49,724 nt of DNA from an uncultured Anaeromyxobacter sp. (lineage in GTDB: Bacteria; Myxococcota; Myxococcia; Myxococcales; Anaeromyxobacteraceae), in the NCBI GenBank assembly GCA_903874275.1, contig CAIQRS010000267.1:1-49724 (forward strand), in the 5' to 3' direction. The translations under genes were made by a program, and so were the position numbers. Numbering within the stretch: position 1 is the stretch's first letter; every line of letters starts with the position of its first letter. Under the pieces are notes generated by a model. The model saw nothing but the letters and a program-made list of their open reading frames with translations, was not told the DNA's origin and did not search any database. Shown piece by piece: positions 1 through 49,724 of the stretch.

Positions 1-2577
1 CTGCCCGGCGTAGGGCCCATCCGTCGCGGTCCAGGGACGGGAGACGGTGGGGTTGGCGATGAAGTAGGTGCTGGCCTCGTTGGACGACATGTCCTCGATG
101 ACGTTGCCCTGGCGGCGGCCGATGTAGTCGACGCCCACCGACAGGTCCTGGAGGAGCTCGTACTGCACGCCACCACCGAACTGGTCGGTGTACTGCCCCT
201 CGAGGTCGGGGGCCATCGGTGTGAAGTAGGGCGAGTAGACCTTGAAGCCCGCGCCGGTGAGCGGGCTCGGGCCCAGCGCCACGGTGTTGGGGCCCGGCCC
301 GGAGCCGACCGGGAGCCCGTAGACGTTGGGGCAGCTGACGGCGGGGTTCCCGGCGGAGGCGGGTCCGGGGATCATGTCGGCCGAGCAGGTGGACAGCTGG
401 TAGCTGCCGCTGACATTGGGAACGGTGGCCAGCGAGTTGAAGGCCATGGTGAGGGGCACCGACTCGTAGTAGCGCCCCCAGTTCGCCTGGATCTTCCCCC
501 TCCCCTGCCCGGTGAAGTCCCAGATGGCCTGCACGCGAGGGGCCCAGCTGTTCTGGATGTCGAGCTGCGGCGTCCAGGGAGGATTGTCCGGCGATGCGTT
601 GGTCATCACCTGCGTGTCGAGGCGCACGCCGAACCCCAGCGTGAGGACGTTGGCGATGGTCCAGGTATCCTGGAGGTAGAAGCCGTTCGACCAGTTGTGG
701 GTGAGGACCGAGGCCGTCGCCCACTGCGTCGGGTCCTTCCCGCCCGCGTTCACGCACCGGCCCTCGACGATGCTGGTGCACCAGTTCGAGGACGCGGCGG
801 GGTCCGTACCGGGAATCACGAGCGCGGGGTCGGGTCGGCCGTAGGATGTCATCTGGAAGGCGTTGAAGCTGCCGCCGGTCCCCGGGACGCCCGGCCCCAG
901 GAAGCGCCCCCAGGCATCCCAGTACGAGCCGCCGGTGAGTCCCCTCGTGCCGCTGTACTCGGCGTAGTCGACCTGAACTCCGCCCTTCAGCATGTGCGGG
1001 CCGGCGAGGTCGAAGAGGACCGTCGCGGACGCGGTCCCGGCGAGCCGCCGGGTGGTGCTCTCCTCGTAACCGCCGCCCCCCCCCGTGGGATACCCCTGGA
1101 CGTAGCAGCCGGGCGCAGCGCCGATCCCCGTCTGCCGGCTCGCGTAGGGGCAGAGGTCGGCCACCACCGGGTTGAAGTTCTGGAGCGGCTGCACGGTGCG
1201 CCAATAGATTCTCGGCGTCGTGGCCCGATCGACGCCGTCCACGACCTGCATCTGGGGGATGAAGGGCGAGTCGTAGAGCCCGATGTTCGCCTCCAGGAGC
1301 AGGTGCTTGTCGAGGAGCTTTCCGCCGTAACCGAGCACGAGGTTGGTCGTGTTGTAGTACCCCGATCCCGTCATGGCGGACGGCGAGCCGGCCAGTCCCG
1401 CGTTCCCGTCATTCCAGGTTGGCTGGGTGTTGAAGCTGAGGAACAGGTTGTGGTTCTCGTTCACGAGCCAGGTGAGCTTGGCAACCGCGTAGATGCGCCG
1501 GAAGGATTCCCCGTAGACCTTCTCGGTCCCCGGGAGCTGCTGCATGACGAACATCCCGTAGGGGTCGAACTGCGACACCCCGGGATCCTCCTGGGTGGCG
1601 ACGCGGGTCCGGTAGAAGCCGGTTCGCACGGTCTCGTCGAGCTGCGCGGCGAGCCCCGCATAGAACCAGAGCCGGTCCTTCAGGACGGGGCCCCCCACCT
1701 CCAGGCCGAAGTCGCTCTGGTATCCGCCCTTGTAGGGGGAGGCATAGGAGGCCACAGCCATCCCGTTCGCCCCCAGCACCTCACCGGGCGGGGAGAAGAT
1801 CCCGGGGGTGATGTTGCCCCAGATGGAGCCGTGGAACTCGTTGCCGCCCGACTTGATGACGGTGTTGACGATTCCGCCCGACGAGTAGCCGTACTCGGGG
1901 AGGAATCCGCTCGTCTTCACGTCGATCTGGTCGATGAAGTTGGTGAGCAGGTTGGTGCCCAGGTAGTTGTAGGACGGGTCCCCCACCCGGAGCCCGTCGA
2001 GCATGTAGTTGTTCTCCGGGGAGGTCGCCCCGCCCAGGCTGATCCCGCCCCCGTCGCGCAGCGCCGTCGGGGTGACGATCACCGTGCCCTCGTAGTCGCG
2101 GGTGGTCGGGATGGTGGCCAGGAACTCCCGGGAGATGACCCCTCCCGCCTCGGCGTTGCCGATGTTCACCACTGGTGTCACACGGGACCGGACGACCTGC
2201 GGCTCGTGCTCCACGGCCTCCGGCGTGACGGCCAGGTTGACACGCAGCGTGTAGTCCACCCGGAGGACCAGGTCGCCGCGCTCGGCGGGCAGGTATCCCT
2301 GGAGCTGGGCCGCGAGCCTGTAGCGGCCGGGCGGCAGCAGCGTGAGGACGAAGTGCCCCTTGGAGTCGGTCACCGCGGCCTGCTCCCCCTGGAGGGCCGG
2401 ACTGGTCGCGATAACGAGGGCGCCCGCGACTGGCTTCCCGGTGGCCCCGTCGGTGACCGTTCCCACCAGGGTTCCGGTGGTCTGGGCCCACCCCGCGGTG
2501 GCGCAGGCGAGCGCCGCCAGGCACGCCGTTGCCCGTGAAGCCCGACACGCCCACGTCCATGCCGTCGTCGCGTCCAT
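1..2577 (-). CDS. Oar-like TonB-dependent outer-membrane receptor (3' part cut by window edge)
   Basis: The frame is open from ATG at 2577 to base 1 (859 codons) with no stop, so the C-terminal barrel end lies outside the window. Residues 1-32 form a signal peptide ending in GWAQ. A carboxypeptidase-regulatory-like beta-sandwich follows (GTLVGTVTDGATGKPVAGA, about 33-120). Next comes a TonB plug (about 140-260) with an NNYMLDGLRVGDPSYN stretch and a GIVNTVIKSGGNEFHG end, then a long aromatic-rich barrel with long loops. This order (CarboxypepD_reg, plug, barrel) is that of Oar-type receptors, which import large substrates or act in surface processes; the ligand cannot be read from sequence. 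A GGGGGGAG stretch precedes the ATG. The gene diverges from the kinase pair across 269 bp. The family is sure, the substrate unknown. Confidence 0.88.
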   Translation of the reverse strand, partial: MDATTAWTWACRASRATACLAALACATAGWAQTTGTLVGTVTDGATGKPVAGALVIATSPALQGEQAAVTDSKGHFVLTLLPPGRYRLAAQLQGYLPAERGDLVLRVDYTLRVNLAVTPEAVEHEPQVVRSRVTPVVNIGNAEAGGVISREFLATIPTTRDYEGTVIVTPTALRDGGGISLGGATSPENNYMLDGLRVGDPSYNYLGTNLLTNFIDQIDVKTSGFLPEYGYSSGGIVNTVIKSGGNEFHGSIWGNITPGIFSPPGEVLGANGMAVASYASPYKGGYQSDFGLEVGGPVLKDRLWFYAGLAAQLDETVRTGFYRTRVATQEDPGVSQFDPYGMFVMQQLPGTEKVYGESFRRIYAVAKLTWLVNENHNLFLSFNTQPTWNDGNAGLAGSPSAMTGSGYYNTTNLVLGYGGKLLDKHLLLEANIGLYDSPFIPQMQVVDGVDRATTPRIYWRTVQPLQNFNPVVADLCPYASRQTGIGAAPGCYVQGYPTGGGGGYEESTTRRLAGTASATVLFDLAGPHMLKGGVQVDYAEYSGTRGLTGGSYWDAWGRFLGPGVPGTGGSFNAFQMTSYGRPDPALVIPGTDPAASSNWCTSIVEGRCVNAGGKDPTQWATASVLTHNWSNGFYLQDTWTIANVLTLGFGVRLDTQVMTNASPDNPPWTPQLDIQNSWAPRVQAIWDFTGQGRGKIQANWGRYYESVPLTMAFNSLATVPNVSGSYQLSTCSADMIPGPASAGNPAVSCPNVYGLPVGSGPGPNTVALGPSPLTGAGFKVYSPYFTPMAPDLEGQYTDQFGGGVQYELLQDLSVGVDYIGRRQGNVIEDMSSNEASTYFIANPTVSRPWTATDGPYAGQ

Positions 2578-2789
2578 CGCTCCCCCCTGAGCGGGCCGCA
2601 GTTCGCGTCCCGGGCCGATGTAGCGTTGAGTGAAGTCGCCGACGGGTGTGACGGTAGGCCACACGGATCGTGGAAGTCGACACACCCGAAAGGGGACTCG
2701 ATGATCTCGGTCAATGACGCACCGCGAAAAGCGACGCGTCGGTCGAATTCGAGGTCACAATCTGGGCGGCCGCTCGTCCCCTCGCCGGG

Positions 2790-2819
2790 TTGAGAAGTGC
2801 GATCCGACTCGCGTAGCAT
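2790..2819 (+). promoter_or_regulatory. Candidate sigma-70 promoter for the kinase pair
   Basis: TTGAGA (2790-2795) and TAGCAT (2814-2819) are separated by 18 bp and lie 28 nt before the GTG start at 2847. The rest of the 269-bp divergent gap (2578-2846) shows no other clear element. The match is by eye only. Confidence 0.35.
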
Positions 2820-2846
2820 CAACGGTCAGCCGGGGGGGGGAGCGCC

Positions 2847-5800
2847 GTGGCTGAAGGTCAGGGTCCCACACGCGACGGAGCACAGGGGACGCTTTCCCGC
2901 CTCCTGGTGGAGATCTTCCAGGCGCCGGAAGTGGACCATGCCGCGTCGTGGCGCGAGCCGCTCAAGCCGGGCGACGTGGTCGGGCGCTACCAGATCAAGG
3001 CCGAGATCGGCCGGGGTGGCTTCGGCGCGGTGTACGAGGCGTTCGACCCGGAGTTGGGGCGGACCGTCGCCCTCAAGGCCCTGAAGCCGGGACGGACCCG
3101 CAAGACCTTCTCCGAGGAGTGGATCAAGAAGGAGGCCGAGGCGGTCGCCAAGCTCGACCACCCGGCCATCGTCACCATCTTCGACGTGGGGACGTGTCCA
3201 GCGGGTGCGTACCTGGTCATGGAGTTGCTGCGGGGCGAGACGCTGGCGAAGCGGATCGAGAAGGGTCCGCTTCCCGTGGACGAGGCGCTGCGGATCGCCG
3301 AGCAGATGGCGGAGGGGCTGGCGCACGCCCATTCACGGGGCGTGCTGCACCGGGATCTGAAGCCAGCCAACGTCTTCGTCTGCGAGGACGGGCGGGTGAA
3401 GCTGCTCGACTTCGGCCTGGCGCACCTGCTGGGGACGGAGGGGTCGAGCGGGGCCGGGACTCCTGCGTACATGGCGCCGGAGCAGGCGGCGGGGGCGGTG
3501 GTCGACGAGCGGGCGGACGTCTGGGCCGCGGGGATGGTGCTGGGGGAGATGCTGACGGGCAAGCGGCCGGTGGAGAGGACGCCCTCCCCCGAGCCCGGGG
3601 CGGCGACCGCGGAGCCGAAGACCGAGTTGATGTGGGAGGCGGCGAGGGCTGCGCCCCAGTCGGACGCCGTGACTCCTGGGCCGAAGCTCGCCGGGGTGCC
3701 GCGGCCTGTCGCGAGGGTGATGGCCGCGGCGCTGTCGGAGGATCCTGGGGCGAGACCGAGGGACGGACGTTCCTGGCTCTCGGAGCTTCGCTCCGCTCGC
3801 CTGCTGGTGGACCGGCCGCGTCGTCTGCGACGGATCACTGCGTTTGCGACCGCCTTCATCCTGGTCGGCCTCGCCGTCGCCGGTTTCGCCACCTGGCGCA
3901 TCTGGGAACGCCAGATCCCTGGCGGACGACCCACCGTGGCCGTCGCCGACTTCGTGAACGAGACCGGGGAGAAGGAACTCGACTCCATCTCCGGCCTGCT
4001 CATCACTTCCCTGGAACAGGGCACCCAGCTTCGCGTCCTCACCCGCGGCCGGATGGTCGACGTCCTGAAGCAGCTGGGGAAGGGCCACGTCGAGCGCATC
4101 GACGAGCCGCTGGCGCGGGAGGTCGGAAGGGAGACTCGCACCCAGGCGCTGCTCCTCGCCTCCATCCGAAAGCTCGGCGACGCCTACGTGGTTGAGATGC
4201 GCGCCCTCGACCCGCTCCACGACGAGTACATCTTCACGGTGACCGACCGGGCCGCCGGCAAGGGCGCCGTTTTCGATCTCGTGGACCGGCTCGGTGCGGC
4301 GACGAGGAAGCGCCTGGGCAGCCCGGACGCCACCGCGCCTCAACCCCCCAAGGTGGCCTCCATCACGACCGACAGCCCGAAGGCCTGGGCGCTGCTCTTC
4401 CAGTCTCGGCAGGCCGTCAGGGACCGGATGGAGCATTCGGAGGCGCGCCGGCTCGCAGGGGAAGCGGTGAAGGAGGATGCCGAGTTCGCCCTCGCCCACC
4501 TCGAGCTCGCTCGTCAGGCCTTCTGGCACGAGTGGAATCCCACCGGCCCGGGGTCGCCCGGACTCAAGGAACTGGAGGCCGCCGAGGCGAGGGCCAACCG
4601 GCTCCCGGAGAAGGAACGGCTCACCCTCCGCATCTTCCGCGCCATGGTCGACCGGCGGATCGACGACGCCGTGCGCCTGTCGGAGGAGTCCGTCGCCGCG
4701 TACCCACTCGACAAGGAAGTCCTCATGCAGGCCGGCGACGTCCTCTTCCACTGGGAAGCAGACATGGGGAAAGCCGTTCAGTACTTCGAGCGAGCGCTTC
4801 AGCTGGACCCTGGGGACTTCGTCGCCACCGATCACCTGCTCTACACTGTGTGGTGGTCGGGCCAGTCCGCGCGGTACCTCCCGTTCATCGAGCAGCGCGC
4901 CGCCGCGGCCGTCCAGTACGACGAGGCCCAGGTGATCGGCAGCCCGGTGGCCGGGGCGAAGGCGAACGAGCTCTTCATCATTGGGATTGGGCTCCTGGCC
5001 GCCGGAAAGGAACGGGAAGGGGTCGACCTCCTCGAGCGGGTAGCCCGGATCAAGGGCACCCAGGGCGCTCACGGCGGTGGGGGCAAGTTCTGGATCACCT
5101 ACCTCTGCTACCAGGGCCGGATGGCCCAGGCGGAGGCCGAGGTGCGCGCAGCATTCCCCCGGCTCAAGTCCATCGGGAAGGAGGTTCCGCGCTTCCACCT
5201 CCACCACGTGCTCCTCGCGAGCGGCCGGATCCGGGAGGCGTATGCGGTATGGGAGAATCCGGAGGGGAAGGCAGGTCCGCCGCGGTACGTGTCGACCGAC
5301 ATCGCGACGTTGAATGGGTCGGTGGAGGAATTGGAGGCCGCCTGGAATCGACGCGAGGAACAAGGCCCCGAGGTCTCGTGGAACTTCGAGACAGCGTCAG
5401 CTCCCCAGATCCTGGGGGCTGCCTTTGGCTACGTTGTCCTGGGCGACCGAACCAGGGCCAGAGAACGAATCCTCAGGGCCAAGTCGACCCCGGACTGGAA
5501 CGTCTCCGCCCTCGACTCCTATCGACGCCAAGGCGAGGCCATCCTGGCGTGGAGCGAGGGCAGGATGGAGGACGCGGATGCGATCATCGCCGAGAACATC
5601 AGGGAGTCCTTCCCGCCGCACCAGTTCGTCGCTCTCCAGGTTGCCGGGTGGTTCCGATTCACCTCGGGTGATTGCCCAGGCGCCGTGAAGTACCTGGAGG
5701 AGGCCCGCGCGGTGCCCTGGCCTTCACAGCCCTGGTCCCGGTCCTATGATCTGCCCCGCATGCTCCACGGCCTCGCCACCTGCTACGAGAAGATGGGGGA

Positions 5801-5918
5801 CGTGGCGAAGGCGCGCGAGCGGAACGCCGAGATGCTGAAGCGGTGGGAGAAGGCCGACGAGGACATCCCCTTGCTCATCGAGGCGAAGGCGATGCGGGAG
5901 AGGATCGCGGTGAAGTGA
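2847..5918 (+). CDS. Transmembrane Ser/Thr protein kinase with TolB-like and TPR region (copy 1)
   Basis: This is a 1023-residue Hanks-type kinase. The catalytic domain spans about 48-315: glycine loop GRGGFG (55-60), invariant Lys77, catalytic HRDLKPAN with Asp170, DFG at 188-190, and an APEQ-type activation segment end near 210. All catalytic residues are present, so it should be active. One transmembrane helix (about 331-349) puts the kinase in the cytoplasm and the C-terminal half in the periplasm. After the helix comes a TolB/FlgO-type alpha-beta domain (about 361-490, starting RPTVAVADF), then several TPR-like helical pairs to the end. The start is GTG behind a G-rich stretch; an N-terminal LLVEIFQAP segment shared with the next gene supports this frame. 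The next kinase starts one base after the stop, so the two are co-transcribed. Likely role: a surface or periplasmic sensor phosphorylating cytoplasmic targets. The ligand and targets are unknown. Confidence 0.93.
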
Positions 5919-5919
5919 C

Positions 5920-8900
5920 ATGGGCGACCTGTCGAAGCTCCTCGTCGAGATCTTCCAGGCCCCCGACGTGGACCTCGCCGCGTCATGGCGCGAGCCGCTC
6001 AAGCCGGGTGACGTCGTGGGGCGGTACCAGATCCGCGAGGAGATCGGCCGGGGTGGCTTCGGCGCGGTGTACGAGGCGTTCGACCCGGAACTGGGGCGCA
6101 CGGTCGCGCTCAAGGCCCTGAAGCCGGGACGGACCCGCAAGACCTTCTCCGAGGAGTGGATCAAGAAGGAGGCCGAGGCGGTCGCCAAGCTCGACCATCC
6201 GGCCATCGTCACCATCTTCGACGTGGGGACCTGCCCGGCGGGTGCTTACCTCGTGATGGAACTCCTGCGCGGGCAGACGCTGGCGAAGCGGATCGAGAAG
6301 GGTCCGCTTCCCGTGGACGAGGCGCTACGGATCGCCGAGCAGATGGCCGAGGGACTCTCGCACGCCCATTCACGGGGCGTGCTGCACAGGGATCTGAAGC
6401 CGGCCAACGTCTTCGTCTGCGAGGACGGACGGGTGAAGCTGCTCGACTTCGGGCTCGCCCACCTGCTGGGGACGGAGGGGTCGAGCGGGGCCGGGACTCC
6501 CGCGTACATGGCGCCGGAGCAGGCGGCGGGGACGGTGGTCGACGAGCGGGCGGACGTGTGGGCGGCGGGGATGGTGCTGGGGGAGATGCTGACGGGCAAG
6601 CGGCCGGTGGAGAGGACTCCGACGCCTGCAGCCGGGACGGAGCCGGAGACCGAGCTGATGTGGGAGGCGCCGAAGGCATCGCCCCAGCCGCCTGCTGTGA
6701 CTCCAGGGCCGAGGCTCGCCGGGATACCGCGGCCGGTCGCGAGGGTGATGGCGGCGGCGCTGTCCGAGGATCCGGCGGCGAGGCCGAGGGACGGACGTTC
6801 CTGGCTCTCGGAGCTTCGCTCCGCTCGCCTGATTCTCGATCGCCCCCGACGTGCCCGACGGGTCGCGATCCTGGGAGGGGTGGGCCTGGTCGTGGGCCTC
6901 GCCGTCGCCGGCTTCGCCACCTGGCGCATCTGGGAGCGGCAGATCCCGGGCGGGCGTCCCACCGTGGCCGTCGCCGACTTCACGAACGAGACCGGGGAAA
7001 AGGAGCTCGACTCCATCTCCGGCCTGCTCATCACATCCCTCGAGCAGGGCACCCAGCTTCGCGTCCTCACCCGCGGCCGGATGGTGGACGTGCTCAAGCA
7101 GCTCGGCAAGGGAGCCGTCGAGCGCATCGACGAGCCGCTGGCGCGCGAGGTCGGGCGGGAGACGCGCGCGAATGCCCTCCTGCTCGCATCCATCCGCAAG
7201 CTCGGCGATGTCTACGTGGTCGAGATGCGCGCGCTCGACCCGCTCCACGACGAGTACATCTTCACGGTCAGCGACCGGGCCTCTGGCAAGGGCGCCGTCT
7301 TCGACCTCGTCGATCGGCTCGGAACGGCGACGAGGAAGCGCCTGGGCCGCCCGGATGCCGCCGCGCCCCCTCCACCCAAGGTAGCCTCCATCACCACGGA
7401 CAACCCGAAGGCCTGGGCGCTGCTCTTCCAGTCGCGGCTGGCCACGGATCGGATGGACCTTCCTGAGGCCCGGCGACTGGCCCAGGAGGCGGTGAAGGAA
7501 GATCCCGAGTTCGCCCTCGCTTACCACCAGCTCGCTCTCACGGCCTTCTGGCACGAGTGGAATCCTGGTCAGAGGGATGCTCCCGGCGTCAAGGAGATGG
7601 AGGCAGCCGAGGCCCGGGCCCACCGGCTGCCGGAGAAGGAGCGGCTCACCCTTCGCGCATTCCGCGCGCTCGTCGACAAGCGGATCAACGACGCCGAACG
7701 CCTGTCGGGAGAATCCGTCGCGGCGTACCCGCTCGACAAGGACGTTCTCATGCAGGCTGGTGAAATCCTCCACCACTGGGAAACGAACATGGGAAGGTCC
7801 GTCGAGTACTTCGAACGGGCGCTCCAGCTCGATCCGGGCAATGTCTACGCCACCTACCACCTGATCGTCTCCGCGTGGTGGACTGGCCAGTCCGCGCAGT
7901 TCCTGCCGGTCATCGAGCAGGCCGCAACCGCAGCCGTACACTACGACGAGGCCCAGGTGGCAGGCCGCGCGGCGGCGGATCCCAGGCCGGATGCGTTTCT
8001 CGGCGCCGCGCTCGGACTTCTGGGCGCTGGCAGGGAACGGCAAGGTGTCGAGATCCTCGACCGGGCCGCCCGGATCAACGGCACCCCCGGCATGGGAGGC
8101 CACCTCTGGAACACTTATCTTTGCTACCAGGGCCGCATGGCCGAGGCCGAGGCTTGGGTGCTCACCGCGTTCGCCGGGTTCGAGTCCAAAGGGAAGAAGC
8201 CTCCGCGCTTCGAGCTCTACCACGTGCTCCTCGCGAGCGGCCGGATCCGGGAGGCGTATGCGGTGTGGGAGCATCCGGAGGTGAAGCGAGGCCCCCCACG
8301 ATTCGTGCGGACCGACATCGCGTTGATGAAGGGGTCGGTGGAGGAGTTGGAGGCCGCCTGGAATCGACGCGCGGAAGAGGGCTCTCCCCCCGAATGGATA
8401 TTCGAGTGGTCGTCAACCCCTCCGATCCTCGGCGCAGCCCTTGGGTTCCTGATCCTGGGAGACCGGACCAGGGCAAGAGAGCAAGTCCTCAGGGCCAGGT
8501 CGACCCCGGATTGGAGCATTTCCACCATCGACTCTCATCGACGCCAAGGCGAGGCCATCCTGGCCTGGAGCGAGGGCAGGCTGGGCGACGCGGACACGAT
8601 CATCGCCGAGAACATCAGGGAGTCTTTCCTGCCGCACCGGTGGATCGGCCTCCAGCTTGCCGGCTGGTTCCACTTCACCTCGGGTGATTGCCCGGGAGCC
8701 GTGAAGCACCTGGAGGAGGCCCGCGCGGTGCCCTGGCCCTCACAGCCCTGGTCCCGGTCCTACGATCTGCCCCGCATGCTCCACCGCCTCGCCACCTGCT
8801 ACGAGAGGATGGGCGACCTCCCGAAGGCCCGCGAGCGGAACGACGAGATGCTGAAGCGGTGGGAGAAGGCGGACGAGGACATCCCGCTGCTCATCGAAGC

Positions 8901-8958
8901 CAAGGCGATGCGGGAGAGGCTGGCGGGGGCGACGGCGGGCGCGAGTTCACCCAGGTGA
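5920..8958 (+). CDS. Transmembrane Ser/Thr protein kinase with TolB-like and TPR region (copy 2)
   Basis: This 1012-residue paralogue of the upstream kinase has the same order of parts: short LLVEIFQAP leader, kinase (Lys65, HRD Asp158, DFG Asp176), one transmembrane helix about 318-337, TolB-like domain and TPR tail. The ATG lies one base after the previous TGA, so translation is probably coupled. The kinase half is nearly the same as copy 1, down to identical nucleotide stretches. The TPR half has many substitutions and small indels (for example around 7970-8090), so the two proteins may sense different partners while sharing kinase specificity. Both could also form heterodimers. A hairpin at 9036-9055 follows the stop. 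This is a tandem duplication by every visible sign. Confidence 0.93.
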
Positions 8959-9035
8959 ATCGGGGGAACAGGAAAGCTCGCCCGGGCGAACTCCGGGGGA
9001 ACGTGACGCGGGGGAGGCGGCCGTTAGCGGCCATT

Positions 9036-9055
9036 GCGCGGCCTGAAGGCCGCGC
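9036..9055. terminator. GC-rich hairpin between convergent genes
   Basis: GCGCGGCC and GGCCGCGC form a perfect 8-bp stem with a TGAA loop, 78 nt after the kinase stop and 3 nt before the queD stop. There is no clear T-run on either strand, so it may be a bidirectional or weak terminator. Confidence 0.45.
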
Positions 9056-9057
9056 TG

Positions 9058-9450
9058 TTATTCCTCCCTGTACACCGCCAGCGACCCCTCGTTCTCCCAG
9101 ACCTCCACCTTCGACACCCGGACCCGCTCCCCCTCGGTCGCGGCGATCCTTCGATTTGCCTCGTCGAAGAAGTACCGGGCGATGTTCTCCGCGGTGGTGT
9201 TCAGCTCGTCGAACGGGGGGATCTCGTTCACGTTCCGGTGGTCGAAGCGTGCCCCGATCTCGGCCACGATCCGCTGGAGATCCGCGAAGTCCACCACCAT
9301 GGAGAGGTGGTTCAGCTTCGAGGCCCGGGCGTGGAGCCGGATCCTCCAGTTGTGGCCGTGCAGCCGCTCGCACTTCCCCGGGTGGAACCGGATCTGGTGC
9401 GCGGCGCTGAACATGAAGTCCTTGGAGATCTCGTAGACGGGTACGCCCAT
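9058..9450 (-). CDS. queD: 6-carboxytetrahydropterin synthase / 6-pyruvoyl-tetrahydropterin synthase family
   Basis: The 130-residue protein has the usual QueD length. It carries the zinc-binding His of FSAAHQ and the CERLHGHNW motif, which supplies the catalytic Cys and two more zinc ligands. A NEIPPFDELNTTAENIA stretch and a KVEVWE stretch near the C-terminus are typical of the family. QueD turns 7,8-dihydroneopterin triphosphate into 6-carboxytetrahydropterin for queuosine and other 7-deazaguanines. Other queuosine genes are not in the window, so a related pterin role cannot be excluded. The ATG at 9450 fits family length, and a TATATT element sits 10 nt upstream. The reading frame continues open upstream, but those codons are not QueD-like. 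Confidence 0.9.
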   Translation of the reverse strand: MGVPVYEISKDFMFSAAHQIRFHPGKCERLHGHNWRIRLHARASKLNHLSMVVDFADLQRIVAEIGARFDHRNVNEIPPFDELNTTAENIARYFFDEANRRIAATEGERVRVSKVEVWENEGSLAVYREE

Positions 9451-9460
9451 GGCGGCGCGC

Positions 9461-9466
9461 AATATA
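9461..9466 (-). promoter_or_regulatory. Candidate -10 element of queD
   Basis: On the minus strand TATATT lies 10 nt before the queD ATG, predicting a 5' leader of only a few bases. No good -35 box is visible at 17 bp. Confidence 0.35.
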
Positions 9467-9572
9467 GCCGCACCCCGGCGCAGGCGCACCCCGACCGGTA
9501 CCGGGGCCGGTACGGCATCCGGGGGACGGCCTCCCGGCGGGAATCTGGCCCCCCGCCGCGGCGTTCCCGGGT

Positions 9573-9578
9573 TAGCAT
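9573..9578 (+). promoter_or_regulatory. Candidate -10 element of the rhodanese/MauE pair
   Basis: TAGCAT lies 9 nt before the ATG at 9588, and the same hexamer is seen before the kinase and the SCPU gene at 40916. No ribosome binding site fits between it and the ATG, which suggests a near-leaderless mRNA. Confidence 0.35.
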
Positions 9579-9587
9579 CCGCCGCCG

Positions 9588-10145
9588 ATGAACACCGTCG
9601 CACAGATGGCCCTCCTGGCCGCCGCGGGAAGCGCCCTCGGGCTCGCCGCCAACGCGGTCTCGCCCCATCCGGCCGAGCTCCGGCAGCCTGTCCTGTCGGC
9701 CGCCGAGTCGGGGGGCGGCGCCTGCGCCATGCCGGCCTCGGCCACCGTGGCTCAGTCCACCGCGACCCCCCCGCCCTGGAGGCCGGTCCGCATCGGCGTG
9801 GACGAGGCCAAGGGGCTCTGCACCGCCTGCCTGGCCGGGTTCGTGGACGCCCGGGGCCCCCACGAGTTCGCCCACGGACACATCCAGAACGCCGTCCACC
9901 TGCCCGCGGCTGGCCACCCCGACGAGGCGGCGGTCGTCGCCCAGCTCCGCACGTATCCATTGGTGGTGGTCTACGACGGGGATTACAGCTGCGCCGTGGC
10001 CGACGACGTCGCCGGGCGGCTGCGGCGCGCCGGGCTTCCCGACGTGCGGGTCCTCCAGGGAGCCTGGCCCGCCTGGGTCGCCGCCCAGGGGCCGTCGGCG
10101 GCGGGCATGTGCGGCGCCTGCGGCCCGGAGGCGTTCGGGAAATGA
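9588..10145 (+). CDS. Rhodanese-like domain protein, exported
   Basis: This 185-residue protein starts with a hydrophobic N-terminus (about 5-22) that may be an uncleaved anchor or signal peptide. Its rhodanese fold covers about 68-170: DARGPHEFAHGHIQNAVHLP matches the substrate-side motif, and VVVYDGDYSC puts the active-site Cys at residue 135. Extra CxxC pairs occur at 78-81 (CTAC) and near the C-terminus (CGAC), which could bind metal or form disulfides. Rhodaneses carry persulfide sulfur or act as thiol sensors. The stop overlaps the start of the MauE-like gene by ATGA, so the two are translationally coupled. Together they look like an envelope thiol or sulfur redox unit; the substrate is unknown. 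Confidence 0.82.
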   Translation: MNTVAQMALLAAAGSALGLAANAVSPHPAELRQPVLSAAESGGGACAMPASATVAQSTATPPPWRPVRIGVDEAKGLCTACLAGFVDARGPHEFAHGHIQNAVHLPAAGHPDEAAVVAQLRTYPLVVVYDGDYSCAVADDVAGRLRRAGLPDVRVLQGAWPAWVAAQGPSAAGMCGACGPEAFGK

Positions 10146-10585
10146 AGCTCCTCGCCCGTGCCGCGCGCATCATCCTCGGCGCGCTCTTCCTCTGGGCCTC
10201 GGTCACCAAGGTGCCCGACATGGCCGCCTTCGCGGAGAGTGTGGCCAACTACCGGATCGTCCCCCCGTCGCTCGTGCCGGTGGTGGCGGCCGCGGTGGTC
10301 GGCGTGGAGATCTTGGCCGGCGTCGCCCTCATGCTGAACGTCTGGGCCCGGCCCGCGGCCCTCCTCCTCGCAGGGCTCCTGGCGGTCTTCACCGTGGGTC
10401 TCGCGAGCGCGCTGGCCCGCGGGATCGACCTCGCCTGCGGCTGCTTCGGCGGGACCGACGCGGCTACCTGGTGGACCGTCCTGCGCGACCTCGCGCTCCT
10501 GGCCTGGGCCCTCGGGGTGGCGGCCTCGTCGCCTTCACCCCCGCCTTCCCCTTCCCCGGCCCTCGACCCGGCGCGCGCCCCCTGA
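10142..10585 (+). CDS. MauE/DoxX-family inner-membrane protein
   Basis: The 147-residue protein has four hydrophobic segments (about 7-25, 46-66, 71-92, 114-130) and the CGCFGG motif (about 100-105) common in MauE/DoxX-type proteins that pass electrons or thiols across the membrane. The ATG lies inside the rhodanese stop (ATGA). The Pro/Ser-rich tail after the last helix (about 131-147) is coded by DNA that also codes the tail of the converging methyltransferase gene, a 122-bp overlap. Family members partner with thioredoxin-like or methylamine dehydrogenase maturation proteins; here the rhodanese is the obvious partner. Confidence 0.8.
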   Translation: MKLLARAARIILGALFLWASVTKVPDMAAFAESVANYRIVPPSLVPVVAAAVVGVEILAGVALMLNVWARPAALLLAGLLAVFTVGLASALARGIDLACGCFGGTDAATWWTVLRDLALLAWALGVAASSPSPPPSPSPALDPARAP

Positions 10586-11246
10586 TCGGGGCCAGCTCCA
10601 GGAAGTACTGGTAGGGCAGGAAGCGCCGCTCCCGCGCCACCTCGAGGCCGGCTCGCCGCGCCTCGGCGGCGAGCTCGGTCCCGGAGATCTTGTGCCCCGG
10701 CGGCGGGCCAACCGGCAGCTCCCGCTTGTGGAAGTCCACGATCACGATCCGCCCGCCGGGAGCGAGCCTTCCGGCCAGCCGCTTCAGATACCCGGCCCCG
10801 TCGGGGAAGTGGTGATAGGCATTCACCACGAGGATGACCTGGCAGCGCCGCGGCGGGAGCGCGCCGCGCCGCGCGTCGGAGAGGATGGGGTGGACGTTCT
10901 CGATCCCCGACTCCCCGATGCGCTTCCCGATCTCCTCGATCATCCTGGAATCCACGTCGATGGCGTAGACGGCGCCTTCGGGGCCGACGGCCCTGGCCAT
11001 CCGCAGCGCCAGGTAGCCCGTTCCGGCTCCCACGTCGCAGGCCACGTCGCCAGGCCGCAGCCCGAGCGCGTCCACGACGCGTTCGGGCATCTGCCAGGCC
11101 TTCCGCTCGGGGTCCTCGAGCTTTCCCAGGTAGCGGGCGAAGTCCTCCGGGTTCCTGTGCTTGTCGTACGGACCGTGCGAATGGCCGTGCTCGTGACCGT
11201 GGCCGTGCTCCTGACCGTGGTCGTGCTGGTGCCCGTGGCCGTGCAT
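10464..11246 (-). CDS. Class I SAM-dependent methyltransferase with His-rich N-terminus
   Basis: This 260-residue protein carries a Rossmann-fold methyltransferase (about 50-215). It has SAM motif I VACDVGAGTGYLALRMA, an acidic end to strand beta2 (YAIDVD) and a VVNAYHHF motif IV region, so it is probably active on a small molecule. The first 25 residues hold eleven His in an HGH/HEH pattern, a likely nickel, zinc or cobalt binding tail, followed by GPYDKH. The last ~35 residues are Arg/Pro/Gly-rich and overlap the converging MauE-like gene by 122 bp. The ATG at 11246 sits 5 nt after the thiE stop, so it is the second gene of a thiE operon. The substrate is unknown; arsenite and quinone methyltransferases share this general fold, but no arsenite-type Cys set is seen. 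Confidence 0.82.
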   Translation of the reverse strand: MHGHGHQHDHGQEHGHGHEHGHSHGPYDKHRNPEDFARYLGKLEDPERKAWQMPERVVDALGLRPGDVACDVGAGTGYLALRMARAVGPEGAVYAIDVDSRMIEEIGKRIGESGIENVHPILSDARRGALPPRRCQVILVVNAYHHFPDGAGYLKRLAGRLAPGGRIVIVDFHKRELPVGPPPGHKISGTELAAEARRAGLEVARERRFLPYQYFLELAPIRGRAPGRGPGKGKAGVKATRPPPRGPRPGARGRAGRSTR

Positions 11247-11251
11247 GTCTC

Positions 11252-11890
11252 TCACCTCTTTCTCATCTCCGTCGCGTCCAGGAACCTTCGCACGACGACC
11301 GCCGGATCGGGAGCGTCGAGCCAGGCCCGGATCGCGGCCAGCCCGTGCGCCCCTGCGGCGACGACCTCCGGACCGTTCGCAACATCCACCCCGCCCAGCC
11401 CCACGAGGGGCAGCCCCAGAAGGGACGCCTCCCGCAGCGGGCCGAGCCCCACCGGCGGGCCGTACTCCCGCTTCGATGGCGTCTCGAAGACCGGGCCGAA
11501 GGTCGCGAAATCGGCCCCGGCACCCCTGGCCCGCTCCACGTCGGCGGCGGAGTGGCAGGAGACACCGATGAGACGCCCGTTTCCAGCCAACCTCCGGGCC
11601 TCCCCCGGCGGAATTCCCGCCGCGGGCAGGTGGACACCGTCCGCGCCGGCCGCCATCGCCACGTCCAACCGATCGTTCACGAGGAGCAGCTGGCCCGCGG
11701 CCGAGACGACGGCCCGAAGTGCACGGGCCATGTCCATGAACTCCCGGCCCGTGGCGCCGCGCGCGCGGAACTGGACGGCCACCACGCCGGGCGGCACCTC
11801 CCGAAGCGCCGCCGCCGTGTGCCCAACGAGCCCACTCCCCCCGGAGGGGTCGGTGACGAGGTAGACACGCGGAGGGCGGGGGGGCATCAT
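11252..11890 (-). CDS. thiE: Thiamine-phosphate synthase
   Basis: The 212-residue TIM barrel has ThiE signatures in order: YLVTDP at the N-terminus, QFRARGATGREF (diphosphate-side loop, with Arg where many ThiE have Lys), LLVNDRLDVA, GVHLP, GVSCHS, FGPVFETPSK and VGLGGVD. It joins hydroxymethylpyrimidine diphosphate with thiazole carboxylate phosphate to give thiamine phosphate. It starts with two adjacent ATG codons. The methyltransferase gene follows after 5 nt. The thiS-thiG pair lies 1.9 kb away on the same strand, separated by an unrelated plus-strand gene. TenI, a close relative, is the main alternative. Confidence 0.88.
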   Translation of the reverse strand: MMPPRPPRVYLVTDPSGGSGLVGHTAAALREVPPGVVAVQFRARGATGREFMDMARALRAVVSAAGQLLLVNDRLDVAMAAGADGVHLPAAGIPPGEARRLAGNGRLIGVSCHSAADVERARGAGADFATFGPVFETPSKREYGPPVGLGPLREASLLGLPLVGLGGVDVANGPEVVAAGAHGLAAIRAWLDAPDPAVVVRRFLDATEMRKR

Positions 11891-11931
11891 TCGGCGACTT
11901 TCGTACCGAGCATGCCCGAGAGGTCACCTTC

Positions 11932-12741
11932 TTGAACAGCGACGTGAGCACCCTCCTCGATTTCCTGGAAGCGCAGCGGGTGAAGCAGGCCCCCCACTTC
12001 CCGACCGTGAAGTTCGACAAGGTGCTCTCCTTCATGGGCACCACCAGCCTCCCCGGCACGCACCTCTCGGTGGCCGTCCTGCCGGTCGTCCGGCTCCAGC
12101 CGGGCGCCTCGCCCTCCGAGATGCGCGTCCACCTCCGCGGCCGCCTGCCGCGCGCGCTGGCCCGCAACGAGTGCGTCACCGTCCACGTGGACAAGGTGGA
12201 CCAGTACCAGGGGTACCAGATCAAGTCCCGGCCACTCTCCGGCGCCGGCTCCGAGGCGCAGGTCTTCGAGGCCAGCGGCGACGACCTGGTCGTGGAGGGG
12301 CGGCAGATCTACACGGTCCACCACAGCCCCTACACCATGAAGTTCTTCGAGCAGATCCCCTACGACGAGGTCGAGCAGACCGTGGGGAGCGTGAAGTACG
12401 CCTTCGTGGGGATGGGCGAGACCGCCAACATCTCGCCCCGCTTCGTCTTCCACCACGAGAGCAAGCTCGACCGGCTGAACCTCTTCCACGGCGACGGGCT
12501 GGCGCTCAAGACCTACATGAACCTGAAGCACAACCGGCAGGAGACCCGGATCGTGGTGGACCTCGACACCTTCGAGGGCTGGGCGCTGCAGGGAACGGTG
12601 GAGGAGTTCGCCCCCCACCAGCACCCGGCGGCCTACGACCGCATCTGCCAGGGATTCGCCGCCGGCAACTGGGGGCGCCCGTCGCGGGTCTTCCGGTTCG
12701 TCGCCGATCGCTTCGAGCAGATCGCGCCGTTCCGCGGGTAG
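11932..12741 (+). CDS. Conserved-looking protein of unknown function
   Basis: I do not recognise this 269-residue protein. It has no signal peptide or membrane helix. Its composition is that of a folded soluble beta-rich protein, with aromatic and charged patches such as VDKVDQYQGYQIKSRP and RIVVDLDTFEGWALQG. The latter is slightly reminiscent of flavin split-barrel (pyridoxamine-oxidase-like) proteins, a weak guess. The chosen start is TTG, because GAGAGG lies 8 nt upstream; GTG at 11944 is in frame but badly spaced. It sits between thiE and thiG on the other strand, and its stop and the thiG stop fall in the two arms of a short inverted repeat (12737-12761). Confidence 0.7.
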   Translation: MNSDVSTLLDFLEAQRVKQAPHFPTVKFDKVLSFMGTTSLPGTHLSVAVLPVVRLQPGASPSEMRVHLRGRLPRALARNECVTVHVDKVDQYQGYQIKSRPLSGAGSEAQVFEASGDDLVVEGRQIYTVHHSPYTMKFFEQIPYDEVEQTVGSVKYAFVGMGETANISPRFVFHHESKLDRLNLFHGDGLALKTYMNLKHNRQETRIVVDLDTFEGWALQGTVEEFAPHQHPAAYDRICQGFAAGNWGRPSRVFRFVADRFEQIAPFRG

Positions 12742-12761
12742 CCGCCGCGGGCCGCGCTACC
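12737..12761. terminator. Inverted repeat between convergent stops
   Basis: GGTAGC (12737-12742) and GCTACC (12756-12761) are complementary with a 13-nt GC-rich loop. Each arm contains the TAG stop of one of the converging genes. It may act as a weak bidirectional terminator, but no T-run follows. Confidence 0.3.
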
Positions 12762-13548
12762 GGGGCGACCCCACCAGCCCGGTCATGGGGCTCGACGCCG
12801 CGGCGTGGAGCCGCATGGGCATGCGCCCGGCCAGGAAGGCCTTGCGCCCCGCCGACACCCCGTCCCGCATGGCCTCGGCCATGAGCACCGCGTCGCCCGC
12901 CTCGGCGATGGCGGTGTTCATGAGGACGGCCACCGCGCCCAGCTCCATGGCGATGGCCGCGTCGCTGGCCGTGCCCACCCCGGCGTCCACCAGCACCGGC
13001 ACCTGCACCGTCTCCATGAGGATGCGCAGGTTGTAGGGGTTGCGGATGCCCAGCCCGGAGCCGATGGGGGCGCCGAGCGGCATGACCGCCGCGCACCCCA
13101 CGTCCTCGAGCCGCTTCGCGGTGACCGGGTCGTCGTTGGTGTACGGGAGGACGGTGAAGCCCTCCTTCACCAGGACCGCGGCCGCCTCGACGAGCCCCAC
13201 CACGTCGGGGAAGAGGGTGCGCCGGTCACCGATGACCTCGAGCTTCACGAGATCCCCCATGTCGAGCTCGCGGCCGAGCCGCGCCGTCCGCACCGCCTCG
13301 TCGGCCGTGAAGCAGGCCGCGGTGTTGGGGAGCAGCCTCATTCCCTTCGGGATCCAGGAGAGGAGCGATGCCTCCCCCTGCTTCGAGAGGTCGAGCCGGC
13401 GGACCGCCACCGTGACCACCTCGGCGCCCGAGGCGACCAGTGCGCGCTGCATGGTGGGGAAGTCGGCGTACTTGCCGGTGCCCACGAGCAGGCGGCTCGT
13501 GAAGGCGTGCTTGCCGATCGACCAGGTGTCCGCCGCGCGCGTCTCCAC
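12757..13548 (-). CDS. thiG: Thiazole synthase
   Basis: At 263 residues it has the usual ThiG length. The motifs are [10 protein letters not shown] near the N-terminus, the LLPNTAAC segment (about 72-79), LVKLEVIGD holding the Schiff-base Lys102, a GAPIGSGLG phosphate loop, and [14 protein letters not shown]. ThiG makes the thiazole phosphate moiety from deoxyxylulose phosphate, a glycine-derived imine and ThiS-thiocarboxylate sulfur. The start is GTG, 2 nt after the thiS stop, so the pair is co-translated. Genes for ThiF, ThiH/ThiO and ThiC are not in the window. Confidence 0.95.
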
Positions 13549-13550
13549 CG

Positions 13551-13751
13551 CTACCCCCCTCCGACGAAGGCCACGATCTCCACCGCGTCGCCACCGTGGA
13601 GCACGTGCCCCTCGTGGCTGTCCCGGGTGACGACGGTCTCGTTCACCTCGACCGCGACGCGCGGCGCCTTCACGCCGAGCAGCAGGAGAAGCCCCGACAC
13701 CGTGGTCCCGTCGGCCACCTCGCGAATCTCGCCGTTGATGGAGATCTGCAT
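13551..13751 (-). CDS. thiS: Sulfur carrier protein ThiS
   Basis: The 66-residue ubiquitin-like protein begins MQISINGE and has the VEVNETVV and [13 protein letters not shown] segments of ThiS. The C-terminal Gly-Gly is adenylated and thiocarboxylated to deliver sulfur to ThiG; here the protein ends in three Gly. An in-frame ATG lies further upstream (to 13787), but the 66-residue form fits the family. The ATG at 13751 lies 7 nt after a well-spaced promoter, so the mRNA should be leaderless. No TPP riboswitch would fit in that space. Confidence 0.92.
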
Positions 13752-13758
13752 CGGGGCG

Positions 13759-13787
13759 GATCTACAGCGCCGGGCGCTCGAAGGCAA
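13759..13787 (-). promoter_or_regulatory. Promoter of thiS-thiG
   Basis: On the minus strand TTGCCT (13787-13782), a 17-bp spacer and TAGATC (13764-13759) precede the thiS ATG by 7 nt. The predicted transcription start falls at or next to the ATG. This is one of the two best -35/-10 pairs seen in the window. Confidence 0.5.
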
Positions 13788-13792
13788 TCGGC

Positions 13793-16468
13793 GTGGTAGA
13801 GTCGCCGGTGGCCCTCACCCCCTTCCACCAGCTCGTCGCCGCCGAGACCCTCACCGCACGTGGAGGGGTCGGAACGGCCCGGCTGTCGCCCGCCCTGGCC
13901 CACGCCTCCCTCGACCTGAATCCCCACCAGGTGGAGGCTGCCGCCTTCGCGCTCTCGGCCCTGCCCACCGGCGGGGCGGTGCTGGCCGACGAGGTGGGGC
14001 TCGGCAAGACCATCGAGGCGGGGCTGGTGCTCGCCCAGCTGGCCTCGGAGGGGCGCGACCGGGCCGTGGTGCTCGTACCGGCCTCGCTCCGCAACCAGTG
14101 GCGCGACGAGCTGCGGTCCCGCTTCGGCCTGGCCGCCGAGGTGGTGGACGGCGAGAGCGCCCGCGCCCATCCCGGGAACCCCTTCGACCGGCCCGGCATC
14201 GTCATCGTCTCCACCGCCTTCGCCGCCCTGCGCGCCGACGAGCTCTCGCGCGTGCCCTGGGATCTCGCCGTACTCGACGAGGCCCACCGGATGCGCAACG
14301 CCTGGCGGCGCGACCACCGCACCGGGCAGGCGCTGCGGCGGGCCCTGCGCCGGACGCCCAAGCTGCTCCTCACCGCCACCCCGCTGCAGAACGACCTGAT
14401 GGAACTGCTGGGCCTGGCCTCCTTCCTCGACGAGACCCTGCTCGGCGACGAGGACTCCTTCCGGCTCCGCTACGCCACCGGGGAGCTGACCGAGGAGCGC
14501 GCCGCCGATCTGCAGGCCCGCCTCGCTCCGGTGGTCTTCCGCACGCTGCGCCGGCAGGTGAAGGAGTACGTCCGCTTCACCGCGCGTCGATCGATGGTGG
14601 AGGACTTCGCCCCCTCCCCCGAGGAGCAGGCCCTCTACGACCGGGTGAGCGAGTACCTGCGTCGCGAGGACGCCGTGGCCATCCCGCCGGCCCGGCGGGC
14701 CCTGCTCATCCTGGTGTACCGGAAGATCCTGGCCTCCTCCTCCTTCGCGCTGGCGAGCACGCTCGACCGGCTGGCCGACTCGCTGGCGCAGAGGCTGGCC
14801 GGCGCCGGGGCCGTGGCGGCCGACTGCCCGGAGCTGGCCGGCTTCGCCGAGGAGGCGGAGGAGTGGGAGGAGGGGGACGGAGCCGCGCCGAGGCGCGCCC
14901 CGTCCCTGCGGCGGATCATGGAGGCGGAGCTGGCCGAGCTGCGCGCCTGCGCCGCCGCCGCGCGCGACATCCGCGTGAACGCCAAGGGGGAGGCGCTGTC
15001 ACGGGGGCTCGACCGGGCCTTCACCGTGGCACGGGCCTGCGCCTGGCCGGAGAAGGCGGTGATCTTCACCGAGTTCCGGCGCACCCAGGACTACCTGCGC
15101 GAGCTGCTCGGGGCGCGGGGCTGGTCGGTCACCTGCCTCTCCGGGGACGCCGGGTCGGCCGACCGCCGGCAGGCGCTGGTCGAGGAGTTCCGCGACCGGA
15201 CCCAGATCCTCCTCATGACCGAGGCCGGGGCCGAGGGGCTGAACCTCCAGTTCTGCAACCTGGTGGTGAACTACGACCTCCCCTGGAACCCCCAGCGCAT
15301 CGAGCAGCGCATCGGGCGCTGCCACCGCTACGGGCAGGCCCGCGACGTCCTGGTGGTGAACTTCCTCAACCGGCGCAACGCCGCCGACGCCCGCCTCTAC
15401 GAGCTGCTGGGCGAGAAGCTGGCCCTCTTCGACGGCGTCTTCGGCTCCTCCGACGAGGTGCTGGGGGCGCTGGGCAGCGGCGTGGACTTCGAGCGGCGGG
15501 TGCTCGACATCTACCAGTCCTGCCGGACCGCCGCGGAGATCGACCGGGCCTTCGACGAGTTGCGGCTCGACCTGGACGGACGCATCGGGGCGCGGCTTTC
15601 GGCCGCGCGCTCCCTCCTCTTCGAGCACTTCGACGGGGACGTCCGGGCGCGCATGCGCCTCACCGAGCGCGAGGCCGGGGACGCGGTGCGCCGCCGCACC
15701 GACGACGAGGAGGCGCTGGTGCGGTCGGTGCTGGACGCGGGCTCCGACCTCTCCGTTCCGGCCCACCGCGGCCGCCTGGCCCGCGCCGCCGCCGAGGCAG
15801 TGCGGGCGCGCCCGGCCGAGGCCGTCCACCGGGTCGAGGTGGACTCAGGCTCGCTCCCGGCCCGGCTCGGCCACCTGGCGGGGCGCGAGGGCTGGTGGTT
15901 CGCCTGGCGCCTCGGCTTCGAGGGGCTCGTACCCGAGGAGCGGATCGTTCACCTCGTCCTCCGCCAGGAAGGGAACGGCTGGGCGGTGCTCGACCCCGCC
16001 GACGCGTCCCTCTTCGCCGCCCTGCCCGCCCGCACCGGCTCCGGCGCGCCGGGTGGCGCCGCGCCGCTCGGCTCGCTCCCCGAGGAGGCGGTGGCGCGCA
16101 TCTCCGCGGCCGCCCGCGACGAGATCGTGGCCCGCTCCGACGCCGCCATCGATCTGGCCCGGGAGCGCTGGGACCGGTCGATCGAGGACGCGCTCGAGGC
16201 GCCGCGGCAGGCCGCCGACGTGGCGCGCGCGGAGTGGGGACGGGCCCGCGCCGCACTCCGCGATCCGGCGAGCCCGCTGCCGCTCCCCGATCGCCGCGGG
16301 CTGGTCGAACGGGCCGAGCGGGAATACCGGAGAAGGCTCGACGCCCTGCGTGGCGCCGAGTCGCTCCGCCATGCCGAAAAGGACCGGGCCATCGGGGAGA
16401 TGCGCCACCGGGCCGAGGTCCGGGGGCGGCGCAAGCTGGTCGCCACCGCCTGGTGGCGCTGCACCTGA
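13793..16468 (+). CDS. SNF2/RapA-type DEAH helicase
   Basis: This 891-residue superfamily 2 ATPase has motif [14 protein letters not shown] (about 65-77), motif Ia [11 protein letters not shown], motif II DEAH (LDEAHRMRN), motif [11 protein letters not shown], and in the C-terminal RecA lobe [12 protein letters not shown] and IGRCHRYGQ (motif VI). Such RapA/HepA-like translocases remodel protein-DNA complexes or recycle RNA polymerase; some sit in defence islands, but no partner nuclease or methyltransferase is adjacent. The C-terminal ~300 residues are charged and helical. The start could be GTG 13793 or GTG 13808; TAGAGT ends 5 nt before the second, matching the leaderless pattern of the neighbourhood. 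The CHAD gene follows after 19 nt. Confidence 0.88.
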
Positions 16469-16487
16469 TAGGATCCCGGGCCGGCGC

Positions 16488-17891
16488 ATGGCCCTCCACC
16501 CCGAGCTCCTCGACCGGCCTCCCTCCGAGGGAGCGCGCACCGTCGTGCTGGCCTTCCTCGCCGAGGCGCGCGAGCGGGCCGGCCGGATGGGAGACCCCGG
16601 CGACGAGGAGGGCCTGCACGACTTCCGGGTCTCGGTCCGCCGGCTGCGGTCGGCGCTGCGCGCCTGGCGGGACGTCCTGGGCGGCGCGGTGCGGGACAAG
16701 GACCTGCGCCGGCTGCGGCGTGTGGCCCGGGCCACCGGCGAGGCGCGCGACGCCGAGGTGCTGCTGGCCTGGATCGCCGGGGCCGCCGAGGAGCTCCCGC
16801 CCGCCCACCGCGCCGCCGCCGAGTGGCTCTCCCGGAGGCTCGCGCCGCAGGCCGGACGTTCCGACCTCTCCTCCACCGTGGAGCGGTTCGTCGAGGCCGC
16901 CGGCTCCCTCTCTCGCCGCCTGAAGCACGAGCGCCCGCCCCCCTCCCGGGAGACCTTCGGCGAGGCCATCGCGGCGCGGATCCGGGATCAGGTCGCCGCG
17001 GTGAAGTCCTGGCTCTCCCGGGTGGAGACCCCCGCCGACGCGCCGCTGGCCCACCGCGCCCGCATCGAGGGCAAGCGGCTGCGCTACCTGCTCGAGCCGC
17101 TCCGCGACACCCCCGGGGCCGAGTCGGCCGGCGCGGTGAAGTCCCTGAAGCGCTTCCAGGACCTCCTCGGCGAGCTGAACGACGCCCTCGTCGCCGGCGA
17201 GGTCATCCGGGCGGCGCGCCACGACGCCGAGGCCGAGCGGATGCGCGAGGAGGAGCCGGGCCACGGGCCCGGCCTGCGCCCAGGGCTGCTGGCGCTCGAA
17301 CTCCGGGCGGAGCGTCACGCGGCGGCGACCTACGAACGGCTCCGGCGGGAGGTGCTCTCCGACAAGGGGAGCGATTCGCTCGACCCGGCGCTGGCCGTGG
17401 CGGACGCGCTCGTCGCCAACGCCGCGCGGCACGGGCCGGAGAGCCCGGAGTCCCGCCACCTGCTCGACTCCCTGCCCCCCGGCGCCAGGGATTGGCCCGA
17501 CGCGGTGGAGGAGGAGGCCGGATGGCTCCCCGACTCGGCGGGGCGGGAGGGCTTCCGCCTCCTGCACGGCGGCTCGGGCGATCGCTTCTTCCGGGAGATC
17601 GCCTCCGGGTCGGGGACGCGTCGCGGCGCGGTCCGCGAGCCGGTGGAGGCCGCCACCTTCGAGGCCTACTGGCCGCTCACCGAGGGGCGGCGCCTCCGCC
17701 GCGTCCGGAGGATCGACCCCTCCGGGAGCGGCTGGCGGGTGGACGAGTACCTCGACCGCTCGCTCGCGCTGGCCGTGGGGCCGGCCGATGCCGATCTGCC
17801 CGGGTGGCTCGAGCGGGTCGCCGTGCGGGACGTCTCCGGGGAGCGGGCCTACCGCGACGAGGTCATCGCCCGCCGGCCGCCGCGGGGCTGA
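16488..17891 (+). CDS. CHAD domain protein with degenerate C-terminal CYTH-like region
   Basis: The first ~320 of 467 residues are a CHAD four-helix repeat. Conserved His/Arg/Lys blocks HDFRVSVRRLRSALR (about 44-58) and RIEGKRLRYLLEPLRD (192-207), with FQDLLGELNDALV, form the basic pocket that binds polyphosphate. Residues about 352-462 look like the second half of a CYTH/triphosphate-tunnel domain: GWRVDEYLDR, then LPGWLERVAVRDVSGERAYR. The N-terminal ExExK metal motif of CYTH is absent. Usual fusions are CYTH then CHAD; this one has the reverse order. The ATG at 16488 lies 19 nt after the helicase stop. The protein probably binds polyphosphate without cleaving it. Its stop abuts the lipid kinase stop exactly. 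Confidence 0.85.
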   Translation: MALHPELLDRPPSEGARTVVLAFLAEARERAGRMGDPGDEEGLHDFRVSVRRLRSALRAWRDVLGGAVRDKDLRRLRRVARATGEARDAEVLLAWIAGAAEELPPAHRAAAEWLSRRLAPQAGRSDLSSTVERFVEAAGSLSRRLKHERPPPSRETFGEAIAARIRDQVAAVKSWLSRVETPADAPLAHRARIEGKRLRYLLEPLRDTPGAESAGAVKSLKRFQDLLGELNDALVAGEVIRAARHDAEAERMREEEPGHGPGLRPGLLALELRAERHAAATYERLRREVLSDKGSDSLDPALAVADALVANAARHGPESPESRHLLDSLPPGARDWPDAVEEEAGWLPDSAGREGFRLLHGGSGDRFFREIASGSGTRRGAVREPVEAATFEAYWPLTEGRRLRRVRRIDPSGSGWRVDEYLDRSLALAVGPADADLPGWLERVAVRDVSGERAYRDEVIARRPPRG

Positions 17892-18812
17892 TCACGGCCG
17901 GGCCAGCGGCACCCGCACGCGGAGCGCACCCGGGAGCAGGGTCCAGCGGGCCGGCAGCCGGCCGGGCTGCTCGCCGTCCACGTCGAGCAGCACCTCGGCC
18001 CCATCCACCGGCTCGGCCTCGACGACCCGCCCCCGAAGGCAGCGGGTGTTGCGGAGCTTCACGTGGGTCCCGTCGTAGAGCATGCCCCGCTTGGTCAGGA
18101 AGTCGGTGAAGCCGAGCCCCTTCCAGACGGTGAGGTCGAGCAGGCCGTCGTCCATGCGGGCCCCGGGCGCCACCATCATGCCCGCGCCGAAGTAGCGCCC
18201 GTTGCACACCGCGACGGCGGTGATCGGCTCCTCCATCCACTCCCCGCCGTCCACCCTCCAGCGCACCGGCTGATCGCGGTAGCCGAGCAGCGCCTTGGCG
18301 CTGGCCAGCGTGTAGGTGAGCTTCCCGCCGCCCAGCTTGCCGCCGCGCGCCAGTTCCCGGACCACCCTCCCCGACACCCCGAAGCTGGAGACGTTCACGA
18401 AGTGGCGCCGCTGCGGGGAGCCGTCGTGCGCGGTGAACTCCACGAGCCCGACGTCGCAGGTGACGGTGACCCCGACGGCCAGCGCGCGCGCCGCCTCCTC
18501 CGGCGTCCCCGGCCAGCCCAGCGACCGGCGCAGGTCGCCGCCGGTGCCGTGCGGGATGCAACCGAAGAGCACCTCCGGCTCGACCACCTTGCCCGCCCCG
18601 GTCAGGCCGTCCACCACCTCGCTGGCTGTGCCGTCCCCACCCACCGCCACCACCATCCGCTCCCCGCCCCGGGCGGCGTCGCGGGCGATGTCCACCGCCT
18701 CGCCCTGGCGGGTGGTGAAGACCGCATGGAAGTCCCCGTGCGATTCCTTCACCGCGCGTGCAATGCGGTCGAAGTGGCGGCCGGTGCGGCCGCCCCCGCT
18801 GGCGGGGTTCAC
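17892..18812 (-). CDS. Diacylglycerol/sphingosine-kinase-family lipid kinase
   Basis: The DAGK catalytic domain is complete: NPASGGGRTG nucleotide loop at the start, VAVGGDGTASEVVDGL (about 54-69), GCIPHGTGGDLRRSL (substrate and ATP site), and the ARMDDGLLDLTVW block near residue 225. The family (YegS/BmrU/DgkB-like) phosphorylates diacylglycerol or related lipids. The GTG at 18812 is the first standard start, but it cuts into the first beta-strand; RPFLIV just upstream is family-like and would be included if CTG at 18830 is used. It lies 39 nt after glpC, on the same strand, so G3P metabolism and lipid phosphorylation may be linked in one transcript. Confidence 0.88.
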   Translation of the reverse strand: MNPASGGGRTGRHFDRIARAVKESHGDFHAVFTTRQGEAVDIARDAARGGERMVVAVGGDGTASEVVDGLTGAGKVVEPEVLFGCIPHGTGGDLRRSLGWPGTPEEAARALAVGVTVTCDVGLVEFTAHDGSPQRRHFVNVSSFGVSGRVVRELARGGKLGGGKLTYTLASAKALLGYRDQPVRWRVDGGEWMEEPITAVAVCNGRYFGAGMMVAPGARMDDGLLDLTVWKGLGFTDFLTKRGMLYDGTHVKLRNTRCLRGRVVEAEPVDGAEVLLDVDGEQPGRLPARWTLLPGALRVRVPLARP

Positions 18813-18851
18813 GATGAGGAACGGTCGCAGGACGGTCTCCGGCCCGGGAGT

Positions 18852-19301
18852 CTACCGGGGTTCGCCGGGGGGCGCCCGCCGCGGCGCGTCGAGGTCCACC
18901 GAGCGGGCCGAGAGCAGCCGGACCAGCCGGGTGATGGGCACCCCGGTGGGGCAGAGGGTCTCGCAGCCGGTGCAGGTGGTGCAGGCGGCCAGCGCGTCGC
19001 CGGACCGGGCCAGCATCTCGTCGCTCTTGGAGATGAGGCGGAAGGCGGCGTGGAGCCCCAGGTCGCGGACCGCCGGGATGGCCGCCCGCATGGCGCAGCC
19101 CGACTCGCACAGCCCGCAGGAGATGCAGGCGCTGGCCGCCTGGGCGGCTGCGCGCACGTCGAGACCGGTGGGGGCGAGCCGCTCGACCGCGTAGCTGGCC
19201 AGGAAGCGCTCCTCGCCGGTACCGCGCCGTCCGATGGCGCGGAGCGGGTGGGACACGGCGGCGCGCCAGGCCAGCCAGGCGTAGCTGCGGACCTTGCTCA
19301 C
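18852..19301 (-). CDS. glpC: Short GlpC-like iron-sulfur subunit of anaerobic G3P dehydrogenase
   Basis: The 149 residues hold two CxxCxxCxxxC 4Fe-4S motifs, CISCGLCESGC (about 59-69) and CTTCTGCETLCP (about 106-117). Canonical GlpC is about 400 residues and continues with two cysteine-rich CCG domains that interact with the quinone side. Those are absent here, and the frame stops with no sign of decay, so this resembles an HdrC-type ferredoxin subunit. The ATG overlaps the glpB stop (ATGA). It presumably takes electrons from GlpA/GlpB towards the membrane, by a route that needs another membrane partner. GlpC is the best name by position, but the symbol should be treated as tentative. Confidence 0.78.
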   Translation of the reverse strand: MSKVRSYAWLAWRAAVSHPLRAIGRRGTGEERFLASYAVERLAPTGLDVRAAAQAASACISCGLCESGCAMRAAIPAVRDLGLHAAFRLISKSDEMLARSGDALAACTTCTGCETLCPTGVPITRLVRLLSARSVDLDAPRRAPPGEPR

Positions 19302-20611
19302 GCGCCCCTCCCGGCGGCCGAGCGCCCGGCCAGCCAGCCGGTGAACATGGCCACGCCCATCCCGGTGCCGTCGGAGGAGGGGTCGTGGCCTCCGACCACC
19401 GCCCCGGCCGCGAAGATGCGCGGGTGGAGGACCCGCCCCTCGGCGTCGAGGGGGTGGAGTTCGTCGTCCACGCGCAGTCCGGCCGCCAGCAGCGGCTGGG
19501 GGGCGCGGCTGTCACGGAGGGTGAGGCTGGCCGGCGGGCGGGCCGCGAAGCGGACGGACGGGTCGGCGAAGGGCCCCTCCGAGGCCAGCACCGGCAGCCC
19601 CAGCACCGACTCGCGGAGCTCGCCGCGCCGCTCGATCCCGCCCCCCACGAACCGGCCGCTGGCCAGCACCCAGGAGCGGGCCAGCACCTCGCGCCCCCCG
19701 ACCGCGGCGGGGAGGTCGGGGCCGGCCCCGGAGCGAACCTCGCCCTGGAGCACCTCGACGCCGGCGGCGGCCAGGCGGGCCTCGATGGCCCGGTGGAAGC
19801 GGAGCCCGGGGACGCTGGGGAGGTCGGAGAGGATCTCGGCCACCGGGATCCCGGCCTCGGCGGCGATGCGCTCGGGGACGCGCGTGGCCGGGTCGATGCC
19901 GAGCACGGCGGGCAGGACCGCCGCGGCGTCGCCGCGCTGGAGCGCGCGCCGCAGCACCCGGCCGGCCTCCTCCGCCGCGCCGGGGGCCTCCAGGAGCCGG
20001 GCCAGGTCGAAGGGGCGTCCCAGCGCCCCCTCCTCCCATCGGAAGAGGTCGAGCAGCACGGCGCGGGGCGTCGGCCCTCCCAGGGCCCGGACCCGAACGG
20101 CCCCGGAGGCGATGAGCCCCGGGTCCCACCCCAGGTGCCCCTCGAAGCCGCAGACGACCAGCGTGCCGCGAACCTCGGCGAGGTCGCCGGCCGCCATGGA
20201 CCGGTGGCAGGCGGCCGCGGCGTGGGCGTGGCCGAACGGGGTGAGGAGCCAGCGGTTGCGGCCGCTGGGAGGCGCGAGGACCTCCGACATCTGCCCGGTG
20301 GCGAACTCGACCGCGTTCCAGAGCCGGTCGAGCCGGTCGCGCAGCAGCCGGTAGGGGTGGCCGGGGCGCGTGGCGGCGATCCGCCGTGCCGACTCGACCA
20401 CGCCGGCGCGCGCCGCGAAGGGGGTGTCGGGCATGCAGCCCGGGTCCTGGGCCACCGAGACCGCGCCGCCGGAGAGGCCGGTGCTCCCCGGGGCCTTGCG
20501 GACCAGCACCACCCGGGCCCCCCCGTCCCGCGCGGCCAGCGCGGCGGTGGCGCCGGCCATGCCGCCGCCCACCACCAGAACGTCGCACTCGATGCGCGTC
20601 GAGGGGGGCAC
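19298..20611 (-). CDS. glpB: Anaerobic glycerol-3-phosphate dehydrogenase subunit B
   Basis: This 437-residue flavoprotein starts with a dinucleotide-binding fold, DVLVVGGGMAGATAALAA (about 10-27), and ends with the FAD-closing segment RIFAAGAVVGGHDPSSDGTG followed by GVAMFTGWLAG. Length and ends match GlpB, the FMN/FAD subunit that works with GlpA and GlpC to pass electrons from glycerol 3-phosphate to menaquinone under anaerobic conditions. The start is 1 nt after the glpA stop and the stop overlaps the glpC start, the compact order A-B-C seen in enterobacteria. Confidence 0.88.
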   Translation of the reverse strand: MPPSTRIECDVLVVGGGMAGATAALAARDGGARVVLVRKAPGSTGLSGGAVSVAQDPGCMPDTPFAARAGVVESARRIAATRPGHPYRLLRDRLDRLWNAVEFATGQMSEVLAPPSGRNRWLLTPFGHAHAAAACHRSMAAGDLAEVRGTLVVCGFEGHLGWDPGLIASGAVRVRALGGPTPRAVLLDLFRWEEGALGRPFDLARLLEAPGAAEEAGRVLRRALQRGDAAAVLPAVLGIDPATRVPERIAAEAGIPVAEILSDLPSVPGLRFHRAIEARLAAAGVEVLQGEVRSGAGPDLPAAVGGREVLARSWVLASGRFVGGGIERRGELRESVLGLPVLASEGPFADPSVRFAARPPASLTLRDSRAPQPLLAAGLRVDDELHPLDAEGRVLHPRIFAAGAVVGGHDPSSDGTGMGVAMFTGWLAGRSAAGRGA

Positions 20612-20612
20612 G

Positions 20613-22268
20613 CTAGAGCCCCCCCAGGCCGCGGTGGACCGCCCGGAGCAGCTCCTCCTCGGCGAGTTGCCACCCGTCGAGGACCGGCCGCCGCTCGCGC
20701 CAGCCCACCTCGAGCAGGTCGGCGAGCTCGGCGCGGAGACGGTCGGCGTCCCAGCCCAGCTCGCGCGCCACGATCTGCGCCGCGGGACGGGCGCAGTCGA
20801 GTCCGCCGCAGCCCCCCAGGGCGAGCCGGCAGCGGCGGCGCAGGTCCTGGAGGCGGCGGACCTTCTCGTGCCGGGCGATCCAGGCCACCTCGGCCGCCAG
20901 GATCCCCTCGTCGCGGCAGAGGACGAGCTTCATGCGCGGGTCGTCGTCGGCCACCCGGAGCACCTCGCGGGCCCTCGACCCGTGGCGGAAGACCAGGCGC
21001 GCCGCGACCGGCTCGGGGATGCCGTGCCGGGCCGCCAGCTCGGCCGGGGAAGGGACCTCGTCGCCTCCCGGGAGCGGGACCTCGTGGGTGCGGCAGGGCA
21101 GGACCCCCTTGCCGAGCATGGCCACCACCCGGTCGGCGAGCTCCTCCGACTGGGCCCGGTAGCTCGCCAGCTTGCCGCCGACGAAGGAGAGCAGCCCGGC
21201 CGAACCCTCGGCGGCGTGGTCGAGGATCCGGTGGTCGCGGGAGAGGTCGTCCTCCTCGACGCCGTACTCGAAGAGCGTGGTGCGGACGCCCCACCAGGCC
21301 CGGGTGATGCGCGCCTGGCGGATCGACGGCACCAGGGACGCGGCGCCGTCCACCAGGTACTCGACCTCGTCGGCGGTGGCGTCGAGGTCGTCGGGGTCGC
21401 CGAAGAAGTCGTCGTCGGTGGTCCCGATGATCGACTCCATCTCGTGGGGCATGAGGAACATCTGCCGCCCGTCCACGGCGGTGCAGATGATCCCGTAGTT
21501 CCCGTGGCGCCGGTCGAGGGAGAGGTGGACCCCCTTGCCGGGGCGCATGGGGACCTGGAACCCGTTCGACCGGCCGAAGCGGGGCGACCAGCCCCCGGTG
21601 GCGTTCACCACCACCCCGGCACGGGCCTCGCCGTGCTCGCCGGTGACGGCGTCGCGGAAGCGCACCGCCACCACCCTGCCCCCCTCGCGGACCAGGCTCT
21701 CGGCCTCGGTCCAGGTGCGGACGTCGGCGCCGTGGTGGGCGGCCGAGAGGGCGTTCAGGAGGCAGAGCCGCTGCCCGTCGATCCCCCACTCGTCGAGGGT
21801 CACGGCGCCGTGCAGCCCGGGGCGCAGCGAGGGCTCGATCCGGTAGAGCTCGTCGGCGGAGAGCCGGACCGACGGCTTCCCTCCCTTGAGCGGCTGGAAG
21901 AGGTCGTAGGTGCCGACGTAGACCTCGGTGGCGTACCAGGCCACCCGGTCGAGCAGGCGCGACCCCTCCTCGTGGGTGGCGAAGGGGAGCAGGAAGGGGA
22001 TGCGGAAGGTGAGGTGGGGCGCGATGCGCCGGATGTAGCCGGCGTCGCGGGAGGCCGACTCGGTGACCCGCCGGTCGCTCGTCATGTAGCGGATGCCGCC
22101 GTGGATCATCCCGGAGCTGGCGCCCGAGGCGCCGCAGGCCAGGTCCTGCTTCTCCAGCAGCAGCACCGAGAGCCCGCGCATGGCGCAGTCGCGAGCCAGG
22201 CCCGCGCCGTTCACGCCGCCGCCGAGGACGACGACGTCGTAGGCGTGATCGCGATCCGCTCCCGCCAT
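20613..22268 (-). CDS. glpA: FAD-dependent glycerol-3-phosphate dehydrogenase, GlpA type
   Basis: The 551-residue protein has a GlpA/GlpD DAO fold: VVVLGGGVNGAGLARDCAMRG (FAD motif), SGMIHGGIRYM, VVNATGGWSPRF, MRPGKGVHLSLDR and FVGGKLASYR. The C-terminal part (about 425-520) carries a Cys cluster, CRLALGGCGGLDC, where GlpA proteins have a BFD-like 2Fe-2S region. That feature and the following glpB and glpC favour GlpA over aerobic GlpD. It oxidises sn-glycerol 3-phosphate to dihydroxyacetone phosphate. The ATG is 9 nt after the aspS stop, so the operon may be read through from aspS; there is no glycerol kinase or facilitator gene nearby. Confidence 0.9.
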   Translation of the reverse strand: MAGADRDHAYDVVVLGGGVNGAGLARDCAMRGLSVLLLEKQDLACGASGASSGMIHGGIRYMTSDRRVTESASRDAGYIRRIAPHLTFRIPFLLPFATHEEGSRLLDRVAWYATEVYVGTYDLFQPLKGGKPSVRLSADELYRIEPSLRPGLHGAVTLDEWGIDGQRLCLLNALSAAHHGADVRTWTEAESLVREGGRVVAVRFRDAVTGEHGEARAGVVVNATGGWSPRFGRSNGFQVPMRPGKGVHLSLDRRHGNYGIICTAVDGRQMFLMPHEMESIIGTTDDDFFGDPDDLDATADEVEYLVDGAASLVPSIRQARITRAWWGVRTTLFEYGVEEDDLSRDHRILDHAAEGSAGLLSFVGGKLASYRAQSEELADRVVAMLGKGVLPCRTHEVPLPGGDEVPSPAELAARHGIPEPVAARLVFRHGSRAREVLRVADDDPRMKLVLCRDEGILAAEVAWIARHEKVRRLQDLRRRCRLALGGCGGLDCARPAAQIVARELGWDADRLRAELADLLEVGWRERRPVLDGWQLAEEELLRAVHRGLGGL

Positions 22269-22277
22269 GGGAGGCGG

Positions 22278-24092
<1,815 letters not shown>

Positions 24093-24165
24093 GCGTGCCT
24101 CCCGGCGAAATCTCTGGGGAACCTTGCTCGGTAGCACCGGCGAACGCGGCGCGTCAAGGCGCGAT

Positions 24166-25911
24166 TCACGCGCCGGGGACGGCCGGGACGGGCCGGGGCG
24201 CGCCCCTCAGGTCGCGGACCCGGAGCTGCAGCCTCCGCATCCCGTCCCAGTCGTCGAAGCCCAGCGACACCGCGGCCTCGACCGGCCCCGAGCAGAGGGC
24301 CAGCCGGTCCCCCATCTGGAAGGCGATGGCGTCGCGGTCTGCCAGCACGAGCTTGAGGTGCACGCCGGCGGCCCCCACCTGCCGCGCGCGCGACGGGCGG
24401 GCGCGCACGCCGAAGACCGGCTCGGGGTTCCCGGCGCCGAAGGGGGCGAGCTTCTCGAGGTCCGTCGCGGCCCGGTCGTCGAGCTCGAGCGGGTCCACCC
24501 AGGCGTCGATGCGGGTGCGCGGGACGAGGTCGTCGTCCCGGAGCACCGAGGCGGCGTGGGCCTCGAAGGCCTCCCGGAAGGCGGGGATGGCCAGGGGATC
24601 GATGGTGACCCCGGCGGCGTGCCTGTGGCCGCCGAACCGGGTCAGGTGGACGGCGCAGGCGGCCAGCGCGTCGTGGAGGTGGAAGGCCGCGATGCTCCGG
24701 CCGCTCCCCTTCCCCACCCCGTCGGAGACCCCCACCAGCACCGCCGGCCGGTGGAAGCGCTCCACCACCCGGGAGGCGACGATGCCCACCACGCCGGGGT
24801 GCCAGCCCGGACGGGAGAGCACGAGCCCGCGGGCCCCGGCCGCCACCAGGCGCGCCGCGTCCTCGAGGGCCTCCTCCAGGATCTGCCGCTCGATCTCCTG
24901 CCGGGCCCGGTTCTCCCGGTCGAGCTCCTCGGCGAGCGCGTCGGCCGCGGCCGGATCGGCGGTGGAGAGGAGGCGCACCCCCCGGCCAGCGTCGTCGAGC
25001 CGACCGGCCGCATTCACCCGGGGTGCGAGCCGGAAGCCCACCTGCGAGGCGGTGACCTCGCCGGTGGCCACCCCGGCCACGCGCAGCAGCGCCCGGACCC
25101 CCGGGCGGCGGGCCTTTCCCAACTCGGCCAGGCCGAAGCGGACCAGCACCCGGTTCACCTCGACCAGCGGAACCACGTCGGCGACGGTGCCCAGCGCGAC
25201 CAGGTCGAGCATCTCGCGGAGGTTGGGCTCGGGGCGGGTCGGGCCGAACCGGCCCCGCTCCCGGAGGCGCCGGCGGAGCGCCATGACCAGGTTGAAGGTC
25301 ACCCCCACCGCGGCCAGGTGCTTGGAGGGGTAGGCGCAGCCGGGCTGGTGCGGGTTCAGGATGGCGCTGGCCGCCGGCAGGTCCACCGGGACCGTGTGGT
25401 GATCCACCACCACCACGTCCACGCCCCGGCGCGCCGCGGCGGCCACCTCGGCCACGCTGGTGATACCGCAGTCGAGGGTGACGATGAGGTTCACGCCCTG
25501 GTCGGCCAGCCGCTCCACGGCCGCGCCGTTCAGGCCGTAGCCCTCCACCAGCCGGTGGGGAATGTAGGTGCTCACCACACCTCCGGCGGCGCCCAGGAAT
25601 CCGGACAGCAGCACCGTGGAGGTGACCCCGTCCACGTCGTAGTCGCCGTAGCAGGCGATCCGCTGCCCCTCCTCGACGGCGCGGACGATGCGGGCCACCG
25701 CGCCCTCCATCCCCTTCATGGTGAAGGGATCGGGGAGGTCCTCGAGGCGCGGGGAGAGGAAGCGGGAGGCCAGGACCGGGTCGGCGAGACCGCGGGCGGC
25801 GAGCGCCCGGGCGGCCAGGGGGTGGAGCCCGAGCGCCCCGGCGAGGCGGGAGGCGGCCGCCTCGTCGCCGCCTCCGTCGACCTCAACCCATCGCTTCTCC
25901 GGCGCCGTCAC
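24166..25911 (-). CDS. recJ: Single-stranded-DNA-specific exonuclease RecJ
   Basis: The 581-residue DHH phosphoesterase has all metal motifs: CYGDYDVDGVTST (I), LDCGIT (II), VVVDHHTVP (III, the DHH), and LGTVADVVPL (IV). The DHHA1 domain carries the GGHRHAAGVTI glycine-His motif. RecJ degrades single-stranded DNA 5' to 3' in recombination and mismatch repair. The start chosen is GTG 25911, giving the normal family length. An upstream in-frame ATG adds about 70 low-complexity residues without similarity, and no clear ribosome binding site precedes either start. It diverges from the cus genes across 388 bp. Confidence 0.95.
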   Translation of the reverse strand: MTAPEKRWVEVDGGGDEAAASRLAGALGLHPLAARALAARGLADPVLASRFLSPRLEDLPDPFTMKGMEGAVARIVRAVEEGQRIACYGDYDVDGVTSTVLLSGFLGAAGGVVSTYIPHRLVEGYGLNGAAVERLADQGVNLIVTLDCGITSVAEVAAAARRGVDVVVVDHHTVPVDLPAASAILNPHQPGCAYPSKHLAAVGVTFNLVMALRRRLRERGRFGPTRPEPNLREMLDLVALGTVADVVPLVEVNRVLVRFGLAELGKARRPGVRALLRVAGVATGEVTASQVGFRLAPRVNAAGRLDDAGRGVRLLSTADPAAADALAEELDRENRARQEIERQILEEALEDAARLVAAGARGLVLSRPGWHPGVVGIVASRVVERFHRPAVLVGVSDGVGKGSGRSIAAFHLHDALAACAVHLTRFGGHRHAAGVTIDPLAIPAFREAFEAHAASVLRDDDLVPRTRIDAWVDPLELDDRAATDLEKLAPFGAGNPEPVFGVRARPSRARQVGAAGVHLKLVLADRDAIAFQMGDRLALCSGPVEAAVSLGFDDWDGMRRLQLRVRDLRGAPRPVPAVPGA

Positions 25912-26064
25912 CAGATCGGAGTAGCACCCGATGCTGACACCCCACGGCGAGCCGCAGCGCGGCGAGCAAGAACCTCCGACGAGCACTCCCCCGTCACCGG
26001 ACGTGCCGCACCGCCCGCTCGTCGGGCCCGCCAGCCTGTCCGCGGCGCGGACCATCGGGCAGCT

Positions 26065-26109
26065 GGCGCCGGTTGAACCGGTGCCCGTGGTCGTCCTACC
26101 GGTAGGACG
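26065..26109. promoter_or_regulatory. Two adjacent palindromes, candidate metal-regulator operator
   Basis: The first repeat is GGCGCCGGTT-G-AACCGGTGCC (one mismatch, 26065-26085). Six bases later lies a perfect 18-bp palindrome, CGTCCTACCGGTAGGACG (26092-26109). Both contain ACCGGT at or near the centre. Their position upstream of the cus efflux genes suggests operator sites, but no regulator gene is adjacent. A terminator-like role is less likely, since no gene ends here. Confidence 0.4.
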
Positions 26110-26194
26110 CATCTGACCCACCCCGAAGGAGCGAGGCCCATCCCGGAGGTACGGAGGGCAAGTGCCGTTGGCCGCGGGGGCGGGGCGGCCCTTC

Positions 26195-26236
26195 CACGGT
26201 CGAGAATGGACCGTGCGGCAAGAATGTTTTTTGCCG
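26195..26236. promoter_or_regulatory. Tandem inverted repeats near the cusB promoter region
   Basis: CACGGTC/GACCGTG (26195-26201 and 26209-26215, loop of 7) is followed directly by CGGCAA/TTGCCG (26216-26221 and 26231-26236, loop of 9). AGAATG occurs in both loop regions, 18 bp apart. They could be operator half-sites overlapping the promoter, or RNA hairpins if transcription starts upstream. Confidence 0.3.
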
Positions 26237-26299
26237 ATCTGGGGATATGCTCAGACCCTCCCGGTCGCACGAACACCCGGTTGGAGAGGACCCGTCTCG

Positions 26300-27757
26300 A
26301 TGAGCTCCACTGACCCGATTCAGCCGCCCGGCCCCGACGAGAAGCTCCCGGAGGGGCGGGAGTCCGCGCCCCCGGGCGTGAGGACCATGGCGCTCGTCCG
26401 CTGGGCGCTCATCGGCCTCATGGCGGTGGCGGCCGTGGCGGCCTGGGTGCACTTCGCGCGCACCGGCCAGGAGGTCACGGATCGCTCGCAGGCCAAGTAC
26501 GTCTGCCCGATGCACCCGTCGGTGCTCTCCGAGCGCGCCGGGAGCTGCCCCATCTGCGGCATGGACCTGGTCTCCATCGCCAGCCTGGGCGAGGGGGCCA
26601 AGGGAGGGGTTGGCGTCCACGCCCACGGCGACGCCGCTCCCGCCGCCGGGAAGTACTGGTGCCCCATGCACCCCGAGGTGGCCAGCGACGACCCCAACGC
26701 CATCTGCGAGAAGTGCGGGAGCATGAAGCTCATCCCGCGCGAGCAGGTGCCGGGACTCACTCCCATCGACGTGAGCCAGGAGCGGCTGCAGCTCATCGGC
26801 ATGCGCACCGCACCGGCGGTGCTGGAGAAGCTCGCGCCGACGCTCCGCACGGTGGGCATGGTGGCCCCCGACGAGGGGGCGGTCGCGGTGGTGACGAGCC
26901 GGGTGACCGGCTGGGTCGAGAAGGTGATGGTCTCGCAGAGCGGGGAGCGGGTGAAGAAGGGGCAGCCGCTCGCCAAGATCTACAGCCTCGAGCTCAACAA
27001 CGTTCAGCTCAACTACCTGAACGCCATCAAGTGGACCCGTGACTGGAGCGCCGGGCAGTCGCAGGCCGGCACCCAGGCGCTGGAGGTGGACGCCCGGCAG
27101 CGGCTCGTCCTGAACGGGTTCACCCCCATCGACATCGCCGAGCTGGAGGAGAAGAAGACCCCGCTCGAGTTCCTCTCCATCCGGGCCCCCATCGACGGCT
27201 ACGTCGGACGGCGCGGGGTGCAGGTGGGCGCCTACGTCACCCCAGGCCAGGAGCTCTACGAGATCGCCGACATCGCCAACGTCTGGGTGCTGGCCGACGT
27301 CTACGAGGCCGACATCGGCCGGGTTCACGCCGGGCAGCGATCCAGCATCGCCCTGCAGGCCCTCCCCGGGGAGACCTTCGTCGGCAAGGTGGCCTACCTG
27401 TATCCCGCGGTGAACCCCCAGAGCCGCACCATGCAGGCGCGCATCGTCGTCCCCAACAGCAAGGGGCGGCTGCGCCCCGGCATGTACGCCGACGTGACCA
27501 TCGACCTGGGAATGACCGAGGGGACCACCATCCCCGCCGACGCGCTGGTGGACACCGGCGAGGCCCAGTACGTCTTCGTGGCGCTCCCCGGGGGGCGCTT
27601 CGAGCCCCGCCCGGTCACGGTGGGCGTCCGCACGGCGGACAAGGTCCAGATCCTCCGGGGCGTGCACCCTGGCGAGAACGTGGTGACGACCGCCAACTTC
27701 CTCATCGACTCGGAGAGCCGGCTGCGCGCGGCGATCCAGGGCTTCGGCGGGAAGTAG
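26300..27757 (+). CDS. cusB: CusB-type RND periplasmic adaptor with two heavy-metal-binding domains
   Basis: The 485-residue membrane-fusion protein has an N-terminal anchor helix (about 31-50). Two heavy-metal-binding domains follow: residues 67-90 (YVCPMHPSV, CPICGMDL) and 119-144 (YWCPMHPEV, CEKCGSMKL). The second has lost the CPICGM Met position. Then come the HlyD-like hairpin and barrel, with the biotinyl-lipoyl segment SRVTGWVEKVMVSQSGERVKKG and IRAPIDGYVGRRGVQVGAYV. Such adaptors link the RND pump to the outer-membrane channel and hand over Cu(I) or Ag(I). The ATG at 26300 follows GGAGAGGA by 9 nt. cusA follows 9 nt after the stop. Metal choice is inferred from family and domains only. 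Confidence 0.92.
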   Translation: MSSTDPIQPPGPDEKLPEGRESAPPGVRTMALVRWALIGLMAVAAVAAWVHFARTGQEVTDRSQAKYVCPMHPSVLSERAGSCPICGMDLVSIASLGEGAKGGVGVHAHGDAAPAAGKYWCPMHPEVASDDPNAICEKCGSMKLIPREQVPGLTPIDVSQERLQLIGMRTAPAVLEKLAPTLRTVGMVAPDEGAVAVVTSRVTGWVEKVMVSQSGERVKKGQPLAKIYSLELNNVQLNYLNAIKWTRDWSAGQSQAGTQALEVDARQRLVLNGFTPIDIAELEEKKTPLEFLSIRAPIDGYVGRRGVQVGAYVTPGQELYEIADIANVWVLADVYEADIGRVHAGQRSSIALQALPGETFVGKVAYLYPAVNPQSRTMQARIVVPNSKGRLRPGMYADVTIDLGMTEGTTIPADALVDTGEAQYVFVALPGGRFEPRPVTVGVRTADKVQILRGVHPGENVVTTANFLIDSESRLRAAIQGFGGK

Positions 27758-27766
27758 GGGGCGCCC

Positions 27767-30700
27767 ATGGTCTCGAAGATCATCGAGTTCTGCGCCCGGA
27801 ACCGGCTGGTGGTCCTGTTCGGCGTGGCCATCGCCACCATGGCGGCGGCCTGGTCGATCTCACGCACCAAGATCGACGCCATCCCCGACCTGACCGACCC
27901 CCAGGTCATCGTCTTCACCGAGTGGATGGGGCGCAGCCCCACCCTCATCGAGGACCAGGTCACCTACCCGGTGGTCTCCGCGCTCATCTCGGCGCCCAAG
28001 GTGGTGGACGTCCGCGGCTACTCGATGTTCGGCATGTCCTTCGTCTACGTGATCTTCGACGAGGGCACCGACATGTACTGGGCCCGCAGCCGGGTGAACG
28101 AGATGCTCGGCACCATGCGGGCGCGGCTCCCCGACGGCGTGGTGCCCACGCTGGGGCCCGACGCCACCGGCATCGGCTGGGCCTTCCAGTACACGCTGGT
28201 GGACAAGAGCGGCCGGACCTCCATCGACGAGCTGCGCACCTTCCAGGACTTCTCGCTGCGCTACGCTCTGGGCGCCGTGCCGGGCGTCGCCGAGGTGGCC
28301 AGCGTCGGCGGCTACCAGAAGCAGTACCAGGTGACCATCGACCCCAACCGCCTGCGCGCCTACGGGGTCAGCCTGGAGGAGGTGGTGCGGGCCATCCGCG
28401 AGTCCAACCAGGACGTGGGCGGGCGGGTCGTCGAGATGTCCGGCCGCGAGTACTACGTGCGCGGCCGCGGCTACATCCAGGACATCGGCGCGCTGGCCTC
28501 CACGTCGGTGAAGGCCAACGGCCCCTCCGGCGTGCCGGTGCTCCTGCGCGACCTGGGCACGGTGCGCTTCGGCCCGGACATCCGGCGCGGCGCGCTCGAC
28601 TGGAACGGCGAGGGCGAGGCGGTGGGCGGCATCGTGGTGGTCCGCTACGGCGAGAACACCCTCGAGGTGGTCGACCGGGTGAAGAGGCGGCTCGAGGAGC
28701 TCAAGCCGGGCTTCCCCCCCGGGGTCACCGCCGAGGTGGCCTACGACAGGACCGAGCTCATCTTCCGCTCGATCGGCACGCTCAAGCGGGCGCTGCTCGA
28801 GGAGATGCTCACCGTGGCCGCGGTGATCCTGATCTTCCTGCTCCACGTGCGCTCGGCGCTGCTCCCCATGCTGTCGCTCCCCATCGCGGTGGCGCTGGCA
28901 TTCGTCCCGATGTACTTCCTCGACATCCCGGCCACCATCATGAGCCTGGGCGGGATCGCCATCGCCATCGGGGCCACCGTGGACGCCGAGATCGTCATGA
29001 TCGAGGCCTCCCACAAGCGGCTCGAGTCGGCCCCACCGGGCGCCGACCGGCACAAGCTGCTCGCCGAGGCCGCCCGCGAGGTGACGCCGGCCATCTTCTT
29101 CTCGCTGCTCATCATCGCGGTGAGCTTCCTGCCGGTCTTCACGCTCACCGGCCAGGCCGGCCGCCTCTTCCGGCCGCTGGCCTTCACCAAGACCTTCGTC
29201 ATGCTCTCCGCGGCGGTGCTCTCCATCACCTTCGCGCCGGCGCTGCGGGACCTCCTGCTCCGCGGGAAGATCCGCCCCGAGTCGAAGCACCCCATCTCCC
29301 GGGCCATCATCCGGGTGTACAAGCCCTTCGTCTTCGTGGCCCTGCGCTGGCCCAAGACCACCATCGCGCTCGGGCTGCTCGCCATCCTCTCCGCCGTGCC
29401 CCTGGCGCTGCGGCTGGGCAGCGAGTTCATGCCGCCCCTCAACGAGGGGGACGTCCTCTTCATGCCCACCACCTTCCCGGGCATCTCCATCGAGGAGGCC
29501 AAGGCGTCGCTGCAGCGGCAGGACCGGGTGCTGCGAGGCTTCCCGGAGGTGATCTCGGTCTTCGGCAAGGTTGGACGGGCCGAGACCGCCACCGACCCCG
29601 CCCCCATCACCATGCTCGAGACCACGGTGCGCCTCAGGCCCGCCTCGGAGTGGCGGATGGTGGACGACCCGCGCTGGTACTCGGGGTGGGCCCCGGGCTT
29701 CCTGAAGGCGGTCCTGCGCCCCGTCTGGCCGGACCGGCGCCGCATCCAGTTCGACGAGCTCACCGCCGAGATGAACCGGCAGACCCAGTTCCCCGGCTGG
29801 ACCAACGCCTACACCATGCCCATCCGGGCGCGCATCGACATGCTCACCACCGGTGTGCGCACCCCGGTGGGGGTGAAGGTGATGGGCGCCGACCTCGGCG
29901 AGATCGAGAAGCTCGGGGTGGCGCTGGAGCGGATCCTGGCTCCGGTGCCGGGCACACGCAGCGTCTACTACGAGCGGAACACCGGCGGCCTCTACCTCGA
30001 CATCTACCCCAACCGCGAGGCCCTGGCCCGACGCGGTCTCACCGTAGGTGACGTGCAGCGGACCATCGAGGCGGCCGTCGGCGGCGCCTCCATCTCCACC
30101 ACGGTGGAGGGGCGGGCCCGCTTCTCCATCAGCGTGCGCTACCCGCAGGACCTCCGCAGCGACGTCGAGGCGCTGAAGCAGGTCCTGGTCCCGGTTCCGG
30201 CGGCCGGCGGCCGGCCCGGCGGCGGCGGCGGGATGGGCGGCTCCGGCTCGCTCACCCCACCCGTCATCCCCCGGCTCATGCTGGCCCAGATGGGCGGCGG
30301 CGGGGCGGCGGCGGCCAGGCCGGCCAGCGGCTCGAGCGCCACCGACGCACCGGCGCTCGACTGGGCCCGCCCCAGCTCCCGGCTGGAGCAGCTCCCGCTC
30401 GGCGACCGCGCGCTCAAGGCCGGGGGAAGCCCCGGCAGCGGCTCGTTCGTACCGCTCGGCCAGGTGGCCGACATCCGCATCGTCGGCGGTCCGCCCATGC
30501 TGCGGGACGAGGGCGGCCTGCTCGTCGGCTACGTCTACGTGGACGTGGACCCGTCGGTGGACATCGGCGGGTACGTGGCCGGCGCCAAGGTGGAGGTGGA
30601 CAAGGCGACGACGGCCGGTGGCTTCGCCGTTCCTCCCGGGTATTTCCTCAAGTGGACCGGCCAGTACGAGCTGCTCGAGAAGATGAACGAGCGGCTGCGG

Positions 30701-31477
30701 GTGGTGATCCCGCTCACCCTCATCATCATCATCGTGCTCCTGCTCTTCCACTTCCGGAACGTGACCGAGGTGCTCATCGTGCTCCTCTCCATCCCGTTCG
30801 CGCTGGTGGGGAGCATCTGGCTGCTCTGGCTCCTCGACTACCGGCTCTCCACGGCGGTCTGGGTGGGGATCATCGCGCTGGTGGGGCTGGCGGCGCAGAC
30901 CGGCATCGTCATGATCGTCTACATCGACACCGCCTACGAGCGGCGGCGCGCGGCAGGCAAGATCCGCGACCTCGACGACATCATCTGGGCCCACATGGAG
31001 GGCACGGTGATGCGGGTGCGCCCCAAGCTCATGACCGTGGGAACGATGCTGGTCGGCCTCCTGCCGCTCCTCTGGGCCACCGGCTCGGGCGCCGACGTCA
31101 TGAAGCGCATCGCCGCCCCCATGGTGGGCGGCCTCATCACCTCTGCCTTCCTCACCCTCGAGATCATCCCGGTGGTCTACACCTACTGGCGGCAGGAGCA
31201 GGTGCTCTGGGAACTGCTCGCCCCGCTCGACGCGGCCCGCCTGCGCCGGCTGCGCATCCTGACCGCGGTGCAGCAGGCCGGCTGGGTGCTCCTCCTCTGC
31301 GTCGGCGGCGCGGCCATCTACACCGAGTGGCCGAGGACCCTGCTCGCCGCGGCGCTCCTCGTCCCCACCCTGGCCATCCTGGGGGGCTTCGCCCTCTACC
31401 TCCGGGAGCGCCCCGCCGCCCTCCGCCTGGTCTGGCCGGCACGGGCCGGCCTTGCCCCGGCCCGGTTCTTCGGCTAA
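27767..31477 (+). CDS. cusA: CusA/CzcA-type heavy-metal RND efflux pump
   Basis: This 1236-residue pump has twelve core membrane helices in two groups of six. The helix-4 motif GATVDAEIVMIEA places the proton-relay Asp at about residue 406, as in CusA and other heavy-metal RND pumps. Two features are odd. A Gly/Ala/Ser-rich insertion of about 85 residues (about 813-898) splits the second periplasmic porter half just before the VPLGQVADI strand. The C-terminus runs about 75 residues past the usual end and adds two hydrophobic segments. Only the adaptor gene accompanies it; no TolC/CusC-like gene is present. The stop codon is part of the -10 box of the following tRNA gene. Confidence 0.93.
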   Translation: MVSKIIEFCARNRLVVLFGVAIATMAAAWSISRTKIDAIPDLTDPQVIVFTEWMGRSPTLIEDQVTYPVVSALISAPKVVDVRGYSMFGMSFVYVIFDEGTDMYWARSRVNEMLGTMRARLPDGVVPTLGPDATGIGWAFQYTLVDKSGRTSIDELRTFQDFSLRYALGAVPGVAEVASVGGYQKQYQVTIDPNRLRAYGVSLEEVVRAIRESNQDVGGRVVEMSGREYYVRGRGYIQDIGALASTSVKANGPSGVPVLLRDLGTVRFGPDIRRGALDWNGEGEAVGGIVVVRYGENTLEVVDRVKRRLEELKPGFPPGVTAEVAYDRTELIFRSIGTLKRALLEEMLTVAAVILIFLLHVRSALLPMLSLPIAVALAFVPMYFLDIPATIMSLGGIAIAIGATVDAEIVMIEASHKRLESAPPGADRHKLLAEAAREVTPAIFFSLLIIAVSFLPVFTLTGQAGRLFRPLAFTKTFVMLSAAVLSITFAPALRDLLLRGKIRPESKHPISRAIIRVYKPFVFVALRWPKTTIALGLLAILSAVPLALRLGSEFMPPLNEGDVLFMPTTFPGISIEEAKASLQRQDRVLRGFPEVISVFGKVGRAETATDPAPITMLETTVRLRPASEWRMVDDPRWYSGWAPGFLKAVLRPVWPDRRRIQFDELTAEMNRQTQFPGWTNAYTMPIRARIDMLTTGVRTPVGVKVMGADLGEIEKLGVALERILAPVPGTRSVYYERNTGGLYLDIYPNREALARRGLTVGDVQRTIEAAVGGASISTTVEGRARFSISVRYPQDLRSDVEALKQVLVPVPAAGGRPGGGGGMGGSGSLTPPVIPRLMLAQMGGGGAAAARPASGSSATDAPALDWARPSSRLEQLPLGDRALKAGGSPGSGSFVPLGQVADIRIVGGPPMLRDEGGLLVGYVYVDVDPSVDIGGYVAGAKVEVDKATTAGGFAVPPGYFLKWTGQYELLEKMNERLRVVIPLTLIIIIVLLLFHFRNVTEVLIVLLSIPFALVGSIWLLWLLDYRLSTAVWVGIIALVGLAAQTGIVMIVYIDTAYERRRAAGKIRDLDDIIWAHMEGTVMRVRPKLMTVGTMLVGLLPLLWATGSGADVMKRIAAPMVGGLITSAFLTLEIIPVVYTYWRQEQVLWELLAPLDAARLRRLRILTAVQQAGWVLLLCVGGAAIYTEWPRTLLAAALLVPTLAILGGFALYLRERPAALRLVWPARAGLAPARFFG

Positions 31478-31480
31478 TTT
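31452..31480 (+). promoter_or_regulatory. Promoter of tRNA-Glu inside the cusA 3' end
   Basis: TTGCCC (31452-31457), a 17-bp spacer and TAATTT (31475-31480) end 9 nt before the mature tRNA. The cusA stop TAA is the first half of the -10 box. Confidence 0.5.
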
Positions 31481-31489
31481 CCGCGCCCC

Positions 31490-31562
31490 GACCCCATCGT
31501 CTAGAGGCCCAGGACTCGGCCCTTTCAAGGCTGCAACCGCGGTTCGAATCCGCGTGGGGTCA
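31490..31562 (+). tRNA. tRNA-Glu (anticodon UUC)
   Basis: The cloverleaf is complete. The acceptor stem is 31490-31496 with 31555-31561 (7 pairs, no mismatch), with discriminator A at 31562. The D arm is GTCT/GGAC. The anticodon stem is CGGCC/GGCTG with one G-U pair and loop CTTTCAA, giving anticodon TTC at 31524-31526. The T arm contains GGTTCGAATCC. The CCA end is not encoded. A strong hairpin follows at 31569. Confidence 0.96.
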
Positions 31563-31568
31563 TTTACA

Positions 31569-31594
31569 GCCCGTTCCTGCTTGCAGGAACGGGC
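31569..31594 (+). terminator. Terminator hairpin after tRNA-Glu
   Basis: GCCCGTTCCTGC and GCAGGAACGGGC are perfectly complementary over 12 positions with TT at the centre, followed by a weak pyrimidine stretch (GTCGTCTTCTTC). It lies 6 nt after the tRNA and 33 nt before the converging WS/DGAT stop, so it may serve both directions. Confidence 0.7.
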
Positions 31595-31626
31595 AGTCGT
31601 CTTCTTCACGACCAAACCCGCGCGCC

Positions 31627-32964
31627 TCAGGCTCCCGCCTGGCGGCGCAGTTCCAGCAGCGCCTCGACCTCGGCGTCGAAGCCGGCCAGCAAGCTGGCCG
31701 GGTCGGGGATCACCCCTGCGTCGCACTGGATCCCCATCCAGACCTTGCCGGCGTAGGAGAGCACCGAGACGCCCAGCGCCAGGCGGCCGGCGCTGGGAAC
31801 CCAGAACATCACCTCCCGAAGCGGCGCGCCGCCGATGGAGATCTGCCGCCTCGGACCGACCACGTTGGTCACCACCGCCGTGCCCTTGGCGGCGAAGATC
31901 CGCAGCGCCAGGTCGAAGAGCGGCCGGGGCGCCGCCCCCACCGCCCAGAGCACCTGGTACACGGCCAGCGCCTGGGGCGAGTCCTTGAGGGCGCGCATCC
32001 GGCGCCGGACCTCGAAGAGACGGTCGAGCGGATCCTCGATCCCGACCGGGAGGGAGAGGAAGACCAGGCCGAACCGGTTGCCCAGCCGTCCCGCTGCCTC
32101 GGGGCGCCGGAGGTTCACCGGCACGACCCCGCGAACGTCCATGTCGCGGGGCGGCTCGCCGTCGGACACCAGATATCGGCGCAGCGCCCCGGCCAGGGCC
32201 GCCATGAGGACGTCGTTCACGGTGGAGCCGGTGGCCCGCCCGATGGACTTCACGTCGTCGAGGTCGAGGGGGTGCGACCAGGCGGCGATCTTCTCCCTGC
32301 CGAGCGCCCCCTTGAGCCGGGTGGGAGGGTCGTCGGGCAGGGCCAGCAGGCCGAGAAGCGACCCGGCGCTCCCCGAGGCGAGCCGCGCCAGGTCCCCGAT
32401 GCGGCCGGGGTGGCCGAGCAGGGCGCGGGCCCCGCGCAGCGCCTTTTCACCCAGCGTCATGGCCCAGGAGGCGCTGGGTCGAACCACGCGCCGACCCGGG
32501 GCGGTGGCACCGTCGGCCATGGAGAGCAGCACGTGAACCAGCGCCATCCCGTCGCCGACGCAGTGGTGGATCCGCGCGATCACGGCGGACCCGCCCTGGA
32601 AGTGCTCGACGAGGTGGATCGTCCAGGGCGGCCGGCCGGCCGGGAGGGGCTCGGAGAGGAGCCGGCTCACGAAGTCCTGCAGGGCCGGCGTTCCCGCGCC
32701 CGGTCCGAGCTTCTCGCGGAGGAGGTGGCGGTCGAGGTCGAACTCCGGGTCGGGCTCCCAGGAGGGAAGCCCCACCCCCGCGAAGGGAGGGACCACGCGG
32801 CTCGTGAAGCGCCGGAAGCGGAGGAGCCGCTTCTCGACCAGCTCGCGGAGCCGGGCCAGGGGGAGCGGCGCGTCGAGAACCAGGACGCCCGTGACCACCA
32901 TGAGGTTCACGGGCTCGTCCATGCGAAGCCAGGACGCGTCCACGCTGCGGAACGGGGTGCGCAT
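31627..32964 (-). CDS. Wax ester synthase / diacylglycerol acyltransferase (WS/DGAT)
   Basis: At 445 residues it has the family's usual length. The catalytic HHxxxDG motif is intact as HHCVGDGMA (His133, His134, Asp138, Gly139). A PVNLRRP segment and the NVVGPRRQISIGG segment in the C-terminal half are also typical. These enzymes esterify acyl-CoA with fatty alcohol or diacylglycerol to make storage wax or triacylglycerol, at the inner face of the membrane. The ATG at 32964 lies 5 nt after the SCP2-like gene on the same strand, so both are in one transcript with the membrane protein further upstream. Substrate preference cannot be told. Confidence 0.92.
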   Translation of the reverse strand: MRTPFRSVDASWLRMDEPVNLMVVTGVLVLDAPLPLARLRELVEKRLLRFRRFTSRVVPPFAGVGLPSWEPDPEFDLDRHLLREKLGPGAGTPALQDFVSRLLSEPLPAGRPPWTIHLVEHFQGGSAVIARIHHCVGDGMALVHVLLSMADGATAPGRRVVRPSASWAMTLGEKALRGARALLGHPGRIGDLARLASGSAGSLLGLLALPDDPPTRLKGALGREKIAAWSHPLDLDDVKSIGRATGSTVNDVLMAALAGALRRYLVSDGEPPRDMDVRGVVPVNLRRPEAAGRLGNRFGLVFLSLPVGIEDPLDRLFEVRRRMRALKDSPQALAVYQVLWAVGAAPRPLFDLALRIFAAKGTAVVTNVVGPRRQISIGGAPLREVMFWVPSAGRLALGVSVLSYAGKVWMGIQCDAGVIPDPASLLAGFDAEVEALLELRRQAGA

Positions 32965-32969
32965 GGGTC

Positions 32970-33401
32970 TCAGGCCAGCAGGTGGTCGAGCCCGCTCTTC
33001 TTCAGCCAGGCCCGGTAGACCGGGTGGATGGGGTTGGTCACGGGCGCGAGCTGGAGGAGCGTGAGCGGCGGCCCGGAGAGCTTCACGCGCCCCAGCGCCA
33101 GCGCCAGCGGCACGCTCTCCTTGCCCTGGAAGAAGCGGTTGGCCACGTCGCTCGCCATCCGCATGGTGATCACCGGCTCCCAGTCGGCCGGGCCCCACGT
33201 CCAGCGCAGGAACCTCCCCTTCGCCTCCTCGGCGTCGGGCGCCCCGGTCACGTTGAACTCGATCCCCAGGTCGGTGATGAGGAAGCGGTGCGGTGCGTGG
33301 GCGTCGCGCAGCTTGCGCCCCACCGCGGGCGTCTCGTTCATGAGCTCGAAGACGCGCTCGAAGACGCGCCGGAACTCGGCCTCGTCGCGGAACCCCTTCA
33401 C
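32970..33401 (-). CDS. SCP2-like sterol/lipid-carrier domain protein
   Basis: The 143-residue soluble protein has a pattern typical of SCP2-type lipid-binding domains: a central VITMRMASDVANRFFQGK segment followed by LALALGRVKLSGPP and a short C-terminal helix. Such domains hold acyl chains or sterols in a hydrophobic tunnel. Its ATG overlaps the upstream gene's stop (ATGA), and the WS/DGAT gene follows after 5 nt, so a role in delivering acyl or polar lipid substrate to that enzyme is likely but inferred from context. No signal peptide is present. Confidence 0.72.
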   Translation of the reverse strand: MKGFRDEAEFRRVFERVFELMNETPAVGRKLRDAHAPHRFLITDLGIEFNVTGAPDAEEAKGRFLRWTWGPADWEPVITMRMASDVANRFFQGKESVPLALALGRVKLSGPPLTLLQLAPVTNPIHPVYRAWLKKSGLDHLLA

Positions 33402-34447
33402 GGCGCCCTCCCCGCCGGCGCGGCCGGCACCTCAGGTGCGGCTGGCGCGGACGGAGCGGCAGGCGCGGGCCGCGGGATGGCGGCCACGGCCCGGCCCGCC
33501 ACCTCGCAGGCCGCCCGGTCGTCCTCCGGCTCACGCCCCCCCTTGTCGCAGAGCCCGGCGTAGGCCCGCAGGATCTCCGGGCACTCGCTGGCGCCGGAGT
33601 AGGCCATCTCCTCCTCGCACTTCTGCACCAGGATGCCGGCCACGAGGAGGTTGGCCTCCGCCTCGGTGGGCTCGTTCAGGCCGAGAAGCTCGGGATTGCG
33701 CAGCATGGTGTCCCGGATGGGCTGGCGGACGGCCCGGAAGTCCTTCAAGGTCCCGCAGACCAGCGCGGCTCGCCCCACCAGCCGGCGGACGTAGACGTCC
33801 ACCACCTCCCGCGTCTCCCCGTCGTCGTGGGTGCGGGCGTGGTAGCGGGCCACCCGGTCCACGCTGCGCGAGGCGCGCTGCAGCGCCCGGCAGTCGTCGG
33901 TCCCGGCCAGGGAGGTGAGGATGGCCCGGACCGCGGCGCGGCGGGCGTCGTCGAGCTTGTCCCGGGGCGCACCCTTCAGCTCCTGGGAGAGCGACTCCTC
34001 GAGCATGATCATGGCCTTCTCGTCGTAGGTCGGGTCGCGGACGAACTCCTGCAGGAGCGCGTATCCCACCAGCCGCTTGTCGGCGTTCACGGTGTCGGTC
34101 GCCAGCATGCTGGTCTCGAAGAAGGCCCGGTACTTGTCGGCCTGGCTGGCGCGGGCGAACTCCTTGTTCCACTTGTCCTGCTCGGTCCGGTCGCGGTGCT
34201 CCTGCTGCGCCTTGTTGGACCAGGTCTGGTAGGCATTCACCCCCAGTCCAGCCAGGGCCACGTAGCCCACCAGCACCGGGCCGACCATGGAGAAGCGGGA
34301 CCGGCGGGCGGTCCGCTCGGCGCGGAGCCTGTGCAACTCCTCGGCGGCCTTCATCCGCTGCAGCTCGTCCAGCGTGGCGCTGCGGGCCAGCTCGGCCGGG
34401 TCGGCGTCCGGGTCGGGGGGCTGGGAAGGAGGTTGCGGATCGGCCAT
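33398..34447 (-). CDS. Membrane-anchored protein of unknown function
   Basis: This 349-residue protein has a charged, Pro-rich N-terminus (1-50), one transmembrane helix (about 53-70), a coiled-coil-prone stretch (KAQQEHRDRTEQDKW) and a helical domain of about 230 residues. The domain has two Cys pairs that may be disulfides if it faces the periplasm (near CGTLK and CEEEM/SECPE). The end is Ala/Pro-rich. I recognise no family. It is the first gene of an operon with the SCP2-like and WS/DGAT genes, so it may have a part in lipid storage or transfer. TACGAT lies 6 nt before the ATG, and two near-identical inverted repeats sit just upstream. Confidence 0.75.
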   Translation of the reverse strand: MADPQPPSQPPDPDADPAELARSATLDELQRMKAAEELHRLRAERTARRSRFSMVGPVLVGYVALAGLGVNAYQTWSNKAQQEHRDRTEQDKWNKEFARASQADKYRAFFETSMLATDTVNADKRLVGYALLQEFVRDPTYDEKAMIMLEESLSQELKGAPRDKLDDARRAAVRAILTSLAGTDDCRALQRASRSVDRVARYHARTHDDGETREVVDVYVRRLVGRAALVCGTLKDFRAVRQPIRDTMLRNPELLGLNEPTEAEANLLVAGILVQKCEEEMAYSGASECPEILRAYAGLCDKGGREPEDDRAACEVAGRAVAAIPRPAPAAPSAPAAPEVPAAPAGRAP

Positions 34448-34453
34448 GGGGGG

Positions 34454-34459
34454 ATCGTA
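34454..34459 (-). promoter_or_regulatory. Candidate -10 element of the lipid operon
   Basis: On the minus strand TACGAT lies 6 nt before the ATG at 34447. This predicts a leaderless mRNA. The nearer operator-like repeat (34469-34480) would fall in the -10/-35 spacer. Confidence 0.4.
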
Positions 34460-34468
34460 CCTCGCCGT

Positions 34469-34511
34469 TGCCAGAATGGCGTGGGCACCGGACGCGCCCT
34501 GCCAGATTGGC
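34469..34511. promoter_or_regulatory. Pair of TGCCAGAnTGGC repeats, candidate operators
   Basis: TGCCAGAATGGC (34469-34480) and TGCCAGATTGGC (34500-34511) differ at one base. Each is an inverted repeat (GCCA/TGGC). Their centres are 31 bp apart, close to three helical turns. They lie in the divergent region between the lipid operon and the receiver gene, and the first falls within the predicted promoter of the lipid operon. The second extends to an 8-bp stem (34497-34515). Confidence 0.5.
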
Positions 34512-34628
34512 AGGGGGCCCGGGGGCGGTGGCGCGCAAGGGCGCGGACCCTCTCACCCTCCCCGCAGGCACGCCGGTTGCTCCACGGGGGGATGGCCCCG
34601 GTCCCTTCCCCGGGGCCTGGAGGCACCG

Positions 34629-35051
34629 ATGGCATCCCTCTCCCGTCGCCAAAACCCGCTCGTGCTGCTCGTCGAGGACGACTCCGGCCTCCGCGAGGCC
34701 GTGGTCAAGGGGCTCACCAAGGCCGGCTACCAGGTGGCCGCGGCAGGGAGCCGCCGCGAGGCCGTCCGGGCGGCCCACGACCTGAACCCGGACGCGGTGG
34801 TGATGGACGTCCTGCTCCCGGACGGCGAGGGGCCGGTGGCAGCCCGGGAGATCCGCGACCAGGCCGGGCTCGCCGCCGTGCCGGTGCTCTTCGTGACCGC
34901 CCGGGCGCCGGCCGCGGTGGGGGACTCCCTCTTCCCCGCCCCGGTGCTCTTCAAGCCATTCACCTACCGTCAACTGGTGGCGTCGGTGCGCGCCCTGGTC
35001 CGGCCGCCGGGACCGGCTCCGACTCCCGGATCCGCCGCGCCAGCCCGCTGA
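34629..35051 (+). CDS. Stand-alone response-regulator receiver protein
   Basis: This 140-residue protein is a single CheY-like domain. The acidic pocket is VEDD (Glu16, Asp17, Asp18), the phospho-acceptor Asp60 lies in AVVMDVLLPDGEG, Thr90 and Lys109 (LFKPF) are in place, and there is no output domain. It should transmit by protein contact; no histidine kinase is nearby. The ATG has GGAGG 6 nt upstream. The last ~30 codons (Pro/Ala-rich tail) overlap the converging lipocalin-like gene by 92 bp. Confidence 0.9.
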   Translation: MASLSRRQNPLVLLVEDDSGLREAVVKGLTKAGYQVAAAGSRREAVRAAHDLNPDAVVMDVLLPDGEGPVAAREIRDQAGLAAVPVLFVTARAPAAVGDSLFPAPVLFKPFTYRQLVASVRALVRPPGPAPTPGSAAPAR

Positions 35052-35538
35052 CGTGGGGCTCGTAGTCCTTTCCCGGCGGGGCGACCGCGAAGGAGACCTC
35101 CACCTCGTCCGCCCCGCGCCGCGCGTAGACCAGCCGGAACCTGGGGCCCGGCTGGCCCGGCTCGCTCTCGAAGATCACCGTCCCGGCCCCGCTGCGGACC
35201 CCGTAGCGGATGACGTGCCCCTCGCCGTCCCAGAAGATCGCCTGGAGGGCCTTCCCCTTCGGGTAGACGACCGTCAGGTCCTCGTGCACCGCGCCCCTGG
35301 CCTCGCCGGGCCGGGGCGCGAACTCGGAGCGGCCGCGGCGCACCGCCACCTTGCCATCGAGGTCGATGGCGAAGGTGAATCCCCCGCCCACCGCCTCGCC
35401 GGGCTTCCCCCCGCCCGACTCGGCCTTCCAGGCGCCGACGAGGAAGCGCAGGGCAGCCCAGGGATCGGCGACCTTCGAGGGCGTGGCGGCGGGAGGCGCC
35501 GCGAGCAGCAGGGAGAGCGCGAGGGCGGTGAGGTCCAT
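34960..35538 (-). CDS. Secreted lipocalin-like beta-barrel protein
   Basis: The 192-residue protein has a signal peptide (about 1-19, ending PPAA) and then a compact beta-rich domain. FLVGAWKAES at its start and GKALQAIFWDGEGHVIRY in the middle recall small lipocalin/nitrobindin-type families (DUF1579-like); this is a fold-level impression. Start and stop of this gene and of the calpain-like gene overlap as TGATG, so the two are translationally coupled. The C-terminal ~30 residues (Pro/Arg-rich) are coded within the overlap with the receiver gene. A role in binding a hydrophobic ligand outside the cytoplasm is possible. Confidence 0.72.
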   Translation of the reverse strand: MDLTALALSLLLAAPPAATPSKVADPWAALRFLVGAWKAESGGGKPGEAVGGGFTFAIDLDGKVAVRRGRSEFAPRPGEARGAVHEDLTVVYPKGKALQAIFWDGEGHVIRYGVRSGAGTVIFESEPGQPGPRFRLVYARRGADEVEVSFAVAPPGKDYEPHVSGLARRIRESEPVPAAGPGRAPTPPVDGR

Positions 35539-36359
35539 CAGCTCTCCTCGATGGCAAGGAAGGTGAAGAAGTCCACGAACTGGTCGAAGGGGATCCGGAA
35601 CACGCCGTGCACCCGATCGTACCCGTTCTGCGGGCCGGACGCCCCCTGGGGATGGAAGTCGGTCCCCCAGGGATTCCAGAGGACGACCACGCCGGCCCCG
35701 GGGTCGAAGTCGAGCACGGCGTAGACGTGGTCCCAGGGGATCGACCGGGCCGGGGGGCGGTGCAGGATCAGCACCTCCGCCATGAGCCGACGCTCGTGCA
35801 TCCGCGTGAGCGCGGCGCGCACCTTCCCCCGGTGCGCCCGCTCGCCCAGGTGGTGGGTTCCGGCACGACGCCCGGTGAAGCGCTCGACCACCGGCTTCGG
35901 CCCACCCGGCACGTCGATGGCGACGGTGGGGTCGGGAATGGCCGCCGACCTGCCCCCCCGCCGGGCCATGATCACCCCGGTGGCCTTCTCGAGGACCGGC
36001 ATCCAGAGCCCGTCCTGGAGCGTGGACGCCGAGTCGTTGACGGCGAGTTCCGCATCGGTCGGCGGCGACACCACCGCCGAGTCGCCGTCCGGGAAGGTCA
36101 CCTGGTACCGGCCGTCCGGCAGCACGGCGATGGCCTTCGTGATCACCTCGGGGCGGTAGCGGGCGATCCAGCCCGCCCCCGAGAAGAAGTGGCAGTCGCC
36201 CGCCGGCCCCTGCTGGAGCTTCGCGAAGGAGGGCGCCCCGGGGGCGAAGAGCACGCGCCGCGCGCCCCGCAGCTTGGCGACGTACGTCCGGTAGTTCCCG
36301 AGCACCTTCTCCTCGCCGAGCCCGATGGCGGCGTCCCGGGAGACCGGGCCGTGCCTCAC
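35538..36359 (-). CDS. Calpain-like (C2-type) cysteine protease, catalytic frame
   Basis: The 273-residue frame from GTG 36359 carries a complete papain-fold triad in calpain spacing. LQQGPAGDCHFF has Cys56, where calpains have QGxxGDCW. IPWDHVYAVLDF has His211, and VVVLWNPWG has Asn229 in the calpain NPWG context. Upstream of 36359 the same frame stays open and codes plausible residues (for example SPTFRGEDAAALAALERF) back to a stop near 36481, but has no start codon. A signal peptide in the -1-related frame ends where this begins, so the true gene probably ran 36556 to 35538 and has a one-base frameshift. The enzyme would then be secreted. The lipocalin-like gene follows with a 1-nt overlap. 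Confidence 0.72.
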   Translation of the reverse strand: MRHGPVSRDAAIGLGEEKVLGNYRTYVAKLRGARRVLFAPGAPSFAKLQQGPAGDCHFFSGAGWIARYRPEVITKAIAVLPDGRYQVTFPDGDSAVVSPPTDAELAVNDSASTLQDGLWMPVLEKATGVIMARRGGRSAAIPDPTVAIDVPGGPKPVVERFTGRRAGTHHLGERAHRGKVRAALTRMHERRLMAEVLILHRPPARSIPWDHVYAVLDFDPGAGVVVLWNPWGTDFHPQGASGPQNGYDRVHGVFRIPFDQFVDFFTFLAIEES

Positions 36360-36419
36360 GGTGAAGCGCTCGAGCGCCGCGAGGGCCGCCGCGTCCTCCC
36401 CCCGGAACGTGGGGCTGGC

Positions 36420-36556
36420 GATGGCGGCGATGAGGGCGTGGCGTCGGAAGCCTCGGTCTCGGGCGCCCTTGCCCGGTCCTCAGGGTCGTCGGCCGGGGTG
36501 GCGGGTACCCCGACGGCGAGTGCAGCGACGAGGGCGACGGCGAGGCCATGAGCCAT
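36420..36556 (-). other. Displaced signal-peptide start of the calpain-like gene
   Basis: From ATG 36556 the frame codes MAHGLAVALVAALAVGVPAT, a textbook signal peptide, then an acidic linker (ADDPEDRARAPETEASDA). After about 36440 this frame turns to Pro/Ser/Arg-rich non-family residues, while the overlapping frame takes up the protease sequence. A single missing base near 36437-36445 would join them. It is either a true inactivating or programmed shift, or a sequence error. Confidence 0.55.
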
Positions 36557-36727
36557 CCACCAGCAATCCCACGTGGCTGGCCGGGGCGCATCTGCCCCGC
36601 CGGGGATGACCCGGCGGTGCTCCACCACGCACCCTGGGTCCAGCCTGACCCTCCATCCGTATCACCCCAAATGGGCGAAACCTTTGAGGTAGCCGGAGGC
36701 CTGGCCGATGCAGTTCAATGTAGGCAC

Positions 36728-37033
36728 ATGGCCACATGGCGGATCGGGGCGGCCTTGCTCCTGGCTTCGTTGTCGGCGGACGCGTTCGCCGACGGGCGGA
36801 GCGCCTCCTTCAACGTGTCGGTGCGTGTGGTCACGACACTCCGACCGAGAGGACAGGCCGTCGTCCCTCCGGCCTCCTTCCTGGTCGCGCCCGGCCGCGC
36901 CGCCCTCCCCTGCGGCGCCCCGTCGTCGGACGCCTGCCGGGAGGCCGCTGCCTCGGCATCGCTCGCCTCGGGAGCTCCGGTGACCCTGACCAGCTTCACC
37001 GACGGTACGCCACCGGCGGTCGTCGAACGCTGA
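36728..37033 (+). CDS. Small secreted protein, possible SCPU-related remnant
   Basis: The 101-residue product has a clear signal peptide (about 1-22, ending AFADG). It then has ASFNVSVRVVTTLRP, which resembles the first strand of spore-coat-U pilins. The rest lacks the SCPU core but has two Cys (CGAPSSDAC) that could pair. It converges on the usher gene, with 25 nt between stops. It may be a minor or degenerate subunit of the same fibre; the evidence is context plus one short motif. The start is ATG 36728, chosen for the signal peptide; a longer in-frame upstream start exists. Confidence 0.6.
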   Translation: MATWRIGAALLLASLSADAFADGRSASFNVSVRVVTTLRPRGQAVVPPASFLVAPGRAALPCGAPSSDACREAAASASLASGAPVTLTSFTDGTPPAVVER

Positions 37034-37058
37034 TGGCGCCGCCGGTCGGCACTCCGGG

Positions 37059-39362
37059 TCACTGCGCCGAGGCCACCCGCGGGCTGGGGTCGCAGGCCAT
37101 GTCCCCGAGGTCCTGAACGCCCGGCGCTTCCGGCACGACGAGCCTGGCCCTGCAGGTTCCGCCGCGCCAGCTCACCTCGGCGGCGTAGGCGCCGGGGCGG
37201 GCTCCCTCCAGGAAGAAGCGGCCGTCGGAGGTGGTGGCCGCCCGGAGCTCGGCCCCGTCCTGGACCACCACCAGCTCGCCGCCGCCGGGAGCGCGCGTGT
37301 CGTCGCCGTCGAGGCGCAGCCGGCCCACGACCGCGCGGATGGGGGTCACGTCGAAGCGGACCACCATCCCGCCCTTTCGCGACGGCGCCACCAGCTGCTC
37401 CACCTTCCCGACCTCGTACTCCATGGGGATGTCGGCGGCGCGGATGGAGACCCGGTTGGAGTAGCGGGCCAGCAGCGACGGGACGAGGACGTCGCCGTGG
37501 TCGTCGGTCACCCCGACCTCCTGATTTTCCAGATAAGCGGTGACCCCGGGAACGCCGACGCGCAGGAGCGCGTAGGCCTCCTCCACCGGGCGGGTGGCGA
37601 AGATCCGGTCGCCGGCGATGACGATGCCGCCGGCGGCCCGGACCATTCCCTGGGTGTCCGCGCCGTACTGGTCCACCTGGGCCTCGTAGCGCCCGAAGCC
37701 GGTCTGGACCTGGAGGAGTCCCGAGCCCCTCGAGCCGACCGCACCGGCCTCGCCCTCGACGCGGTAGCCGTAGCCGCTCCCCACCGGCAACGTGCGGGCC
37801 ACGGCGGCGAGGGCCGCGGGGCCGGTCGCGGAGGTCAGCGCCGACGCCTGCGCGGTCGTCCGGTCGCCGATGGACCAGGAGAGGGTGACCATGCCGCTCG
37901 TTCCGGGAGTGGGTCCACCCACGGTCTGCGTGGCGGAGGCCAGCAGCGTCAGGCCCATTCCCAATGCCAGGTCGGCGCGCAGGGTCGCGCTGGCGCTGTC
38001 GCCCACGTCCCGCCAGCGCGCGCCGGTGAGCTCGATCCCGAGCCCGAGCCGCGCCACCGGGGAGATCGAGCCGAAGGCCATGAAGTCGCCGAGCGAGCGG
38101 TCCTGCCAGGGGTCGAGGATGGCGGTCGCGAAGGCGGGCGTCTGGGTGCGGAGCCGCAGCCCGCTCGACCAGCCCCGGCCCATCCACGACCAGCCGAGGG
38201 CGGCCGCGCCGCCCGGCAGCCCCTGCGCCACGCTTCCCACCACCTCGAGGTCCACCTGCCCGAAGAGCGTGCCCATGGTGATCGACGGGCCGGCCAGGAA
38301 CCGGTCGAGCGAGGCCTCGGCCCGCCCTCCCACCGTCACCACCTCGTCGAGCCCGACCCGGTGACGCCCGAGGAGCACGGGGCGTCCGTACGAGAAGCTC
38401 GCCGAGTCGAGCTGGTTGCGGACGAAGCCGGCGGTGTAGCCGAAGTCGGTGATCCCGGGGGCCAGGAGCGCCGGAGCGAAGTTGGCGCGCAGGTCGAAGG
38501 TCTGCTCCCGCCCGTAGGCGTCGCGGAGCACGGTGCGCACCTGCCCGGCGCCGGTGACGACCGGGATGTTGGTGAGGTCGAGGGTCCCGGCGGGGACGGG
38601 CTGCTGGCGGACCATCGCTCCGTTCACCCACACCTCCAGCGTCGAGGGGGTCGGGGCGAACGCCGTCAGGGCCGGACGCGGCGCGACGACGAGGTACGGG
38701 TCGAGCGCGAAGTCGCGGCCCCAGGTCACGCCACCCACCACGCCCGTCGAGCCGATCCCGGTGGACGAGACCACCGCGTCCCCGACCACGAGCTTCTCGA
38801 GCCGGGAGAGGAAGTCGTAGGTGAAGGCCGTCATCCCGCGGACCGGGATGCCGGGCGGGGTCACGGCGAATCCGGAGGAGAGGAGCGCGGGGCCCGAGCT
38901 CACGCCCGCCTCGCCGTACCCGGAGACCTGCTTCTGGAGGTCCACCTGCGCCGCGTAGTTGACGAAGGCGGTGGTGGCGTCGCCCATCAGCGTTCCGGGG
39001 GGGCGCTGGTAGCCGATGTCGAGCCGGTCCACCGGGAGCAGCGCCGGCCCGACGGTCAGCTCGAGGGCCAGCGAGCGCTCGTTCACGAAGTAGCGGAGCT
39101 GCGGAGAGAGGGTGCGCAGCGAGACCCACTCCTTGCCGTCGTCCCGCCTTCGCGTCCCCTCGAAGCTCTGGACGCCGAACCGGTGCAGGTCGTCGATGGG
39201 GAGCCAGGCCTCCTCCCCCTCCAGGAGGACCACGGCCTCCCCCCGGGGAGCGCCGTTCAGGCGGATGTCGAGGTGGGCCCGGATGGCGCTCGGCGGCGGC
39301 GGCTCGGAGGCCGCCACCTGCGTCGCCAGGGCCACGGCGGCGATGGCGAGGAACAGGCGCAC
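37059..39362 (-). CDS. Outer-membrane fimbrial usher (SCPU/sigma-fimbriae type)
   Basis: The 767-residue protein has a signal peptide (1-19), a periplasmic N-domain (LDIRLNGAPRGEAVVLL), a long barrel with repeated GxG strands, and C-terminal carboxypeptidase-like or plug-like Ig segments. An N-terminal GYQRPPGTLMGD segment and the TLEVWVNGAMVRQQPVPAG stretch are typical of ushers, and VPSLLARYSNRVSI marks the C-terminal half. It is at the short end of the family (usually 750-850). It threads chaperone-bound SCPU subunits through the outer membrane. The start is 3 nt after the chaperone stop, so pilin, chaperone and usher form one operon. Confidence 0.92.
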   Translation of the reverse strand: MRLFLAIAAVALATQVAASEPPPPSAIRAHLDIRLNGAPRGEAVVLLEGEEAWLPIDDLHRFGVQSFEGTRRRDDGKEWVSLRTLSPQLRYFVNERSLALELTVGPALLPVDRLDIGYQRPPGTLMGDATTAFVNYAAQVDLQKQVSGYGEAGVSSGPALLSSGFAVTPPGIPVRGMTAFTYDFLSRLEKLVVGDAVVSSTGIGSTGVVGGVTWGRDFALDPYLVVAPRPALTAFAPTPSTLEVWVNGAMVRQQPVPAGTLDLTNIPVVTGAGQVRTVLRDAYGREQTFDLRANFAPALLAPGITDFGYTAGFVRNQLDSASFSYGRPVLLGRHRVGLDEVVTVGGRAEASLDRFLAGPSITMGTLFGQVDLEVVGSVAQGLPGGAAALGWSWMGRGWSSGLRLRTQTPAFATAILDPWQDRSLGDFMAFGSISPVARLGLGIELTGARWRDVGDSASATLRADLALGMGLTLLASATQTVGGPTPGTSGMVTLSWSIGDRTTAQASALTSATGPAALAAVARTLPVGSGYGYRVEGEAGAVGSRGSGLLQVQTGFGRYEAQVDQYGADTQGMVRAAGGIVIAGDRIFATRPVEEAYALLRVGVPGVTAYLENQEVGVTDDHGDVLVPSLLARYSNRVSIRAADIPMEYEVGKVEQLVAPSRKGGMVVRFDVTPIRAVVGRLRLDGDDTRAPGGGELVVVQDGAELRAATTSDGRFFLEGARPGAYAAEVSWRGGTCRARLVVPEAPGVQDLGDMACDPSPRVASAQ

Positions 39363-39365
39363 GGC

Positions 39366-40115
39366 TCAGGGGGCGCAGGGGTTCGGCGTCTGGACCCTCG
39401 ACCGGAGCACTTCACGCGGGATCGCCACCTGCACCTCGATCTCGCGCACCGCGCCGCAGGACTCCCTCGGGATCTCGGCATCGTAGCGCCGCTCCCCGCC
39501 CGCGAGCACGTACCAGGCGTTCAATTCGCGCTCCATCACCTGCTTTCCGTCGGCGCCCAGCCCGACGACCTTCACCGAGGTCGGGCGGACGTGCACCGTG
39601 CCCTCGTTCACCAGGCGGAAGGTCGCCTTTCCCGAACGCACGGCGAGGTCGGCCACCATCTGCTTCTCCACGGTCTTCGCCGGGGCCATGAAGACCGGCA
39701 ACCCGATGCGGGAGACCACGCGGACCTGCACCCCTCCCTCGGGCTTCTCCGGGGGGGCCATCTCCTGCAGGAAGACCCGGTAGGTCTTCTCCACCGGGCC
39801 GAACGGGGTGGAGGCCCCGATGCGGACGTTTCGCTCCTCTCCGGGTGCCAGGTTCAGGACCGGCGGGTAGACCGCCAGTTCCACGGTCGGGGCGAGGAGC
39901 ATCTCCCCGTCCGGATCCTGCCCCCAGGAACGGACCTGCAGCTCGAAGCGCGTCGTCTCCTGCCCCGAGTTGCGGACGACGACGATGGCGCTCCGTGCGG
40001 CAGGGGTGAGACTCACCACGACGGGATTGATCTGCACCTCGGATGCCCGGGCCGGTGCGGCGCTCATGGTGAGCGCCGTGGCGATGGATGCGAGGGCGGC
40101 GAGGCGGTTGGACAT
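39366..40115 (-). CDS. Periplasmic fimbrial chaperone (PapD-like)
   Basis: The 249-residue protein has a signal peptide (1-24) and two Ig-like domains. Strand G1 region EMLLAPTVELAVYPPVLNL and the following GEERNVRIG match PapD-type chaperones, as does TYRVFLQEM (F-G edge). It donates a strand to SCPU pilins in the periplasm. Archaic (sigma/Csu) chaperones are of this length. It starts 2 nt after the pilin stop and ends 3 nt before the usher. Confidence 0.9.
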   Translation of the reverse strand: MSNRLAALASIATALTMSAAPARASEVQINPVVVSLTPAARSAIVVVRNSGQETTRFELQVRSWGQDPDGEMLLAPTVELAVYPPVLNLAPGEERNVRIGASTPFGPVEKTYRVFLQEMAPPEKPEGGVQVRVVSRIGLPVFMAPAKTVEKQMVADLAVRSGKATFRLVNEGTVHVRPTSVKVVGLGADGKQVMERELNAWYVLAGGERRYDAEIPRESCGAVREIEVQVAIPREVLRSRVQTPNPCAP

Positions 40116-40117
40116 GG

Positions 40118-40603
40118 CTAGTAGTTCACGTTCACGGTGACGGTGTCGGTGTAGATGCCGGGAGGGACGTCCTGGAGGGCCCCGATCGTTGCCGTGGCGA
40201 GGTAAGGCACCGCCGCCCGCCCGGGAGCGCTCCCGCCCCAGCCGTTCGTCTCGTTCCAGGGCACGGCCGGGGTTCCCCGGCTGATCGCGTAGTTCAGCGA
40301 GTTTCCGGCGGTCGTGGTGGTGTCGGTCAGCGTCCAGCCCTTGGCCGAGGTGAGGAAGGTCGTGTAGGTCGTGTTCTTCGTGCAGGCGACGTTGACGTTG
40401 GTGGTTCCGACGGTGGGAGTGCCGTTGTTGGGGTCGTAGCTCGCGATGACGATCGGCGCGGCGTTGACGGTGCACACCTTCCCGACGGTGGCGGTCACCG
40501 TGAAGTTGTTGCTCGCGGTCTGCGCCTGGGCGGACCCGGGGACGAGCAGGACGGCGAGGGCGGCGGCGGCGACTGCGGCGGCGATCATCGAGGTGCGGCG
40601 CAT
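40118..40603 (-). CDS. Spore-coat-U (SCPU) domain pilin
   Basis: This 161-residue protein has a signal peptide (1-28, ending AQAQ). The SCPU domain begins NNFTVTATVGKVC and ends in the donor strand YTDTVTVNVNY. Two Cys (CTV and VACTK) form the expected disulfide. It is the likely main subunit of the fibre. The start at 40603 is set by AAGGAAT 6 nt upstream; longer in-frame starts are possible but would not give a clean signal peptide. It heads the pilin-chaperone-usher operon and lies about 60 nt behind a sigma-54-type promoter. Confidence 0.9.
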   Translation of the reverse strand: MRRTSMIAAAVAAAALAVLLVPGSAQAQTASNNFTVTATVGKVCTVNAAPIVIASYDPNNGTPTVGTTNVNVACTKNTTYTTFLTSAKGWTLTDTTTTAGNSLNYAISRGTPAVPWNETNGWGGSAPGRAAVPYLATATIGALQDVPPGIYTDTVTVNVNY

Positions 40604-40674
40604 GGTGATTCCTTTCGGTCGTGGTTCGGTTCGTGGTGAGCGGGACCGGCCCGCGTCCCGGCGGGGTGTCGCAA

Positions 40675-40690
40675 AGCACACCCGGTGCCA
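40675..40690 (-). promoter_or_regulatory. Candidate sigma-54 promoter of the SCPU-chaperone-usher operon
   Basis: On the minus strand the site reads TGGCACC-GGGT-GTGCT, with GG and GC exactly ten bases apart. It matches TGGCAC-n5-TTGCW at all positions but one of the listed bases. The transcription start would be about 40664, leaving a leader of about 60 nt with a good ribosome site, unlike the leaderless genes nearby. No activator gene is in the window. Confidence 0.55.
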
Positions 40691-40903
40691 GGACCCGCCC
40701 CGTCCAAGCCCTTGGAATCTGGGGCTGTGGGTGGATGTGTCGTGCCGATAATGGTCACTCAGAGTTCAGCCACTTGGCCGCGATCCGTCAGCCGAAATCG
40801 CCCCAGAGGGTACGACCTCCCGGGGTGGGTGCAAGAAAACCTGCGCGGATGTGGGATGCGGATCGGGCCCCGTCCCCGGAGTGGCGAAGACCCGGGAGTC
40901 GGC

Positions 40904-40909
40904 TAGCAT
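40904..40909 (+). promoter_or_regulatory. Candidate -10 element of the second SCPU gene
   Basis: TAGCAT ends 6 nt before the ATG at 40916, predicting a leaderless message. No -35 is visible. Confidence 0.35.
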
Positions 40910-40915
40910 CCGGGG

Positions 40916-41344
40916 ATGCGCTTCAGGGCCCTCGCCTGCGCCTGCCTGCTCGCCGGCGCGCTCCCGGCCGCCGCCGACGTCTGCTCGGTGGCGGTGGTCG
41001 GGCCGTCGTTCGGGATCTACGACACGACGTCGATGTCGCCCAACGACGCGGTGGGGCGCGTCCAGATCTCGTGCAAGAGCGGCGCGACCGTCACCGTCTC
41101 CACGGGCGGGTCGGGCACCTACTTCCCGCGGTCCATGCGCAGCGGCGCCGCGACCCTCGCCTACAACCTGTTCGTCGATGCGGCCCGCACGGGCATCCTG
41201 GGCACCTGGGGCGGGGGCACGCAGGTGATCTTCGTCGCCCAGGGGAACAACCGGACCGTCCCCTTCTTCGGCCGGATCCCCGCGCTGCAGGACGTGGACC
41301 CCGGCGTCTACACCGACACGCTCACCGTCAGCGTCTTCTTCTAG
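40916..41344 (+). CDS. Second SCPU-domain protein
   Basis: The 142-residue protein has a signal peptide (1-20, ending PAAAD), then SCPU features: early Cys in VCSVAVVG, VQISCKSGATVTVSTG, a conserved SGAATLAYNLFVDAA, and the end DVDPGVYTDTLTVSVFF. Compared with the pilin at 40118 it is shorter and lacks the free N-terminal donor extension before the first Cys, so it may be a tip or cap subunit. It diverges from the pilin operon and is followed by the Cys-rich gene. Confidence 0.85.
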   Translation: MRFRALACACLLAGALPAAADVCSVAVVGPSFGIYDTTSMSPNDAVGRVQISCKSGATVTVSTGGSGTYFPRSMRSGAATLAYNLFVDAARTGILGTWGGGTQVIFVAQGNNRTVPFFGRIPALQDVDPGVYTDTLTVSVFF

Positions 41345-41358
41345 CCCGGAGGCTCCCC

Positions 41359-41859
41359 GTGCTCATTCACTCGAGGTCAATGATGGCCGCCGCGATCCTG
41401 GCCGGGTGCCTCCTCGCCCTCCCCACCTCGGCGGAGGACGCCTGCCTGGCCGACGCGAAGCGGCTCTGCTCGACCGTGCCCCCCGGCGGCGGCCGCATCT
41501 ACTACTGCCTCCGCGGGAGCTGGAACCAGCTCTCGGACGGCTGCCAGCAGCTCCTCGACTGGTCCCGGCAGCGGGCCAACGAGGTGGCACTCGACTGCCA
41601 GGCCGACGCCTTCTCCTGGTGCCAGGGGGTTCCGGCCGGCAAGGGGCGCCTCTTCGCCTGCCTGGCCGGGCACCGCGACCAGCTCTCCTCGGAGTGCAGG
41701 AAGGCCATGGCCGGGGTGGAGTGGTTCAACTCCGCGTGCGGGGCGGACCGGGAGAGGCTCTGCTCCGGCGTCCCGGTCATCGACGGCGGCGCCATCGCCT
41801 GCCTGGTCACGGCCCGGGAGCGACTCTCGCCGGCCTGCCAGGCCGTCTTCTGGCCGTGA
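41359..41859 (+). CDS. Secreted protein with three GLG1-type cysteine-rich repeats
   Basis: After a signal peptide (ending PTSAE) the protein consists of three repeats with the spacing C-x(7)-C-...-CL-...-LS-x(2)-C, at about residues 28-65, 71-109 and 118-156 of the 166-residue form. Each repeat has GxRL/GxG and CL before the Ls-C end. This is the GLG1 (Golgi apparatus protein 1) Cys-rich repeat pattern, usual in eukaryotes but known in bacteria. Twelve conserved Cys imply disulfides outside the cytoplasm. The GTG at 41359 has GGAGG 6 nt upstream; ATG 41383 with GAGG is also possible. It lies 14 nt after the SCPU gene, so it may be a surface or fibre-linked component. Confidence 0.78.
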   Translation: MLIHSRSMMAAAILAGCLLALPTSAEDACLADAKRLCSTVPPGGGRIYYCLRGSWNQLSDGCQQLLDWSRQRANEVALDCQADAFSWCQGVPAGKGRLFACLAGHRDQLSSECRKAMAGVEWFNSACGADRERLCSGVPVIDGGAIACLVTARERLSPACQAVFWP

Positions 41860-41860
41860 T

Positions 41861-42769
41861 CTAGCCCCCGTCGCGCCAGGGCGTGCTGGCCCGGAGCGCG
41901 GCCAGGATGGCGCGGGAGCTGGGCGACCGGTTGAGCGTGTAGAAGTGGATCCCCGGGGCGCCGCGGCGCAGCAGGTCGGCGCACTGGAGGCTGGCGTAGG
42001 CCACGCCCAGCTGGAGCGAGGCCTCGGCGTCGGTGCGCCGCACCCCCATGGCCGCCCGCAGCGGCGGCGGGATGGAGGCGCCGCACATCGCGGTGAAGCG
42101 CTCGATCTGGTCCACGCTGGTGAAGGGCATCACGCCAGGCATCACGGGGAGTGAAATACCGGCGGCCCGGGCCCGCTCCACGAAGCGGAAGTAGTGGGAG
42201 TTCTCGAAGAAGAGCTGGGTGACGAGGAAGTCCACCCCGGCGTCCACCTTCCTCTTCAGATGGGCCAGGTCGAGGGCCAGGTCGCGGGTCTCGGGGTGCC
42301 CCTCGGGGTAGGCCGCCGCCCCCACGCAGAAGCGCCAGCGCTCCGGCTGGGAGCGCACGAAGGCCACCAGGTCGCCGGCATGGGCGAAGCCGTCCGGGTG
42401 CGGGGCGAAGGCCTTCTCCCCGCGCGGCGGGTCGCCGCGGAGGAGCAGCACGTTCTGGATCCCGGCGGCCGCCACGTCGTCGAGGACGTGGGCCACCTCG
42501 TCGCGCGGGGAGCCGACGCAGGTGACGTGGGCCACCGGCTCCACCTCGACGTCGCGCTTGAGCCGCTTCACCAGGTCCACGGTGCGGGCCCGCTCGGAGC
42601 CACCGGCGCCGTAGGTCACCGAGACGAAGCCCGGCCCGAGCGGCCGCAGGGCCTCGACGGTGAGGAAGAGCTGCCGCTCCCCCTCGTCGGTGCGGGGGGG
42701 GAAGAACTCGAAGGAGAATACCGGCTCGCCGCGCTCGCCCGCGAACCGGAGGATGTCCGTGACCTTCAC
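41861..42769 (-). CDS. metF: 5,10-methylenetetrahydrofolate reductase
   Basis: At 302 residues it has the usual MetF length. The TIM barrel has FSFEFFPPRT (substrate Glu), VSVTYGAGGSER (FAD side), HVTCVGSPRDEV, LLLRGDPP, and VDFLVTQLFFENSHYF. It makes 5-methyl-THF for methionine synthesis. The start is GTG 42769, set by a TATACT box 9 nt upstream that shares bases with the -10 of the divergent transcription factor gene. No metH gene or riboswitch is seen. Confidence 0.95.
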   Translation of the reverse strand: MKVTDILRFAGERGEPVFSFEFFPPRTDEGERQLFLTVEALRPLGPGFVSVTYGAGGSERARTVDLVKRLKRDVEVEPVAHVTCVGSPRDEVAHVLDDVAAAGIQNVLLLRGDPPRGEKAFAPHPDGFAHAGDLVAFVRSQPERWRFCVGAAAYPEGHPETRDLALDLAHLKRKVDAGVDFLVTQLFFENSHYFRFVERARAAGISLPVMPGVMPFTSVDQIERFTAMCGASIPPPLRAAMGVRRTDAEASLQLGVAYASLQCADLLRRGAPGIHFYTLNRSPSSRAILAALRASTPWRDGG

Positions 42770-42778
42770 AGGGGCGCG

Positions 42779-42786
42779 AGTATATT
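42779..42786. promoter_or_regulatory. Shared symmetric -10 element of metF and greA/greB
   Basis: The 8-bp AGTATATT reads TATATT on the plus strand (42781-42786) and TATACT on the minus strand (42784-42779). It is 9 nt before the metF GTG on one side and 24 nt before the Gre ATG on the other. The two polymerases could not bind at once, so the genes would compete. Confidence 0.45.
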
Positions 42787-42810
42787 CCGCCGGAGAGGAC
42801 GCACGCGAGA

Positions 42811-43311
42811 ATGAGCACCGAGAAGCCCCCCCGGGCGGCGCGCTACATCACCCCCGAGGGCTTCCAGCGCATCTCGGCCGAACACCAGCGCATCTGGACG
42901 GTGTCCCGCCCCCGGGTGGTGGCGGAGGTCGAGGCCGCCGCGGCGCTGGGCGACCGCAGCGAGAACGCCGAGTACGTCTACGGGAAGAAGAAGCTGCGCG
43001 AGCTCGACCGCCGGCTGCGGGAGCTCTCCGAGCGGATGGACACGCTCACCGTCATCGACCCGAAGCCAAACCCGTCCGGACGGGCCTACTTCGGGGCATG
43101 GGTGACGGTGGAGCACGAGGACGGCACCGAGAAGCGATATCGGCTGGTGGGGCCCGACGAGTTCGACGTCGAGGCGGGCCTGCTCAGCGTGGACGCGCCG
43201 CTGGGGCGGGCGCTGCTCGGCAAGCGCAAGGGGGAGGTGGTTCGGTTCCTCCGCCCGGCCGGGGCCGTCGAGGTCACCCTGGTCCGGGTCTCCTGGAAGG
43301 CTCCGGCGTGA
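42811..43311 (+). CDS. Transcript cleavage factor GreA/GreB family
   Basis: The 166-residue protein has the N-terminal coiled coil with acidic tip, LGDRSENAEYVYGKKKL (about 47-63), which reaches into the RNA polymerase secondary channel to cleave backtracked RNA. The C-terminal globular domain ends in VEVTLVRVSW. ITPEGFQRISAEHQRIW and YVYGKKKLRELDRRL are more like GreB. Its stop overlaps the next gene's GTG (GTGA). A GGAGAGGA ribosome site lies 11 nt before the ATG. Confidence 0.9.
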   Translation: MSTEKPPRAARYITPEGFQRISAEHQRIWTVSRPRVVAEVEAAAALGDRSENAEYVYGKKKLRELDRRLRELSERMDTLTVIDPKPNPSGRAYFGAWVTVEHEDGTEKRYRLVGPDEFDVEAGLLSVDAPLGRALLGKRKGEVVRFLRPAGAVEVTLVRVSWKAPA

Positions 43312-43832
43312 ACGGGCCGCCCGAGGTGATCCGCGACCGGGCCGCCCAGAAGGCGCTGCTCGAGCGCTTCGTCCGGGATCGCCCGGGCGCGCTGCTCCTC
43401 GACGCGGCCTCCCCGGCCCTCCTCGACCTCTTCTCCGGAAAGGTCCTGCCGGTGGACTGGAACCGGATCGAGGGGCTCGCCGAGGCCCGGAACCGCGACA
43501 CCGGGTCCCCGTACCTCGCCCTCCTGCGCGACGACGGGCGGCAGGTGATCCTGGCCGACGTCGGGATCGCCTTCGAGCCGCTCGCTGCCGCGACCGGGCC
43601 GCTCCCGGGGCTGCCCCCGGTGGTCTGCTTCCGCGACTTCGCCGCCACCGCCGGTCGGATCGAGCATTTGCTCGTGGACCACCCGGGTGAGCCGGTCACC
43701 CGCGACCACCTCGACCTCTTCCTCTTCCTGGTCGCGGTCGTGGACGGGGCCCGGGCGGTGGGCTTCGACGTCGCCACCGAGGAGCGGCGGCTGGAACGGA
43801 TCCTGGGCGAGATCGAGGCCCGCTCTTCCTAG
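43308..43832 (+). CDS. Protein of unknown function coupled to Gre factor
   Basis: This 174-residue soluble protein starts with GTG inside the Gre stop, so it is made only if Gre is translated. No known motif is recognised; it has DLFLFLVAVVDGARAVGF in its C-terminal half and no Cys cluster, signal or helix anchor. Its stop overlaps the engB stop as CTAG on the opposite strand. Confidence 0.68.
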   Translation: MNGPPEVIRDRAAQKALLERFVRDRPGALLLDAASPALLDLFSGKVLPVDWNRIEGLAEARNRDTGSPYLALLRDDGRQVILADVGIAFEPLAAATGPLPGLPPVVCFRDFAATAGRIEHLLVDHPGEPVTRDHLDLFLFLVAVVDGARAVGFDVATEERRLERILGEIEARSS

Positions 43833-44461
43833 CCTTCCGGCTCGACCCCGGCCATGGCCGCGATCCGCTCCCACAGGGCCTCCGAGCCGGTCCCCTCCAC
43901 GGCTGAGAACGGGATGGCCTCACCGCGCGGCAGCCCCAGCGCCTGCTCGGCGGCCCGCAGGGCCGGGAGTCGCTGGTTCCGGGTCATCTTGTCCATCTTG
44001 GTGACCGCCACCACCACCTTGCGTCCGGTGGAGCGGAGGAAGTCGAGCGCCTCGTGGTCGCTCGGCTGGGGCGGGTGGCGCCCGTCCACGATGAGGACCA
44101 CCGCCCGCAGCGGCTCCCGCTCACGCAGGTAGGACTCGATCATCGCCACCCAACTCTGCCGCTCGTCCTTGGACACCTTGGCGTATCCGTAGCCGGGCAG
44201 GTCGCCGAAGCGGATCCGGGTCACCTTGCGGGAACCGGAGGGCTGGACCTCGAGCTCGAAGAACTGGAGGGCGCGGGTGCGCCCCGGTGTGTTGGAGACG
44301 CGGGCCAGCCCGGGCTTCCGGGAGAGCGCGTTCAGCATGGAGGACTTCCCCACGTTGCTGCGCCCGACGAAGGCGAACTCGGGGAAGTGGGGAGGAGGGG
44401 GCCATTCCTGCCGTTTCACGGCGGTGCGGAGGAACTCGGCTCGGAAGACGCGAAAGGGCAT
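43829..44461 (-). CDS. engB: Ribosome-biogenesis GTPase EngB/YsxC
   Basis: The 210-residue GTPase has G1 GRSNVGKSS, G2 NTPGRTRAL, G3 DLPGYGYAKVS, G4 TKMDK, and G5 near FSAVEGTG. EngB acts in late assembly of the large ribosomal subunit. The start ATG 44461 gives MPFRVFRAEF, the usual EngB beginning; longer in-frame starts are possible but not needed. TATAGT lies 6 nt before the ATG. The start codon of the divergent OmlA-like gene is only 20 bp away. Confidence 0.95.
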   Translation of the reverse strand: MPFRVFRAEFLRTAVKRQEWPPPPHFPEFAFVGRSNVGKSSMLNALSRKPGLARVSNTPGRTRALQFFELEVQPSGSRKVTRIRFGDLPGYGYAKVSKDERQSWVAMIESYLREREPLRAVVLIVDGRHPPQPSDHEALDFLRSTGRKVVVAVTKMDKMTRNQRLPALRAAEQALGLPRGEAIPFSAVEGTGSEALWERIAAMAGVEPEG

Positions 44462-44467
44462 GGCGCG

Positions 44468-44475
44468 ACTATAAT
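44468..44475. promoter_or_regulatory. Shared symmetric -10 element of engB and OmlA-like gene
   Basis: ACTATAAT gives TATAAT on the plus strand (44470-44475, 5 nt before ATG 44481) and TATAGT on the minus strand (44473-44468, 6 nt before ATG 44461). Both mRNAs should be leaderless. Neither side shows a good -35. Confidence 0.5.
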
Positions 44476-44480
44476 GCCTC

Positions 44481-45020
44481 ATGGTCCGGCTCCCCCACCT
44501 CCTGACGGCATTCCTGCTCCTCCTCGCCCTTCCCGGGACGGCGCTCGCGCGCTCCTGGCAGGGGATCACCCCGGGCCAGAGCACCCAGGCCGACGTGGTG
44601 GCCCGCTTCGGCGAGCCCTCCACCAAGGGCAAGCTGGAGGGGCGCACCGCGCTGGTCTACAAGGCGGAGCAGGCCATCGTCGGCACCCGCCAGGCCCAGT
44701 TCCTGGTCTCCGACGACGGGAAGGTGGCCGAGATCAACGTCTTCCCGGCCTCCCAGCTGGAGAAGGAGGCGGTCCTCGGCACCTTCGGGAAGGACCCCCA
44801 GAAGACCTTCACCGACGACTTCCGCACCGTCTGGCTCTACCGCGCCATCGGCGTGGTGGTCTTCTTCGCGAAGGACGGCGCAGTGGAGGCCATCCGCTTC
44901 CAGGCCGCCGACAAGTCCCACCGCCCCGCACCGGCCGCGGCGGAGGGCCCGGCCGCAGCCGCAGCCCCAGCCCCTTCCCCGGCCGCTCCGGCCACCCCGG
45001 CCGCCCCCGCCGGACGCTGA
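44481..45020 (+). CDS. Exported SmpA/OmlA-like protein
   Basis: The 179-residue protein has a signal peptide (about 1-24, ending ALARS) without a lipobox Cys. The domain ITPGQSTQADVVARFGEPS is the classic SmpA/OmlA (BamE-like) start; a VAEINVFP strand and a C-terminal Ala/Pro-rich tail (about 145-179) follow. BamE helps fold outer-membrane proteins, but many myxobacterial members are of unknown role. The start is fixed by a consensus TATAAT 5 nt upstream. coaE follows after 12 nt. Confidence 0.8.
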   Translation: MVRLPHLLTAFLLLLALPGTALARSWQGITPGQSTQADVVARFGEPSTKGKLEGRTALVYKAEQAIVGTRQAQFLVSDDGKVAEINVFPASQLEKEAVLGTFGKDPQKTFTDDFRTVWLYRAIGVVVFFAKDGAVEAIRFQAADKSHRPAPAAAEGPAAAAAPAPSPAAPATPAAPAGR

Positions 45021-45032
45021 CGGCCCGCCTCC

Positions 45033-45668
45033 GTGCGCCTGGTCGGCCTCACCGGTGGCATCGCCAGCGGGAAGAGCACGTTCGCCTCGGCGCTCCGCGA
45101 CCTGGGAGCGCCGGTGATCGACGCCGACGCGATCGCCCGGGCCGCCGTCCGGCCGGGGACTCCTGCCCTCCGGGAGATCGCCCGCCTCTTCGGAACGGGC
45201 CTGCTCACACCCGACGGCGAGCTCGACCGGAAGGCCATGGCGGCCATCGTCTTCGCCGACCCGGCCGCGCGCGCCCGGCTCGAGGCCGTCGTGCACCCCG
45301 CGGTCCGGGCCGAGGTCGCCGCCGAGACGGCGCGCCTCGCCGCCGCCGGGCACGACCTGGCCTTCTACGACGTCCCCCTGCTCTTCGAGCGCGGGCTGGA
45401 GGGGGAGGTGGACTGCGCGGTGGTGGTGCACGCCCCGCCGGCGCTCCAGCTCACCCGCCTCCAGTCCCGCGACGGGATGACCCGCGAGGAGGCGGAGGCC
45501 CGGCTCTCCGCACAGCTCCCCATCGACGAGAAGGCCCGCCGCGCCGACGTGGTGGTCTCGAACGAGGGGGACCTGGCCTGGCTGCGCTCCCGGGCCGCCC
45601 CGCTGCTGGCCGCCCTGCGCTCGGGCCTCACCCGCCGCCTTCCCAACGCGCCCCCGGCGCGCTATTGA
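45033..45668 (+). CDS. coaE: Dephospho-CoA kinase
   Basis: The 211-residue P-loop kinase starts MRLVGLTGGIASGKST (Walker A at 8-16) and has VIDADAIAR, YDVPLLFE (substrate and magnesium) and VVVSNEGDL near the end. It makes the last step of CoA synthesis. The start is GTG. It lies in a run of plus-strand genes with the OmlA-like protein before it and the reductase after 9 nt; CoA and acyl chemistry thus sit together. Confidence 0.93.
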   Translation: MRLVGLTGGIASGKSTFASALRDLGAPVIDADAIARAAVRPGTPALREIARLFGTGLLTPDGELDRKAMAAIVFADPAARARLEAVVHPAVRAEVAAETARLAAAGHDLAFYDVPLLFERGLEGEVDCAVVVHAPPALQLTRLQSRDGMTREEAEARLSAQLPIDEKARRADVVVSNEGDLAWLRSRAAPLLAALRSGLTRRLPNAPPARY

Positions 45669-45677
45669 CGGGGTTCG

Positions 45678-46820
45678 ATGCCCGACACCCCCGGCACCAC
45701 CCTCTTCACCGGATACCCCGGCTTCATCGGGCGCCGCCTCGTCCACCGCATGCTGGAGGAGGGGCGCGGAGGACGGATGGTCCTCCTCGTGCAGCCCGAC
45801 CAGGGCGCCACGGCCCGCGCCGAGGTGGCGCGCCACGCCCCGGCCAACGTCGAGGTCTGGGAGGGCGACGTCTCGGCCATGCACCTCGGCCTGTCGGGCG
45901 GGGAGTGGAAGTCGCTGCTCCGCGACGTCACCTGCATCTGGCACCTGGCGGCCGCCTCCCGCCTCGACTCGGCCAGCGATATTTCACGACGAGTGAATAT
46001 CGAGGGGACGCGAAACGTCCTCGAGCTGGCCCGCGCGGCGCCCCGCCCGCCTCGGCTCCACCACTTCTCCTCCGCCTTCGTGGCCGGCGACCGCCGGGGC
46101 GTCATCATGGAGGACGAGCTCATGGTGGGGCAGCGCTTCCGCACCCCCTACGAGCAGAGCAAGGCCCGCGCCGAGGAGCTGGTGCGGCGGGCCATGGGAG
46201 ATGTCCCCACCACCATCTACCGGCCGGCCATCGTGGTCGGGGACTCCCGCACCGGGGAGATCGACCGCTTCGAGGGCCCCTACTACCTGGCCATCCTGCT
46301 GGTCACCTCCCCGCTCGCGGTCCCCCTCCCCCTCCCCGGCGACGGGGGCGCGCCGCTCAACGTCGTCCCGGTGGACTTCCTGGTGGACGCCACCCTGGCC
46401 ATCGGCCGGAACCCGGCTTCCGTGGGCAGGACCGTGCACCTGGTCGACCCGGCCCCGCACTCGGCCCGGCGCGTCTACGAGATGATCGCCGAGCGCGCCC
46501 ACCGGCGCATGCCGCGGGTGTCGCTCCCCCACAAGATGGTGGACGCCGTCCTGTCGCTGCCCATCCTGGAGCGCTTCTCCCGCCAGCAAAGGGCCGCCAT
46601 CGAGTCGGTGAACCAGCTGGCCTTCTACAACCCCCACAACCTCCTCGAACTCCTCGACGGGACCGGCGTGCGCTGCCCGCCCATCACCGCCTACCTCGAC
46701 CGGCTCATCGCCTTCGTGCGCGAGCACTTCGAGAAGCGGCAGGCGGTGGCCCGGGAGACCGACGACGACCCCCTGGCGCCGCCCGAGCCGTCCCCGCCCG
46801 AGGAGGAGGAGTCCCGATGA
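45678..46820 (+). CDS. NAD(P)-dependent SDR/acyl-reductase-like protein
   Basis: This 380-residue extended SDR has the nucleotide motif TGYPGFIG (11-18) and catalytic Tyr158/Lys162 (YEQSK) with Ser at about 131-132. A C-terminal helical region (about 270-360) resembles thioester or fatty-acyl reductases more than sugar epimerases. The tail is Pro/Glu-rich. The stop overlaps the MaoC start (ATGA). Context with a MaoC dehydratase and a HadA-type partner suggests a fatty-acyl or polyketide-like substrate. A sugar epimerase remains possible. Confidence 0.78.
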   Translation: MPDTPGTTLFTGYPGFIGRRLVHRMLEEGRGGRMVLLVQPDQGATARAEVARHAPANVEVWEGDVSAMHLGLSGGEWKSLLRDVTCIWHLAAASRLDSASDISRRVNIEGTRNVLELARAAPRPPRLHHFSSAFVAGDRRGVIMEDELMVGQRFRTPYEQSKARAEELVRRAMGDVPTTIYRPAIVVGDSRTGEIDRFEGPYYLAILLVTSPLAVPLPLPGDGGAPLNVVPVDFLVDATLAIGRNPASVGRTVHLVDPAPHSARRVYEMIAERAHRRMPRVSLPHKMVDAVLSLPILERFSRQQRAAIESVNQLAFYNPHNLLELLDGTGVRCPPITAYLDRLIAFVREHFEKRQAVARETDDDPLAPPEPSPPEEEESR

Positions 46821-47224
46821 GGCACGCATCCGACTTCCGGGTGGGGGATTCGTTCCAGCTCGTCCGGGAGGCCGACCGCTACCGGCCCATCTACTACGGG
46901 GCGGTGTCGGGCGACTTCAACCCCATCCACATCGACCGGGAGGTGGGGCGGGCGGCCGGGTTCCCCGACGCCATCCTCCAGGGGATGTGCACCATGGCCT
47001 GGCTGGCCGACGCCTGCACCGCCTACCTGGGCGACCCCGCGAGGGTCCGGAAGCTGCGGGTGCGCTTCTCCCGGCCGGTGGTGGTGGGCGACGTGGTCAC
47101 CTTCCGCGGCCGCTGCGTGGCCGTCGAGGGGCCGGTGATCCGCCTCCAGGTGGAGGCCCGGAACCAGCGCGGCGAGGAGGTCCTCAAGGGGGCCTCGGCC
47201 GAGGGCTGGGTGGAGGACCGCTGA
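46817..47224 (+). CDS. MaoC/HadB-type hydratase-dehydratase
   Basis: The 135-residue hot-dog protein has the hydratase 2 motif YGAVSGDFNPIHID with catalytic Asp33 and His38, then GMCTMAW and VRFSRPVVVGDVV. It should dehydrate (3R)-hydroxyacyl thioesters. The ATG overlaps the reductase stop; its own stop overlaps the next start (TGATG). It likely forms a heterodimer with the downstream protein, as HadA/HadB do in mycobacteria. Confidence 0.88.
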   Translation: MRHASDFRVGDSFQLVREADRYRPIYYGAVSGDFNPIHIDREVGRAAGFPDAILQGMCTMAWLADACTAYLGDPARVRKLRVRFSRPVVVGDVVTFRGRCVAVEGPVIRLQVEARNQRGEEVLKGASAEGWVEDR

Positions 47225-47697
47225 TGCCCATCGACCCGCGCCACGTGGGGCGTCGCTACGGCCCCTTCCGCAACACCATCTGCGCCGAGCACATCCGCGC
47301 CTTCGCCACCGCCGTCTCCGGCGGGATCCCTGGCTACTCGTGGACCGCGCAGGGCGACCCGCCCGCGGGGAGCGTGGACGAGGAGGCGGCGGGCCGCTCG
47401 CCCGACGGCGCGCTGGTGGCCCCGCCCACCTTCGGCGTCACCTTCGCCATGAAGCCCTTCGCGCTGGCCTGCTCCGACCCGGAACTGGGACTCGACCTGC
47501 TCCGGCTCCTGCACGCCGAGCAGGAGTTCGAGCACGGCGCCCCGGTGCGCCCCGGCGACGAGCTCAGCACCATGGGCGAGATCGTGGAGATCCGGAGCCG
47601 CGGCTCCCTCGACTTCCTGACGGTGCGGAGCGAGACCACCAACGGGTCGGGGGAGCGGGTGCTGGTGGCCCGCTGGACCGCGGTCGTCCGCGGCTAG
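47224..47697 (+). CDS. HadA-type (FAS1-like dehydratase domain) hot-dog subunit
   Basis: This 157-residue hot-dog fold protein has the start VGRRYGPFRNTICAEHIRAF, VAPPTFGVTFAMK, EQEFEHGAPVRPGDEL and LDFLTVRSETTN. It lacks the Asp/His hydratase pair, so it would be the substrate-binding partner of the MaoC protein encoded just before. The two together look like a (3R)-hydroxyacyl dehydratase. The stop overlaps the converging TPR gene by CTAG. Confidence 0.82.
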   Translation: MPIDPRHVGRRYGPFRNTICAEHIRAFATAVSGGIPGYSWTAQGDPPAGSVDEEAAGRSPDGALVAPPTFGVTFAMKPFALACSDPELGLDLLRLLHAEQEFEHGAPVRPGDELSTMGEIVEIRSRGSLDFLTVRSETTNGSGERVLVARWTAVVRG

Positions 47698-48425
47698 CGG
47701 ATCACGCCCTCGGCGATCAGCGAGGCCAGGATGCGGGCCGTGTCCAGGCGAGGCAGGCCGGAGAGCGCGAAGAGATCCTCGTAGCTGACCGTCCCGTCGA
47801 TCTGGGCGAGGAGGAACCCGGCCCGGTGGTCGAGGTTCAGCCACATGACCTCCTCGGCGTGGATGGCCAGGCGGGGCCGGGTGCCCAGGGAGCCCAGCTT
47901 GGACTCGTACATCGCCACCAGCGTGGACTCGTTCTGGCGGAGGTAGGCCCGGGCCTCGGCGTGGGTGGGATCGAGCCGGAGGATGCGCTCGATCATCTCC
48001 AGCGACCCGCTGAAGTCGCCCAGCGCGAAGAGCTCCCGGGCGCCGTCCATCCAGGTGGCCACGTCGCCGGGGGGTGGCGGGCGGGAGGGCGCCCGCTGGT
48101 CGGCGACCAGCGGCCGGATGTCCGACTTCTCGTCCACCGCCCCCAGGTCGATCCCGGATCCCTCGTCCACCACCACCACCACGGTGGCCGCCGAGGAAGG
48201 ACCGGCGTCCCAGGGCGACGGCGCGAAGGGGGGCTCCGGCGGCGGCGGCGCGGACGGAACGGGCCGGGCCGGTTGCTCTCCCCTGATCTGCCGGAGGTAG
48301 GCGCGCACCCGCTCGTTCTGGGGGTCGAGCTCCAGCGCCTGGAGCCAGGCGCGCTCGGCCTCGGCCGAGTCACCCCGGGTGTAGGCCTTCACTCCCTGAT
48401 CGAGCAGCTCCGCGACGGTGGCCAT
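47694..48425 (-). CDS. TPR protein with C-terminal winged-type domain, DnaK partner
   Basis: The 243-residue protein has an N-terminal TPR pair (about 3-45), a Pro-rich linker, a second TPR pair (about 120-165), and a C-terminal domain (about 175-243) with WLNLDHRAGFLLAQIDGTVS and LASLIAEGVI. That end is common in myxobacterial signalling and gliding proteins. The start overlaps the DnaK stop as TGATG, so it is coupled to the chaperone and may act as its cochaperone or adaptor. Confidence 0.78.
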   Translation of the reverse strand: MATVAELLDQGVKAYTRGDSAEAERAWLQALELDPQNERVRAYLRQIRGEQPARPVPSAPPPPEPPFAPSPWDAGPSSAATVVVVVDEGSGIDLGAVDEKSDIRPLVADQRAPSRPPPPGDVATWMDGARELFALGDFSGSLEMIERILRLDPTHAEARAYLRQNESTLVAMYESKLGSLGTRPRLAIHAEEVMWLNLDHRAGFLLAQIDGTVSYEDLFALSGLPRLDTARILASLIAEGVIR

Positions 48426-49724
48426 CAGGGCTCCGACCCCTTCTCCCCGGGAGGGGCGCCGCCGGCCAGCCCCTTGAAGAGCTGGAGGGCCCTGTCGAGC
48501 TGCTCCTCGACCGCGATCATCTGCTGGAGGTCCTGGGCGGCCGTGGCGGCGCGGGCCCGCGCCACCACCTCCTCGGCCCGGGTCACCGCATCCTTGCCGA
48601 ACCGGCTGCGGGAGAGGGCTTCCTTCACCGCGGGCGCCAGGGACTCGATCTCGCCGATGACCGCCTGGGTGCGATCGCGGAGCCGCTCGAAGTCACCCAC
48701 CTGGCGGCGGGTCAGCATCTCGTCGAGGTTCTCCTCGAGGATGCGCCGCATCTCGGTCTCGGTGAGGCCGGAGGTGGCGGTGACGGTGATGGACTGGCGG
48801 GTCCCGGTGGCGGAGTCGCGGGCCGACACGCCCACGATGCCGTCGGCGCTGATGTCGAAGGTGATCTCGATCTCCACCTCGCCGCGCCGGGCCGGGCGGA
48901 TCCCCTCGAGGACGAACTCCCCGAGCAGCTCGTTCTCCATGGCCTTGTCGCTGGCCCCCTGGAGCACGGCGATGCGCACCGAGGACTGGTTGTCCTGCAC
49001 CGTGGTGAAGAGGTGGGACTGGCTGGTGGGGACGGTGGTGTTCCGCGGGATGATGGTGGCGAAGTAGCCGCCCACCACCATGATGCCCAGGTTCTGCGGG
49101 GTGACGTCGAGGAGGAGGACCTCCTTGCCCTTCTGCGGATGGAGCAGCGCGTGGGCCTGGATGGCCGCCCCGAGCGCCACCACCTCCTCGGGGTGCACGC
49201 CGCGCGAGGGCTCGCGGCCGAAGTAGGCCTTCACGGCCTGCTGCACGCGGGGCATGCGGGTCATGCCTCCCACCAGCAGCACCTCGCCGATCTGGGAAGG
49301 GCGCACCCCGGAATCGCGCATGGTCCGGTCGGCCACCGAGATGGCCTTGTCCACCAGGTCCTGGGTGAGGTCCTCGAGCTTCTCCCGCGAGATCTGCCGG
49401 TCGAGGTGCAGCGCGGCCTTTCCCTCGGGGCCGCTGGCCAGGAAGGGGAGGTGGATGGTGGACTGCCTCCCCTCGGAGAGCTCGATCTTGGCCCGCTCCG
49501 CGGCATCGCGCAGCCGCTGCAGCGCCATCTTGTCCTGGCGGAGGTCGAGGGCCTGGTGCTCCTGGGCGAAGGAGAAGACCAGCCAGTCGATGATCCGCCG
49601 GTCGTAGTCCTCGCCGCCCAGGTAGGTGTCGCCCCCCACGGCGATGACGTCGTAGACGCTCTTGCCCACGTCGAGGATGGAGACGTCGAAGGTGCCCCCG
49701 CCCAGGTCGAAGACCACGACCTTC
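48425..49724 (-). CDS. Hsp70 family chaperone (DnaK/SglK-like), N-terminus beyond window edge
   Basis: The visible 432 codons start within the ATPase domain: FDLGGGTFDVSILDV at the edge, then VGGDTYLGGEDYD, LLVGGMTRMPRVQ, and the substrate-domain TPQNLGIMVVGGY and QGASDKAMENELLG. The lid is short and ends GGAPPGEKGSEP, so it lacks the EEVD-like acidic tail of housekeeping DnaK. That and the coupled TPR gene suggest a second, specialised Hsp70 such as myxobacterial SglK, a motility or surface protein. The upstream part, about 180 residues, is missing. Confidence 0.88.
   Translation of the reverse strand, partial: KVVVFDLGGGTFDVSILDVGKSVYDVIAVGGDTYLGGEDYDRRIIDWLVFSFAQEHQALDLRQDKMALQRLRDAAERAKIELSEGRQSTIHLPFLASGPEGKAALHLDRQISREKLEDLTQDLVDKAISVADRTMRDSGVRPSQIGEVLLVGGMTRMPRVQQAVKAYFGREPSRGVHPEEVVALGAAIQAHALLHPQKGKEVLLLDVTPQNLGIMVVGGYFATIIPRNTTVPTSQSHLFTTVQDNQSSVRIAVLQGASDKAMENELLGEFVLEGIRPARRGEVEIEITFDISADGIVGVSARDSATGTRQSITVTATSGLTETEMRRILEENLDEMLTRRQVGDFERLRDRTQAVIGEIESLAPAVKEALSRSRFGKDAVTRAEEVVARARAATAAQDLQQMIAVEEQLDRALQLFKGLAGGAPPGEKGSEP

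Follow-up and report, generated by a model that had tools for sequence, protein, structure and literature searches.

The 19 bp that separate the start codons of engB and its divergently oriented neighbor probably act as a bidirectional promoter, in which one shared and partly symmetric -10 element, without a recognizable -35, would drive two leaderless mRNAs, and with which engB would have become paired through the loss of a cytochrome gene. The DNA analyzed here (hereafter the window, i.e., the whole stretch of 49,724 bases) lies within a 5.07-Mb assembly, and its relatives by locus are Anaeromyxobacter species and MAGs.

Genes and layout of the intergenic region

The features discussed in the text are the following:

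43829..44461, - strand: engB (yihA/ysxC), ribosome biogenesis GTPase (TIGR03598), predicted leaderless start at 44461
44462..44480, no strand assigned: the complete 19-bp gap between the genes, which probably consists of promoter only
44468..44475, read on both strands: candidate shared two-way -10, ACTATAAT, with TATAAT at 44470-44475 (+) and TATAGT at 44473-44468 (-), based on sequence and family conservation
44481..45020, + strand: small protein with a signal-peptide-like N-terminus, upstream of coaE, predicted leaderless start at 44481
45033..45668, + strand: coaE (dephospho-CoA kinase; PF01121 and TIGR00152 above cut-off), likely co-transcribed with the small gene

The leftward gene had been named engB in the original prediction, an identity confirmed by TIGR03598 (184 bits vs. 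a cut-off of 124.45), and its start at 44461 aligns with the engB starts of relatives. The rightward gene had been described as OmlA-like, a name that the family models do not support: the BamE model gives E = 0.22 and 11.8 bits vs. a cut-off of 23.2. With Pfam below cut-off, no NCBIfam match and no PDB structure match by profile, an OmlA/BamE assignment was rejected. The start and the hydrophobic N-terminus of this small gene are conserved in relatives, the gap that separates it from coaE is 12 bp, and the gene order is maintained in the family. At the other end of engB, an ORF located after greB (43305-43829, +) is convergent with engB; the frame that was scanned gave no match to Pfam.

The gap between the two start codons (44462-44480) reads GGCGCGACTATAATGCCTC. 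On the + strand, TATAAT (6/6 match) is followed by GCCTC (5 nt) and by the ATG of the small gene (44481..44483); on the - strand, TATAGT (5/6 match) is followed by CGCGCC (6 nt) and by the engB ATG (44461..44459). The sequence thus agrees with the earlier description of two starts 19 bp apart and 5 and 6 nt from a -10. The same description called this -10 symmetric, which holds insofar as it can be read both ways (TATAAT/TATAGT), but the flanks of the palindromic TATA core of ACTATAAT are non-palindromic and the symmetry is only partial. From the first T of TANNNT to the start codon, the distance is 11 nt (+) and 12 nt (-), which fits the approximately 11-12 nt that define TA-led leaderless genes.

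It had also been proposed that the -35 of each gene lies inside the other gene. This is correct as a matter of position and geometry, yet neither direction has a detectable -35: in the family promoters (20 for + and 19 for -), the best score among five spacings averaged 2.3/6 (+) and 2.7/6 (-) vs. 2.4 and 2.4 in shuffles. Similarly, no extended -10 is recognizable in either direction, and a sigma-70 scan requiring both hexamers did not list the shared -10 site.

In the window, where GC content is 68-78% (2-kb blocks), TATAAT is observed once vs. 0.12 expected (at least one occurrence in 12 of 100 shuffles), and ACTATAAT with at most one mismatch is observed once vs. 0.44 expected. A loose two-sided pattern, defined as overlapping TANNNT flanked on each side by a start codon at 11-15 nt, occurs five times in 1.43 Mb of family DNA, at sites not checked for genes. 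By itself, the sequence is suggestive of a two-way -10 and does not exclude chance; it is the family comparison that is convincing and decisive for the reality of this element.

Conservation of the -10 in both directions

The family, Anaeromyxobacteraceae, was sampled with 24 genomes, and those compared are the 20 in which engB and the small gene are found together at the locus. The four left out (G002, G010, G014, and G023) have a completeness of 66-81%, and no complete copy of one or both genes was found in them. Within the window's genus, the 19 bp are identical in all three genomes that have both genes (G000, G001, and G003), while the flanking codons differ.

On the rightward side, TATA(A/C/G)T precedes the ATG in 20/20 family genomes, at a distance of 5 nt (18 genomes) or 6 nt (two). 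T-A-T-A and the final T show no variation across the 20 genomes; the fifth base varies (A in 15 genomes, C in three, and G in two). The base immediately before the ATG (column 10) is C in every genome, with 0 changes on the tree, and a C in this place suits a CA initiator.

On the leftward side, the - strand carries TATA(C/G)T in 19 of the 20 genomes: TATACT in 16 and TATAGT in the three of the window's genus. An ATG or GTG is found 12-15 nt from the first T of this element in 18/20 genomes (at 12 nt in four, 13 in one, 14 in two, and 15 in 11). The -10 elements of the two strands overlap in 18/20 genomes, as is characteristic of shared -10 bidirectional promoters. The sole miss among the 19 is G012, which keeps both -10s and has a distant cytochrome start (GTG at -74), so that one side would carry a leader in this genome.

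The most informative position is the A located two bases before the rightward TATAAT (column -2). It has no role in the + hexamer and supplies the final T of the - strand -10. This A is kept in 17/20 genomes, which are related and do not represent 17 independent events; on the tree built from EngB and the small protein, column -2 shows three changes vs. mostly 4-8 at other upstream columns. Three genomes are exceptions. In G005, the cytochrome gene described below is absent, engB has an SD-like AAGG and a 76-bp gap, and the - strand -10 is gone. In G004, two separate and opposed TATACT elements lie about 20 bp apart, one per direction. In G008, the - element is shifted by 2 and its overlap with the + element is retained. 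Changes in column -2 thus fall where the shared arrangement has been lost, split, or shifted, which is the pattern expected from selection in two directions. Conservation of the -10 in both directions across the family gives good support to the original claim of one two-way promoter.

Leaderless starts

With a distance of 5-6 nt between the end of the -10 and each ATG, transcription would ordinarily begin on the start codon itself, and leaderless mRNAs are expected. Both mRNAs of the window are therefore predicted to be leaderless, an implication that was absent from the original prediction. Of the 16 nt that precede each gene in the window, the first 13 were scanned and contain no SD 4-mer (AGGA, GGAG, GAGG, or AAGG); these 4-mers are absent for both genes throughout the window's genus. 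Across the family, an SD-like 4-mer lies upstream of engB in 12/20 genomes, none of them in the window's genus. GGAG, found in 9/20 genomes next to the upstream end of the -10 and 11-12 nt from the + ATG, could be a weak Shine-Dalgarno sequence. An SD with an AT-rich spacer was considered as the cause of the conservation and rejected, GGAG being limited to these nine genomes and absent from the window's genus. In 13/16 genomes with the cytochrome gene, the distance of its start from the first T is 14-15 nt, so that a leader of 1-3 nt is as likely there as none.

Leaderless genes have been scored in 8 of 33 delta-proteobacterial genomes, with a bacterial signal about 12 bp upstream of the start, according to the part covered of PMC3160421. 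Among 931 ORFs of four family genomes, the first T of TANNNT is most often at 12 nt (29 ORFs) and 15 nt (20 ORFs) vs. 0-9 at any other position between 6 and 36 nt, counts that rest on unverified candidate starts and are raised in part by in-frame TAA/TAG where the distance is a multiple of 3. With C or T in the third place, which is free of this in-frame-stop bias, eight ORFs remain at 12 nt and five at 15 nt, with 0-3 elsewhere. The ORFs with the 12-nt spacing are distributed as 15 in G006, nine in G005, three in G000, and two in G022. Thus, the family seems to use TA-led starts, although unevenly, and the genome-wide signal is modest. TATAAT near ATG was rejected as a common signature: within 0-14 nt, G000 has four matches (two from one site) vs. 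two in the reversed control, and at 4-6 nt matches occur in 18 of the 24 family genomes, with 34 in total, 15 of which are this locus, vs. seven in the control.

From the spacing of the elements, we infer that the shared -10 would be recognized in either orientation by RNA polymerase carrying the housekeeping sigma factor. Rightward transcription would begin at or within 1 nt of A44481 and leftward transcription at or near A44461, each start coinciding with a start codon, and both mRNAs would be translated as leaderless messages. Mutually exclusive binding of polymerase at this putative shared -10, which the earlier analysis emphasized, is physically reasonable. It may not be important here, because five bidirectional promoters of E. 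coli had a basal transcription too low for competition (part covered of PMC12825309).

Alternative explanations

Every TATAAT yields TATA on the opposite strand, and TATAAT is a perfect match vs. 5/6 for TATAGT. The promoter could then be one-way, serving the + gene only, with the - strand TATAGT as a by-product of the palindromic TATA and engB transcribed from elsewhere; in the background, 3 of 14 TATA(A/C/G)T sites in 1.43 Mb of samples have an A at -2. However, 19/20 genomes retain the - strand -10, its loss coincides with that of the divergent gene, G004 has a separate -10 for each direction, and a simple scan of 42500-46500 revealed no other leftward candidate promoter for engB. A one-way promoter is considered unlikely.

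Two further readings concern the position of the starts. The promoter might be two-way and produce ordinary mRNAs with short leaders, starting several bases upstream of the start codons, as the GGAG just upstream of the -10 in nine of the 20 genomes and the 14-15 nt spacing of 13 of the 16 cytochrome starts would allow. In the window, however, the -10s are 5 and 6 nt from the ATGs, so that the normal +1 is the start codon itself, and SD 4-mers are absent; short leaders are considered very unlikely. Alternatively, engB or the cytochrome gene could start from the ATG contained in CATG at 44480-44483, in which case the octamer would be coding sequence of the - gene (MRHYSRAMPF...). This start is in frame in all three genus members and in 10/16 cytochrome genes, and it would account for the invariant C before the + ATG. 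It is, however, out of frame in the other six cytochrome genes, the engB starts of relatives agree with 44461, and the - gene would be left without a conserved -10 upstream; overlapping starts are considered highly improbable. A shared two-way -10 with leaderless mRNAs on both sides remains the preferred explanation.

A cytochrome gene as the usual partner

In 16/20 family genomes, the divergent gene is a tetraheme cytochrome c gene (four CxxCH motifs) located between the promoter and engB. The Cytochrome_C554 model is above cut-off for the one cytochrome member scanned. On the tree, G005 is the sister of the window's genus, and neither has the cytochrome gene at the locus, which a single loss would explain most simply. 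Within the window's genus, this deletion would have brought the engB start codon to 6 nt from the -10. The pairing of engB with the shared promoter appears to be derived, the cytochrome gene being the usual partner, and neither point was accessible to the original prediction. The gene order is probably older than the shared -10 form of the promoter. It is a tentative and rather doubtful proposal that the double-leaderless two-way promoter was kept through the divergence of the family and that partner loss moved engB from an often SD-led start downstream of the cytochrome gene to a leaderless start at a shared promoter.

A relocated cytochrome gene was sought and rejected: G000, G001, and G003 have only distant multiheme matches (47-52%, within longer frames), and G005 has none. 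In a second family of the order (f4; loci L027 and L029-L032), a cytochrome-like ORF and the small gene are found in this order beside engB, without the shared -10.

Relation to known systems and significance

The comparisons in this section refer to the parts covered of the cited papers. Shared -10 promoters have been widely reported in bacteria, with start points 7-25 bp apart and most commonly 18 bp (Warman et al., 2021, via PMC10268837 and PMC12825309). The present case resembles them in having one -10 read both ways between divergent genes (PMC10268837; PMC12825309). In the commonest known layout, of 18 bp, positions -7 and -11 coincide, and other layouts also occur (PMC10268837). Here, by contrast, the TATA cores coincide (-12 to -9 vs. 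-9 to -12), and the predicted starts, each at a start codon, are 20 bp apart (44461 and 44481), a distance within the known range. The -11 and -7 positions are at 44471 and 44475 for the + direction and at 44472 and 44468 for the - direction, which is not the reciprocal 18-bp arrangement.

The csoR-cueA divergon of Bradyrhizobium also has overlapping -10s, and its csoR mRNA was mapped as leaderless; it differs in the 42-nt leader of cueA and in the CsoR operator, whereas both sides look leaderless here and no operator was identified (PMC5057107). Leaderless genes led by TANNNT are similar in the position of the -10, some 12 bp ahead of the start codon, and in having no SD (PMC3160421; PMC12340547). 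The parts covered of these two papers contain no two-way cases, and neither "bidirectional" nor "divergent" occurs in PMC12340547. EcoRV-type divergent promoters share the overlapping polymerase sites, but they are under control of a C protein and the C transcript is not leaderless (PMC5333194). In the open-access papers searched, no bidirectional promoter with both sides leaderless was found, csoR-cueA being the nearest. Shared -10 promoters and leaderless genes are thus already known, and it is the predicted double-leaderless, partner-swapped form that is new.

Leaderless mRNAs are thought to be favored by 70S ribosomes. If the proposed arrangement is true, expression of engB in the window's genus could respond to the state of the ribosome, and the outputs of engB and of the divergent coaE operon would be coupled. 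If both 5' ends are on the start codons, the intergenic region would be little more than one -10 and about the smallest two-way promoter able to serve two proteins. The arrangement also suggests a route for gene re-wiring, through deletion of an operon neighbor. Natural variants within the family (shared, shifted, split, and one-sided) allow tests of the role of -10 symmetry. Among them, the G004 locus (L022) offers a naturally split version, with its two -10s standing apart upstream of the small gene.

A second partly symmetric -10, AGTATATT (42779-42786, in the region 42767-42813), is found 1.7 kb away, between the divergent metF (-, GTG at 42769) and greB (+, ATG at 42811). On the - strand it reads TATACT, the first T of which lies 15 nt from the metF GTG; greB has a leader with GGAGAGGA. 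The element is kept in all three genus members, and some relatives have GGTTAC(A/C)AT in its place.
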